A stretch of DNA of 39,965 bases from a virus, in IMG/VR virus record IMGVR_UViG_3300032893_000146, positions 1 through 39,965 of that record, one strand, 5' to 3'. Below the pieces are notes generated by a model. That model saw only the letters and a program-made list of their open reading frames with translations. It searched no databases and was not told the origin of the DNA. Numbering within the stretch: the first letter of the stretch is position 1; the number at the start of each line of letters is the position of its first letter. Of this stretch, positions 1 through 39,965 are shown piece after piece. The translations under genes and the position numbers were made by a program.

Positions 1-280
1 AGCTAAAATAGCATCTCTCTTTACCTATGGTTCCAAATTTTTTCTTGTCGACTAGTTTTTTTTCAATCAAAGAGGCTAAAGATCGACAGACGGATTTACG
101 TTCCATGCCGGTTTTTTCAGCTAATTGATTAAGGCTTATCTTATCTGCGGATTTGTGCCATCCGAATGTCTGACGAATAATGACTAAAATAACTCTAAGC
201 TCGCCCTCTGTCAGCGTCTTAAAAATTTCGTCTAAGCAAATATTTGGTGTCTGGGTATGGTTGGGTGCTGAAATTTTCAT
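1..280 (-). CDS. Phage replication protein O-like, N-terminal part (runs off window start)
   Basis: The 93 visible residues resemble the N-terminal DNA-binding domain of lambda-O-type replication initiators. That domain binds origin repeats and recruits the helicase or helicase loader. The visible signs are the opening TPN-I-LDEIF, the segment GELRVILVIIRQTFGWHK (residues 27-44) and the recognition part ISLNQLAEKTGMERKSVCRSL (residues 48-68, quoted in part as family-like). The start at 280 overlaps the stop of the upstream 69-aa gene by four bases (ATGA), which suggests translational coupling. The frame is open at base 1. The matching C-terminal half seems to be the gene entering at the other window edge, so this is probably one gene split by the way a circular genome was opened. 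Confidence 0.85.
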   Translation of the reverse strand, partial: MKISAPNHTQTPNICLDEIFKTLTEGELRVILVIIRQTFGWHKSADKISLNQLAEKTGMERKSVCRSLASLIEKKLVDKKKFGTIGKERCYFS

Positions 281-486
281 TCTTCCACCTCCTCAATATA
301 TCCTATTAAAAATAATTCTTTATAAATATTTTCAGGTACATCGAGAATAGATATTTTCCCTGATTCCAGAAGAGCGTAGGTAGCCTTTCCTTCAAGCGAT
401 AGCCTAGGGTCTTCAAGGATTTCAGTGATTAAAACGGTGTAAAATGAGTTTCGATGAAAAGTCTCTTTTTGTCGTAACTCGTACAT
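277..486 (-). CDS. Small winged-helix-like protein upstream of the replication gene
   Basis: This 69-aa protein has a strong ribosome site (AAGGAG, 8 bases before ATG). Residues 16-44, with the core VLITEILEDPRLSLEGKATY, look like the first helices of the winged-helix domain that opens many phage and plasmid replication initiators (pattern F-V-x-x-I-L-x-D-P-x-L-S-x-x-A-K-x-x-Y). It is too short to be a full initiator and ends in an acidic tail. It overlaps the O-like gene by ATGA, so the two are probably co-translated. It could be an accessory replication factor or a small regulator. Function is inferred only from this weak motif and its position. Confidence 0.7.
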   Translation of the reverse strand: MYELRQKETFHRNSFYTVLITEILEDPRLSLEGKATYALLESGKISILDVPENIYKELFLIGYIEEVEE

Positions 487-530
487 AATTTTTCTCCTTT
501 TTTCATTAAAATAATGATTTAGTGTTGCGC

Positions 531-674
531 TTTAAGGAGAAATCTATTATGGTGAGAGGCATAAGATTTTCGGTTTGTTAGGGGAGATTGGAGTTTACCC
601 TAATAGATTTCTCTTTGAGACTGTTCCATAACAGTCTCTCCTTAAACCCTCTCTCTTCGGAGTGAGGGTTTTTT
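531..674 (+). ncRNA. Candidate structured RNA, unit 1 of a tandem array
   Basis: No convincing gene covers this stretch. It holds nested exact inverted repeats. Bases 537-549 pair with 601-613 over 13 bases. Bases 617-625 pair with 630-638 over 9 bases with a CCAT loop. Bases 531-540 can pair with 637-646 instead, which competes with the first stem and touches the terminator. It ends in a strong intrinsic terminator at 644-674. No good sigma70 promoter was found just upstream, so its 5' end is unknown. A 10-codon open frame with AAGGAG (534-539) starts at 549 on this strand. It may be an antisense or regulatory RNA, or the leader structure of the minus-strand operon read from the other strand. 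Confidence 0.45.
644..674 (+). terminator. Intrinsic terminator T1 with UUCG loop
   Basis: A 12-pair stem with one T-T mismatch (644-655 with 660-671) is closed by C-TTCG-G, the very stable tetraloop, and followed by a T run at 669-674. The minus strand lacks a comparable T run, so it acts in the plus direction. Confidence 0.85.
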
Positions 675-680
675 ATTTCT

Positions 681-696
681 ACAAGAAACTTCTTGT
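681..696 (+). promoter_or_regulatory. Palindromic operator candidate over a promoter -35
   Basis: ACAAGAA-AC-TTCTTGT is a perfect 7-base palindrome directly after terminator T1. It overlaps the TTGTGA -35 candidate of the next unit. Its right half extends to TTCTTGTGAA, the reverse complement of TTCACAAGAA, which lies on the -35 of unit 3 at 922-931. A shared regulator is inferred. Confidence 0.45.
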
Positions 697-722
697 GAAA
701 TATTTTTGGATCTTGCTATCGT
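693..722 (+). promoter_or_regulatory. Promoter candidate for unit 2
   Basis: TTGTGA (693-698), an 18-base spacer and TATCGT (717-722) preceded by TGC, giving an extended -10. Transcription would start near 729, just before the hairpin at 735-756. Confidence 0.45.
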
Positions 723-728
723 AAAGAC

Positions 729-783
729 AGCTTCATAAGGGGATGAACTCCCTTATACTACCCGGCTCGATGGCCGGGTTTTT
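729..783 (+). ncRNA. Candidate short RNA, unit 2 of the tandem array
   Basis: A predicted RNA of about 55 bases lies between the promoter candidate and terminator T2. It would be almost all structure: ATAAGGG (735-741) pairs with CCCTTAT (750-756), followed directly by the T2 stem. No usable open frame is visible. Size and layout resemble the 77-base OOP RNA of lambda, made opposite to gene O. That likeness is inference from position, not from sequence identity. Confidence 0.45.
760..783 (+). terminator. Intrinsic terminator T2
   Basis: ACCCGGC (760-766) pairs perfectly with GCCGGGT (773-779) around a 6-base loop, followed by TTTTT. No T run follows on the minus strand, so it is directional. 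Confidence 0.88.
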
Positions 784-921
784 CATTTTTGTGACCCACC
801 GCAAAAAAAGGGTCGCATTCTCGCAAAATATACTCAAAATCGTTTTGATTTCTAGGTATTTTATTTCACGATCTTGAAAATTCAACCTTAAGCGTTAAGC
901 CTAAAAGGCAAAAAAAAATTA

Positions 922-950
922 TTCACAAGAAATCTCCCATTCATTAAAAT
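922..950 (+). promoter_or_regulatory. Promoter candidate for unit 3
   Basis: TTCACA (922-927), exactly 17 bases, then TAAAAT (945-950). This is the best sigma70-like match in the gap. The -35 lies inside TTCACAAGAA, the motif also found inverted at unit 2. Confidence 0.5.
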
Positions 951-956
951 TGGAAT

Positions 957-1053
957 CTTTGAAATTTGTGAGAGCCTCCTAAGTAACCTCTTTGCAAATA
1001 GGCCTTTGTGTGTTTTTTTCTCTTCATAGCCCCACAGTGTTGTGGGGTTTTTT
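957..1053 (+). ncRNA. Candidate short RNA, unit 3 of the tandem array
   Basis: A transcript starting about 7 bases after the -10 would be near 97 bases long and end at terminator T3. The 5' part is pyrimidine-rich and less structured than in units 1 and 2. The 63-residue minus-strand open frame across it (944-1135) lacks a ribosome site and spans the terminator, so it is not taken as a gene. Confidence 0.45.
1030..1053 (+). terminator. Intrinsic terminator T3
   Basis: CCCCACA (1030-1036), loop GTGT, TGTGGGG (1041-1047), then six T. It works in the plus direction only. Confidence 0.88.
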
Positions 1054-1065
1054 CATTCCAGGATA

Positions 1066-1094
1066 TTGAAATAAAAAGAAAGACTTGATAACGT
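1066..1094 (+). promoter_or_regulatory. Promoter candidate for unit 4
   Basis: TTGAAA (1066-1071), 17 bases, TAACGT (1089-1094), starting 12 bases after the T run of T3. The -10 is only fair. Confidence 0.4.
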
Positions 1095-1100
1095 GACGTT

Positions 1101-1193
1101 GAGTTGTTAGTTATTGCTGTCTTTCGTATTCCCAAAAATCATATCCGTGGTTTTTGGTAAAGGGGTCAAGGGTTATGGCTTGGCCCCTTTTTT
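1101..1193 (+). ncRNA. Candidate short RNA, unit 4 of the tandem array
   Basis: A predicted RNA of about 93 bases with two hairpins: CCAAAAATCA (1132-1141) with TGGTTTTTGG (1148-1157), ten pairs including one wobble, then the T4 stem. It ends exactly at the stop codon of the convergent repressor-like gene, so it could be antisense to that mRNA's 3' end and to the leader of the genes after it. Confidence 0.45.
1159..1193 (+). terminator. Intrinsic terminator T4
   Basis: A 12-pair stem (1159-1170 with 1179-1190, one G-T pair, 8-base loop) followed by TTTTTT. The hairpin lies directly after the stop of the minus-strand repressor gene. On the minus strand only TTT follows the stem, so termination that way would be weak. 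Confidence 0.88.
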
Positions 1194-1488
1194 ATGCTGC
1201 AACCATTTTCCCTTTCAAGATCAAATATTCTTCAATTGGGATTGCGATCACTGCACCCGAGGGTTTTGGTTTCTCTTTTTTGGGAGGCTTCTCTCTCAAA
1301 GTAAGTTCCAAAAGCTCCTTTGCGGAGACTTTTCCTCTCGTGTACATCTCTATTTTCAATGCAAGCTTCCGTGATGGTCTTTGCTTTTCTTCAATGATGT
1401 TATAGAAATAACTTGGCGTAAGATCTAGAGCTAGAGCAAAATCTTTGCCAGATACATTTTCTTCTATTAACCAGTCTTTAATCAACAT
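1192..1488 (-). CDS. Helix-turn-helix Cro/repressor-like regulator
   Basis: This 98-aa protein has an N-terminal helix-turn-helix of the XRE/YdaS type at residues 3-60. GKDFALALDLTPSYFYNI (14-31) carries the turn and recognition helix, and the stretch RPSRKLALKIEMYTRGKVSA (37-56) is typical of Cro-like proteins in which the last helices set the dimer. The C-terminal third is a basic Lys/Pro linker followed by a short hydrophobic end. The start is fixed by AAGGAGG six bases upstream. It is the first gene of the minus-strand early operon, opposite RecT, where Cro or a lytic repressor usually sits. It probably binds the repeats in 1514-1650. Whether it represses lytic or lysogenic genes cannot be told. 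Confidence 0.8.
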   Translation of the reverse strand: MLIKDWLIEENVSGKDFALALDLTPSYFYNIIEEKQRPSRKLALKIEMYTRGKVSAKELLELTLREKPPKKEKPKPSGAVIAIPIEEYLILKGKMVAA

Positions 1489-1513
1489 AACGATCCTCCT
1501 TTTTTAGTCACCT

Positions 1514-1542
1514 AGCATACATAAAAGTATATTTTCCTGCAA
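1514..1542 (-). promoter_or_regulatory. Minus-strand early promoter
   Basis: On the minus strand TTGCAG (1542-1537), 17 bases, TATGCT (1519-1514), about 25 bases before the repressor start. An inverted repeat AAAAGTATAT (1523-1532) and ATATACTTTT (1574-1583) has one arm inside the spacer, a likely operator pair. Confidence 0.6.
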
Positions 1543-1602
1543 GTCCTGTTATAAGGCAATCGGATTTTTAATCATATACTTTTTCTTTTTATGCGAAAAA
1601 GC

Positions 1603-1632
1603 TTGATCCGAAATCGTATGATATGCTATATT
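1603..1632 (+). promoter_or_regulatory. Plus-strand early promoter with flanking inverted repeat
   Basis: TTGATC (1603-1608), 18 bases, TATATT (1627-1632) with an extended TGC before it. CTTGATC (1602-1608) and GATCAAG (1643-1649) form an inverted repeat around the -10 and start site, so a bound regulator would block it. It would drive the recombination block. Confidence 0.6.
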
Positions 1633-1737
1633 TAGGATATTAGATCAAGTACGCGATTAACGTCGACACCCTAGAGGACGATTGCTAAAGTTGGAAAGAT
1701 CTGGTAGAGAGAAAAATAAGACTGCGGAGAGATAAAA

Positions 1738-1986
1738 ATGGACCAAGCTAAGGTAGAAAAAGAAAAAAAAGGATGGGGGAAAATTCAGGCCGCTATTGTT
1801 GTTTGTGCGGTTATTTTCTTTGCATCCTGTGTTTTGCCTTCTGAACTTAAAATCACGATAAATCACAAGCATCATTTCGAGTACAGCTCTTCTTCGATAA
1901 AACTCGAACATGAGCACAAATTTCGATCTTTTGATCGAATCAGTTTAGACCATAACCACAAAGGAACCATGTGGATCCATCCTTAA
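1738..1986 (+). CDS. Small membrane or lipoprotein, His-rich
   Basis: An 82-aa protein with a charged Lys-rich N-terminus (residues 1-16), one hydrophobic segment (residues 17-34, core AAIVVCAVIFFASC) and a polar C-terminal part rich in His (HKHH, HEHK, DHNHKG). FASC at the end of the hydrophobic stretch resembles a lipobox, though the n-region is long. The ribosome site is GGAGAG. It is the first gene of the plus-strand early operon. The histidines could bind metal. No family was recognised. Confidence 0.65.
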   Translation: MDQAKVEKEKKGWGKIQAAIVVCAVIFFASCVLPSELKITINHKHHFEYSSSSIKLEHEHKFRSFDRISLDHNHKGTMWIHP

Positions 1987-2018
1987 AACAAGAAAAAACT
2001 TTAAAAAGAGAGGAAAAT

Positions 2019-2168
2019 ATGTCATACGAGGGATTTTGCCAAGACATATATGAATATATGTTTTGTGAAGAAGAGATTAGAGGGTTGTCCGAGGAGTATC
2101 GCCCTATTGATCCATACGCTAACTTTGATAGCTTAGAAGATTACGAGAACAAAGTTTATAGACTATAA
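2019..2168 (+). CDS. Small acidic protein of unknown function
   Basis: A 49-aa protein starting MSYEGFCQDIYEY. This ATG was chosen over the one at 1971 because AGAGAGG precedes it at good spacing, while the longer form would overlap the previous gene. It is acidic (many Glu and Asp) with several Tyr. It sits 12 bases before recT in the same operon. Small acidic proteins before phage recombinases are common but varied in role. No function can be given. Confidence 0.65.
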   Translation: MSYEGFCQDIYEYMFCEEEIRGLSEEYRPIDPYANFDSLEDYENKVYRL

Positions 2169-2180
2169 AGAGAGGTAAAA

Positions 2181-3005
2181 ATGAACACACAAGTTGCCGT
2201 TGTCGATGAGTTTGAGAACTCAATTCAGAGCATCTCTAAGATGCAAACCATGTGCTCTACGCTCATGAAAACGAAACACTATCAAAAGATGGGTGAAGAG
2301 GGAATTTTTGCCATCGTCACTAAGGCAAAGAGCATTGGTCTAGACCCGCTCGAAGCTTTAAACGGTGGCCTTTATTTTGTTCAAGGGAAAGTGGGGATGT
2401 CATCGGAAACGATGGCATCTCTCATCCGTGGAGCTGGCCATAGCATCATAAAAGATCCTAAGAGCAATAACGATATATGCATTTTACACGGGAAGAGAAA
2501 AGATAACGGGGATACATGGACAATCACCTTTTCACTAGACGACGCAAGGCGTGCTGGTCTGATGAAAAACATGTATGAGAAATACCCAGCAATCATGTTG
2601 TATAATCGCTCTATGTCAATGTTAGCTAGACAACTGTTTCCTGACGTGATTAAAGGCGCAGGATATACTCTCGATGAGCTTAAAGAAATCGAGAGGTCTA
2701 ACAAGATCGAACAGCATCCTTCAGTTAATTTGCAAACGGGAGAGGTTCAGGAAGTGATCGCAGAGGTTGAAGAGGTTAAGAGACCATCCGCCGAAGAGAT
2801 TGAAAATCTAGAAAAGATCCTGCTAGAATGCTCGCACGACTATCAAGAAAGTGTCGAAAAGTCCTTACGCAGCATGAAAATTTCTAGTCTTAAAGATGTT
2901 AATTCCACGGTTTACGTAAGACTTCACACTGCAGCTCTAAAAAAGCGTGAGGAACACAAGCTATCACAACAAGAGGAGTCTAATGAATCCGTCGCAGTTG
3001 CTTGA
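2181..3005 (+). CDS. recT: RecT-family single-strand annealing protein
   Basis: This 274-aa protein matches the RecT group of phage recombinases, which coat single-stranded DNA and anneal complementary strands after an exonuclease resects an end. Visible signs: KAKSIGLDPLEALNGGLYFV (48-67), where the family has the GL-P-A pattern; ETMASLIRGAGHSI (76-89); and the basic-to-core stretch DDARRAGL (120-127) followed by YNRSMSMLARQLFPDVIKGA (141-160). After residue 170 comes a charged helical tail, usual for the family. The ribosome site is AGAGAGG. It lies in one operon with the YqaJ exonuclease gene, the classic two-component pairing. It acts in the cytoplasm on replicating phage DNA. Confidence 0.92.
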   Translation: MNTQVAVVDEFENSIQSISKMQTMCSTLMKTKHYQKMGEEGIFAIVTKAKSIGLDPLEALNGGLYFVQGKVGMSSETMASLIRGAGHSIIKDPKSNNDICILHGKRKDNGDTWTITFSLDDARRAGLMKNMYEKYPAIMLYNRSMSMLARQLFPDVIKGAGYTLDELKEIERSNKIEQHPSVNLQTGEVQEVIAEVEEVKRPSAEEIENLEKILLECSHDYQESVEKSLRSMKISSLKDVNSTVYVRLHTAALKKREEHKLSQQEESNESVAVA

Positions 3006-3180
3006 AGAAATCAATTTGAAGTACGGAGAATGGCTAGATCAAGCAGGGGACAACAGTCCCTTGCTCATGAATCAGATTCTTGCCCAAATGGTGTTGATCG
3101 AAAGAGATGAAAAAAACTATTACTTAAAGAGGCTGCGATATGAGACTAGAAGTCCCTCAGGGGTCCCAAGAATGGATTGA
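2983..3180 (+). CDS. Small protein between recT and exonuclease
   Basis: A 65-aa protein (MNPSQLLEEINLKYGEWLD...). The ATG at 2983 is preceded by AGAGGAG, which decides the start. It overlaps the last 23 bases of recT and the first 41 bases of the exonuclease gene, so all three are probably translated together. It looks like two amphipathic helices with a basic end. It may be an adaptor for the recombination pair, but there is no motif to prove this. Confidence 0.65.
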   Translation: MNPSQLLEEINLKYGEWLDQAGDNSPLLMNQILAQMVLIERDEKNYYLKRLRYETRSPSGVPRMD

Positions 3181-3994
3181 ACTAAGAAGTTCGAAGATAA
3201 CAGCAACGGACTCTAGCGTAATAATGGAAGTTAGCCCTTGGAAAACTCCATATCAACTTTGGATGATTAAAAAGGGATTTTTGGAAGATTCTCCGCAAAC
3301 AGAGGCAATGAAACGAGGGCTTTCTCTCGAGCCTGAAGCGAGATCTAAATTTGAAGAATCTTTCGGAGAAAGATTTTCGCCTACAGTCATTGTTAGCGAC
3401 GAAATAACCTGGATGATGGCCTCTTTAGATGGTATCTCAGAATCTGGAAAAGAAATCGTAGAAATAAAATGCCCTTTAAATCGAGATGACCAGAGGATGG
3501 CTTCTGAAGGGCTAATTCCTTCTAAATATTATCCGCAACTTCAGCATCAGATCGCCGTTTGTGGTGTTGAGAAGGCTCATTATTATTCTTATGACGGTCA
3601 TGAGGGCGCACACGTCATCGTGAAAAGGGATGAGCCTTATATCAAAAAAATGATGGAACTTGAAAAAGAATTTTACGAAAGCCTTGATAATTTTGTTGTT
3701 CCAAAGATGAAAGAAAAGGACTTTATCTATCGTCAGGATGATGATTGGGAGGAATGTGTTTCTCTTTGGCGAGAGTGTTCTAGGTTGAGAAAGAAATATG
3801 AGGATCAAGAAAATTTCTTCAAATCTAGGCTTTTAGAAATGTGTTCTGGAAAAAATACGAAAGGATGCGGTATATCGGTTAGCAAGCATATGAGAAAAGG
3901 CGCTATCGTTTACAAAAACGTTCCTGGAATTGAGCTTTTGGATGTTGAAAAAGGCCGTGGAGACCCTATTGAAGTATGGAGAATAACCGAATAA
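3140..3994 (+). CDS. YqaJ/lambda-type exonuclease
   Basis: A 284-aa nuclease of the PD-(D/E)XK class that degrades one strand of linear double-stranded DNA 5' to 3', giving single strands to RecT. Motifs in order: GSQEWIELRSSKITAT (8-23), the family's opening; RGLSLEPEAR (59-68) with the first acidic residues; SLDGI (95-99) with the catalytic Asp; VEIKCP (107-112) with the E-x-K pair; and YYPQLQHQIAV (130-140), the glutamine motif. The C-terminal 100 residues are a charged helical region. The length is within the range of YqaJ proteins, somewhat above lambda Exo. AGAGG precedes the start. Confidence 0.92.
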   Translation: MRLEVPQGSQEWIELRSSKITATDSSVIMEVSPWKTPYQLWMIKKGFLEDSPQTEAMKRGLSLEPEARSKFEESFGERFSPTVIVSDEITWMMASLDGISESGKEIVEIKCPLNRDDQRMASEGLIPSKYYPQLQHQIAVCGVEKAHYYSYDGHEGAHVIVKRDEPYIKKMMELEKEFYESLDNFVVPKMKEKDFIYRQDDDWEECVSLWRECSRLRKKYEDQENFFKSRLLEMCSGKNTKGCGISVSKHMRKGAIVYKNVPGIELLDVEKGRGDPIEVWRITE

Positions 3995-3999
3995 AAAGA

Positions 4000-4022
4000 G
4001 CCCTAAGACCTATTCTTAGGGC
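4000..4022 (+). other. Hairpin after the exonuclease gene
   Basis: GCCCTAAG (4000-4007) and CTTAGGGC (4015-4022) form a perfect 8-base stem with a 7-base loop, five bases after the exonuclease stop. There is no T run, so it is more likely an RNA-stability or attenuation element than a full terminator. Confidence 0.55.
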
Positions 4023-4047
4023 CCCAAAACTAACCTTTATACATAGG

Positions 4048-4077
4048 AGTCGTATGAGATGAGATCCTCACACGACT
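4048..4077 (+). other. Second hairpin before the 85-aa gene
   Basis: AGTCGT-A-TGAG (4048-4058) pairs with CTCA-C-ACGACT (4067-4077) with one mismatch. It has no T run. Together with the hairpin at 4000 it separates the recombination genes from the next part of the operon. Confidence 0.45.
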
Positions 4078-4101
4078 TCTGTTTAGCATAAGTAAAAAAT
4101 A

Positions 4102-4359
4102 ATGGCTACAATTTTTGAGAGAAAATACAATTCAGGAACAATCATTGTGCGGGTGATGCTTAGAAAAAAAGGAAGCCCTCCTTTTTGTCTTTCCTTCCAA
4201 GACTGGGATGCGGCATGCGATTGGCTTGAGAACAATGAAGAAAAATTCTATAAAGATCCTGCGAAATATTTCCTCTGGAGAGAGAAAGAAAACGAAAAAA
4301 TGAGAAGAAATAGGCTTAAAGTCTATCAAGGAATGATAAGAAGAAAACGTCCTTTCTAA
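4102..4359 (+). CDS. Basic protein of unknown function
   Basis: An 85-aa protein with a short beta-rich N-terminal half (TIIVRVMLRKKGSPPFCLSF) and a helical, strongly basic C-terminal half ending RRKRPF. It could bind nucleic acid through the basic tail. The ribosome site is weak (AAGTAAAAAATA). It follows the recombination pair by about 100 bases that hold two hairpins. I recognise no family. Confidence 0.6.
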   Translation: MATIFERKYNSGTIIVRVMLRKKGSPPFCLSFQDWDAACDWLENNEEKFYKDPAKYFLWREKENEKMRRNRLKVYQGMIRRKRPF

Positions 4360-4362
4360 TAT

Positions 4363-4491
4363 TCATGAGCCTTTTTTCTTCATCTTCTTGTCACACTCTT
4401 TGATCTTCTTGTCTCTAGGGATGTCTTTCTTGATCAGAGTGGTCATCATCTTATCCATCTTTTTTTTGTTACGTTTTATCAGTTCGTCCAT
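4363..4491 (-). CDS. Lysine-rich micro-protein on the opposite strand
   Basis: A 42-aa frame not listed by longer-ORF criteria: it begins MDELIKRNKKKMDKMMTTL and ends with a run of Lys. CAGGAG lies about eight bases before the ATG, a convincing ribosome site, and TTGACT-17-TAAGGT upstream on the minus strand is a possible promoter. It is convergent with the 85-aa gene, three bases from its stop, and lies inside the plus-strand early block. It may be a small nucleic-acid-binding protein. One of several very basic micro-proteins in this genome. Confidence 0.5.
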   Translation of the reverse strand: MDELIKRNKKKMDKMMTTLIKKDIPRDKKIKECDKKMKKKGS

Positions 4492-4569
4492 TACGTTTTC
4501 TCCTGTTGGGTTAGGCTCACCTTATTGTTGTAGAAAAAATAAGTCAAGGGATTGACGCAAGCTCGAGTC

Positions 4570-4594
4570 AGCTGGTAAGGAATTCTTACTAGCT
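4570..4594. promoter_or_regulatory. Inverted repeat, possible operator
   Basis: AGCTGGTAAG (4570-4579) and CTTACTAGCT (4585-4594) form a 10-pair stem with one G-T pair around GAATT. It lies in a 255-base gap with a divergent gene on each side, so it may be an operator or RNA hairpin. No T run follows on either strand. Confidence 0.4.
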
Positions 4595-4693
4595 CAGCGT
4601 TTTCTAGGGTACTCTCTACAGATACTTGGCTAACCAAGAAATTATTTTATCGTGGTTTATTTTTCCTGTATCCATAGGGTCGCATTTTTTATC

Positions 4694-4722
4694 TTGACAT
4701 AATGTCTCTGTTAGCATATCTT
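4694..4722 (+). promoter_or_regulatory. Promoter candidate for the 4747-6614 genes
   Basis: A consensus TTGACA (4694-4699), 17 bases, TATCTT (4717-4722). The transcript would start about 20 bases before the start codon at 4747. The -35 is perfect and the -10 fair. Confidence 0.55.
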
Positions 4723-4746
4723 TTTGTAACAAAAAAGGAAAGAGAT

Positions 4747-5013
4747 ATGCAAGGAACAGGATTTAGCGCATTTGAATGGCAACACTCAAACATCGGCGGC
4801 CAAAATTGGCACGCCACAACAATTGCTATAGCAACGAAGAATAAAGAGCTATGTTCACACGCAAACATGTTCAACATACTGGTAGCGCCGGAATTTGAGT
4901 TTGGCGATCCGGAACAAATAAGTTTTACTGTTAGTTGTGGGGTATGCAAAAAAACTTACGGAAAGACGGAAAAGAGGTTAACAGAAGAATTTAAAAAAAA
5001 CATCATATCATGA
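4747..5013 (+). CDS. Unknown protein with a CxxC motif
   Basis: An 88-aa protein starting MQGTGFSAFEW. The ATG at 4747 follows AAGGAAAGAG, while the upstream in-frame start at 4702 has none and would lie within the promoter. Residues near the end carry SCGVCKKTYGKTEKRL, and LCSHAN lies 25 or so residues before, so Cys and His could bind a metal ion. The first half is rich in aromatic and small residues. It is probably a small early protein. Family not recognised. Confidence 0.65.
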   Translation: MQGTGFSAFEWQHSNIGGQNWHATTIAIATKNKELCSHANMFNILVAPEFEFGDPEQISFTVSCGVCKKTYGKTEKRLTEEFKKNIIS

Positions 5014-5025
5014 AGAGACAAAAAG

Positions 5026-5334
5026 ATGGAAGAAAAGCGTAAAATCACAAAACAAGAAGTCCAAGAATATATTCAAGAAAACTTTGATACTTTTTTCGTA
5101 GATGCTTTGGCTAAATATATACTCAATGCAATGTCTCCAGATCCAGAAGATAGACTTAGTCCTGAAGAATATAGAGAAGATTTGAAGCAGTTGATTTGGG
5201 AGGGTATAGCCCACGGGGTTAAAGAATACTTAGACGAATATGAGCATAGCTACCAATTTATGGAGAAATTAGCTTCTGAGATGGTCGGGAGATTTTTACA
5301 TGCACATAAAAGAATATCAGTCAGTTTTGAATGA
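5026..5334 (+). CDS. Helical early protein of unknown function
   Basis: A 102-aa protein, mainly helical and acidic, with the segment MSPDPEDRLSPEEYREDLKQ in the middle and aromatic residues through the second half. It follows the previous gene by 12 bases, with GAGACAAAAAG as a weak ribosome site. The spacing places it in the same early operon. No motif links it to a known function. Confidence 0.65.
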   Translation: MEEKRKITKQEVQEYIQENFDTFFVDALAKYILNAMSPDPEDRLSPEEYREDLKQLIWEGIAHGVKEYLDEYEHSYQFMEKLASEMVGRFLHAHKRISVSFE

Positions 5335-5349
5335 AAAAAGGAGAAAAAA

Positions 5350-5526
5350 ATGGAAGCTTGGATTCAATTTGGAAGCGTGATTTTGACAATTTTGGGAACG
5401 ACATATTACATTCATAGAGACATAAAGGAAGATCATCGAGAATTCAAAGAGCAATTGAGAGCTCAGACATCAAGGACGGATACCCTTTATCAAATGTTTG
5501 TGGATCTTCTTAAAGAGAGAAAATAA
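5350..5526 (+). CDS. Small membrane protein with helical tail
   Basis: A 58-aa protein preceded by AAGGAG. Residues 3-21 (AWIQFGSVILTILGTTYYI) form one membrane segment. The rest, starting HRDIKEDHREFKEQL, is a charged, probably coiled-coil helix on the cytoplasmic side. The layout resembles small phage membrane proteins, including some holin-like or superinfection-related ones, but no specific signature is present. Its stop overlaps the start of the next gene (TAATG), so the two are coupled. Confidence 0.65.
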   Translation: MEAWIQFGSVILTILGTTYYIHRDIKEDHREFKEQLRAQTSRTDTLYQMFVDLLKERK

Positions 5527-5690
5527 TGCTGAAAGATGACGAATACCAAGAAATCAAAGATGCTATTTTAAACATTCTTGTTTTCCATAGTGAAAAGTTA
5601 GGCAAAATTTCATTTGCTAGCGCCAGGATTGAAATAGATAACTTTATTGAAAAATTAATAGAGAAAAGACAATGTCAGGAAAAAGAATAG
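5526..5690 (+). CDS. Small helical protein overlapping the recombinase
   Basis: A 54-aa frame starting MLKDDEYQEIKDAIL, entered by a TAATG overlap with the membrane protein gene and ending 19 bases inside the recombinase gene. Two amphipathic helices are likely. Overlap on both sides argues for a real, co-translated gene. Function unknown. Confidence 0.6.
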   Translation: MLKDDEYQEIKDAILNILVFHSEKLGKISFASARIEIDNFIEKLIEKRQCQEKE

Positions 5691-6274
5691 GATACGCACG
5701 TGTAAGTACAGCCGAGCAAAATCCTGATAGGCAACTAGAAGGAATTGTCTTGGATAAAAAATTTATAGATTACTGTTCAGGAAAGGATACCAATCGCCCA
5801 CAACTAAAGATCATGCTTGACTATCTGAGAGAAGATGACGAACTTTTTGTGCACTCCCTTGATAGGTTGGCCAGGAATATGAAAGATTTACGCCAGCTCG
5901 TAGATGATCTGACAGCTCGGAGTATAAAAATCCACTTTATCACCGAAGGTCTTGTTTTTACCGGAGAAGACTCCCCCATGGCAATGTTAACGCTGCAAAT
6001 ATTTGGTTCTGTGGCAGAATTTTTGCGAAAAGTGAACCTTGAAACGCAAGCAGAAGGGATTAGATTAGCAAAGGCGAGAGGAGTCTATGAAGGTAGAAAA
6101 TCTATATTTTGCAATGAGCTCGAAGAAAAAATACGCATGGAAATGCTTACACGTGATAAAAAATCAGATATAGCTAAAAATCTGGGAATTTCTCGCACTT
6201 CCCTTTATAGATTTTTGAAGATCATCGAGGAAAAGGACAAAATTACCTGGTCATGTGTCCCACAGGTAGCATAA
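5672..6274 (+). CDS. Serine recombinase (resolvase/invertase family)
   Basis: A 200-aa small serine recombinase, which cuts and rejoins DNA at short paired sites through a Ser-DNA link. Order: catalytic domain with GYARVST (Arg10 and the nucleophile Ser12), SGKDTNRPQLKIML, DRLARN (Arg65 and Arg68), TGEDSPMAML, then the long E-helix from AEFLRK (Arg119) and Glu124. The C-terminal helix-turn-helix lies at about 155-185 (KSDIAKNLGISRTSLYRFL). The usual ER after the helix core is ET here (Thr125), a small departure. Length is typical. It is the only site-specific recombinase seen, so it may resolve dimers, invert DNA or integrate the phage. Its sites were not found. Confidence 0.92.
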   Translation: MSGKRIGYARVSTAEQNPDRQLEGIVLDKKFIDYCSGKDTNRPQLKIMLDYLREDDELFVHSLDRLARNMKDLRQLVDDLTARSIKIHFITEGLVFTGEDSPMAMLTLQIFGSVAEFLRKVNLETQAEGIRLAKARGVYEGRKSIFCNELEEKIRMEMLTRDKKSDIAKNLGISRTSLYRFLKIIEEKDKITWSCVPQVA

Positions 6275-6282
6275 GGAAAATA

Positions 6283-6480
6283 ATGCCGACATACTGTTAC
6301 AGATGCCCGAGATGTGGTCTTGAGCAAGAACATAAACATGGGGTCAATGAGCAATTTCCTGTCTCATGTCCTTATTGTTCTTCAAAAACTGAAAGTGTTG
6401 GAATGATTCCTAAAATCTACAAGCCGCCAGTTCATTTCAAAGGCTCTGGATTCTATGAAACGGACTACAAGGGCAAATGA
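6283..6480 (+). CDS. FmdB-type zinc-ribbon protein
   Basis: A 65-aa protein starting MPTYCYRCPRCGLEQEHKHG. The ATG at 6283 has AAGGAAAATA before it. The form from 6253 would overlap the recombinase gene. Two CxxC pairs (CPRC near residue 8, CPYC near residue 33) make the zinc ribbon of the FmdB putative-regulator family, and GSGFYETDYKGK closes it as in many family members. Small zinc ribbons of this type are frequent in phages, with no settled role. It overlaps the next zinc-ribbon gene by four bases. Confidence 0.85.
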   Translation: MPTYCYRCPRCGLEQEHKHGVNEQFPVSCPYCSSKTESVGMIPKIYKPPVHFKGSGFYETDYKGK

Positions 6481-6614
6481 CATACTTGGTTTATTTCAGG
6501 TGCCCTTTTTGCGGAAATCATCACTCTTTATATCGCGTTGATAGCAAGCCCTCTTTCGTATGCTGTGGACTGTATATTATTTATGAAAGTTGGAGCTATG
6601 GACAAGCAAAGTAA
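6477..6614 (+). CDS. Second small zinc-ribbon protein
   Basis: A 45-aa frame entered through ATGA overlap with the FmdB gene. It begins MTYLVYFRCPFCGNHHSLYR and has a second Cys pair at FVCCGLY, so four Cys could hold one zinc. It is the last gene of the plus-strand early block and nearly meets the end of the convergent late operon. No terminator with a T run is visible between 6615 and 6640. Confidence 0.65.
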   Translation: MTYLVYFRCPFCGNHHSLYRVDSKPSFVCCGLYIIYESWSYGQAK

Positions 6615-6640
6615 AAATTCGCTGGCTTTATCCTATTTAT

Positions 6641-7003
6641 TTAAAGAGTGTTCGCCCTTCCACGCAAGTAAGCGGATTCTTCAGGCTTTCTGATCTTCCT
6701 ATTCTTGAAAGTCAGTGTCTGATAATCGGAATCGGAAAGCGGCATCGATTCTCCTGTAATGTCCATGAAAAGAGAAATGACTTTCCTCCATTTGTTAGAT
6801 CCAAAGGGAGTTGTAAGACACAGGGTGGCTTTAAAATATTTAGCGATTGCAACATCGTTGTAAGTATATCCATAGCGCATGAAGAAAAAGCGCTTAAGGT
6901 CGAAAAAATCAAAAAAAGGAAGCTCGCCCTTCACGATCACGCCATATTCGAAATGACAAACACGGTAAGAGGATTCACATGTGAGTAAAGAAGGGCATTG
7001 CAT
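6641..7003 (-). CDS. Unknown protein at the end of the late operon
   Basis: A 120-aa frame, rich in aromatic residues (FFDFFDLKRFFFMRYGYTY) with a plausible globular composition. It is the last minus-strand frame of the late region, 40 bases after the 48-aa gene. No clear ribosome site precedes it, and a 132-residue frame lies on the other strand. The minus frame is preferred because it continues the operon direction and has a more protein-like composition. Function unknown. Confidence 0.5.
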   Translation of the reverse strand: MQCPSLLTCESSYRVCHFEYGVIVKGELPFFDFFDLKRFFFMRYGYTYNDVAIAKYFKATLCLTTPFGSNKWRKVISLFMDITGESMPLSDSDYQTLTFKNRKIRKPEESAYLRGRANTL

Positions 7004-7043
7004 AATTCTAAGAGAGTATCAGAAGTTAAGATAAACTTAAATA

Positions 7044-7190
7044 CTACTTTTTCTTTGGAATTTTGGCCCCTGACTTTCTTGCTGTATTTAGTGCTATCGC
7101 TACAGCCTGCTTTTGTGGTTTCCCATGCTCCATCTCTGTACGTATGTTAGAGCTTATATCTTTTTTAGACTTTCCATGTTTTAATGGCAT
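7044..7190 (-). CDS. Small basic protein, DUF6496-like
   Basis: A 48-aa frame starting MPLKHGKSKKDISSNI, with a middle GKPQKQAVAIAL and a Lys-rich end. This pattern (PLK-GKS-K-IS-NI ... GKPQKQAVAIAL) is that of the DUF6496 group of short phage and bacterial proteins, whose role is not known. AGAGGGA precedes the ATG at 7190. It follows the last fibre gene by nine bases in the same operon. Confidence 0.8.
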   Translation of the reverse strand: MPLKHGKSKKDISSNIRTEMEHGKPQKQAVAIALNTARKSGAKIPKKK

Positions 7191-7199
7191 TTTTCCCTC

Positions 7200-8030
7200 T
7201 TAGGTTGTGTATTCAGTTACAAATAAAACAGATAGTGGGGCCGTTAAAAATCCTACCGCCGCTGCACTTAAAGAAATCGAATTTACCTGAAAGCCTGAGC
7301 TATTTGTAGCTCCAGCCCTAATTTTAAAAGTTGTGGAAGATGTTGTCCCGGCTGTCATATAATAATTAAAAGGAATTGAAACCGAATAACTAGAATTAAA
7401 TCCTCCTAATGCTGCAGTGTCAAAGGTGCATCCGCAATCATATAAAGGGGTTGTGGTAGCATCTTGAAAGATTCCGACTATAAAATTCTGTATCCCCGGA
7501 CTTCCAGTATTTCCATTTATAAAAGCGATCACCTGTCCTTGGATAACAAGAATATGACTTGAACTTGTCGGGGTTATTGCCACGGACATAATTTGCGTAC
7601 CTGTTGAAGTTGTAAAAGCTCCTGCAATAATATTGGTTCCTAAAGACGTTGCTGCAGAAGTGCTCGTTCTCACTTGATTTATTACGGCACCTGTTGAAGC
7701 TGCCGCAGAGGTCCAATTCGTCCCATCGCTGGTCAACACGTTCCCTGATGTTCCAGGAACTGCCCAAGTTTCTGTGCTAGCCACCCAGTTGGTACCGTCG
7801 CTAACGATGATTTTTCTCGTGGTAGCAGATGCATTCGGAAACGTTGGAGTCGATGACACTATGTTGGTTCCGTCTGAGACTAAGATTTTTCCCGACGTGC
7901 CTGCTGTGCTAGGATAAGTTGCTGTGCTATAAGCCGGAGTGATTCCAGCTCCTGCGCCTTGCAATATAGTTCCTGTTGCTCCTGTAGGTAAATTAGCGTT
8001 AACTGTATTTCTTGTATAACCTTGACTCAT
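7200..8030 (-). CDS. Tail fibre protein (276 aa)
   Basis: The N-terminal half holds Gly/Thr/Ser/Ala repeats of the fibre type: TSGKILVSDGTNIVSSTPTF, then TTRKIIVSDGTNWVAST, then TSGNVLTSDGTNWTSAA, about 25 residues per unit, expected to form a trimeric beta stalk. The C-terminal half (from NQVRTSTSAATSLG) is non-repeating and likely the receptor-binding head; ITPTSSSHILVIQGQV is a strand pattern common in fibre tips. It opens MSQGYT, similar to the neighbour's MAQGYT. A 143-base stretch is almost the same as in the next gene upstream. Last fibre gene of the operon. Confidence 0.8.
   Translation of the reverse strand: MSQGYTRNTVNANLPTGATGTILQGAGAGITPAYSTATYPSTAGTSGKILVSDGTNIVSSTPTFPNASATTRKIIVSDGTNWVASTETWAVPGTSGNVLTSDGTNWTSAAASTGAVINQVRTSTSAATSLGTNIIAGAFTTSTGTQIMSVAITPTSSSHILVIQGQVIAFINGNTGSPGIQNFIVGIFQDATTTPLYDCGCTFDTAALGGFNSSYSVSIPFNYYMTAGTTSSTTFKIRAGATNSSGFQVNSISLSAAAVGFLTAPLSVLFVTEYTT
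7783..7925. repeat. 143-base direct repeat, copy 1
   Basis: Matches 8535-8677 with six differences by my reading (about 96% identity), same orientation. It encodes two stalk repeats in the 276-aa fibre gene. The DNA likeness is higher than the surrounding protein likeness, which points to recent duplication or gene conversion. Confidence 0.9.
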
Positions 8031-8038
8031 TTTTATCC

Positions 8039-8953
8039 TTAAAGTGACACTATGTAGTATAAAATCGTAAAATTCATTGTGTTGTTATTTGCTGCATTAC
8101 CTGATATTTCGGTAGATATTGGATTGTAAAGATTTAAAGCTGTGTTTTCTAAACTTGCTATAGCTACGTTTGTAATCGTCGTCGAAGCATTACTTCCATA
8201 TTTACTAGCTGATGAGGTAATAAGCGCGTTTGTCAGAATGACAACGGAGTTGGCGGTACCATAAGCATAATTTATTGTTTGCGAGGCGCCGGCTGTAAAA
8301 ACATTAGATCCGCCATAAAGCAACTTCCCGATGGCGGAAACTACAACATATACTTTTCCGGCTCCAGGGGCTGCTAAAACTTGTATAGGCGTTCCATGTA
8401 AATTTTTGATTTGAGAATTTGTTAAAGGTGTTGTTACGCTATAAATGGTCGGAGCCGCAGAGGTCCAGTTTGTTCCATCAGAAGTCATTAAATTCGCACT
8501 TGTTCCAGGGGTAGCATAAGTTTCCGTAGAGGCAACCCAGTTTGTACCATCGCTAACGATGATTTTTCTCGTGGTAGCAGATGCATTCGGAAACGTTGGG
8601 GTCGATGACACTATGTTGGTTCCGTCTGAGACTAAGATTTTTCCCGACGTCCCTGCGGTGCTGGGATAAGTTGCTGTTGACCATGATGGAGCTGCACTTG
8701 ATCCAGAGCGTAGGATCTGCCCAGCTGTAGCGGTGCCAGATAAAATCGCTCCTGCTGCAGCAGTGGAATAGAATATGCCTCCATTGGAAGCCGCTAAATT
8801 AGCGTTCGTCCCTCCATGCGCTAAACTTACAGGATTCGTAAGGTTATCCACATATGTTTTTACTGCTTGTTGAGACGGAACAAGATTATTGCTATTCGGG
8901 GAAAGGCCTGTATCCGTACTTATTGGATCGCCTGAAGTATATCCTTGAGCCAT
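8039..8953 (-). CDS. Tail fibre protein (304 aa)
   Basis: The start at 8953 (MAQGYTSGDPIS) is chosen because CAGGAGAA precedes it and because the neighbour opens in the same way. The frame from 8974 would only add a short basic leader. The N-terminal part includes SQQAVKTYVDNL, a helix frequent in fibre N-domains, and HGGTNANLAASNGG. The middle holds SDGTN repeats. The C-terminal domain starts near TNSQIKNLHGTPIQVL and APGAGKVYVV, a head type seen in many phage fibres and different from the previous gene's. This suggests a shared stalk with exchanged tips. Confidence 0.8.
   Translation of the reverse strand: MAQGYTSGDPISTDTGLSPNSNNLVPSQQAVKTYVDNLTNPVSLAHGGTNANLAASNGGIFYSTAAAGAILSGTATAGQILRSGSSAAPSWSTATYPSTAGTSGKILVSDGTNIVSSTPTFPNASATTRKIIVSDGTNWVASTETYATPGTSANLMTSDGTNWTSAAPTIYSVTTPLTNSQIKNLHGTPIQVLAAPGAGKVYVVVSAIGKLLYGGSNVFTAGASQTINYAYGTANSVVILTNALITSSASKYGSNASTTITNVAIASLENTALNLYNPISTEISGNAANNNTMNFTILYYIVSL
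8535..8677. repeat. 143-base direct repeat, copy 2
   Basis: Partner of 7783-7925, offset 752 bases, inside the 304-aa fibre gene. Recombination between the copies would fuse the N-terminal part of this gene to the tip of the next one. Confidence 0.9.
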
Positions 8954-8954
8954 T

Positions 8955-9284
8955 CTAAGAATTCTCCTGGCCAAAAAGCGTAAAAGAAAGGGTCGCTAAA
9001 GTAGCATATACTGAAACCACATCAGTGGTTGCAAGAGAAATCCCTACTGTTGCTATGAAAGTATCATTTCCAGGCATAGCCACATCATAATAAAGGTACA
9101 TCTGGTTCGCAATAGCCGCTCCTGCAGGCCTAACGGCCACCCTAAAAGTGGTTGGCGTTGCTGATCTATTACAAACAACGATGCTCGACGCCACAGCTGT
9201 TGTTAAAGCTGGAACCGTATAAATATCTGTTAGGGATGCTGCGCCTGGCGCTGATTGACCTAAGACTTTTAATGCATTTGCCAT
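8955..9284 (-). CDS. Small virion protein associated with fibres
   Basis: A 109-aa protein starting MANALKVLGQSAPGAASLTD. TAGGAGG lies just before this ATG, so the longer frame from 9389 is rejected. The sequence, with TDIYTVPALTTAVASSIVVC and NRSATPTTFRVAVRPAGAAI, is a compact beta-sandwich type commonly found beside phage fibre genes and usually annotated as a structural or hypothetical protein. It ends VSVYATLATLSFTLFG. Its start codon shares bases with the stop of the 381-aa fibre gene. It may cap or decorate the fibre base. Confidence 0.75.
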   Translation of the reverse strand: MANALKVLGQSAPGAASLTDIYTVPALTTAVASSIVVCNRSATPTTFRVAVRPAGAAIANQMYLYYDVAMPGNDTFIATVGISLATTDVVSVYATLATLSFTLFGQENS

Positions 9285-10429
9285 TACATTCCTCCTAATA
9301 ATAGTACTTGTGTGTAGTCGCTCGAAGACAATCCACCACTGGCAGCTTGCCACGAAGGAGGAGCCCCGGAGTTTGCAGTTAATACCCATCCAGGGGTTCC
9401 GCTATTTGCAAGAATAGAAGGAACGCCAGTATGTGAGGTAATCATTACTCCGTCTATTGCAGTTGTAATTTCACTGATGGTATTGTTCGCGCTCGAGTAT
9501 AGAACCCGATTGATCGTCGTAGTATTTGGATACGTTGCGGTGGTAGCAACCCAATTAGTGCCATCGGCTCGCAATATAGTTCCTGTTCCTGTTGCTGTGG
9601 AAGGGTAGGTCGCTGTAGACCATGTGGGATCTGCTGAAGTATTTGTTTGTAAAACCTGACCGGTAGAGCCTGCCCCCAGCTGCGTTAGCGTTGCTGTCCC
9701 TGCTCCAATTTGTAGCGCATGATTTGTTAAGCCTGTTAATTGTGCAGTAAGACTGCTGCCAGCGCCGGATGTAGTTATACTTCCAGTCCCTAAAATATTC
9801 CAATTTCCGGCAGTTGGAGCTAAAGCTCCTCCAGAGTTTCCGGTAATAGTCTGTGCAATTCCTGTTCCACTCGTACTTACAAACCCATTTGCATCTACAG
9901 TAAATTTTGCAGAATCAAAATTGCATAATCCTATTTTCGTTGCATCTGCAGCCGCGAGAGCCTGTGAAATTTGAACTTCAATGGCCATTGTATGTGAGCT
10001 AGTGCCATCTGATCTTACAGGATTTGTTCCAGCGGAAACCACCGCTCCATTGATTGTTACAAGCCCTCCAGCTGTCGGAGAAATAGGGTTGGTTCCGGTT
10101 TGTGTTCCGATGGAGCTAATTCCAGTTGCTCCCCCATGAAAAGTCACAAATCCATTAGCATCTACTGAAAAAGATGAAGAGTCGAAAGCGGCTAGCCCTA
10201 TCTTTGTTGCATCAGTTGAGGCTATAGCTTGAGACTTTTGGATGTCAACTGTAAGTGTGTTCCCTGAAGCGGTAGTTTCAACTGGGATGGATCCTGCGAC
10301 TGTGGATGTGCCTAAAATATTTAAAATATGAGCAACAGGAGTTGCGGTACCAACATCCGCAACAAACGTTGTGGGGACGTCAGGAGGTAAGGTTCCGCTT
10401 GTTACTTTTAATCGTCCAGCTTGACTCAT
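9284..10429 (-). CDS. Tail fibre protein with MSQAGRL anchor (381 aa)
   Basis: The protein opens MSQAGRLKVTSGTLPPDVPT, then FVADVGTATPVAHILNILGT, the anchor domain shared with the 191-aa gene upstream. In other phages proteins with this N-terminus are tail appendages. Two similar blocks follow (KIGLAAFDSSSFSVDANGFV and KIGLCNFDSAKFTVDANGFV), so there is an internal duplication of about 80 residues. Then come stalk repeats and a short C-terminal end (SSDYTQVLLLGGM). It has no large tip domain, so it may be a connector or stalk. Confidence 0.75.
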   Translation of the reverse strand: MSQAGRLKVTSGTLPPDVPTTFVADVGTATPVAHILNILGTSTVAGSIPVETTASGNTLTVDIQKSQAIASTDATKIGLAAFDSSSFSVDANGFVTFHGGATGISSIGTQTGTNPISPTAGGLVTINGAVVSAGTNPVRSDGTSSHTMAIEVQISQALAAADATKIGLCNFDSAKFTVDANGFVSTSGTGIAQTITGNSGGALAPTAGNWNILGTGSITTSGAGSSLTAQLTGLTNHALQIGAGTATLTQLGAGSTGQVLQTNTSADPTWSTATYPSTATGTGTILRADGTNWVATTATYPNTTTINRVLYSSANNTISEITTAIDGVMITSHTGVPSILANSGTPGWVLTANSGAPPSWQAASGGLSSSDYTQVLLLGGM

Positions 10430-10435
10430 TATGCC

Positions 10436-11011
10436 TCAAGAAAGAACAAAAGTTAAACTAGCTCCAAGATTGGAAGGCTGTTGTGCCCATGCCGGGCTAA
10501 CAAAGGTTATATCGACAAAATCCCCGGCATTTACAGTTGCGCCAATAGAAGAATTGTTAATATTTACGATCGCTGAATTCAATTTAATAGTAGTAGAAAT
10601 AGCAAAGTTAGTGGTGTCATTAACTCTTATATTCATTGTGCAATTTTCTGAAGAAGATAAAATCCCATTTACAAGTATCTGTGCGTAGCATATATTTATT
10701 GTTCCTGACCTAGGCATAATAAACCGTGAATAGGTGCCCGATGTTGTGTTAGCAACGAAATTTCCCTGAGATGTGAGATAATAAGTTGTATTATTAACAG
10801 CAGCTCCAACGGCTTTAGTTTGAATAAAAAAAGTTGCAGGAGATGTAATATTGATCGTATTTCCTGACCCTGAAGTACTTGTCCCAGAGACGCCCAAGAC
10901 ATTCAAGATATTCCCTGAAGGAACCGCCGTGCCCGAATTTGTTACAAAAGATTCCGGAACGGTGCCAGGAATTAATGGAGTCGATTTTGAAAGCCTGCCA
11001 GCTTGACTCAT
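10436..11011 (-). CDS. Fibre or appendage protein with MSQAGRL anchor (191 aa)
   Basis: This opens MSQAGRLSKSTPLIPGTVPE followed by SFVTNSGTAVPSGNILNVLG, closely like the start of the next gene (SGTATP-ILNILG). The C-terminal 120 residues are a different domain: TYYLTSQGNFVANTTSGTYS leading to NAGDFVDITFVSPAW, a jelly-roll-like head seen on phage appendages. It overlaps the coiled-coil gene upstream by four bases. It is probably an alternative tip on a common anchor. Confidence 0.75.
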   Translation of the reverse strand: MSQAGRLSKSTPLIPGTVPESFVTNSGTAVPSGNILNVLGVSGTSTSGSGNTINITSPATFFIQTKAVGAAVNNTTYYLTSQGNFVANTTSGTYSRFIMPRSGTINICYAQILVNGILSSSENCTMNIRVNDTTNFAISTTIKLNSAIVNINNSSIGATVNAGDFVDITFVSPAWAQQPSNLGASLTFVLS

Positions 11012-11868
11012 TGACCCTCTCTAAGTTTAATTTGATTTAACATTAGTAGCGCTTGATCTAGCTTTTTTTCTAAGATCATAATGCGAGATTCATTATTAGC
11101 CGATCGCAAATGGGCGTTCTTTGCGTCCAAAGAGACAGGCTCTATAACCTGACGCATAGAGTTTTTTGCGTCTTCTAAGGAGGGAATAAGAGGCTTTGGA
11201 ATAGATTCAAACCTCTGGTTAACGAGCGCGAGGATTTTTTCCTGTGTATCTTTTATGAGGCTCATAAACGAAGAATTCGCTTTATCAATTGTCGAAGTGA
11301 TACAATTTAGTGAATCAATATGTTTTTTATTGAAAAGCGAATGCTCAGAAACTTTATCAGAAAGAGAATTAATCTTATTGTTAATATCAAGCTGGGCTTT
11401 ATTCAAAGTCTCAAGCTTAACATAGCAATCATTTTTAAATTGATCTAGCTCCCTGCCTGTTTTTGTGCAGTAATCCCTGAACTCTGCCGCTTCCTTTTTT
11501 TCAACAAATGATGTGCTATGAGTTTTTAAGGCCTCTAGATGAAGGGAAAGATTGTTTACAACATTCAAGAATGCATCTTGAGATTGTTTTAATTTCTCGT
11601 CACTATGTTGTAAAAGCGTTTTCTCCTCATTTAAGACATCGATATGTTTTTTAATTTCTAACAACTTATCTTGCGAAGTCTTCACACAAGCATCCGTGAA
11701 GGTATCTAAATGTTCTAGATTATTTTCGAGATTGACTTGATTGTGCTCAACTTCTTGAATCTTTATCTTTAAATCTTTGATAAGATCATCTTGATCGTCA
11801 AGGCGCTTTTGACTGTCTTGAAAACGCTTAACAATGAAATCAACTTGCTCTGTGATATCTTTCCCCAT
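11008..11868 (-). CDS. Long coiled-coil virion protein
   Basis: A 286-aa protein that is almost wholly charged heptad sequence from residue 5 to 230 (examples VDFIVKRFQDSQKRLDDQDD and KLLEIKK-type repeats), then a short Pro-containing hinge (ESIPKPLIPSLEDAKNSM) and a last helix (RIMILEKKLDQALLMLNQIK). It has no membrane segment. Position between fibre genes suggests a rod or linker that extends the appendage. A role in assembly is another option. It overlaps both neighbours by one to four bases, so it is part of the late operon. Confidence 0.7.
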   Translation of the reverse strand: MGKDITEQVDFIVKRFQDSQKRLDDQDDLIKDLKIKIQEVEHNQVNLENNLEHLDTFTDACVKTSQDKLLEIKKHIDVLNEEKTLLQHSDEKLKQSQDAFLNVVNNLSLHLEALKTHSTSFVEKKEAAEFRDYCTKTGRELDQFKNDCYVKLETLNKAQLDINNKINSLSDKVSEHSLFNKKHIDSLNCITSTIDKANSSFMSLIKDTQEKILALVNQRFESIPKPLIPSLEDAKNSMRQVIEPVSLDAKNAHLRSANNESRIMILEKKLDQALLMLNQIKLREGQ

Positions 11869-12203
11869 TATTCTCCCTTCCCGTAAATGGCAACTACGTA
11901 AAAACTTCCGGTCGTAGGCGCGCTTATATATTTTATATATAGCTGTGTGCCCATTTCATATCTAAAACTTTCATTGCCGTCTTGATCGCTCGTCAAGTCG
12001 AAAAGAGAAAATCCTTCTGAAGGGACAAAGAGGTTATCTGTTGTCCCGTCAAAACTAATCATTACATCGCCATCGGTATTATTGATGAATTGCAGAACTC
12101 TCATTGCATGCCCGAAGGTTGTGCCAAGGGCTACATAGGCATTAGTAATACTACCAAAGGCAACTGAGCGAATGGCATCAAAACGAACTATATTAGACGA
12201 CAT
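11868..12203 (-). CDS. Small beta-rich virion protein
   Basis: A 111-aa protein starting MSSNIVRFDAIRSVAFG. The start at 12203 has AGAGGTG before it, while the frame from 12257 adds a hydrophobic leader with no ribosome site. Alternating strands (HAMRVLQFINNTDGDVMISF, then GTQLYIKYISAPTTGSFYVV) suggest a single beta-sandwich. Proteins like this occur near tail appendage genes of many podoviruses without a proven role. It overlaps the 67-aa gene by 11 bases. Confidence 0.7.
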   Translation of the reverse strand: MSSNIVRFDAIRSVAFGSITNAYVALGTTFGHAMRVLQFINNTDGDVMISFDGTTDNLFVPSEGFSLFDLTSDQDGNESFRYEMGTQLYIKYISAPTTGSFYVVAIYGKGE

Positions 12204-12396
12204 CGGACACCTCTTTTGGCTCTTCAGGATCTTTAGGAGCATCCAGCTTATGAGCATTTGTTACAATTTCCAAAATCTGCTCTCTCATTTTAAACAGCGC
12301 TTGTAAAGCATGAGGGGCAGGCGTATTAGGCAGCATTGAAAGAACGAAAGGGAAATCTTCAATTTTTTCCTCGAAGTGAACCATTTGTTTTAACAT
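12193..12396 (-). CDS. Small helical protein of unknown function
   Basis: A 67-aa protein starting MLKQMVHFEEKIEDFPFVLS, preceded by CAGGAGA at good spacing. A Pro-rich turn (PNTPAPHALQAL) separates two helices and the tail is Glu/Pro-rich. It lies between the giant fibre gene and the 111-aa virion gene in the late operon. No family was recognised. Confidence 0.65.
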   Translation of the reverse strand: MLKQMVHFEEKIEDFPFVLSMLPNTPAPHALQALFKMREQILEIVTNAHKLDAPKDPEEPKEVSDVV

Positions 12397-12468
12397 GTAG
12401 CTTTCTCCTGTTTTTGAACGGTTTTTTTCACATCATACATATTGAAAATTTCCACGCTACAATTATTT

Positions 12469-15249
12469 TTACGCGATTAAAGTTCCGCAGAAAAATGTCT
12501 GTGCTGATGCTGCGCCGAGGATGTCATCAGTATCACCACCTTCACCCGTTACCGCAATCGTTACATGGGCTGTATCTGTTGCAGTCATGCTTACTAAAGC
12601 GCTTATGTCTACGGATTCGTCTTGCGATCCTGCGGCTTTGATAAACGTCTTAGTGTATGTCCTGCCAGTTGCTACAATCGAGATAACGAACGTAGTAGCA
12701 ATGGTTGTTCCCGTCACAGTCACTTGAGATCTCAAGTCGTAAATACCTGTGACAGGAGCTGTAAACACCCCTGAAGTTGTGGCGTTTGATCCTTTATCAA
12801 AATCTGAGGTCAATGTTGCGCCAGTTCCTAAAGTGTAGGCAGTTCCAGTACCTGTTACGTTAGTTTGAGTTGAAGCAAGACGCAAGAAGAAGCATGGATT
12901 AGTCGTTTTGGATACAGTGCCGACCATTGTTATTCCAGCAGTTCCAGAATTTATCGTTGTTCCTGCCGCCCCACTTGTTGAGCCGATTACTACAACGTGC
13001 GCGGCAGCCCCATCAGCAATATTTACTGTTCCAGCTCTTGTAGCCCCTGTAGAAAGCACTTTAAATGCTTGTGTTCCTGCCGTAGCTGCACCGCCCATAA
13101 TATTAAGAGTTGTGCTAGCTCCTGGAGTTGTGCCGCTCAAGAGATTTACAGTTTGTGCCGCTGTACAAGAGGTTCCCGAAGCGATATTTAGCGTCTGGGC
13201 AGTTCCTGCAACACCATTCATTAGATCGACCGCGGCTAATCCGGCAGTGGAATTTGCAATGCTTATTTTAGCAGTTTGCGCCGCAGCTCCAATTGTTATG
13301 GTTGCTCCTGCAGCCCCTTGAATGTTTGTGGCTGTTCCGGAAGCAACTGTGATTGTTCCGGCTGAAGTCGACCCGATTGATACTATGTGGGCGCAAGCTC
13401 CAGTACCGATTTTAACGGTTCCTGCTGTTGTCGCTGCTGTATCACCAAAAATATTCGCTGATAGGGTTCCTCCAGTTGCGTTACCATTAAATAGATCAAA
13501 TTTAAGGGTTCCAGAAGAAGGCGCTCCGCTGAATAGGCTGATAGTATCTGTGGCTCCTGCAATAGTTCCATTAAATACTTGGAAGTTTTGCGATCCTGTA
13601 GTGTTATTACCGCCGAGGATTTGAACCGCTTGCGTTCCTGCCGATGCAACACCAGCCATAATAGCTAATGTTTGGCTGGCTCCCGGAGTAGCTCCATTGA
13701 GGATATTAACTGTGCTTGCTTGGGAGGCAGACGCTCCAGACGCAATTGATATAGTTTGTGATGTAGTGTTTGTGCCATTTCCAATCGTGATTTGGTTTCC
13801 AGAAACTCCATTACCGATAGCTATCGTTTTTACCCCGCCACCGGTGCCTCCAATATTAATAGCAATTGGCTGTGATCCAGTTCCCAAATTGAATGTTGAG
13901 GTTCCTGTAGCAACGTTACCAGTCATGATATTCATGGTTTGGGCAACTGCAGCACTTGTAACACCGCTCATGATGCTTAAAGTTTGTGCTGCTCCTGGAG
14001 TTGCTCCATCTAAAATATGCACTGTTTGCGCTGCTGAACATGAAGCACCGGATGCTATATTAAGAACTTGCGCCCCAGCTGCAACACCGTTCATAAGGTC
14101 AACTGCTGTCATAGCTGCGGTAGAATCTGCTATAGAAATTTTTCCTGTTTGAGCTGCTGCTCCAATCGTGATTACCTGAGCGGCATTACCGCCAAGACCT
14201 ATACCTATTGTGCTGGCAGATCCACCAATAATCGTTACGTTACCGCCGCTTGAACTTCCAATGTTTGTTACATGGGCGCAGGCTCCAGTCCCTATATTAG
14301 TCGTTCCTGGTGTTGTGGCTGCTGAAGAACCAAAAATATTACATGCTAAAGTTCCGCCAACCGCATTTCCATTGAGAATATTAATTGTATTATCACCGTT
14401 GACTGGTCCAGAGCATAAATTAAAGACGTTTTCGACTGTGTTTACGCCTTCCATTATATTGACAGTGGCTCCGGCGGTTGTTACGTTGGCAATGGAAACT
14501 GTTGTCGATCCTGTGCCATTAGCAATTAAAACACTATTAGACGCTCCTGAAGAGGATCCAACAGTAATTGCTCCTGTTTGTGCAGTGCCTCCGATCAATG
14601 TTGTTCCTGTTGTTTGTCCTTTTGAAAGCCACGCCGTACTTGTCGCAGCGCCTTGTTGCACAAAGTTATTGGTACCAACCGATAGTGTTAATCCGCTAGC
14701 TCCTGTAGTATTGCCAAAAGTACTTGTAGAAGCTCCAGTTGTCGCAAGGGTTGTTGCTCCTGTAGAGGTCAATGTGTCAGTTGTCAGCCCTCCTGTTACT
14801 GTTAGCCCTCCTGAAATGGTTATTCCTGCAAGAAGCGTTAAAAGCCCACTTACGGTCATTGCCCCAGGGGTAATAATATTTGGTGCTAGGCCTATATTTA
14901 ATTCATGAGCACCAGCATTTGAAACAATCGAGACTTGATTGGCTGTCCCAACTAAAGCGATATTCCCTCCTCCCGGTGTGACTGTGGTCGTTCCATCGCT
15001 AAGGCTATTAAGTGCTCCAGAGGCTGCGCTAGCCAGTGTCCAATTCGGAAGTCCAGAGCTATTTCCGCCCTGAAAATACATGTTTCCAGATCCGCCTTGT
15101 GCTATATCGGATAACCAAAAATATCCTGATGCGTATTGACTATCTGTTGAATTAGATGGATTCCTGCCGGCAATAATCATCGGCATCACTTGTCCTCCTT
15201 GAGGAGCATCACCATAGGTGAAAGAACATGGAATAAATGGGCTGGTCAT
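12469..15249 (-). CDS. Giant fibre or spike protein with solenoid repeats and C1q-like tip
   Basis: A 926-aa protein, the largest in the window. After an N-terminal domain (FTYGDAPQGGQVMPMIIAGR ... DSQYASGYFWLSDIAQGG), residues of about 100-780 are Gly/Thr/Ala/Ile repeats such as QTVNILSG, TLNIMSG and TNIGTG, each about 10-15 residues, expected to form a beta solenoid. A large internal duplication is clear: ITIGAAAQTGKISIADSTAA and ITIGAAAQTAKISIANSTAG begin two long matching blocks. The last 130 residues (SDFDKGSNATTSGVFTAPVT, GIYDLRSQVTVTG) have the C1q/TNF-like jelly-roll pattern, a likely receptor-binding tip. AAGAGG precedes the start. The repeat region is prone to length change. Confidence 0.8.
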   Translation of the reverse strand: MTSPFIPCSFTYGDAPQGGQVMPMIIAGRNPSNSTDSQYASGYFWLSDIAQGGSGNMYFQGGNSSGLPNWTLASAASGALNSLSDGTTTVTPGGGNIALVGTANQVSIVSNAGAHELNIGLAPNIITPGAMTVSGLLTLLAGITISGGLTVTGGLTTDTLTSTGATTLATTGASTSTFGNTTGASGLTLSVGTNNFVQQGAATSTAWLSKGQTTGTTLIGGTAQTGAITVGSSSGASNSVLIANGTGSTTVSIANVTTAGATVNIMEGVNTVENVFNLCSGPVNGDNTINILNGNAVGGTLACNIFGSSAATTPGTTNIGTGACAHVTNIGSSSGGNVTIIGGSASTIGIGLGGNAAQVITIGAAAQTGKISIADSTAAMTAVDLMNGVAAGAQVLNIASGASCSAAQTVHILDGATPGAAQTLSIMSGVTSAAVAQTMNIMTGNVATGTSTFNLGTGSQPIAINIGGTGGGVKTIAIGNGVSGNQITIGNGTNTTSQTISIASGASASQASTVNILNGATPGASQTLAIMAGVASAGTQAVQILGGNNTTGSQNFQVFNGTIAGATDTISLFSGAPSSGTLKFDLFNGNATGGTLSANIFGDTAATTAGTVKIGTGACAHIVSIGSTSAGTITVASGTATNIQGAAGATITIGAAAQTAKISIANSTAGLAAVDLMNGVAGTAQTLNIASGTSCTAAQTVNLLSGTTPGASTTLNIMGGAATAGTQAFKVLSTGATRAGTVNIADGAAAHVVVIGSTSGAAGTTINSGTAGITMVGTVSKTTNPCFFLRLASTQTNVTGTGTAYTLGTGATLTSDFDKGSNATTSGVFTAPVTGIYDLRSQVTVTGTTIATTFVISIVATGRTYTKTFIKAAGSQDESVDISALVSMTATDTAHVTIAVTGEGGDTDDILGAASAQTFFCGTLIA

Positions 15250-15345
15250 ATAAAACCTCTTGTTAAGTTAACCGAACCATGGCATATGTAAAAATAAATT
15301 TAAAATAGTGCGATTCACAATGATTCATTAGGATTAACAACCGTG

Positions 15346-15552
15346 ATGGAACCAGAATTCTTGACGATAAAAGAGGTCGCCTGTATATTTTCAGTGCATT
15401 CGAATACTATTCGAAGAGCGCTAAAACAGGGATTTTTGATAGCTGTTAGAGTGGGAAATGGGCCTAAAAGCCCTTACAGGATATCTAAAAAAAGTATTGA
15501 AGCTATACATATAAGCATAATAAAAGACTTGGCTTCGAAGGCGAAAAAATGA
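15346..15552 (+). CDS. Excisionase-like helix-turn-helix protein
   Basis: A 68-aa protein with a MerR/excisionase-type winged helix: PEFLTIKEVACIFSVHSNTI then RRALKQGFLIAVRVGNG and YRISKKSIEAI, the usual order of helix-turn-helix, wing and closing helix. ATG at 15346 is used; GTG at 15343 is also possible, both after AGGA. It is on the plus strand inside the minus-strand late region and opens a three-gene cassette, so it probably regulates that cassette or acts in excision. It overlaps the next gene by four bases. Confidence 0.75.
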   Translation: MEPEFLTIKEVACIFSVHSNTIRRALKQGFLIAVRVGNGPKSPYRISKKSIEAIHISIIKDLASKAKK

Positions 15553-15902
15553 AGGCACTTGGTGATATTTTTCACGCTCTTATTCCTTTTATAATTTTTA
15601 TAGGATTTGTTTATTTTATTATTTTTCAAGAAAAAGAGCTTAAACCATCATTTAAGAATTTGTTTTACGAGGCAAAAGAAATGTCTGAGAAAAGTGTCGA
15701 TTTCCAATTGAACCAATTAGAGATACTTGAAGATTTAGAAAAACACATATCATCGTTAAAAATTGGAAAATATGACAAAGAAAAAATAATTTCAGCAGTA
15801 CAGGCTCGGAAACATATGGCCTCTATGGAATTGACAGAATTACTTGGTAAAGAAGCATTAGAAAAAATAAGAGAGGGAAAACATGAGAGCAAGCACTTAT
15901 GA
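15549..15902 (+). CDS. Membrane-anchored coiled-coil protein
   Basis: A 117-aa protein with one membrane segment at about residues 8-26 (FHALIPFIIFIGFVYFIIF) followed by a charged helical region (EAKEMSEKSVDFQLNQLEIL and onward) and a basic end. The N-terminus is short, so the helical part is probably cytoplasmic. It is the middle gene of the plus-strand cassette and overlaps both neighbours (4 and 20 bases). It could be a superinfection or defence-type membrane protein, but nothing specific is seen. Confidence 0.7.
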   Translation: MKALGDIFHALIPFIIFIGFVYFIIFQEKELKPSFKNLFYEAKEMSEKSVDFQLNQLEILEDLEKHISSLKIGKYDKEKIISAVQARKHMASMELTELLGKEALEKIREGKHESKHL

Positions 15903-16308
15903 AACAGATTTTTTCCAATGGACTAAAGATCAAGCTTCTATGCTTAGAGTAAAAAAATTCGAAGATGTAGATATCGAGAATCTTATTGAGGAGATTGAAA
16001 CTTTGGGAAGAACTGAAAAGCGAGCCTTAATAAGCCATCTAAGAATTCTTTTGCAGCATATGTTAAAAATGCATTATCAGCCTATGCTTAAAACAAAATC
16101 CTGGGAAATCACTATTCGAAATAGCAAAAAAGAGTTTATGGAAAGACTAGAAGAAAATCCGAGCCTAAAACCCGATCTTACTGAAATTCTTCATGCTACT
16201 TATAAAGGTGCTGTTCGAGATGCATGCCTAGAAACATTTATGGATGAAAGAGAATTTCCTAAAGAATGTCCCTGGCCGATTGAGGAAATATTAAAATCAG
16301 ATGAATAA
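15883..16308 (+). CDS. DUF29-family protein
   Basis: A 141-aa protein of the DUF29 family, recognised by the opening YETDFFQWTKDQASMLR, then DVDIENLIEEIETLGRTEKR, LLQHMLKMHYQPMLKTKSWE, and near the end DACLETFMDEREFPKECPWP. Length is typical. DUF29 proteins are common in bacterial chromosomes and mobile DNA. Their biochemical role is unknown, although they are helical and probably bind partners. GAGGGA precedes the ATG. It ends the plus-strand cassette; the next minus-strand gene stops one base further on. Confidence 0.88.
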   Translation: MRASTYETDFFQWTKDQASMLRVKKFEDVDIENLIEEIETLGRTEKRALISHLRILLQHMLKMHYQPMLKTKSWEITIRNSKKEFMERLEENPSLKPDLTEILHATYKGAVRDACLETFMDEREFPKECPWPIEEILKSDE

Positions 16309-16309
16309 T

Positions 16310-16408
16310 TTATTTCTTTTTCTTATGTTTAGCGGCCAGAAAAGCGATAGTTTTAGCTAGATCTTTTAGCTTTTCTTCTTTCTTGTTCTCTTCTTTTTTT
16401 GGCTTCAT
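16310..16408 (-). CDS. Lysine-rich micro-protein
   Basis: A 32-aa frame starting MKPKKEENKKEEKLKDLAKT with a short hydrophobic turn (IAFLAA) and ending HKKKK. TAGGAG lies seven bases before the ATG. It overlaps the end of the 461-aa gene by 56 bases and is convergent with the DUF29 gene. One of the basic micro-proteins in the late operon; it might bind DNA in the capsid. Confidence 0.5.
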   Translation of the reverse strand: MKPKKEENKKEEKLKDLAKTIAFLAAKHKKKK

Positions 16409-17738
16409 GGGGAACTCCTAAAATGTCAAATAGAGTGTTGTATTTCCTAACATATTCTTTGCCTTTGCCCCCATATTGCGCTTGAAGCTCTTTTATTAGC
16501 TTCGACATACCTGCGCCGTAAGATTGATCCCCTTCGTACCACATCCCATACATGTTTTTTCCTGTGGTTTTTGCTCGGTGGAGGCGATTTTTCAGATCTT
16601 CAGCAAACTCTTGAGGGATGTTCTTATATACATAGGCGGCTCCGCCATGGGGCCTAAAAAGCAACTCATTTGCCTCCTCATCATATCCGGCATAGTTCAT
16701 CATTCTAGACTTATATTGATCTGGGATGGCTTTAAAAAGGCTGTCATATAGATCGGCTATATCTTCGGGCTCTGCTTCAAGATCTTCTTCATCTACTTGA
16801 TGCACCTTTCCATCAATGTCTACAAGAGCTTTTCCATTACGGATCTCTTTCACTTCGCCTATACCTTGAGGCGATGAAACAAGAGATTTTTTCTCGATGG
16901 GTTTGGTTTCTGGTTTTGGTTCCTCAATTAAAGTAGGAGATTCCAATATAGGTTGAGCTTCTGGGATTGCGTTCTCAAGCGTTTTGATAGGCTCTTTTGC
17001 CATATCTTGAATTGATTGGGCATAATCTGTAATTAGTCCTTCAATCCCTCCTTCGCTCTTTTCTAGAGCTTTCCACTGATCTTTTGGCATGAACTGCTTT
17101 ACTACTCCGGCAATATCTTTAGGGTTCATTCCTTTCTCAAGCATATTCTTAACGCTAGCTTCTTGACCTATGCCTTTCAAAATATCAACACTTTTTTTAA
17201 TATCTCTTTGAGGAATAACGGGTTGCGTTAAATTGGGTGCTTGTGGTATACTAGGTGCAACTTCAGAAATAGGAGGTTGTTGTGCAGAAGTTTGGCTATT
17301 TATTCCTGGGGGCATTCCTTGCATGGGCCCCGATGCAATACCGTTTTGATTCTTATCATTCGGAGTGGACTGGATATTGGGGAGAAGAGATTGGGAAACG
17401 CCTTGTTGCAGAGAACCAGGTAGAGCTCTGGAGATCGCATTACGAACAACTCCACCGAGAATTGGAGCGGCGACAGCAGCTCCTACTGCCTTAAGCCCAA
17501 ATTTAGTTCTTTCTGCATCTGCTCGTCTATTGGCAGCATGTCTTTCGCTTTCTGACATACCACGTCTATCTTCTTTATCGAAGGATTTAGAGAGAAAGCC
17601 GATGATTTGTTGAGCAGGGTATCCAAAACGCCTAGCTTTGCTTATGGGCTTAGAAATCTGTGGGATGGCTTTAGAAAGAAAATCCAGAATTTGATCTGGG
17701 GAATACCCAGATTCCAAAGCTTCATAAAATGAATTCAC
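16353..17738 (-). CDS. Internal virion or ejection protein with KTSC domain
   Basis: A 461-aa protein. Residues 5-23 and 35-51 are two similar helical units (GYSPDQILDFLSK and GYPAQQIIGFLSK), with a third variant near 198-216. Residues 84-100 (AVGAAVAAPILGGVV) are hydrophobic and could insert into a membrane. The middle is Gln/Pro-rich. Residues 289-320 look like a small beta barrel (GIGEVKEIRNGKALVDIDGK), and about 349-412 match the KTSC domain (YDEEANELLFRPHGGAAYVY, ending in SYG). Position between hub and fibre genes fits a protein carried in the head and ejected with DNA, as P22 gp16 or gp20. It overlaps the 435-aa gene by four bases. Confidence 0.65.
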   Translation of the reverse strand: MNSFYEALESGYSPDQILDFLSKAIPQISKPISKARRFGYPAQQIIGFLSKSFDKEDRRGMSESERHAANRRADAERTKFGLKAVGAAVAAPILGGVVRNAISRALPGSLQQGVSQSLLPNIQSTPNDKNQNGIASGPMQGMPPGINSQTSAQQPPISEVAPSIPQAPNLTQPVIPQRDIKKSVDILKGIGQEASVKNMLEKGMNPKDIAGVVKQFMPKDQWKALEKSEGGIEGLITDYAQSIQDMAKEPIKTLENAIPEAQPILESPTLIEEPKPETKPIEKKSLVSSPQGIGEVKEIRNGKALVDIDGKVHQVDEEDLEAEPEDIADLYDSLFKAIPDQYKSRMMNYAGYDEEANELLFRPHGGAAYVYKNIPQEFAEDLKNRLHRAKTTGKNMYGMWYEGDQSYGAGMSKLIKELQAQYGGKGKEYVRKYNTLFDILGVPHEAKKRREQERRKAKRSS

Positions 17739-19042
17739 TTCGAACCTCTATAATAGTCTATGACCCTATCAAAATCTCTGAAGATATCACCTAATGATTG
17801 TCGAGGAGGTTGTGTTTCAAATTCGACTAATTCTGTAGATTGAAATGGCTCAAGTTTTAATCCCATTTCCATCGCTTGTCGAATTGCGGGTTGCATTTGT
17901 CTCCAATCATAGTCTTTTTCTCTTGTCAATTTATCTCTAAGACCTAAAAGAGAAGTGTTTTTATCTACATTTTTAAGGAAAAAATCTGCTAGTCTATTTT
18001 GCATGCTTTTCATTTCTTCAGGGGCTCTTTCTCTAGCCTCTTCATAAGAAACAAATGGCGTTGTCTCTTTCACTTTATGAGGCACTCCAGGAATTGATAT
18101 ATTTTTCTCCATAGGAAAGACTCCTTTAGGAAATGATTGAATTGCTTTCTCATGCTTTGGAGTAAGTGGATGAATGAGCTCGGAAATTTCCGTAGGAGAC
18201 ACATAATTATCAGCCAAAAGCTGGCGAGTCTCTTGTTCTAGTCCTTTAGAAACCATATCTTGAACATTGGGTTCTATTCTTTTTAAAGCCTCTGCCCTAT
18301 TTCTACCTAAAAGACCGGATCCCAACCCAGGAATAAACGCTTGCAAGATTTTTTTATCATTAGATTTAACCTCATCATACGCTCTTTTAGTCTTTAAAGC
18401 CCATTGCGTAGGATTTGTAGGATCAAATCTAGCTCCTGTTTCCATAAATCTTGGCAATTCCGCTGGTGTAATTCCGGCCTTTATCCCTAAATCTTCTAAT
18501 GCTGACCTCTGTTCGTTTGCGATATTATTTTGATTTTGAAGTTGTGCTTGTCTTGTTTGAAACGCGTTTGGATCATTAAGAGAATGCGCGTATCGTTCTG
18601 ATTCGGCATTAATCTCATCTGCTGTCATTATTCTAAAAGGATTTGGGGCCACAAAACTAGGTTGTTGCGGCTGCTCTTTTGAAGGCTGTTGCGTTTGTTC
18701 TCTTCCTCCTGGTTGTCCAAGACCTTGAGGCTGTCCTATTCCCTGCTGCCCTGGGAAAGCTCCTTTAACTCGTGATGACTGAAGAGCGGTTTGAAGTAAT
18801 GGGCCCAAAGATCTTTCTAGTGCAGGGTTTTGGGCTCCAGCTTTAGCAAACGCCATTGCAATTTTGAAAGGATCTCCTTCGGCTCCGGCGATGTCCTTCT
18901 CAGCCTGTCCAAGGGCATTTAAACCAAGTTGCCTCTCATATCCTCTCTGAATTTGTCCGGGCATTTGTTGAGCCATGATGTCGCCGATTTGCTGGCCAAT
19001 CACATCAAGAGGCGACCTCGCGGAGGGGAGTATAGTTGTCAT
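17735..19042 (-). CDS. Internal virion or ejection-type protein
   Basis: A 435-aa protein with an N-terminal helical part (LDVIGQQIGDIMAQQMPGQI), a Gln/Pro/Gly-rich linker at about 90-130 (GIGQPQGLGQPGG) and a helical C-terminal half. Long, Gln-rich, helical proteins between the hub and fibre genes of podoviruses are often ejected into the host cell with the genome. No enzyme motif was found. It is coupled to the KTSC protein by ATGA overlap and lies 12 bases from the gene upstream. Confidence 0.6.
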   Translation of the reverse strand: MTTILPSARSPLDVIGQQIGDIMAQQMPGQIQRGYERQLGLNALGQAEKDIAGAEGDPFKIAMAFAKAGAQNPALERSLGPLLQTALQSSRVKGAFPGQQGIGQPQGLGQPGGREQTQQPSKEQPQQPSFVAPNPFRIMTADEINAESERYAHSLNDPNAFQTRQAQLQNQNNIANEQRSALEDLGIKAGITPAELPRFMETGARFDPTNPTQWALKTKRAYDEVKSNDKKILQAFIPGLGSGLLGRNRAEALKRIEPNVQDMVSKGLEQETRQLLADNYVSPTEISELIHPLTPKHEKAIQSFPKGVFPMEKNISIPGVPHKVKETTPFVSYEEARERAPEEMKSMQNRLADFFLKNVDKNTSLLGLRDKLTREKDYDWRQMQPAIRQAMEMGLKLEPFQSTELVEFETQPPRQSLGDIFRDFDRVIDYYRGSK

Positions 19043-19054
19043 GGGTCATTCTCC

Positions 19055-19663
19055 TTAAATTGTTGAGGGGTTTTGGCCAGCAAATCTTTGACCAACTTGT
19101 TGACCGTAACCTGACATGAACGATCCACCAAGAGAACCTAAAGCAGATCCCAAAAGACCTCCTGAAGCAGGCAAATACTGATTATTTACAGGTTGACCCA
19201 AGGCCTGATTTCTTAAGCTCATTAAGTTTTGGAATGGCTGTTGAGCATATCCTAAAAGCTGTGGTATTGCTTGTTGCTGCATTCCACCGCGTAAAGCAGC
19301 TATGTTTGTACTTAAATTACTGCCCTCTCTCGCTAGTTGGTTTCTAAATGCGGTTGATCCTGTTGATCCTCCGGAGCCCATTGAAGCAAATCTATTTGCT
19401 AATTCAGGAACAGTTTGCTCTTGGAATTGCCTTTGAAGAGGAGCCTCAAAGGATTTAAAGAATTCTGGATCATTAAACATCGACATTAACCAATCGAGAC
19501 CCTGAGCATATCCTGGCTGGTTCTGGATGTTCTCTATGCCTCCTCCGCCTTGCTTTATTTGACTAATAGTATTTAAAATATCCTGTATTCCACCTCTTTG
19601 GCCTTTGCTAAAACTAGAACTCTGTTTTGCCGGGCTTCCAAATAAAGCTTCAAAAAATCCCAT
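19055..19663 (-). CDS. Gly/Gln-rich internal virion protein
   Basis: A 202-aa protein starting MGFFEALFGSPAKQSSSF. The ATG at 19663 was chosen over 19669 because AAGGAG lies seven bases before the former but only one base before the latter. The sequence is rich in Gly, Gln, Ser and Asn, with a helical core (LDWLMSMFNDPEFFKSFEAP) and a Gly-rich end (GGLLGSALGSLGGSFMSGYG) that could contact membrane. It is probably one of the ejected proteins with the two genes after it. Confidence 0.6.
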   Translation of the reverse strand: MGFFEALFGSPAKQSSSFSKGQRGGIQDILNTISQIKQGGGGIENIQNQPGYAQGLDWLMSMFNDPEFFKSFEAPLQRQFQEQTVPELANRFASMGSGGSTGSTAFRNQLAREGSNLSTNIAALRGGMQQQAIPQLLGYAQQPFQNLMSLRNQALGQPVNNQYLPASGGLLGSALGSLGGSFMSGYGQQVGQRFAGQNPSTI

Positions 19664-19710
19664 TGTCATGCTCCTTTTTCATTTTCATAATCTATAGCAT
19701 AATAATTATT

Positions 19711-20220
19711 TTAGGCGCCATTCCTTATATAGTCGATTATTATGAAGCCTGTATATCCTGTGCCAAGAGCGGTAGTCGTCAAAGTGATATCCAGATCAGA
19801 CATAGTAAAAGTCACCTTAGCGTTTCCTTGTGAATAAAAAGAGAAAAAATCTCCGTCTCCTGCGCCAGTCGCCGAAGGGGGCTTGCTCGCGCTTCCCCAT
19901 ACATTAAAAACTACAAAATGAGGATCTATGTTAGGAGGCACAGGAAGCGTTATCGTTCCGTTTGCTGGATAACTTACGATTCTAGACAAAAACTGATATC
20001 CATTTCGTGTTATCTTAGGATCATCATAAAAGATTTTGTTTCCATTTAAAGTCTCCGCAGACTGTAAATACACTCCTATTTTCTTATCGTTAATGACATC
20101 TGAAAAGTCACAGAGCGTATCGACCAGAAAAACATCTAGCCGGTCCTCTTCTTCAGGAATGTTAAACGTTGAGGGAAGAAAAGGCGTAAATATTTCCTGT
20201 GGATTAGAAGGAACGGTCAT
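19711..20220 (-). CDS. Tail structural protein (169 aa)
   Basis: A 169-aa beta-rich protein directly after the gp10-like hub gene (four-base overlap). Segments such as GYQFLSRIVSYPANGTITLP and VTFTMSDLDITLTTTALGTG suggest a compact sandwich ending IIIDYIRNG. The position suits a tail needle partner, plug or decoration. No membrane segment or signal peptide. I do not recognise a specific family. Confidence 0.65.
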   Translation of the reverse strand: MTVPSNPQEIFTPFLPSTFNIPEEEDRLDVFLVDTLCDFSDVINDKKIGVYLQSAETLNGNKIFYDDPKITRNGYQFLSRIVSYPANGTITLPVPPNIDPHFVVFNVWGSASKPPSATGAGDGDFFSFYSQGNAKVTFTMSDLDITLTTTALGTGYTGFIIIDYIRNGA

Positions 20221-22709
20221 ACGATTCTACCACCTTTTCTGATCGAAATTACCATTGCTAAAAGCTCTAGATCTGTTTGTGAGATCGCATTTACAGCTAA
20301 TTGATAATCGCTATAAGTCATTTGGATTTGCAAAGTTTGAGCGGTAGAGTCACAATAAAGCCTGTAAAGCGCCTCGTCTCCATCTCCTAATTGATTTTGG
20401 GTTGAACTTGTAAGCACAATATTGCTTAAGGGGTTATCTGGAAGTGGTGTATTGATAGGCACATTGCTGCTATCTGCAAAGACATTGCAGGTAAATTGCC
20501 CGTTTGTCGTCCGGTCAGTATAGAAATCAATCTTGCTTAGGCGCGATCGTTGATCATCTTTTAAGAAATTAAGCAGCTTTGTTTGAATGTCTAGACCGCT
20601 AATTTTTATGATTTCCCCTCCTCCGCCATAAACTCCAGTTGTTACGACATTCGAGTCAAACCCTTGGTTAGGATCAAGTGTTACAAGCCTTATCCATACG
20701 TCCGTAGCTGCAATAGGAGGGCTAAAATTAAGGGCGATAGTTCCTGTAGAATAGACGACAGTTCCTGCAGCATTTCCTGAGGCATCATATAATATTCCAT
20801 CAGAGTCGGCATCTTTATAAACTGCTGATCCGATATTTATTTGGAAAGAGCCTGCAAAAATATTTTTGTAGCTAATCGTAAAAGTATAACTTGCCCCTGT
20901 GGCTTGTCCCCCATATACAGGCTTAAACTCTGTTAAAGTGAAATCATTTGCGCTCGAAGGGAAAAACTTAAAATTTCTGCCATTCAGAGATACTCCATCG
21001 GTTGAAGTGGTTCCTGTAACACCTGTGAGAGAAATCCAATCGCCTATGATAAGATTATTATTTGTGCTTGTGAAGGTGGATGGAGGGCCATTTGCTATTG
21101 CTGAAATGCTAAGAGACTGATCGTTTTGGCCATCGGTTTGCTCTAAAAGAAAAACATATCCTTGTTGATTGCCTGCCACAATGTTTTCATATCCTTCTCC
21201 TGAAATTCCACTATCCCAAGTTACATTTGTATAGGATGACCAGCTTTTAGGGAGATCTGCCCATGTATATCCTTCAGAATCAGTTTGATAGTAATATCCA
21301 AAGCAGGTGAAACAATCATCGAAAAAACTCCATGTTTGGGATTCATAGTTAAACACTAAGACTTTATCCGGAAAAATCCCCTCGTTGTTCTCTGTGCTTG
21401 GAAATGTCCAATAGATTAGCCTCGTCCTAAAAGTTCTTATTCCATAAACTCGCTGTAACCCATGTTCTGTCTGTCTTATATTGAAAATCTCATCGGGGAT
21501 CTTTTCATCAAACCGGCTTGTGTCATTACCATCGCTTACATTTGCCCCTCTATTGCTGATTCCCATTAGTCCTTTATCAAAAGCGATTTCACTAAAGGTA
21601 CATGAAGAGCCTAGTTCGATATTAACTCGCTCCCATACGAATGGATTTTGCGCATTGTTGACAAAACGCAATCTCCAGGTGCTTCTTTCAAATTTTACAA
21701 CAAGGATGTCCCGAATGAATCCAGCCCCTACAATCACTTCGTTTGTCGGAGCGTCATTTGCTCCGCCTCTACCAAACAGATCATCCCTGGCAGCGTTTAT
21801 ATCGATTCCTTGAGCATTTGGAAAAACGGGAGCAGGAGCGGAGTAATAAGGAGTTCCAATTTGAGTCCAACGCGCTCTATTCCCATAATTGAAAGTGCCT
21901 TGATCATTTCCTTCGGTGGTATTGAGAAAAACTAGATAGCCTCTATAAGGAAAAATTAACAATGCTCCTGCCAAGGCGGTAAAAGCGTCTACAGGAGGAT
22001 TATAATTTGCCCATCCAATACCATTTGTCAATGTTCCATAATAGCGTATCCCATCTTGTCCGGTTGTCTGTCTAGTTGTAGATAAAGCCATACCAGTCAA
22101 AACAGCTCCGTTTGTAAACGGACCTCCTGTTGCGCTAGAAATTGTAAAAGGATTTCCTGCAACGGTGACAACCCCAGTTCTTAGATTATTTGCTGCTGCT
22201 GTCCCTGTAAGATTGATAAAATAGATCTGATCACCAACCTGGAAATTATTTCCTGCTGAAGTAACTTGAACTGTCCAAGGCCCTCCGCCTGCAGCTGCTG
22301 CGAAAGCAGTTACAGCAAAACCATTAAGGCCAGGATTGTTATTGGTAGCCCAAAAAGCATTTGCGTAATTCACAGTCCAGAAGAATTGCCAGTCTGCGCC
22401 ACTCCAGACAACCGGCATGACCGAAGGCAAAGTAACAAAAGAGGATCCATTCCATTTATAAGCTGTCGTCGTATCAAATGCGACCAAAGATTGTTGGGCG
22501 AGGGCGAAATTTTCTTGTGTTCTAAGGCCCATCACAGGCGTTCCATTGGCGAGTTTGCCTAAAAGAGTATATCCAGACCTCTTAAGAACCCTGCCGCGAA
22601 ACTGATAGGCATTAATCAACGTTTCAAAAGAATCTTCAGGCGTTGCCCATGGTTTTACATCTCTTCTTAGACCTTCGCTAATAGTTCCTATCAGAAAATT
22701 TGAAGTCAT
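20217..22709 (-). CDS. Tail hub protein, P22 gp10-like
   Basis: An 830-aa protein starting MTSNFLIGTISEGLRRDVKP. The start at 22709 is just after the stop of the previous gene; the frame from 22736 would overlap it. The opening ETLINAYQFRGRVLKRSGYT is typical of the large podoviral protein that forms the tail hub or stabiliser under the connector (P22 gp10 / T7 gp12 role). Many blade-like beta repeats follow, for example VFNYESQTWSFFDDCFTCFG. Two inserted beta domains near FQVGDQIYFINLTGTAA and NLIIGDWISLTGVTG resemble FCCH-like modules. Probably 6 copies per virion. Confidence 0.75.
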   Translation of the reverse strand: MTSNFLIGTISEGLRRDVKPWATPEDSFETLINAYQFRGRVLKRSGYTLLGKLANGTPVMGLRTQENFALAQQSLVAFDTTTAYKWNGSSFVTLPSVMPVVWSGADWQFFWTVNYANAFWATNNNPGLNGFAVTAFAAAAGGGPWTVQVTSAGNNFQVGDQIYFINLTGTAAANNLRTGVVTVAGNPFTISSATGGPFTNGAVLTGMALSTTRQTTGQDGIRYYGTLTNGIGWANYNPPVDAFTALAGALLIFPYRGYLVFLNTTEGNDQGTFNYGNRARWTQIGTPYYSAPAPVFPNAQGIDINAARDDLFGRGGANDAPTNEVIVGAGFIRDILVVKFERSTWRLRFVNNAQNPFVWERVNIELGSSCTFSEIAFDKGLMGISNRGANVSDGNDTSRFDEKIPDEIFNIRQTEHGLQRVYGIRTFRTRLIYWTFPSTENNEGIFPDKVLVFNYESQTWSFFDDCFTCFGYYYQTDSEGYTWADLPKSWSSYTNVTWDSGISGEGYENIVAGNQQGYVFLLEQTDGQNDQSLSISAIANGPPSTFTSTNNNLIIGDWISLTGVTGTTSTDGVSLNGRNFKFFPSSANDFTLTEFKPVYGGQATGASYTFTISYKNIFAGSFQINIGSAVYKDADSDGILYDASGNAAGTVVYSTGTIALNFSPPIAATDVWIRLVTLDPNQGFDSNVVTTGVYGGGGEIIKISGLDIQTKLLNFLKDDQRSRLSKIDFYTDRTTNGQFTCNVFADSSNVPINTPLPDNPLSNIVLTSSTQNQLGDGDEALYRLYCDSTAQTLQIQMTYSDYQLAVNAISQTDLELLAMVISIRKGGRIV

Positions 22710-22711
22710 TC

Positions 22712-23317
22712 TTATGCCTGTGCTATAGCAGTCCACCCGATTGTGTAGACGCCAGTTACTGATGAATCAATTTTAAATGTTTTATTGTCAATAATAGTTA
22801 CAGAAGCTTTAACCGGCCTTCCGCCTCCCATTGTGTTAAATGGAGTCGCTATAACACATAATATTTTGGTTGGTTCAGGGGACAAAACTATATTTACAGC
22901 CACATTTGACGTTGACCCCATATACATCAGATATCCCCCTGCAATGAACGTCTGATATTGTGGACCTGCGGTGTTTACTGAGCTGCAAGTTAATTGCATC
23001 CCAGCGTTAATCGCGTCTGTTGTGTCTAATGCCGTAGGCAGAAACTTAGGGATCTTTACAAATAATTGAGGTTCTCCAGAAGGAGAAACTTTCGAATTAA
23101 CTACTCTTGCATAAAGAACGTCTAAATTTTCAGTTACAGAGGGGCTTTGAGTGGTAACTTTAAATAAAATGTCCTCATGATCCCCAGTATTGATATTGTT
23201 AAAATCCGTATGATTTATTTTAAATGTATTTTCGAAGACTTGAAAATTCGTTCTTATTTGATCTACATCTAGCAAGGGACTAGGGCCCGCGTCTGGTTTT
23301 ACTGTTGAATATGTCAT
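22712..23317 (-). CDS. Paralogous tail or head protein, copy C (201 aa)
   Basis: The N-terminal pattern LDVDQIRTNFQVFENTFKIN then H-TDF and GDHEDILF repeats that of the two genes upstream (N-F-Q-x-x-x-x-x-F-x-x-x-H, then a G-x-H). The C-terminal 100 residues differ, with GYLMYMGSTSNVAVNIVLSP and a final TIGWTAIAQA. Such proteins with an N-terminal helix-hairpin anchor and a beta tip may be head or tail fibres. Four-base overlaps link it to its copy upstream. Confidence 0.7.
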   Translation of the reverse strand: MTYSTVKPDAGPSPLLDVDQIRTNFQVFENTFKINHTDFNNINTGDHEDILFKVTTQSPSVTENLDVLYARVVNSKVSPSGEPQLFVKIPKFLPTALDTTDAINAGMQLTCSSVNTAGPQYQTFIAGGYLMYMGSTSNVAVNIVLSPEPTKILCVIATPFNTMGGGRPVKASVTIIDNKTFKIDSSVTGVYTIGWTAIAQA

Positions 23318-23949
23318 ATATTTGCCGTGATTAAATAGAAGTATGGAGAGTTAATTGTTCCTGTATTATTATTAGAATCACTAATTTTAAACTGTATTTT
23401 TGAACAAATCCCATTAGTGTCAATGATATAATCAATGTTTGGTTTTTCAGCATCTTTAAATTTTACGCCAATAGGACAAGTCGATACTGAGATTACGTTT
23501 GTAGCTATCGGAGGAGTCAGATTTAAAATGCCTTTTTGTTTTCCTAAATTAATGCATTGCCCGAAATATATAAGTATCTTGCCAGGCAAGAAAGTAAAAA
23601 AGCTTGTCTGAATTGCCGTTGCGTTCAACGCATAAATTTGATAATTAGTGAATTGAAATTCTTGGCCATTATTTTGATATCTTAGAAATATTTGATCGGT
23701 TTGACCTTCTACATTTTTAGTATAAACCGATATTTCTTGATTTCCAGTTTGCAGGGAATCCTTTTGTTCTTTAAGATGAATAATATTATGATTGCCCGTA
23801 TATGTTGAAGAAGATGCTGCTGTATCCATAGGAATATGGTCTATAGAAAATGTAGTCTGAAGAGATTGAAAATTTTTAAGAATGTTTTCTTGAGACTCTG
23901 CGAGACTGCTAAAAGGATACTGAGGTGTATTTGGATTATAATTTGTCAT
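23314..23949 (-). CDS. Paralogous tail or head protein, copy B (211 aa)
   Basis: It has the same plan as its neighbours: SLAESQENILKNFQSLQTTF then SIDHIP and YTGNHNIIHLKEQ, followed by a beta-rich C-terminal part (FTFLPGKILIYFGQCINL is close to a segment of copy A). It is slightly longer, with a Ser/Ala insertion before the G-N-H. The gene starts within the stop of copy A (ATGA). Three consecutive copies suggest duplication followed by divergence of the tips. Confidence 0.7.
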   Translation of the reverse strand: MTNYNPNTPQYPFSSLAESQENILKNFQSLQTTFSIDHIPMDTAASSSTYTGNHNIIHLKEQKDSLQTGNQEISVYTKNVEGQTDQIFLRYQNNGQEFQFTNYQIYALNATAIQTSFFTFLPGKILIYFGQCINLGKQKGILNLTPPIATNVISVSTCPIGVKFKDAEKPNIDYIIDTNGICSKIQFKISDSNNNTGTINSPYFYLITANI

Positions 23950-24548
23950 ATTCCCACCGCATAATAGAGCACGCTGAATGTTCCTGGATCAGGAATAAAT
24001 GCAAATCTTATCGTAAATGAATTTGCTGGAGTGTTTAGCGTTGTTGGGGCTACATTTGTTGTAGCATCTAAAAAACGGCCATCCCTGAAAGCTGCTGTCA
24101 AATCCACATAGAGCAAGCTTGTTCCCGGCGCGAGAGTCACTATTTGTCCACTTGTAGGATTATCAATTCTCCCAAAGAAAATTATGAACGGACCTGCAGA
24201 AAAACTATATTGTTGCTTTAAAAAAGCTCCAGTATTATCCTTCCCTGTTAACAGGGAAGGATAAGTCAGCTGAATAGGCGTTTGAGAATTATTAGGGATA
24301 TAGAACATTTCTGGAATCGAAGAAACCAGTTTATTGTATATCGCTATCTGGTTTGCATCAGTTGCAGGATCAGACCCCTGAGGCCGTAACGTTAGCTGAT
24401 TGTGCATTCCTGCAAATTCTGGATCCTCCGTTAAACCTACATGATTGTCGGAAAACGCGTTATTGATAGCCTGAAAATTAGATTTAAGCTGAGATTGGGA
24501 TTGGAGTATCGGATCAGTGCTTATTGGGATTGAACTATTAAAGGACAT
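23946..24548 (-). CDS. Paralogous tail or head protein, copy A (200 aa)
   Basis: It starts MSFNSSIPISTDPILQSQSQ, then LKSNFQAINNAFSDNHVGLT and AGMHNQLTL, the anchor motif of this three-gene set. AAAGGAG before 24548 decides the start; the frame from 24605 would run into the connector gene. The C-terminal part includes FSAGPFIIFFGRIDNPTSG, similar in place to GKILIYFG of copy B, and ends with a strand-rich segment. The N-F-Q ... H pattern is seen in other podoviral genomes next to the connector genes. Confidence 0.7.
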   Translation of the reverse strand: MSFNSSIPISTDPILQSQSQLKSNFQAINNAFSDNHVGLTEDPEFAGMHNQLTLRPQGSDPATDANQIAIYNKLVSSIPEMFYIPNNSQTPIQLTYPSLLTGKDNTGAFLKQQYSFSAGPFIIFFGRIDNPTSGQIVTLAPGTSLLYVDLTAAFRDGRFLDATTNVAPTTLNTPANSFTIRFAFIPDPGTFSVLYYAVGI

Positions 24549-24558
24549 TATAACTCCT

Positions 24559-25629
24559 TTATCCTGAAGTTCCTGAGTATTCGGTTCCCCAAAACCAGCT
24601 CGCAAGAGGTCTTCCAGGCTGGCTAAAGATAGTTTGAGCTCTTTGGCTTGAAAGCTGTCGTAGCGTCCTTCTTTGAGCCAGCTGTAATTGTTCTTGAAAA
24701 ATCTCGTCTATGTAAGCCATGCCTTCAGGATCTGGAAAATCTGTATAAATAAGCCTTGCAGCCCCTGCGCATATGAATAGATACCATTCATCGAGTTCTG
24801 GTGCGTCATTATCAGCGATTAACTGCGTAGGCTGCTGCGATATCTGAAATTCCATTTGATACACTTGCATAGGCACAGGTCTAAGAGTCAATTGTTGATT
24901 GTAGAAGATAACATCCGTTGGTCTCGATGCTTGATAAGGAACGACGCTTGCGTAAATAGCATCCCCTCTCGGAATAACGCCAGTATTTAAAGTAAATGTA
25001 AAAGCCCCTGTGAGGTAGTTCACATCCCCTACAACGTTATTTAAGGAATCAACAAGTTTTCCAGTATTTGACGAAGATTGGGGGACATCTGTAAAAGCAA
25101 TGTTAAAACCTGTGTCATCGAATGAAGAAATGATCACGGCTGGCTCTACTACATTTCCAAAAATATCTAATTGCGCTCTGAGAAATGGCGTAGATGGTAT
25201 CGTCCCAGAATAAGGCCCTGCCGAGGCATCTCCAGTCTCAATTTGCTGATTTACGCTAAGCTTCGGCCATCTATTATAGAATGTTGTCTTATCTTGGAAA
25301 TAACGTAAAATGTACCCCTGACAATATACTGGAGGAGTTACCTGCACATTTCCAGGAAGAAAAAAATTAACATCATTGGGGTCTGTCACAGCAGGATTTT
25401 GCGCTATTCCGTATTCGTAAATGAAATTATATGTGTCTACATTGGGGACTGTGTTAAAGACATAAGGCTTCGTAAGCTTGAGATTCTTGAACTCTTCGGG
25501 AAAATGCAGGGTGTAGAACAAATTTATATAGTTATCAATCTGTGAATCTTGCATTTGTTGTGGTGTGTATCGCGCTGTCATTCGCCTGACAGTGGTTCTC
25601 ATCTGATCTAAGCTTACAAGCTGAGTCAT
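24559..25629 (-). CDS. Head-tail connector or adaptor protein
   Basis: A 356-aa protein. The N-terminus (LVSLDQMRTTVRRMTARYTP, IDNYINLFYTLHFPEEF) and the C-terminus (APELDEWYLFICAGAARLIY, then a Gln/Arg-rich helix QLQLAQRRTLRQL) enclose a beta-rich middle. This helix-sandwich-helix layout is that of podoviral proteins next to the hub gene, which form the ring under the portal (P22 gp4 or T7 gp11 role). Assignment is by position and layout, not by a strict motif. Coupled to the next gene by ATGA. Confidence 0.6.
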   Translation of the reverse strand: MTQLVSLDQMRTTVRRMTARYTPQQMQDSQIDNYINLFYTLHFPEEFKNLKLTKPYVFNTVPNVDTYNFIYEYGIAQNPAVTDPNDVNFFLPGNVQVTPPVYCQGYILRYFQDKTTFYNRWPKLSVNQQIETGDASAGPYSGTIPSTPFLRAQLDIFGNVVEPAVIISSFDDTGFNIAFTDVPQSSSNTGKLVDSLNNVVGDVNYLTGAFTFTLNTGVIPRGDAIYASVVPYQASRPTDVIFYNQQLTLRPVPMQVYQMEFQISQQPTQLIADNDAPELDEWYLFICAGAARLIYTDFPDPEGMAYIDEIFQEQLQLAQRRTLRQLSSQRAQTIFSQPGRPLASWFWGTEYSGTSG

Positions 25630-26039
25630 TGCGTCACTCCATTATTGAAAATCACCCCTTCGAAATCATCCTGATTACCATAAGGGAGCGGCTGAGGATC
25701 TAAAGGAGGGCCTGAAGCGCTAGGAATAACGCTTGGATTCGTGTAAGCATTTGGCAAAGGAGAAGGATAAGCAAAAGATTGGAAATTTCTTGTATCAAGA
25801 TTAAGCGTGAGAGTGTTGTTTGTCACTGAAATCACCTGAACATTCACCCCATTCAGTTCTACCATTCCGAACATCGTTGGAATCAAAAATGTCACTATTA
25901 CCCCAGCAGGATATCCATGATCTTCACTCGTTGTTACTACAGCAGGAAAAGCTTGAGTAACAGAACTAATCGTCTTCGTCCTAAGATTCTCAAAGACCTG
26001 CACCTGGGAATATCCTGGGTAATAAATGACACTACTCAT
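25626..26039 (-). CDS. Single-domain FCCH-like beta protein
   Basis: A 137-aa protein. After a 25-residue leader, ISSVTQAFPAVVTTSEDHGY and GVIVTFLIPTMFGMVELNGV then VISVTNNTLTL make the FCCH-like beta module (V-T-T-x-x-x-H-G-x-x-x-G-x-V ... M-x-x-L-N-G) that recurs in phage tail proteins. The tail PQPLPYGNQDDFEGVIF matches TPTPLPYGNQDILGFAT of the 364-aa protein near the capsid gene. It is thus a shortened paralogue of that protein's C-terminal half. Probably a head-surface or joining protein. Confidence 0.65.
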   Translation of the reverse strand: MSSVIYYPGYSQVQVFENLRTKTISSVTQAFPAVVTTSEDHGYPAGVIVTFLIPTMFGMVELNGVNVQVISVTNNTLTLNLDTRNFQSFAYPSPLPNAYTNPSVIPSASGPPLDPQPLPYGNQDDFEGVIFNNGVTQ

Positions 26040-26580
26040 TGAAACCTAATGGTACGAATGCATATTTTTTGTTGCTGGTATCTACATCATGAATCTGGCT
26101 TGAAGGGGCATCAGGATCCATTGGCTCGTTTTTCTGAATAAATCTAGGAGTGTGGTAATACTCATTAATCTGGTCCACAAACCCCCTAGGAATTGTATAA
26201 GTTTTTCTATCCTCGAAGTTATACCATTTAACAGGATCATCAGCATATTTCATGTAAGTAAGTTTTGCAGGCTGTCCAGGCGCTCTAAGATTCATGAATC
26301 GTCCGGTAATCATCTGATTATCATAAGCTTTTTGCCTTTCTATCTTTTCCTTAAGGGCTCCTCCCTTCACGCTGTTTGCAACCTGTTTTTTTGTAATTTC
26401 GAGTTCTTCTTCGCTATGGGTTCTAGAGGAAATTTTGCCCATTTCATGCTTTTTCTCTTCAATCTCGACTTTGGTTTTCTCTAGCTCTTGTCTTGCTCTA
26501 TCAATTTCAGTTTCCAAATTCTCCAAAACTTCTATTTCTTTCATGGGTTCCCCTTCTAAAACTTTTTTGTTTTTGCTCAT
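26032..26580 (-). CDS. Virion protein with N-terminal coiled coil
   Basis: A 182-aa protein. Residues 12-90 are a charged coiled coil (ENLETEIDRARQELEKTKVE). Residues 95-182 form a distinct domain with FMNLRAPGQPAKLTYMKYAD, KWYNFEDRKTYTIPRGFVDQ and a conserved-looking end KKYAFVPLGFN. Similar two-part proteins lie between capsid and connector genes in other podoviruses. No function is established. It overlaps the FCCH-like gene by eight bases. The HNH gene sits just upstream. Confidence 0.6.
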   Translation of the reverse strand: MSKNKKVLEGEPMKEIEVLENLETEIDRARQELEKTKVEIEEKKHEMGKISSRTHSEEELEITKKQVANSVKGGALKEKIERQKAYDNQMITGRFMNLRAPGQPAKLTYMKYADDPVKWYNFEDRKTYTIPRGFVDQINEYYHTPRFIQKNEPMDPDAPSSQIHDVDTSNKKYAFVPLGFNE

Positions 26581-26589
26581 AAATCCTCT

Positions 26590-27144
26590 CTATCTACCTA
26601 AATCTCTTTTAACCACATCGTAACCATATTCTTCAAGGAATTCTTTACACCAAGTGATTTTATCTTCGACTCTTTGGCCTGGGGGTTGCCTAAAAAGACA
26701 TAACTCTAAGTTTTCTATGCGATTGTCTGTTTTAATTCCGTTTTTATGATGCACTATTTCTCCCTTTTTTAGGGGCCTCCCAAGATGCTGGCTCATAACG
26801 TAAACATGTTCAAAAATTCTTCCTTTTGTTTCTTTACGAGAATTTGGGTGACCGGGTCGATAGATTATCCAGTATCCATTTTTTCTACTCAAATGTTTAG
26901 TCTCTGGATTAGTTTTTGTTCCTGGTTTATAATTTCCCTCAAAGTCTGGATCTAGACCATAAGGAGATTTGGATCTTTTTTTCTTGCGAGCATATTCTCT
27001 ATATTTTTCTCTAAATTCGGGTGTTTGTCTTTTCTTCTTTTCGCATTCGATACATTGCCAATGATAACCCTGTTTTTTCCCCTCGTTCCTTTTCCAAAAT
27101 TCTGAAAAATCTTTTTCTTTTTTGCATGATCCACATGTCTTCAT
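26590..27144 (-). CDS. HNH homing endonuclease with zinc ribbon
   Basis: A 184-aa free-standing nuclease. The N-terminal zinc ribbon has Cys at 4, 7, 31 and 34 (CGSC and CIEC), with the [12 protein letters not shown] sequence of this class. A central DNA-contacting region carries [20 protein letters not shown]. The HNH core is E-H at 112-113, [10 protein letters not shown] (131-140) and NRIENLEL (141-148), followed by PPGQRVED. All HNH residues are present, so it should be active. AAGGAGG precedes the ATG. It splits the capsid module, as selfish HNH genes often do. Confidence 0.9.
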
Positions 27145-27189
27145 ATAAACCTCCTTTTTTCAGGAGATTTTACATGGTGATGCACCTAA

Positions 27190-27219
27190 TTAGCAAGAGG
27201 ATTTTCACCCTCCTGCTAA
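27190..27219. other. Hairpin between capsid-associated gene and HNH gene
   Basis: TTAGCAAGAGG (27190-27200) pairs with CCTCCTGCTAA (27209-27219) over 11 bases with one wobble. On the minus strand, the transcribed one, no T run follows, so it is more likely an mRNA end-protecting or partial termination element. On the plus strand TTTTA follows. Confidence 0.5.
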
Positions 27220-27238
27220 TTTTATAAACTACTGATAA

Positions 27239-28333
27239 TCAACTTAGTACTTGCGAATACGTTGTGCATTCCCAATACCATGCGTCAACAGTGCTTCCGA
27301 TGATGCCCCCGGTTGTGGCCGAGTTCGTGCCGTCGCCTGTCCCAATAAGAATACCATTTTGTCCTTGGTTTTGAGTTGCAAAGCCTAGGATGTCTTGGTT
27401 TCCATACGGAAGCGGCGTTGGAGTAACTCCGTTCAACATGTTGGTATTTCCTTCGCCTTGAGGTATCATTTCAGGTAAGCTGAAAGGATACTTCGAAGAA
27501 GCAGGCCACGCAAAAGCTGTGAATGCTGTGCTATCAACGTTAGCAAAGGTTACTGTTTGAGTTCCTACGGCGTTATTTACAGCCGATACGGTAAACTCTA
27601 CTGGCAATCCGTTGCTTGTGCTATTAAGCTGTTGCATTCCAAATACTGAAGGGATAGCAAATCTCACAACATCACCCACTTGATAGTTTTGTTGTACGAG
27701 AGTTGTAACCACCATTGGATTAGCCAGAGTAATAGAAGCAATTGCTCTAACTTGTGGATAATACAATGAGTGATTCATATATCCAGCATTTCCAACTTTA
27801 TAAACAGAGCCCGTGCTTGTGACGGCATTGGTGCTGTCATAAAGAGTAGTAAATTGTGTTGTGCTTCCTACTGCTGTCACAGTCATCACCAAACCACCCA
27901 TTTGCGGTGCTGTTGGCAAATTGAAGATTCTAACATTGTCACCAACAACAAACCCGTGAGCTGCTGAAGTAGTGAATGTTGTTGTGGAACCTGTAGAAAA
28001 GCTGTTAATAGTTTTAGTCGCTCCTTGAGTTTGAACTCCTCCTTGGACTAAATTAAAACCATTAATCGCGCAAATACCTGTTTGCTGAGGAGCCAAAATC
28101 CCTGATACTGTACCGTTTTGCTTGATAAGAGCAGTACCGGCGCTCATAAATCTAGGATCAAATTCAGCTTGAACAATCCTATCTGATGTTAAAGAACCTG
28201 AAACACCAAGAGCAGTAACGCCTTGCCTTGTTAGATTCTGTAACACAAATTTGTCACATCCATTAGGAAGCGCAACAAATTGAGGTGTTGAGGCCACGTT
28301 TTTAAACGTTCCTGAAGTTATATAGCATGTCAT
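27239..28333 (-). CDS. Capsid-associated protein with two FCCH-like domains
   Basis: A 364-aa protein starting MTCYITSGTFKNVASTPQFV. AAGGGGGT before 28333 decides the start; the frame from 28387 overlaps the capsid gene. An N-terminal domain to about residue 110 is followed by two beta modules: SFSTGSTTTFTTSAAHGFVV and SITLANPMVVTTLVQQNYQV, each with the H-G or G-D-x-V-R pattern. The C-terminal tail has TPTPLPYGNQD, shared with the 137-aa protein. It directly follows the major capsid gene and is probably abundant in the virion, as a decoration or head-completion protein. Confidence 0.65.
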   Translation of the reverse strand: MTCYITSGTFKNVASTPQFVALPNGCDKFVLQNLTRQGVTALGVSGSLTSDRIVQAEFDPRFMSAGTALIKQNGTVSGILAPQQTGICAINGFNLVQGGVQTQGATKTINSFSTGSTTTFTTSAAHGFVVGDNVRIFNLPTAPQMGGLVMTVTAVGSTTQFTTLYDSTNAVTSTGSVYKVGNAGYMNHSLYYPQVRAIASITLANPMVVTTLVQQNYQVGDVVRFAIPSVFGMQQLNSTSNGLPVEFTVSAVNNAVGTQTVTFANVDSTAFTAFAWPASSKYPFSLPEMIPQGEGNTNMLNGVTPTPLPYGNQDILGFATQNQGQNGILIGTGDGTNSATTGGIIGSTVDAWYWECTTYSQVLS

Positions 28334-28344
28334 ATTACACCCCC

Positions 28345-29307
28345 TTAAATTGCCACTGCAAGAGTGCAGCGTAGGTTTACAATCCAAGAAGTGTTTGTAA
28401 TATTAAACACTTGTGCCATCTTCCAGCCTGCTGTTTGATACAGCCTTAAGCGAGGAGATGCAATTTCAGGTGGCGCATAGATAAATTGCGCGCTGTAGCC
28501 ATCAAGGTCGACCATGTCATAGGATTCCTGGCCAGGAATGAAGATATTATAAACATCCGCACCATTAGCCGATGCCCCTGTAGAAATAGATCCTACAGAT
28601 GATAAAAGGAATCTCAGGTTTCTAATCGAACCCCATTCAGCTTGTAGCAAGTTGCTATTATTCGCATAGTTAGCAACGTTGATAAAGCCTAGCATCTGGT
28701 CAAGATCAGCGCTCAAATTGGTATGAGCCATACCAAAAAAAGCAGTCCTTACCGGAGCTGTCCCAAATTTCAGTTCTCCTTCAATCATATCCATGATAAA
28801 TTGTGCGTTCGCAGTTCTTAGCAAACGTACGGCTTTGGATACATCTAAAGGGCTGATGTTTGTAGGGTTGTCACCGTTTGTACCGCTTGTGCAGTTAATT
28901 GGTGGCGCGCCCCCTTCCATCATGCTACGAGCCAATTGGTCTTCGGTTTCGCGAAGAGATTGACCTAATGTGGATACTGCAGAATTTAAAACTGGATCCT
29001 CATTTATGAGCATAACTTGCTCTTGTAGAATGATATAAGTCCCATACCAATCGATCCGAGCATCAATATCTAAGGCAGTTAACTGTTGTGCTGCCGGGTC
29101 TACAATACCGTTTCCTAATGGCACAGGGGCGGTTTGTAGGTTTTTATAACGGCGGCGTCTTAAAATGTCACCAGCCTGTTGATCCATTGTGATGGGGTAA
29201 CCCATGGTCGTATGGATAAGATCAGGCATGGGACGAGCAAGCAACTTCATGCTTAGCTGTTGTTGTACAGCTGGCGGCAGAATATTGGTTGTTGTTGGTC
29301 CACTCAT
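28345..29307 (-). CDS. Major capsid protein, N4-gp56 type
   Basis: A 320-aa protein with features of the N4-gp56 major capsid group (HK97 fold): an N-terminal ARPMPDLIHTTMGYPITMDQ, RRRRYKNLQTAPVPLGNGIV, then TALDIDARIDWYGTYIILQE and NEDPVLNSAVSTLGQSLRET, which is the family's order of arm, E-loop and spine helix. The C-terminal half contains FFGMAHTNLSADLDQM and a beta-rich end. It lies between the scaffold gene and the decoration-type gene, as expected. GGAG lies before the start. Assembles into the icosahedral head. Confidence 0.82.
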   Translation of the reverse strand: MSGPTTTNILPPAVQQQLSMKLLARPMPDLIHTTMGYPITMDQQAGDILRRRRYKNLQTAPVPLGNGIVDPAAQQLTALDIDARIDWYGTYIILQEQVMLINEDPVLNSAVSTLGQSLRETEDQLARSMMEGGAPPINCTSGTNGDNPTNISPLDVSKAVRLLRTANAQFIMDMIEGELKFGTAPVRTAFFGMAHTNLSADLDQMLGFINVANYANNSNLLQAEWGSIRNLRFLLSSVGSISTGASANGADVYNIFIPGQESYDMVDLDGYSAQFIYAPPEIASPRLRLYQTAGWKMAQVFNITNTSWIVNLRCTLAVAI

Positions 29308-29333
29308 TGTTTTTACTCCGTTTTAGACGGAGA

Positions 29334-30041
29334 TCAACGTCGGGCAGCGGCTTGAGTTTCTTGCCAGAGGGCAATTCTTTGCTCTTTGGTCATCTTAGAA
29401 TTTGATAAAGCTGCGGCAGTTGAAACGGCTTCGGAGCGCACTCCTAGACTTCCTAACTTTGGCTTGCTTTCTTTCTCTTCAACTCTTTGCTTTTCCTGAG
29501 AAATGGCACTTGCTTTAGATGTCTTAGCGATATCTTGGTGATATCTGGCATCTTTTTTAATAAGATTATAGACCTTTCTCAAAGGATTAGTAGCCTTTTG
29601 GACTGCTTCAAGGTTGTCTTCGTCTGTTTTAATATATTTTTCAATATTTTCAGCCGTGACGACCTGGTGAAAGTCAGCAAACTCTTGAGCAGTCTCTAAA
29701 AGCAGAATCTTTTGTTCTTTTTCAGCTAGCTTTTGCTCATAACTCGATAGTTTCTTATTTACCGTGTTAAAAGCTTTGACGAGCTTTTTCCCATCGGGAT
29801 ATTCTTCGTCTTCAAGCTGTCTAAAATCAAAATCGTCGTCCTGAACTTGTTGAGGAGCATGCTGCATTTGCGCGTGCTTCTCCATAAGCTCCTTTTCTTT
29901 TTGAGCCTGCCAAAGCTGTCTTTCCAGATCTTCTTTAGCTTTTCGAAGCTCTGCAAAACTTTCTTGCGGAGTCTTCTTTTCATGGTCCTCAACAGCCTGA
30001 GAAGCGACTTCAGGATTTGCGCTGATTTCTGTTTCTTCCAT
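29334..30041 (-). CDS. Scaffolding protein
   Basis: A 235-aa protein starting MEETEISANPEVASQAVEDH. The start at 30041 follows AAAGGG; in-frame starts at 30086 and 30140 lack ribosome sites and would overlap the divergent promoter. It is highly charged and helical, with coiled coil in residues 25-55 and 95-125 (KAFNTVNKKLSSYEQKLAEK) and a helical basic end (MTKEQRIALWQETQAAARR). This is the usual build of phage scaffolds, which guide capsid assembly and then leave. It lies directly upstream of the capsid gene. Confidence 0.8.
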   Translation of the reverse strand: MEETEISANPEVASQAVEDHEKKTPQESFAELRKAKEDLERQLWQAQKEKELMEKHAQMQHAPQQVQDDDFDFRQLEDEEYPDGKKLVKAFNTVNKKLSSYEQKLAEKEQKILLLETAQEFADFHQVVTAENIEKYIKTDEDNLEAVQKATNPLRKVYNLIKKDARYHQDIAKTSKASAISQEKQRVEEKESKPKLGSLGVRSEAVSTAAALSNSKMTKEQRIALWQETQAAARR

Positions 30042-30079
30042 GCTTACCCTTTGAGATAGGCGAATTCTCTTTTTGCGCC

Positions 30080-30121
30080 TTGACATGAATCTTATTGACC
30101 CAATATTCTTCGATATAAGAT
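30080..30121 (+). promoter_or_regulatory. Cassette promoter with inverted repeat around the -10
   Basis: TTGACA (30080-30085), 18 bases, TATTCT (30104-30109). ATCTTAT (30089-30095) and ATAAGAT (30115-30121) form an inverted repeat whose centre falls on the -10, a placement typical of autoregulated operons. The second gene of the cassette encodes a helix-turn-helix protein that could bind here. Confidence 0.55.
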
Positions 30122-30159
30122 ACTGGTAGATTTTTAGCAATTTAAAATTTTGAGATTCT

Positions 30160-30351
30160 ATGGAAGAAATTAAGGGGGATCATCTAAAAACTATGAGCTA
30201 CATGATCGCTTGCGAAAAGATTGAGAGCTTGATATTTACGCTAGAGCAAACCTTGTCTTTTATGGTAGAATACGGGATAGAGTCTGACGAAGAGATCAAG
30301 AAAGCTTTGGTGCCTTTGCTGGATAGCTTTAAAGAATGGGCTGAGAAATGA
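30160..30351 (+). CDS. Small acidic helical protein, cassette gene 1
   Basis: A 63-aa protein (MEEIKGDHLKTMSYMIACEK...), acidic, with two predicted helices and a C-terminal DSFKEWAEK. That ending resembles RELLEWGDK of cassette gene 3, so the two may be distant relatives. It lies on the plus strand inside the minus-strand late operon. It overlaps the next gene by ATGA. Function unknown; small acidic proteins of this kind are often inhibitors of host proteins, which here is only a guess. Confidence 0.65.
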   Translation: MEEIKGDHLKTMSYMIACEKIESLIFTLEQTLSFMVEYGIESDEEIKKALVPLLDSFKEWAEK

Positions 30352-30608
30352 AAGTCTCCATGGAATTAAGCGAGAATAGTCCGCACAAAAAAAGGACAAA
30401 AACTGAAAGAGGAAAAAAACTTACAATAGACGAGGAAATGGAAATCTGTTGGCTTTTAGAGAATCATCATGACATAAAAGACGTTGCTGATTATTACGGA
30501 AGAAATTTCAGCACAATTTTTAGAGTTAAGAAAAAATACAATGTTTGTCTTAGGAGTATTGAGAAAACATTAGACCTTATTACGAAAGAAGAACGGGCTG
30601 AGAAATGA
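30348..30608 (+). CDS. Helix-turn-helix protein, cassette gene 2
   Basis: An 86-aa protein. A basic N-terminal arm (PHKKRTKTERGKKL) precedes a homeodomain-like helix-turn-helix at about residues 26-60: TIDEEMEICWLLENHHDIKD then VADYYGRNFSTIFRVKKKYN. Size and layout suit a DNA-binding autoregulator, and an inverted repeat sits on the cassette promoter. The gene is coupled to both neighbours by four-base overlaps. It could be compared with Aca regulators of anti-CRISPR operons, but no sequence likeness has been shown. Confidence 0.7.
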   Translation: MKVSMELSENSPHKKRTKTERGKKLTIDEEMEICWLLENHHDIKDVADYYGRNFSTIFRVKKKYNVCLRSIEKTLDLITKEERAEK

Positions 30609-30910
30609 ATGAAGAAGAGAAAGAGGAGTGTAATTTATGTTCTCTTGTCGATGATATATGTTCTTCAAAAAAGGAAGAAAATTTAGATCTGCGTCCTCAT
30701 GTAAAATATCTAGCATCTGCCATGATTCAAATGCAAAAAAACATGGATAATGCTCATCAAGCCATCTTCGAGAGTCAATTAATGGGTTCTATATTTAAAG
30801 CATATCAAATAATTATATTTATGAAGAAAAATACCATGTCTCTATCACAGGAAGCGAAAAAAGAACTTCAATCAGTTTTTAGAGAACTTCTTGAATGGGG
30901 TGATAAATGA
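30605..30910 (+). CDS. Acidic helical protein, cassette gene 3
   Basis: A 101-aa protein opening MNEEEKEECNLCSLVDDICS, with a C-x-x-C and another Cys close by, then helices with many Met and Gln (AMIQMQKNMDNAHQ) and a C-terminal ELQSVFRELLEWGDK. The first residues (MNEEE) match those of gene 4 and the last match gene 1, so three of the four cassette proteins share parts. Acidic and cytoplasmic. Role unknown. Confidence 0.65.
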   Translation: MNEEEKEECNLCSLVDDICSSKKEENLDLRPHVKYLASAMIQMQKNMDNAHQAIFESQLMGSIFKAYQIIIFMKKNTMSLSQEAKKELQSVFRELLEWGDK

Positions 30911-31068
30911 ACGAAGAAGAATACGATAACATAGATGAACTTATCGATGATCTGCTCTGGCGAGAGGATTTTAAACCGAATAAAATAGCTCCAGCATTGC
31001 TATGCCTTTGCCAAGCCATTAAAGACATTCAAGAAAAGCTAGAGGATCTTAACTTTAGATTTGATTAA
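30907..31068 (+). CDS. Small acidic protein, cassette gene 4
   Basis: A 53-aa frame starting MNEEEYDNIDELIDDLLWRE, entered by ATGA overlap with gene 3. Very acidic first half, then a helix with LLCLCQAIKDIQEKLEDL. Its stop shares the four bases TTAA with the stop of the convergent 153-aa gene, so the cassette fits tightly into the late operon. Function unknown. Confidence 0.6.
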   Translation: MNEEEYDNIDELIDDLLWREDFKPNKIAPALLCLCQAIKDIQEKLEDLNFRFD

Positions 31069-31526
31069 GCGATTTTTCCATTAACGAAATAATCCTCAAT
31101 CTTTTCAAGGTTATCATTTGCATAAGCTCTAATCATTCTAACATAGGCAGCATCAAATTCATGAGGGTTGAAGAGAATGTATTGCATCACTTCCTTTTTG
31201 GGAATACACCATTCAAAAGTGACTTTTCCGCCGTCTTCAACAGACCATAGATAATGATCATTGCCCTGATAGGGAGAAGGACGAGTACGACGACACTGAG
31301 GGTAAATCCGCAAAGCATTCTGCGCATAAGGCTCCTTTTGTACCCACATGTGAATGTAATATTTTCCGCGCACGCCTTTATCATAGTTTCCCTGTACGGC
31401 TTCTTCAATGATGCGCTCCATCTGCTTCATGATGGCTGGGGTTGTTTCGCCAACTTCTTGCCGATCCATTATTAAAGCAGCTTCTTGCATGAGCTGACCA
31501 TAAGTTTTATCGCTGTTACGTACCAT
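31065..31526 (-). CDS. Late operon protein of unknown function (153 aa)
   Basis: A 153-aa protein with a helical N-terminal third (GQLMQEAALIMDRQEVGETT, MKQMERIIEEAVQGNYDKGV) and a mixed domain containing KYYIHMWVQKEPYAQNALRI, Arg-rich RRTRPSPYQGNDHYLW and FEWCIPKKEVMQYILFNPHE. It is the last gene before the scaffold-side cassette and starts inside the stop of the 45-aa gene (TAATG). It is probably a virion or head assembly protein by position. I recognise no family. Confidence 0.65.
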   Translation of the reverse strand: MVRNSDKTYGQLMQEAALIMDRQEVGETTPAIMKQMERIIEEAVQGNYDKGVRGKYYIHMWVQKEPYAQNALRIYPQCRRTRPSPYQGNDHYLWSVEDGGKVTFEWCIPKKEVMQYILFNPHEFDAAYVRMIRAYANDNLEKIEDYFVNGKIA

Positions 31527-31663
31527 TATCTCACCATTTTACGGCTTCCCAGGTCGATAGAACGATTGCTATGAGAAGATCCCTGCTGTGGCTTATTTAT
31601 ATAGCCGGTAGGAGCCTTTCTAAGACCTGGCAGTTTCTTGATTTTTGGTGGTATCATTGTCAT
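31526..31663 (-). CDS. Small basic Pro-rich protein
   Basis: A 45-aa frame starting MTMIPPKIKKLPGLRKAPTG and ending LGSRKMVR. AAGGGAT precedes the ATG by five bases and the stop overlaps the next start as TAATG, so it is well placed in the operon. Basic and without clear secondary structure. It may be a peptide that lines the head or binds DNA. Function unknown. Confidence 0.6.
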   Translation of the reverse strand: MTMIPPKIKKLPGLRKAPTGYINKPQQGSSHSNRSIDLGSRKMVR

Positions 31664-31665
31664 GA

Positions 31666-31800
31666 TTATCCCTTATGTTTTTGCATATGTTCATGCGCTT
31701 TCATAAGATCTTCTCTAGAGTGCTTATTGGACTTTTTTTCTTTTTTCTTCATCCCTTTTGCTTCTTTAGCAGATTTGCAAGACATCTCATGTTTTTTCAT
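31666..31800 (-). CDS. Small Lys/His-rich protein
   Basis: A 44-aa frame starting MKKHEMSCKSAKEAKGMKKK and ending with HEHMQKHKG. AAGGGGG lies eight bases before the ATG. It lies two bases from its neighbours on each side. Lys, His and Met are strongly over-represented. Short Lys-rich phage proteins of this kind may enter the head with DNA, which is only inference here. Confidence 0.6.
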   Translation of the reverse strand: MKKHEMSCKSAKEAKGMKKKEKKSNKHSREDLMKAHEHMQKHKG

Positions 31801-31801
31801 T

Positions 31802-31963
31802 TTATTTTCCCCCTTGGCGATTATAAGAATTTCTCATTGGCAAAGGAGGTTTTCCTCCTGGTGGTCTAAATCTGTCTACTACGACATTAAGGTTTCTGTC
31901 TTTAGGAACAAATTTGGGCTTTGCCGTGTCTATCTTCTCTGATATTAACGGGATTCTGGGCAT
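31802..31963 (-). CDS. Small basic Pro/Arg-rich protein
   Basis: A 53-aa frame starting MPRIPLISEKIDTAKPKFVP with an end rich in Pro, Gly, Asn and Arg (FRPPGGKPPLPM). An excellent ribosome site, AAGGAGAT, precedes the ATG. Together with the two genes after it, it makes three consecutive tiny basic proteins between portal and scaffold. Role unknown. Confidence 0.65.
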   Translation of the reverse strand: MPRIPLISEKIDTAKPKFVPKDRNLNVVVDRFRPPGGKPPLPMRNSYNRQGGK

Positions 31964-32084
31964 AAATTATCTCCTTCACAGCTTCTAATTGATTCTCAAC
32001 ACTTCGTGAATTAGAAGTACTGCAATTGACTTTTTTTTCATTTGCTTTGATCATTTCAATGAAATGGTCAGCTCCTTCGAACAT
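31902..32084 (-). CDS. Possible small protein overlapping the 53-aa gene
   Basis: A 60-aa frame starting MFEGADHFIEMIKANEKKVN. Its first 40 residues lie outside any other gene and are plausible protein, but there is no ribosome site and its end overlaps the well-supported 53-aa gene by 62 bases. An inverted repeat, CTTCTAATT (31982-31990) with AATTAGAAG (32009-32017), lies inside it and may mean the stretch is regulatory instead. Confidence 0.35.
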   Translation of the reverse strand: MFEGADHFIEMIKANEKKVNCSTSNSRSVENQLEAVKEIIYAQNPVNIREDRHGKAQICS

Positions 32085-32134
32085 GGTTGTACCGTTTTTG
32101 AGTTGTTAAAATGCTTGTCTTATCCGAGACAAAT

Positions 32135-32344
32135 TTATTTATTCATCATCTTTTCACGAGTATAGTGCTTGTGAGAAAGCGATCTATCATCGTGTGCATC
32201 AATCTTTCTTCTTACTTGTTCATAAGAATTTGATGCGCCTGCAGGTGGTTTTGGGTCTACATTTTCCTTAATAGGAAGATATTTAGATCCTGCATCTCCT
32301 TTCGAAGATCCACCCATGCTTGTGTTTTTATGGCTGTGTCCCAT
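32135..32344 (-). CDS. Small late protein after the portal gene
   Basis: A 69-aa protein starting MGHSHKNTSMGGSSKGDAGS, polar and basic, with a Pro-rich centre (PIKENVDPKPPAGASN) and a helical end that includes EQVRRKIDAHDDRSL. It overlaps the end of the portal gene by 17 bases. Gly/Ser/His-rich beginnings and lack of hydrophobic core suggest a flexible virion peptide. Function unknown. Confidence 0.6.
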   Translation of the reverse strand: MGHSHKNTSMGGSSKGDAGSKYLPIKENVDPKPPAGASNSYEQVRRKIDAHDDRSLSHKHYTREKMMNK

Positions 32345-34352
32345 TTTTTACCTCTTCTTGTTTATTTTGTGTATTTTGAATATTTTGAATCAATGAAAAT
32401 ACGCTTACAAAGTCATTTACCCCCATTGAATCGATTTCCCTTGCTGCTTTTGCAGCGTTATATATAGCCGCAGCATTTTCATGTTCGGCCTTGCTATGAG
32501 CTGTTTCGATTTGCACCTGCTCTAACCTTAGCTTTGCTTCACGTTCATTCCCAAGGCTTCTATCGCTATAAGCCTTCGATTGCAAGCTTTCGTTAACAAT
32601 GCGCTGGTTTTCCATCTGCAATTGTGCCATCTGCTCTTGTTGCTGCTGTTGAGCTTGTTGTTGCTGTTGGATAGCTTCGATCATTTTGTCTTTATCTTGA
32701 ATTGTAATATCTGCGAGCAATTGATCCATAGGCACCGGTATGCCTTCTTTCCATAGCGTAAACTTCTGTAAGAATGCAAGTTGTTTTGTTGTCTCTGTGA
32801 GAGGAGCATTGCCAACAACTGCATCATATTTTTGGAATGATTTATCTCTAAACTCATTTGTGGGCTCTTCTTGAATCATCTTTTGAATCTTTCCAAGAGT
32901 ATAGTTTTTCTGAATAATCGCCCAGTGGAGGCGTCCGCAATTACGCTGGCTAAGATCGAGGTTGTCGAACAGTTCTTGCAATGTTGTAAGAGCCGCCCCT
33001 TGACGCAGTTGTTCTGTAATTCCAACATCACTATCCTCGGCCTGGCCTAATAGCTCTGGAGTAACTCCAGCATTGGATTGGATGTCCTGTTTAAGCATTT
33101 CAGTAACTTGAAAATTAGCCGGATTTATATTTGCGCCTGGAATGTCTTGAATCGCTTGCATGCGTCCTTTCTTGAAGAATCTCACCTTTCCAGGACCAGC
33201 TTTAAAAGCATCGTCATCGGAAATAAGAGCATCTTCCTCGACATTCACACCGCTAAATTGTGCAGCCAAGAGGTCCATTTCGAGTTGTTTGCGATAGTTG
33301 TAGAGGTATTGAGGATCTCGAATGTTTCGAATAATGCCCTGATATCGGAAAGAATAGTTGTTATTGGCAAGATCGTGATAACCGACAAAAGGAGTGAAAG
33401 GATACATATCGATGCCCAAAGGGTTTGGGCCGTCGTAAAAGCAAGTGTTGTTAACAATGATTGCAAGGTGAACTGTGGGCACTTTTTCTTTGACAATGAC
33501 GATTTCAGGAAATCTAGATTTAAGGATATCTAGATCTTCTTTCTCAAAATTTACCTCTGTAGACTCGTAAGTTTCAGGGTCTACAATAAATGTGGCATGT
33601 CTTTCGGTTAGATACCAGTATTCATCATAAGCAAGAAAGCCTTTACGCCTGATATTGTATTGTTGAGGCATAAAGGTAAACTTTGTATCGAAATAAGCCT
33701 GGTCGTTAAGCAGGTCTATATCGTGCTCTCGACCAGGAAGCATTTGTTTCACTTGCTCTTTGTGAAGATATTTTCGCGTGCGTATGAACTGGCAATCGCT
33801 AAGGTCCATTTCTCGCCAGAATGCATCCATCATTAGCATGTCAGCAGAGAAACATTCAGTTTTAAGGTCTCCGCAAATGGGGTCTCTTCGATAGTCTATG
33901 TAAGAGTGCATTAAAGATAAGCCCGTAATGCCGGCAGCTTCTTTGAAACAATTGCTTATCGTGTTGTAAGTATCATCATTGGCATAGGAAGATTGTAAGC
34001 ATTTTGTAGCCTGTGATGCTGTATGATCAGAACTTCCATGAACAGGGATGATTTGTGTAGCTTTACGATACTGTCTTTGTCGGCCGCAAACCATATTGAC
34101 AACAGGCATCGAAGCGTTAAAGACAAACTTCTGGTGCTCGTAATTTAGACCAGAATAAAGATTAAGATATCTTTGATCCCCTAGGTAAACCTTTCGATCG
34201 ATTAGCTGTTCCCAAAAGAACAATTGCCACGCAGATAGGTTTTGTTGGTATCTAGAATCAGCTTCGGCGACAATATTCGCTTTCCCATCCTCGTAAAAAC
34301 GGGAATAAATATTCGGTACAACCTGGCTCCTTTCGAGCATTCCAGAGGTCAT
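32328..34352 (-). CDS. Portal protein
   Basis: A 674-aa protein that forms the 12-fold ring through which DNA enters and leaves the head. It has the build of P22-type portals: a helical N-terminus (YSRFYEDGKANIVAEADSRY, WQLFFWEQLIDRKVYLGDQR), the wing with VVNMVCGRQRQYRKATQIIP, the stem and crown region, and IDYRRDPICGDLKTECFSAD in the middle. The C-terminal 110 residues are a long helix with a Gln run (AIQQQQQAQQQQQEQMAQLQ), like the barrel of P22 portal. Length is near that of P22 (725 aa). AAGGA precedes the ATG. It follows terminase and small genes as usual. Confidence 0.88.
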   Translation of the reverse strand: MTSGMLERSQVVPNIYSRFYEDGKANIVAEADSRYQQNLSAWQLFFWEQLIDRKVYLGDQRYLNLYSGLNYEHQKFVFNASMPVVNMVCGRQRQYRKATQIIPVHGSSDHTASQATKCLQSSYANDDTYNTISNCFKEAAGITGLSLMHSYIDYRRDPICGDLKTECFSADMLMMDAFWREMDLSDCQFIRTRKYLHKEQVKQMLPGREHDIDLLNDQAYFDTKFTFMPQQYNIRRKGFLAYDEYWYLTERHATFIVDPETYESTEVNFEKEDLDILKSRFPEIVIVKEKVPTVHLAIIVNNTCFYDGPNPLGIDMYPFTPFVGYHDLANNNYSFRYQGIIRNIRDPQYLYNYRKQLEMDLLAAQFSGVNVEEDALISDDDAFKAGPGKVRFFKKGRMQAIQDIPGANINPANFQVTEMLKQDIQSNAGVTPELLGQAEDSDVGITEQLRQGAALTTLQELFDNLDLSQRNCGRLHWAIIQKNYTLGKIQKMIQEEPTNEFRDKSFQKYDAVVGNAPLTETTKQLAFLQKFTLWKEGIPVPMDQLLADITIQDKDKMIEAIQQQQQAQQQQQEQMAQLQMENQRIVNESLQSKAYSDRSLGNEREAKLRLEQVQIETAHSKAEHENAAAIYNAAKAAREIDSMGVNDFVSVFSLIQNIQNTQNKQEEVKNGTQP

Positions 34353-34439
34353 GTTTTTCCTTCATTGTATTTTATTCCTTCTTAGCATTTTAAAAGAATT
34401 TATACAACTGAAGGTTTTAAGAATTTTCAGCCATTTCGC

Positions 34440-34634
34440 TCATTTTTCATGTCTTTCAGTACATTTTTTGGGCGAGTACAAGTGATCTATAAGATTTTTA
34501 GTTTCGTCTATAGAAATTCCAAGAGGATCCCCTATGTTTTCGAGGCGTTTAATTTCATCAACTATTGCTTGACAATGAGTTTTGATTAACTTTTTCGACT
34601 CTTCTGGTGGATCATACCAGCACATACAAGGCAT
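34440..34634 (-). CDS. Small conserved-looking phage protein
   Basis: A 64-aa protein starting MPCMCWYDPPEESKKLIKTH, with helices and a second half DPLGISIDETKNLIDHLYSP. Cys near the start (CMC) and KKC at the end could bind metal. It is the gene before the portal in the late operon, 87 bases away. I recall no defined family or function. Confidence 0.6.
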   Translation of the reverse strand: MPCMCWYDPPEESKKLIKTHCQAIVDEIKRLENIGDPLGISIDETKNLIDHLYSPKKCTERHEK

Positions 34635-34649
34635 TTTACTTCTTATCCT

Positions 34650-34838
34650 TCATTTCACATATTCTGATGCAAAGATTACCCATTCCCCACGACCATTGCT
34701 AATTTTATTCAAATATTCCTGTCTTTTTTTTGCTAATTCTTTGTCCATATACACTCTATCCCAATAAATTTTTTGAGTAGGTGATGTACAACATAAAATA
34801 TAACATTCACCTTCGATCACATCCTCTGGATCAATCAT
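34650..34838 (-). CDS. Small protein of unknown function
   Basis: A 62-aa protein (MIDPEDVIEGECYILCCTSP...), with an N-terminal beta strand pair and a helix MDKELAKKRQEYLNKISNGR, ending in GEWVIFASEYVK. The compact alpha/beta make-up suggests a folded domain. Its start overlaps the end of the DUF551-like gene by four bases (ATGA). Function unknown. Confidence 0.6.
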   Translation of the reverse strand: MIDPEDVIEGECYILCCTSPTQKIYWDRVYMDKELAKKRQEYLNKISNGRGEWVIFASEYVK

Positions 34839-35173
34839 TTTTTTATTTCCTCGCTCTCATCTAGAGGTTTAGGTAAAGGCATCCAGTGGGTGATATCATT
34901 AAATCCAGATATTTCTTCATAACCATACGCGTAAAAAACCTCCTCATCAAACTCAACCCATCTATAGCCAATTCCAAAAGAATTTCCATTTGTCGCTAAA
35001 ACTTGGACATCAAAAGGCGGAAGCCTATCTTTAACGTTAATCCATTTAGGCTCAACATTAATATGGATTATACTCCCTTCAAGGCGAGACTTGGTTATTT
35101 CGTATCCTTCAGCTTTAAGCAGAAAACCGAATGTTAGTGGTTTGTCATTAGAGCTCTTAAAAGTATCGCTCAT
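34835..35173 (-). CDS. DUF551-like protein
   Basis: A 112-aa protein. An N-terminal part (KPLTFGFLLKAEGYEITKSR) precedes the DUF551-like domain at about residues 43-105: WINVKDRLPPFDVQVLATNG, then FNDITHWMPLPKP. W-I-x-V-x-D-R-L-P and T-H-W-M-P-L-P are the two marks of this family, common in phages and prophages, with no known reaction. It lies in a set of small late-operon genes between terminase and portal, next to a second, shorter relative. Confidence 0.8.
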   Translation of the reverse strand: MSDTFKSSNDKPLTFGFLLKAEGYEITKSRLEGSIIHINVEPKWINVKDRLPPFDVQVLATNGNSFGIGYRWVEFDEEVFYAYGYEEISGFNDITHWMPLPKPLDESEEIKK

Positions 35174-35192
35174 TACTCAAAGCTCCTTTTCA

Positions 35193-35405
35193 TCATTCAA
35201 TTTTTTTTTCTAATTCAGGTATAGGCAAATAATGAGTGACCTCTAGAGTGATTGTTTGACGATAATTAGGATCCTCTAATACCCAAACGTCATATCCAGT
35301 ATGGTAATAAGCTTTTATAATGCCCATCCAGCCTTTATTATTAGTAACCAGAGCAAAAGTGTCATCTTTTGGTTTTGTATTTATAAAAGATATCCATTCG
35401 CTCAT
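35193..35405 (-). CDS. Short DUF551-like relative
   Basis: A 70-aa protein that starts MSEWISFINTKPKDDTFALV and ends EVTHYLPIPELEKKIE. The WI-S start and T-H-Y-L-P-I-P end match the DUF551 plan of its neighbour in a shorter form, so the two probably arose by duplication. It overlaps the Lys-rich gene upstream by ATGA. Role unknown. Confidence 0.7.
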   Translation of the reverse strand: MSEWISFINTKPKDDTFALVTNNKGWMGIIKAYYHTGYDVWVLEDPNYRQTITLEVTHYLPIPELEKKIE

Positions 35406-35614
35406 ATTTTAGCCTTCAACTTCGCTTGTTTCGACCATGCCGTCCTCTTTCTGGCAAATTGCATATCGATTTTTTCTTCACGCTCACTGTCTTTCTTGGC
35501 CGCGCCATGCTCTTTTTTTGCACGCTCATGGGCGCCCTTGCCTTCTTTTTTTGCTAGAGTGGCAAATGTCTTTTCGCGCTTAGCAACTTTGAGCAGGTTC
35601 TTCTTGTCGTTCAT
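35402..35614 (-). CDS. Lys/Glu-rich helical protein
   Basis: A 70-aa protein of almost only charged residues and Ala (MNDKKNLLKVAKREKTFATL, then KKEGKGAHERAKKEHGAAKK). A single long basic helix is likely. It might bind DNA or RNA. Coupled by four-base overlap to the DUF551-like gene after it. One of the basic small proteins clustered in the late operon. Confidence 0.65.
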   Translation of the reverse strand: MNDKKNLLKVAKREKTFATLAKKEGKGAHERAKKEHGAAKKDSEREEKIDMQFARKRTAWSKQAKLKAKI

Positions 35615-35629
35615 ATTTCTTCTCTTTCT

Positions 35630-35953
35630 TTATTTGTCTTGGACTTTATGTAGTTCCATTAATTTTTTAGTTATTATACTAAGTGCTAGAGGAAAACAAA
35701 AATACTCGTTTTTGTAATGATCAGGCAAAGGACTATCTGGCCAAGTTTCTATATATTGTTTTTTTAATTCTTCATGTCTTTCTCTGGCTTCCATTGCATC
35801 TTTTACAAACTTATCATAAAGAGCTTCTAGGCTATATTCCTTTACTTTTTCCTCTGCCGATAGCCAATAGGTTTTTTCTAAGATTTTTCTGGTTTCATCA
35901 TTCTCTAACTTAGAGTTTTCTTCCCATTGTTTTAGCCTTTCATCATCCATCAT
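35630..35953 (-). CDS. Helical protein after the terminase gene
   Basis: A 107-aa acidic helical protein (MMDDERLKQWEENSKLENDE...) with a C-terminal part containing SPLPDHYKNEYFCFPLALSI. Its start overlaps the terminase stop by ATGA, so it is co-translated. It could assist packaging, but there is no motif to show this. Confidence 0.6.
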   Translation of the reverse strand: MMDDERLKQWEENSKLENDETRKILEKTYWLSAEEKVKEYSLEALYDKFVKDAMEARERHEELKKQYIETWPDSPLPDHYKNEYFCFPLALSIITKKLMELHKVQDK

Positions 35954-37311
35954 CTCATTCCTGTAAAGGGAGGTAACGGGCCTTGTCCGCCTCTTGGTTT
36001 AGGGCCAAATCCTGCGTTACGCTTAATGTCGTCGAGCTTTTCTTTTGTAAGCGAGCCTGGGCCACGACCGAATTGTAATCGGGCATTTGCCATATAGCGA
36101 ACGCTATCGGAAGCGTGAGAAGTCCAGTCGTGTACTGGTGTCGGGCTGTATGCATTCGTTTTCTCGTTAAACTTCTTATGATAGTTCTCGAGGCATTTTA
36201 GGAGGTGCGAACATTTATTTTCGTCTATGTAAGCAACGCTTAGGAGTGATCTTACCGCTTCAATTCCTATTTGTATATCAATTTCTCGCTCAAGAAGGCT
36301 TGTTTTAAGCCCTACATCGCCAGCAACATCTTGGAGCGTTCTTCCGGTTTGTATTGATCCCGATCCTGCATCGTGGGGCAAATAATGAGTCCCATAGACA
36401 TAGGGTTTGCTTTGAATGACCTTGGCATAATGCGCTATTTGCTCTCCTTGGTTTTCGTAGAAGTCTATGATGCGAAGCTCACCTCCGATTTCTTGCCAAA
36501 ATGTAATAGCTGTACTGTCGCCGAATCCTATGTCCCAAGCTGTATGCACAGGAATTCGAGGTTCGTAAGGAACACGACATACTCTTTTTTCTTCTCTCGC
36601 CTTCTCGATAAGCTTTCCATAGTAGGATCCTTCCACACCACGATTGAAACTGCAATAATATTCCTGTTGAATCAGCTCTTCGGAAATGCCTTCTTCCCTG
36701 ATCTTTTCAATCTCTGGCTCGGAGAGTACGTCTGTGTCTTTGACCGAAAGAGTTTGGCAAAACCAATCAGGATTGTTTCGGTTATGGCATAGCATGTCAT
36801 AGAAATGATTTTTACCTCTTGGGGTAGAGATGAATAGAGCATAGCCCTTGTTGACGTCTAGGATAGGTCGCAAATAGTCCCATGCGGCAGGAGATTGAAT
36901 AGCATACTCGCTAAAGACAATGATTTTCGGGTTTGTTCCCACCAGACTATCAATGTTATCTGATCCTATGAGCTGATAAAGACTCCCGTTAGTGAAGCGA
37001 ATTTTCATTTCCTGGCCGTTCTTGCTGTGAACGACTTCAGGTGGTATATAGTCTAAAAGACGCAGGTTTTCGTTAGTGTTAGCATCCCAGATGACTTTTT
37101 TAGCTTGATTATAGGTGGGAAGGATATGAAATGCTGTCCACCCAGGATTAAGCAATAGCTGCATTATGCACCAATTGAAGGCGCAAATGTCTTTACCTGA
37201 CCGCCTGTGCCATACCAGGATCGCTCTCTTCTTCCCCGAATTCAGAGCTTTGATCGCCGGAATCTGATATTCTCGAGGCTGAAATTTCAATTCCACTTCC
37301 AAGTCCATCAC
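35950..37311 (-). CDS. terL: Terminase large subunit
   Basis: A 453-aa packaging motor with ATPase and nuclease. ATPase: Walker A variant VWHRRSGKD (33-41), adenine-side segment FQPREYQIPAI (10-20), Walker B IIVFSE (130-135) with catalytic Glu135, and coupling motif ISTPRG (161-166). Nuclease (RNase H-like): Asp260 in TAWDIGFGDS, Asp314 in LPHDAGSG, and the last acidic site within HDWTSHASDSVRY (394-406). All key residues are present. A Gly/Pro-rich tail follows. It uses ATP to drive DNA into the head at the portal and cuts unit genomes. The gene overlaps the small-subunit gene by 119 bases in another frame. Confidence 0.93.
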   Translation of the reverse strand: MMDLEVELKFQPREYQIPAIKALNSGKKRAILVWHRRSGKDICAFNWCIMQLLLNPGWTAFHILPTYNQAKKVIWDANTNENLRLLDYIPPEVVHSKNGQEMKIRFTNGSLYQLIGSDNIDSLVGTNPKIIVFSEYAIQSPAAWDYLRPILDVNKGYALFISTPRGKNHFYDMLCHNRNNPDWFCQTLSVKDTDVLSEPEIEKIREEGISEELIQQEYYCSFNRGVEGSYYGKLIEKAREEKRVCRVPYEPRIPVHTAWDIGFGDSTAITFWQEIGGELRIIDFYENQGEQIAHYAKVIQSKPYVYGTHYLPHDAGSGSIQTGRTLQDVAGDVGLKTSLLEREIDIQIGIEAVRSLLSVAYIDENKCSHLLKCLENYHKKFNEKTNAYSPTPVHDWTSHASDSVRYMANARLQFGRGPGSLTKEKLDDIKRNAGFGPKPRGGQGPLPPFTGMR

Positions 37312-37651
37312 TTACCTTAACTTTGTAGCCTGTGCTACCCTGTGGGTTGTTATTCTCGTTTTGTTTCATTCTATTTTTACCAAGCCAAATTAACATGGCG
37401 TTGTCGCCACTAAGTGCTTTATCAAATTGCACTTCTCTTAACAAAGTGTTACCTTTTGCGTAGAATTGCTCCGCATATTCCGAAAATAACATCTTTTTTT
37501 CTCTCTGAACAGCGTCGAAAAGAGTATGCCTTCCAAGTCCCAATCTACCCGTAATTTCACGGCCTGTACATCCTTTGACTAATAGCATCTCGACGATTGC
37601 CCAATCAATTTTTACGGGAGGTTGGCCAGGACCTCTAGTTTGTGAATCCAT
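37193..37651 (-). CDS. terS: Terminase small subunit
   Basis: A 152-aa protein starting MDSQTRGPGQPPVKIDWAIV. The ATG at 37651 has AAGGG seven bases before it; longer forms to 37684 or 37810 lack one and the longest overlaps the divergent gene at 37759. The helix-turn-helix is VEMLLVKGCTGREITGRLGL then GRHTLFDAVQ (residues 20-49), the usual DNA-binding start of small terminases, followed by helices (FSEYAEQFYAKGNTLLREVQ) for ring formation. The acidic tail lies in the overlap with terL. It recognises the packaging site. Confidence 0.85.
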   Translation of the reverse strand: MDSQTRGPGQPPVKIDWAIVEMLLVKGCTGREITGRLGLGRHTLFDAVQREKKMLFSEYAEQFYAKGNTLLREVQFDKALSGDNAMLIWLGKNRMKQNENNNPQGSTGYKVKVSDGLGSGIEISASRISDSGDQSSEFGEEESDPGMAQAVR

Positions 37652-37675
37652 TCTTATACCCTTGGTTTTATTCCT

Positions 37676-37703
37676 AATATGCATAAAGGAAAATTTAAAA
37701 CAA
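37676..37703 (-). promoter_or_regulatory. Possible late promoter
   Basis: On the minus strand TTGTTT (37703-37698), 16 bases, CATATT (37681-37676), about 25 bases before the small terminase start. A weak match; late transcription might instead use a phage-specific signal. Confidence 0.35.
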
Positions 37704-37708
37704 GCTTC

Positions 37709-37737
37709 TTGACAATGAGGACTAGAAATAAGAAAAT
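37709..37737 (+). promoter_or_regulatory. Promoter candidate for the 67-aa gene
   Basis: TTGACA (37709-37714), 17 bases, GAAAAT (37732-37737), just before the ATG at 37759. The -35 is perfect and the -10 is fair. Confidence 0.45.
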
Positions 37738-37758
37738 GAAAAGGCTTAAAGGGGAAGT

Positions 37759-37962
37759 ATGAACTTGAATGTGCAATATGAATTGTTTGAGGAGAATGAT
37801 GAGCTATCAATCCTCAAGAAAGAGATGGTAGAGATGAGGATAAGAAATAACAACGTTCAGAAAGGGTTATTTGCTAGGCATAACGATTTAGCTAAATTGT
37901 ACATGAAGCAGCAAGATGAGATTGAGAGGTTGAAGATCAAAATTCACGAATTGACTAAGTAG
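37759..37962 (+). CDS. Small coiled-coil protein divergent from terminase
   Basis: A 67-aa protein (MNLNVQYELFEENDELSILK...) with AAAGGGGAAG as ribosome site. Nearly all of it is heptad-type helix, ending RLKIKIHELTK. It is on the plus strand, divergent from the terminase genes. It may dimerise through the coil. No function is recognised; small coiled-coil proteins may be regulators of host proteins. Confidence 0.65.
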   Translation: MNLNVQYELFEENDELSILKKEMVEMRIRNNNVQKGLFARHNDLAKLYMKQQDEIERLKIKIHELTK

Positions 37963-37977
37963 GGCAGATACTCAAAA

Positions 37978-38073
37978 ATGAAAAAAGAGATAGAGGCAAA
38001 AAGGAATAGGGCCAGGATAATGGCTAGACAAACCATTACAGAAGTGAAGGGATTAGGTCCTGGCCCGAAATGA
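37978..38073 (+). CDS. Possible basic micro-protein
   Basis: A 31-aa frame starting MKKEIEAKRNRARIMARQTI and ending GLGPGPK. It follows the 67-aa gene by 15 bases and ends four bases before the convergent lipoprotein stop. The ribosome site is poor (TAGGGC at long spacing). Included because it fills the gap and its basic helix resembles other tiny basic proteins here. Confidence 0.35.
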   Translation: MKKEIEAKRNRARIMARQTITEVKGLGPGPK

Positions 38074-38077
38074 CACA

Positions 38078-38230
38078 TTACTTAGCGATCTTATTTTGTA
38101 GGACAGCCTCTTCAGCTTGAACCATTTCCTCCGCCACTTCCAGGTCTGAGATTAAACCAGGTAAAAATTGACACGACGGCAACAGTAAAGCCAAAAAGAG
38201 CGTAGCAAATACAGGTAAACATTTTTTCAT
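38078..38230 (-). CDS. Small lipoprotein
   Basis: A 50-aa frame starting MKKCLPVFATLFLALLLPSC. The first 20 residues form a signal peptide with a lipobox-like LPSC, so the mature protein would be lipid-anchored at Cys20, with a 30-residue acidic helical tail (DLEVAEEMVQAEEAVLQ). Small phage lipoproteins can be outer-membrane spanins (Rz1) or superinfection-exclusion proteins. It lacks the Pro-rich tail of Rz1 and is not nested in an Rz-like gene, so neither is certain. Its start overlaps the 66-aa gene's stop by ATGA. Confidence 0.7.
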   Translation of the reverse strand: MKKCLPVFATLFLALLLPSCQFLPGLISDLEVAEEMVQAEEAVLQNKIAK

Positions 38231-38427
38231 AAATCCTCAGTATAAATTACATCATAGAACATAATTCTAAAGCGTTCTGATAGAACGGAATAGCAATAGA
38301 TGAGCTGTTTAAGCTCGTCATCTGCTTCATCGAATTCTGAAACACCTTGTTCGTTGTAAAGATAGTCATGATCTTCACAAAGAGAGTCATAGAAACGTTG
38401 AATACGTGATTCTAGAGGGAAAGTCAT
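38227..38427 (-). CDS. Small acidic protein of unknown function
   Basis: A 66-aa protein (MTFPLESRIQRFYDSLCEDH...), acidic and aromatic, with ADDELKQLIYCYSVLSERFR as a helical core. It is linked by four-base overlaps to rusA upstream and to the lipoprotein gene downstream. Probably a small early protein. No family recognised. Confidence 0.65.
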   Translation of the reverse strand: MTFPLESRIQRFYDSLCEDHDYLYNEQGVSEFDEADDELKQLIYCYSVLSERFRIMFYDVIYTEDL

Positions 38428-39077
38428 TTTTTTGTGTCCATTTTTAAGAAGGTTTTGAATGTATCCTTGTGTTTTTGAATGTAGGCTTCTAAGGCTGGGA
38501 TAAAAGAAACGAAATCGGGTTTAATTCCTTCTTTCGACGAAGAGAAGAGAAGGGAGTCAATGCCTTTGAGTTCAATGAAATCATTGGCTAACTGAATGAG
38601 TTCTTCGGGGCTAACATTTTTCATTATGAACCTAGTTGTTTCGGGTAGGTCTTTTCTTCTTTTTGGCACGACATCGATTATTGTGCAAGGGGTTTCGGAG
38701 AATTTTTTTGAGACTGAAAGGCTTTCAATCATAGAGTCATCCTTGTAAACGATACCGTTCATGCAATCCTCGTAGAATTTAGCTAGATTGGAACAGTCTG
38801 GTCTCTGCGTTTCTGCGATACCCCACAATTTCTCGTTCTTTTGGGCCTTGGTTGCGCTTTTGCTAATAGGAAGATGAAAGGACATCTTAACGTCAAAAGC
38901 ATCGGCTTGGGCCTTTTCTGATCGAAATTGAGGCATTGACGAAAGTTGGTGCAGAATTTCTTTCTGTATGTCCTGCTTTTGCCTTTTTTGAGGATCGTAA
39001 GCTACGGAGGTTCCGCCAATGCGGCAAACTCTAGGTCTTGCTGCTGGAATAGGAGGGCCCTCGATTACGATTCTCAT
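38424..39077 (-). CDS. rusA: RusA-like Holliday junction resolvase with C-terminal extension
   Basis: A 217-aa protein whose first 135 residues follow RusA, which cuts four-way DNA junctions in symmetric fashion. Marks: EGPPIPAARPR (6-16) and the active-site stretch RPDCSNLAKFYEDCMNGIVY (92-111) followed by KDDSMI (112-117). The family usually has D-x-D-N; here it is D94-C-S96-N97, so the second catalytic Asp is Ser, while D94, K100 and D113/D114 are present. About 80 residues are added after the RusA fold, mostly helical. It would act on recombination products made by RecT and the exonuclease before packaging. Reduced or altered cutting is possible. Confidence 0.85.
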   Translation of the reverse strand: MRIVIEGPPIPAARPRVCRIGGTSVAYDPQKRQKQDIQKEILHQLSSMPQFRSEKAQADAFDVKMSFHLPISKSATKAQKNEKLWGIAETQRPDCSNLAKFYEDCMNGIVYKDDSMIESLSVSKKFSETPCTIIDVVPKRRKDLPETTRFIMKNVSPEELIQLANDFIELKGIDSLLFSSSKEGIKPDFVSFIPALEAYIQKHKDTFKTFLKMDTKK

Positions 39078-39078
39078 G

Positions 39079-39348
39079 CTAGTTTCCCCATGGCCAATAG
39101 GAAGGCTCTTGTTTGTTCTTTTCCTCTAGCAAATACTCAAGATGCTGAATTTTCTCAAGCAAAATATCTAACTTACCATTAAGCTCATCTAATTTAAGTG
39201 ATTGAGAATTAAGGGCGACTGAAATTTTGTTCAACTTCTTATCTGGAGTATGACCCCATTCGGTTGTATCACAAAAGGCTAGTGCCGTGATAAAAATAAG
39301 GCCAATGGTAAGTATGCAGAACAAGAAAAATGGTATAAATTTTTTCAT
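39079..39348 (-). CDS. Exported or inner-membrane coiled-coil protein
   Basis: An 89-aa protein. Residues 1-26 (MKKFIPFFLFCILTIGLIFI and following) form a signal peptide or N-terminal anchor, ending near ALAFC. Residues 40-78 are a coiled coil (LNSQSLKLDELNGKLDILLE). This build is like inner-membrane spanins but shorter than usual, and the partner lipoprotein at 38078 is three genes away. It lies one base from the rusA start, in the same operon as the replication gene. Lysis function is only a possibility. Confidence 0.65.
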   Translation of the reverse strand: MKKFIPFFLFCILTIGLIFITALAFCDTTEWGHTPDKKLNKISVALNSQSLKLDELNGKLDILLEKIQHLEYLLEEKNKQEPSYWPWGN

Positions 39349-39370
39349 GATTTATCTCCTTGATTTTCGT

Positions 39371-39965
39371 TTATATGTTACATCCCATAGATTTTAATGA
39401 TTTATTTAAATTTTCCATAAAATCGTTTATCGAGTAATTTATTCTTACTTTTTTTGTACCTAGATTGTCCGTAATCTCTAGAGAATCAAAGAAATCCGTT
39501 GTAAATATTCCGGATTTTCGTATTTTTTCCCAATGGGATTTGATAAACTTGCCACACAGAGTTCTCGTTTCTGAAGCTTTGAGTGTAAGATCATCCTGTT
39601 CTTTAAGTTTTTTATCCTGAATCATTTCTTGGGTTTCCTTCATATGGTCGGGGTTCTTGCAAAAGTAGAATATAGCAGAGTCAAGCGTACTCGATAGCAC
39701 AAACTCTGGTCTCGTGCAATATTTCGTGGATTTGCTCACGGTTTCTTCATCAAACTGTTGGGTCAAACGTATTTTGTCGTGCGCTGAAAATCCAAGCCCG
39801 TTAAGACAATCATAAATTTTAGATGAAGAACCACCAACCAAACCTTCGACCTTTTGCATCTTTCCAGGATCCGGGTTCGGAGGAGGTAAGGTGGTGGTTT
39901 TATTTATAGTTTCTTTTGTATTAGTTTCTTTTGTGGGTGTCTTTAGGACACTGGGGGGGGTGTCT
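39371..39965 (-). CDS. Replication protein O-like, C-terminal part (runs off window end)
   Basis: The frame is open to the window edge and the first Met inside it (39859) has no ribosome site, so it is the C-terminal 197 residues of a longer protein. It begins with a low-complexity Thr/Pro/Lys linker (PSVLKTPTKETNTKET, then TTTLPPPNPDPG), followed by a helical domain from KIYDCLNGLGFSAHDKIRLT onward. Phage O-like proteins have this order: winged helix, linker that overlaps the origin, then a helical partner-binding domain. The N-terminal winged helix is found at bases 1-280. Together they should form one gene of roughly 300 codons. Confidence 0.75.
   Translation of the reverse strand, partial: DTPPSVLKTPTKETNTKETINKTTTLPPPNPDPGKMQKVEGLVGGSSSKIYDCLNGLGFSAHDKIRLTQQFDEETVSKSTKYCTRPEFVLSSTLDSAIFYFCKNPDHMKETQEMIQDKKLKEQDDLTLKASETRTLCGKFIKSHWEKIRKSGIFTTDFFDSLEITDNLGTKKVRINYSINDFMENLNKSLKSMGCNI
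39907..39934. repeat. Iteron-like repeat pair in the replication gene linker
   Basis: TAGTTTCTTTTGT occurs at 39907-39919 and again at 39922-39934, period 15. On the coding strand it encodes K-E-T twice. In lambda the origin repeats lie in the same part of gene O. More copies may lie beyond the window edge. Confidence 0.45.

Follow-up and report, generated by a model that had tools for sequence, protein, structure and literature searches.

Tandem plus-strand terminators opposite a replication-initiator leader in a soil phage group: a possible plasmid-style antisense control

What are four consecutive intrinsic terminators doing in a stretch of phage DNA that holds no gene in their direction? 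The question is raised by the window studied here, which takes in all 39,965 bases of an IMG/VR virus record from a soil phage and in which a gap of ~700 bases interrupts a minus-strand operon. Heading the operon is a small, single-domain helix-turn-helix (HTH) regulator of the Cro/Cop-like kind (1192–1488, minus; PHROG 35 transcriptional repressor, E 4e-7), and related HTH proteins occupy the equivalent position in 50 further loci. Past the gap, the first gene is a 69-aa open reading frame (ORF; 277–486, minus, from the ORF list and the sequence), for which PHROG and Pfam profile searches gave no family match and whose stop overlaps the start of the next gene by 4 nt (ATGA). This next gene encodes an O-like replication initiator and carries its own Shine–Dalgarno (SD)-like sequence; it is split by the record ends, with the N-terminal part at 2–280 (minus; PF04492 Phage_rep_O, E 8e-14, and O-like PHROGs) and the remainder at 39371–39964 (minus). 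The split lies beside a G run, and the two parts are out of frame with each other; the record is likely to be a circle that has dropped or acquired a few bases at this point. The original prediction saw in these flanks the arrangement of lambda, and a regulator and an O-like gene are indeed in place; however, the ORF list and the PHROG profiles place no cII between them, and the 69-aa ORF intervenes between the gap and O.

The opposite, plus-strand operon carries RecT (2181–3005) and a YqaJ exonuclease (3140–3994). A DNA-invertase-family serine recombinase is encoded at 5672–6274 (plus; PHROG 125, E 3e-51), and among the proteins scanned there was neither a tyrosine integrase nor CI. The host is uncertain, since the top cellular match of a terminase profile search was a Chlamydiia MAG contig (L124, 45% identity), followed by Alphaproteobacteria; these matches are a hint of intracellular hosts, not proof, and the RecT profile had no match among bacterial genomes.

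Within the gap, the terminators predicted at 644–674, 760–783, 1030–1053 and 1159–1193 are all present, delimited by our scan as 644–671, 760–779, 1028–1049 and 1159–1190 (all plus), with a T run after each. The terminator scan found none on the minus strand of the gap, and the ORF list agrees with the earlier statement that the gap holds no credible plus-strand gene. Close to zero such terminators are expected by chance: 20 dinucleotide shuffles of the interval produced none scoring at least 15, and a simple scan of bases 1–3000 gave 8 sites on both strands against 2.4 expected. The units are spaced 100–270 bases apart with promoter-like sites in between, those before units 2, 3 and 4 having been predicted correctly at 693–722 (TTGTGA-18-TATCGT, z 1.6), 922–950 (TTCACA-17-TAAAAT, z 3.4) and 1066–1094 (TTGAAA-17-TAACGT, z 1.4; all plus), where the z scores presume an E. 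coli-like polymerase that may not be the host's. Unit 1 has a previously unlisted site at 525–553 (plus; TTGCGC-17-TATGGT), weak by E. coli rules (z −0.75) and of a motif that recurs in relatives. From predicted starts and terminators, the plus-strand RNAs would span 560–674 (~115 nt; fold z −3.8), ~729–785, ~957–1055 and ~1101–1195, the last terminator sitting at the regulator's stop codon. By position, then, they would be antisense to the leader between the regulator and the replication genes, as originally proposed; with no cII present and unit 4 ending at the regulator's stop, they would oppose the leader and not, as OOP does, the coding end of a regulator.

Compared with shuffles, units 1, 2 and 4 fold more stably (z −4.8, −3.0 and −4.1) and contain additional stable hairpins, whereas unit 3 is not more stable (z −1.6) and has none; the minus-strand folds of the units are likewise strong. 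An Rfam scan gave no match, and no DNA similarity was found among phages and plasmids. A 10-codon "leader peptide" at 549–581 (plus) was rejected, its SD-like sequence being the complement of the anti-SD arm described below and lying upstream of the predicted RNA start.

The plus-strand terminators are a trait of a phage group and not of this contig alone. Syntenic relatives were gathered by RecT and terminase searches; as most loci anchored on the terminase did not include the interval within 5 kb, nine records were followed via RecT. A search with the regulator protein under strict patterns gave no relatives, and a scan for closer relatives with locus L012 added nothing further. The first set, which takes in the window, comprised 22 intervals from the regulator to the first gene on the O side, and a second, independent set of 47 intervals was obtained with a regulator HMM from previously unused loci of a wider RecT scan. 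The first set held 38 plus-strand terminators against 2 on the minus strand (0.65 and 0.05 expected), both of the latter being the reverse of plus-strand ones, and the second 46 against 7 (0.9 and 0.7 expected), so strand and place are established by sequence statistics. At least one plus-strand terminator occurs in 34 of the 47 intervals of the second set and 13 have none; most carry one unit, ten carry two and one carries three. Four units, found in the window and in locus L016, are the extreme, one or two being usual. The array of L016 is as large as the window's: four plus-strand terminators lie within 400 bases (1977–2370), ahead of the first minus-strand replication-side gene, and a fifth follows further along (2957–2980).

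The unit sequences vary between phages. The terminator stems, whose loss from close relatives had been named as evidence against the prediction, are retained. In the one alignable trio (L004, L011 and L012), substitutions are compensating: both partners have been replaced in 5 of 20 terminator stem pairs and pairing is kept in 98% of cells, a count from three sequences only. The same trio shares a nearly unchanged block, TCATTATTTTCAAC.AAATTCA.ATTT (L004 3968–3996 and the matching stretches of L011 and L012), just upstream of the promoter-like site of the second unit and better conserved than the unit itself.

Promoter-like sites are enriched along with the terminators. The motif TTGC[AG]-N16-19-TA occurs near the O-side end of 11 of the 22 intervals (0.9 expected) and, in the second set, of 6 of the 47 (1.6 expected). 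Scored against shuffles, first-unit promoters reach a mean z of 1.21 on the plus strand (n=29) against −0.26 on the other, and internal ones a moderate 0.74 (n=12) against 0.35. At the far end, 25 of 50 phages have their final terminator no more than 60 nt from the stop of the regulator, where chance would give 8.8. Of the OOP-like antisense array originally proposed, the directionality, conservation, enriched promoter-like sites and pO/OOP placement stand, while the cII target is missing and the number of units is unusual.

What the units might act on is suggested by the opposite strand. The plus-strand RNA of several relatives folded better together with its own, untranscribed promoter sequence, which pointed to the other strand, on which an anti-SD segment makes up the left arm of the repeat. 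We compared the leaders of 67 phages with 171 control genes from the same loci, gene starts being assigned by rule and the pairing hypothesis having arisen from part of the same 67 leaders. Pairing between SD and anti-SD had a mean z of −0.92 in the phages and −0.03 in the controls, and pairing between the anti-SD arm and an arm further upstream −1.36 and −0.07; z fell below −2 in 19% and 28% of the phages, respectively, and in 2.9% of the controls. Both pairings persisted, at −0.76 and −1.34, across 58 clusters of dissimilar leaders, and the enrichment of these alternative pairings is thus, like that of the promoter-like sites, a matter of statistics over many sequences. With the leader blocked upstream of −62, predicted access to the SD fell in comparison with controls (p 2e-5), with a drop above 0.3 in only 8 of the 67 leaders and a rise in 3. 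The switch signal is mixed when phages are taken singly, strong in L256, L004, L005 and G004 and weak in the window. Where pO-like promoters are recognisable, the predicted start mostly lies just past the anti-SD, such that the antisense RNA would cover the upstream arm and spare the anti-SD.

In the window, the leader ahead of the 69-aa ORF has the look of an RNA switch with two states, in which an anti-SD segment may pair either with the ribosome site or with an upstream arm. The SD of the 69-aa ORF is AAGGAG (494–499, minus); the anti-SD segment AUUUCUCCUUA (533–543, minus) matches the ribosome site AAAGGAGAAAA and forms with the SD a duplex of −11.7 kcal/mol (z −4.5). It falls within an arm at 534–549 that is part of an inverted repeat (I2, 90% over 20 nt), the complementary, pre-emptor-like upstream arm being at 600–615 (minus); a second possible upstream arm at 637–646 (minus) is complementary to 531–540 (inverted repeat I12, 10/10). 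The predicted unit 1 RNA covers the arm at 600–615 and spares the anti-SD, so its binding would be expected to set the anti-SD free and shut off the ribosome site. At equilibrium the closed-SD form is favoured by 3.5 kcal/mol (−51.6 against −48.1 kcal/mol), and an open state would depend on folding during transcription; as the upstream arm is synthesised first, it could be set at that stage, a step that we infer. Predicted SD access in the window is low either way (0.10 against 0.03).

Taken together, these observations suggest that the gap serves as leader to the minus-strand mRNA running from the regulator to the replication genes and that it is faced by short pO/OOP-type antisense units, each with its own start and terminator, among which unit 1, nearest the replication genes, would most likely act as a plasmid-type countertranscript on the anti-SD switch; we give this reading, drawn from sequence evidence, a probability of a little over 0.4. 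While the leader is being made, its upstream arm (600–615, perhaps also 637–646) would pair with the anti-SD arm (534–549) and leave the ribosome site free. The RNA of unit 1, starting just past the anti-SD arm and complementary to the upstream arm, would on binding free the anti-SD to pair with the ribosome site (494–499) and shut translation of the first gene. In the window, the ORF directly under the putative switch is the 69-aa one, and O would be partly shut through the ATGA overlap. Production of the RNAs, their binding and the resulting repression are inferred, as is a role in dosage, whereby more phage copies would yield more antisense RNA and synthesis of the initiator would be restrained. 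Units 2–4, whose functions are not explained by the switch, would extend the opposed region and may supply further antisense RNA or hinder convergent transcription; the final terminator would stop antisense transcripts from running into the regulator gene. The broader proposal, which we advance more tentatively, is that uncultured soil phages of a large group may control the initiator plasmid-style, with an anti-SD and pre-emptor leader switch and a countertranscript from a pO-like promoter; the window would then be a four-unit, graded and copy-number-sensing brake on replication.

The main rival, which we consider unlikely, is that transcription itself does the work: the pO-like promoters would impede transcription from the regulator to O, the RNAs would be immaterial and the terminators would keep the effect local. 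This has a precedent in lambda, where pO lowers transcription from pR and affects replication, OOP RNA leaves the stability of the O–P mRNA unaltered, and pO is accordingly reported to act on replication mainly by interfering with pR transcription and not via OOP RNA (PMC3985674). Interference would account for several units and fits the enrichment of plus-strand promoter-like sites, but it gives no reason to expect that anti-SD and upstream-arm pairings should be enriched in the leaders. Those same promoter-like sites, and the 100–270 bases between units, count against the terminators serving solely as insulation, keeping stray antisense transcripts out of the regulator gene, with functionless short RNAs; a stack of terminators requires neither spacing nor promoters. 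Redundant terminators are common and the final one often adjoins the regulator's stop, and we nevertheless think this account improbable.

The structured units 1, 2 and 4 could instead be read as trans-acting small RNAs directed, in part or altogether, against phage or host messages, and unit 1 (605–675, plus) pairs with the ribosome site of the exonuclease (3140–3994) at z −4.1, the best of 28 genes, which may be chance. Phage ribosome sites are not generally enriched in pairing (mean z −0.3 to +0.4), with no convincing target pattern, and the unit sequences differ among phages, which makes such a role quite improbable. Lowest of all we rate the idea that the hairpins act on the minus-strand mRNA, in its processing or stability, and that their resemblance to plus-strand terminators is secondary: strong minus-strand folds would fit, but the T runs are confined to one strand and hairpins in an mRNA do not need them.

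If the antisense units do act on the leader switch as a countertranscript would, the phage group, with repeated, strand-specific units facing a switch-like initiator leader, would be a clear and testable case of antisense control of replication, would bear on the long-debated role of lambda pO/OOP and would link plasmid copy-number control with phage early regions. Control by a leader switch and an antisense RNA is known mainly from plasmids, and we found no report of such an arrangement in a phage in the open-access literature, most subscription papers being outside our coverage. The leader and unit 1 fit a small reporter, so neither the phage nor its host is needed to test the idea.

Among known systems, lambda pO/OOP is the closest in layout. 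Both have a promoter just ahead of O and directed away from it (here the promoter-like site at 525–553), and in both a short RNA, predicted here, runs opposite the early mRNA to an intrinsic terminator that lies between the regulator and O; the Rfam and DNA searches found no sequence similarity. OOP overlaps the 3' end of cII, whereas the window has no cII and no overlap with the coding end of the regulator, and up to four units are found here. The O-side leader here also has the anti-SD and upstream-arm pairings of the putative switch, neither of which the lambda O leader shows; the OOP terminator itself is picked up by our scanner. In mechanism, the proposed switch resembles that of the plasmids pT181 and pSK41, where a stem forms at the start site and its 5' arm can pair with an upstream pre-emptor instead, opposed by the antisense RNAI (PMC5703833). 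An antisense RNA opposite the initiator leader is shared, for unit 1 by position and prediction only, and pairings that would let an upstream arm compete for the 5' arm are enriched across the phage group, but the equilibrium fold of the window is the closed form. The initiator here is a phage O-like protein and not a plasmid Rep, the switch here is predicted, and pT181 acts mainly through transcription termination. Small DNA-binding regulators combined with antisense RNAs ahead of the initiator gene are found in pIP501 and pMV158 (PMC5703833). Of these, pIP501 works by attenuation, and a block close to the start site is the presumed action of pMV158 RNAII; with CopR and RNAIII of the one and CopG and RNAII of the other, the phage locus nevertheless matches them in the order of a small DNA-binding regulator, a leader with an antisense RNA (predicted here) and an initiator gene.
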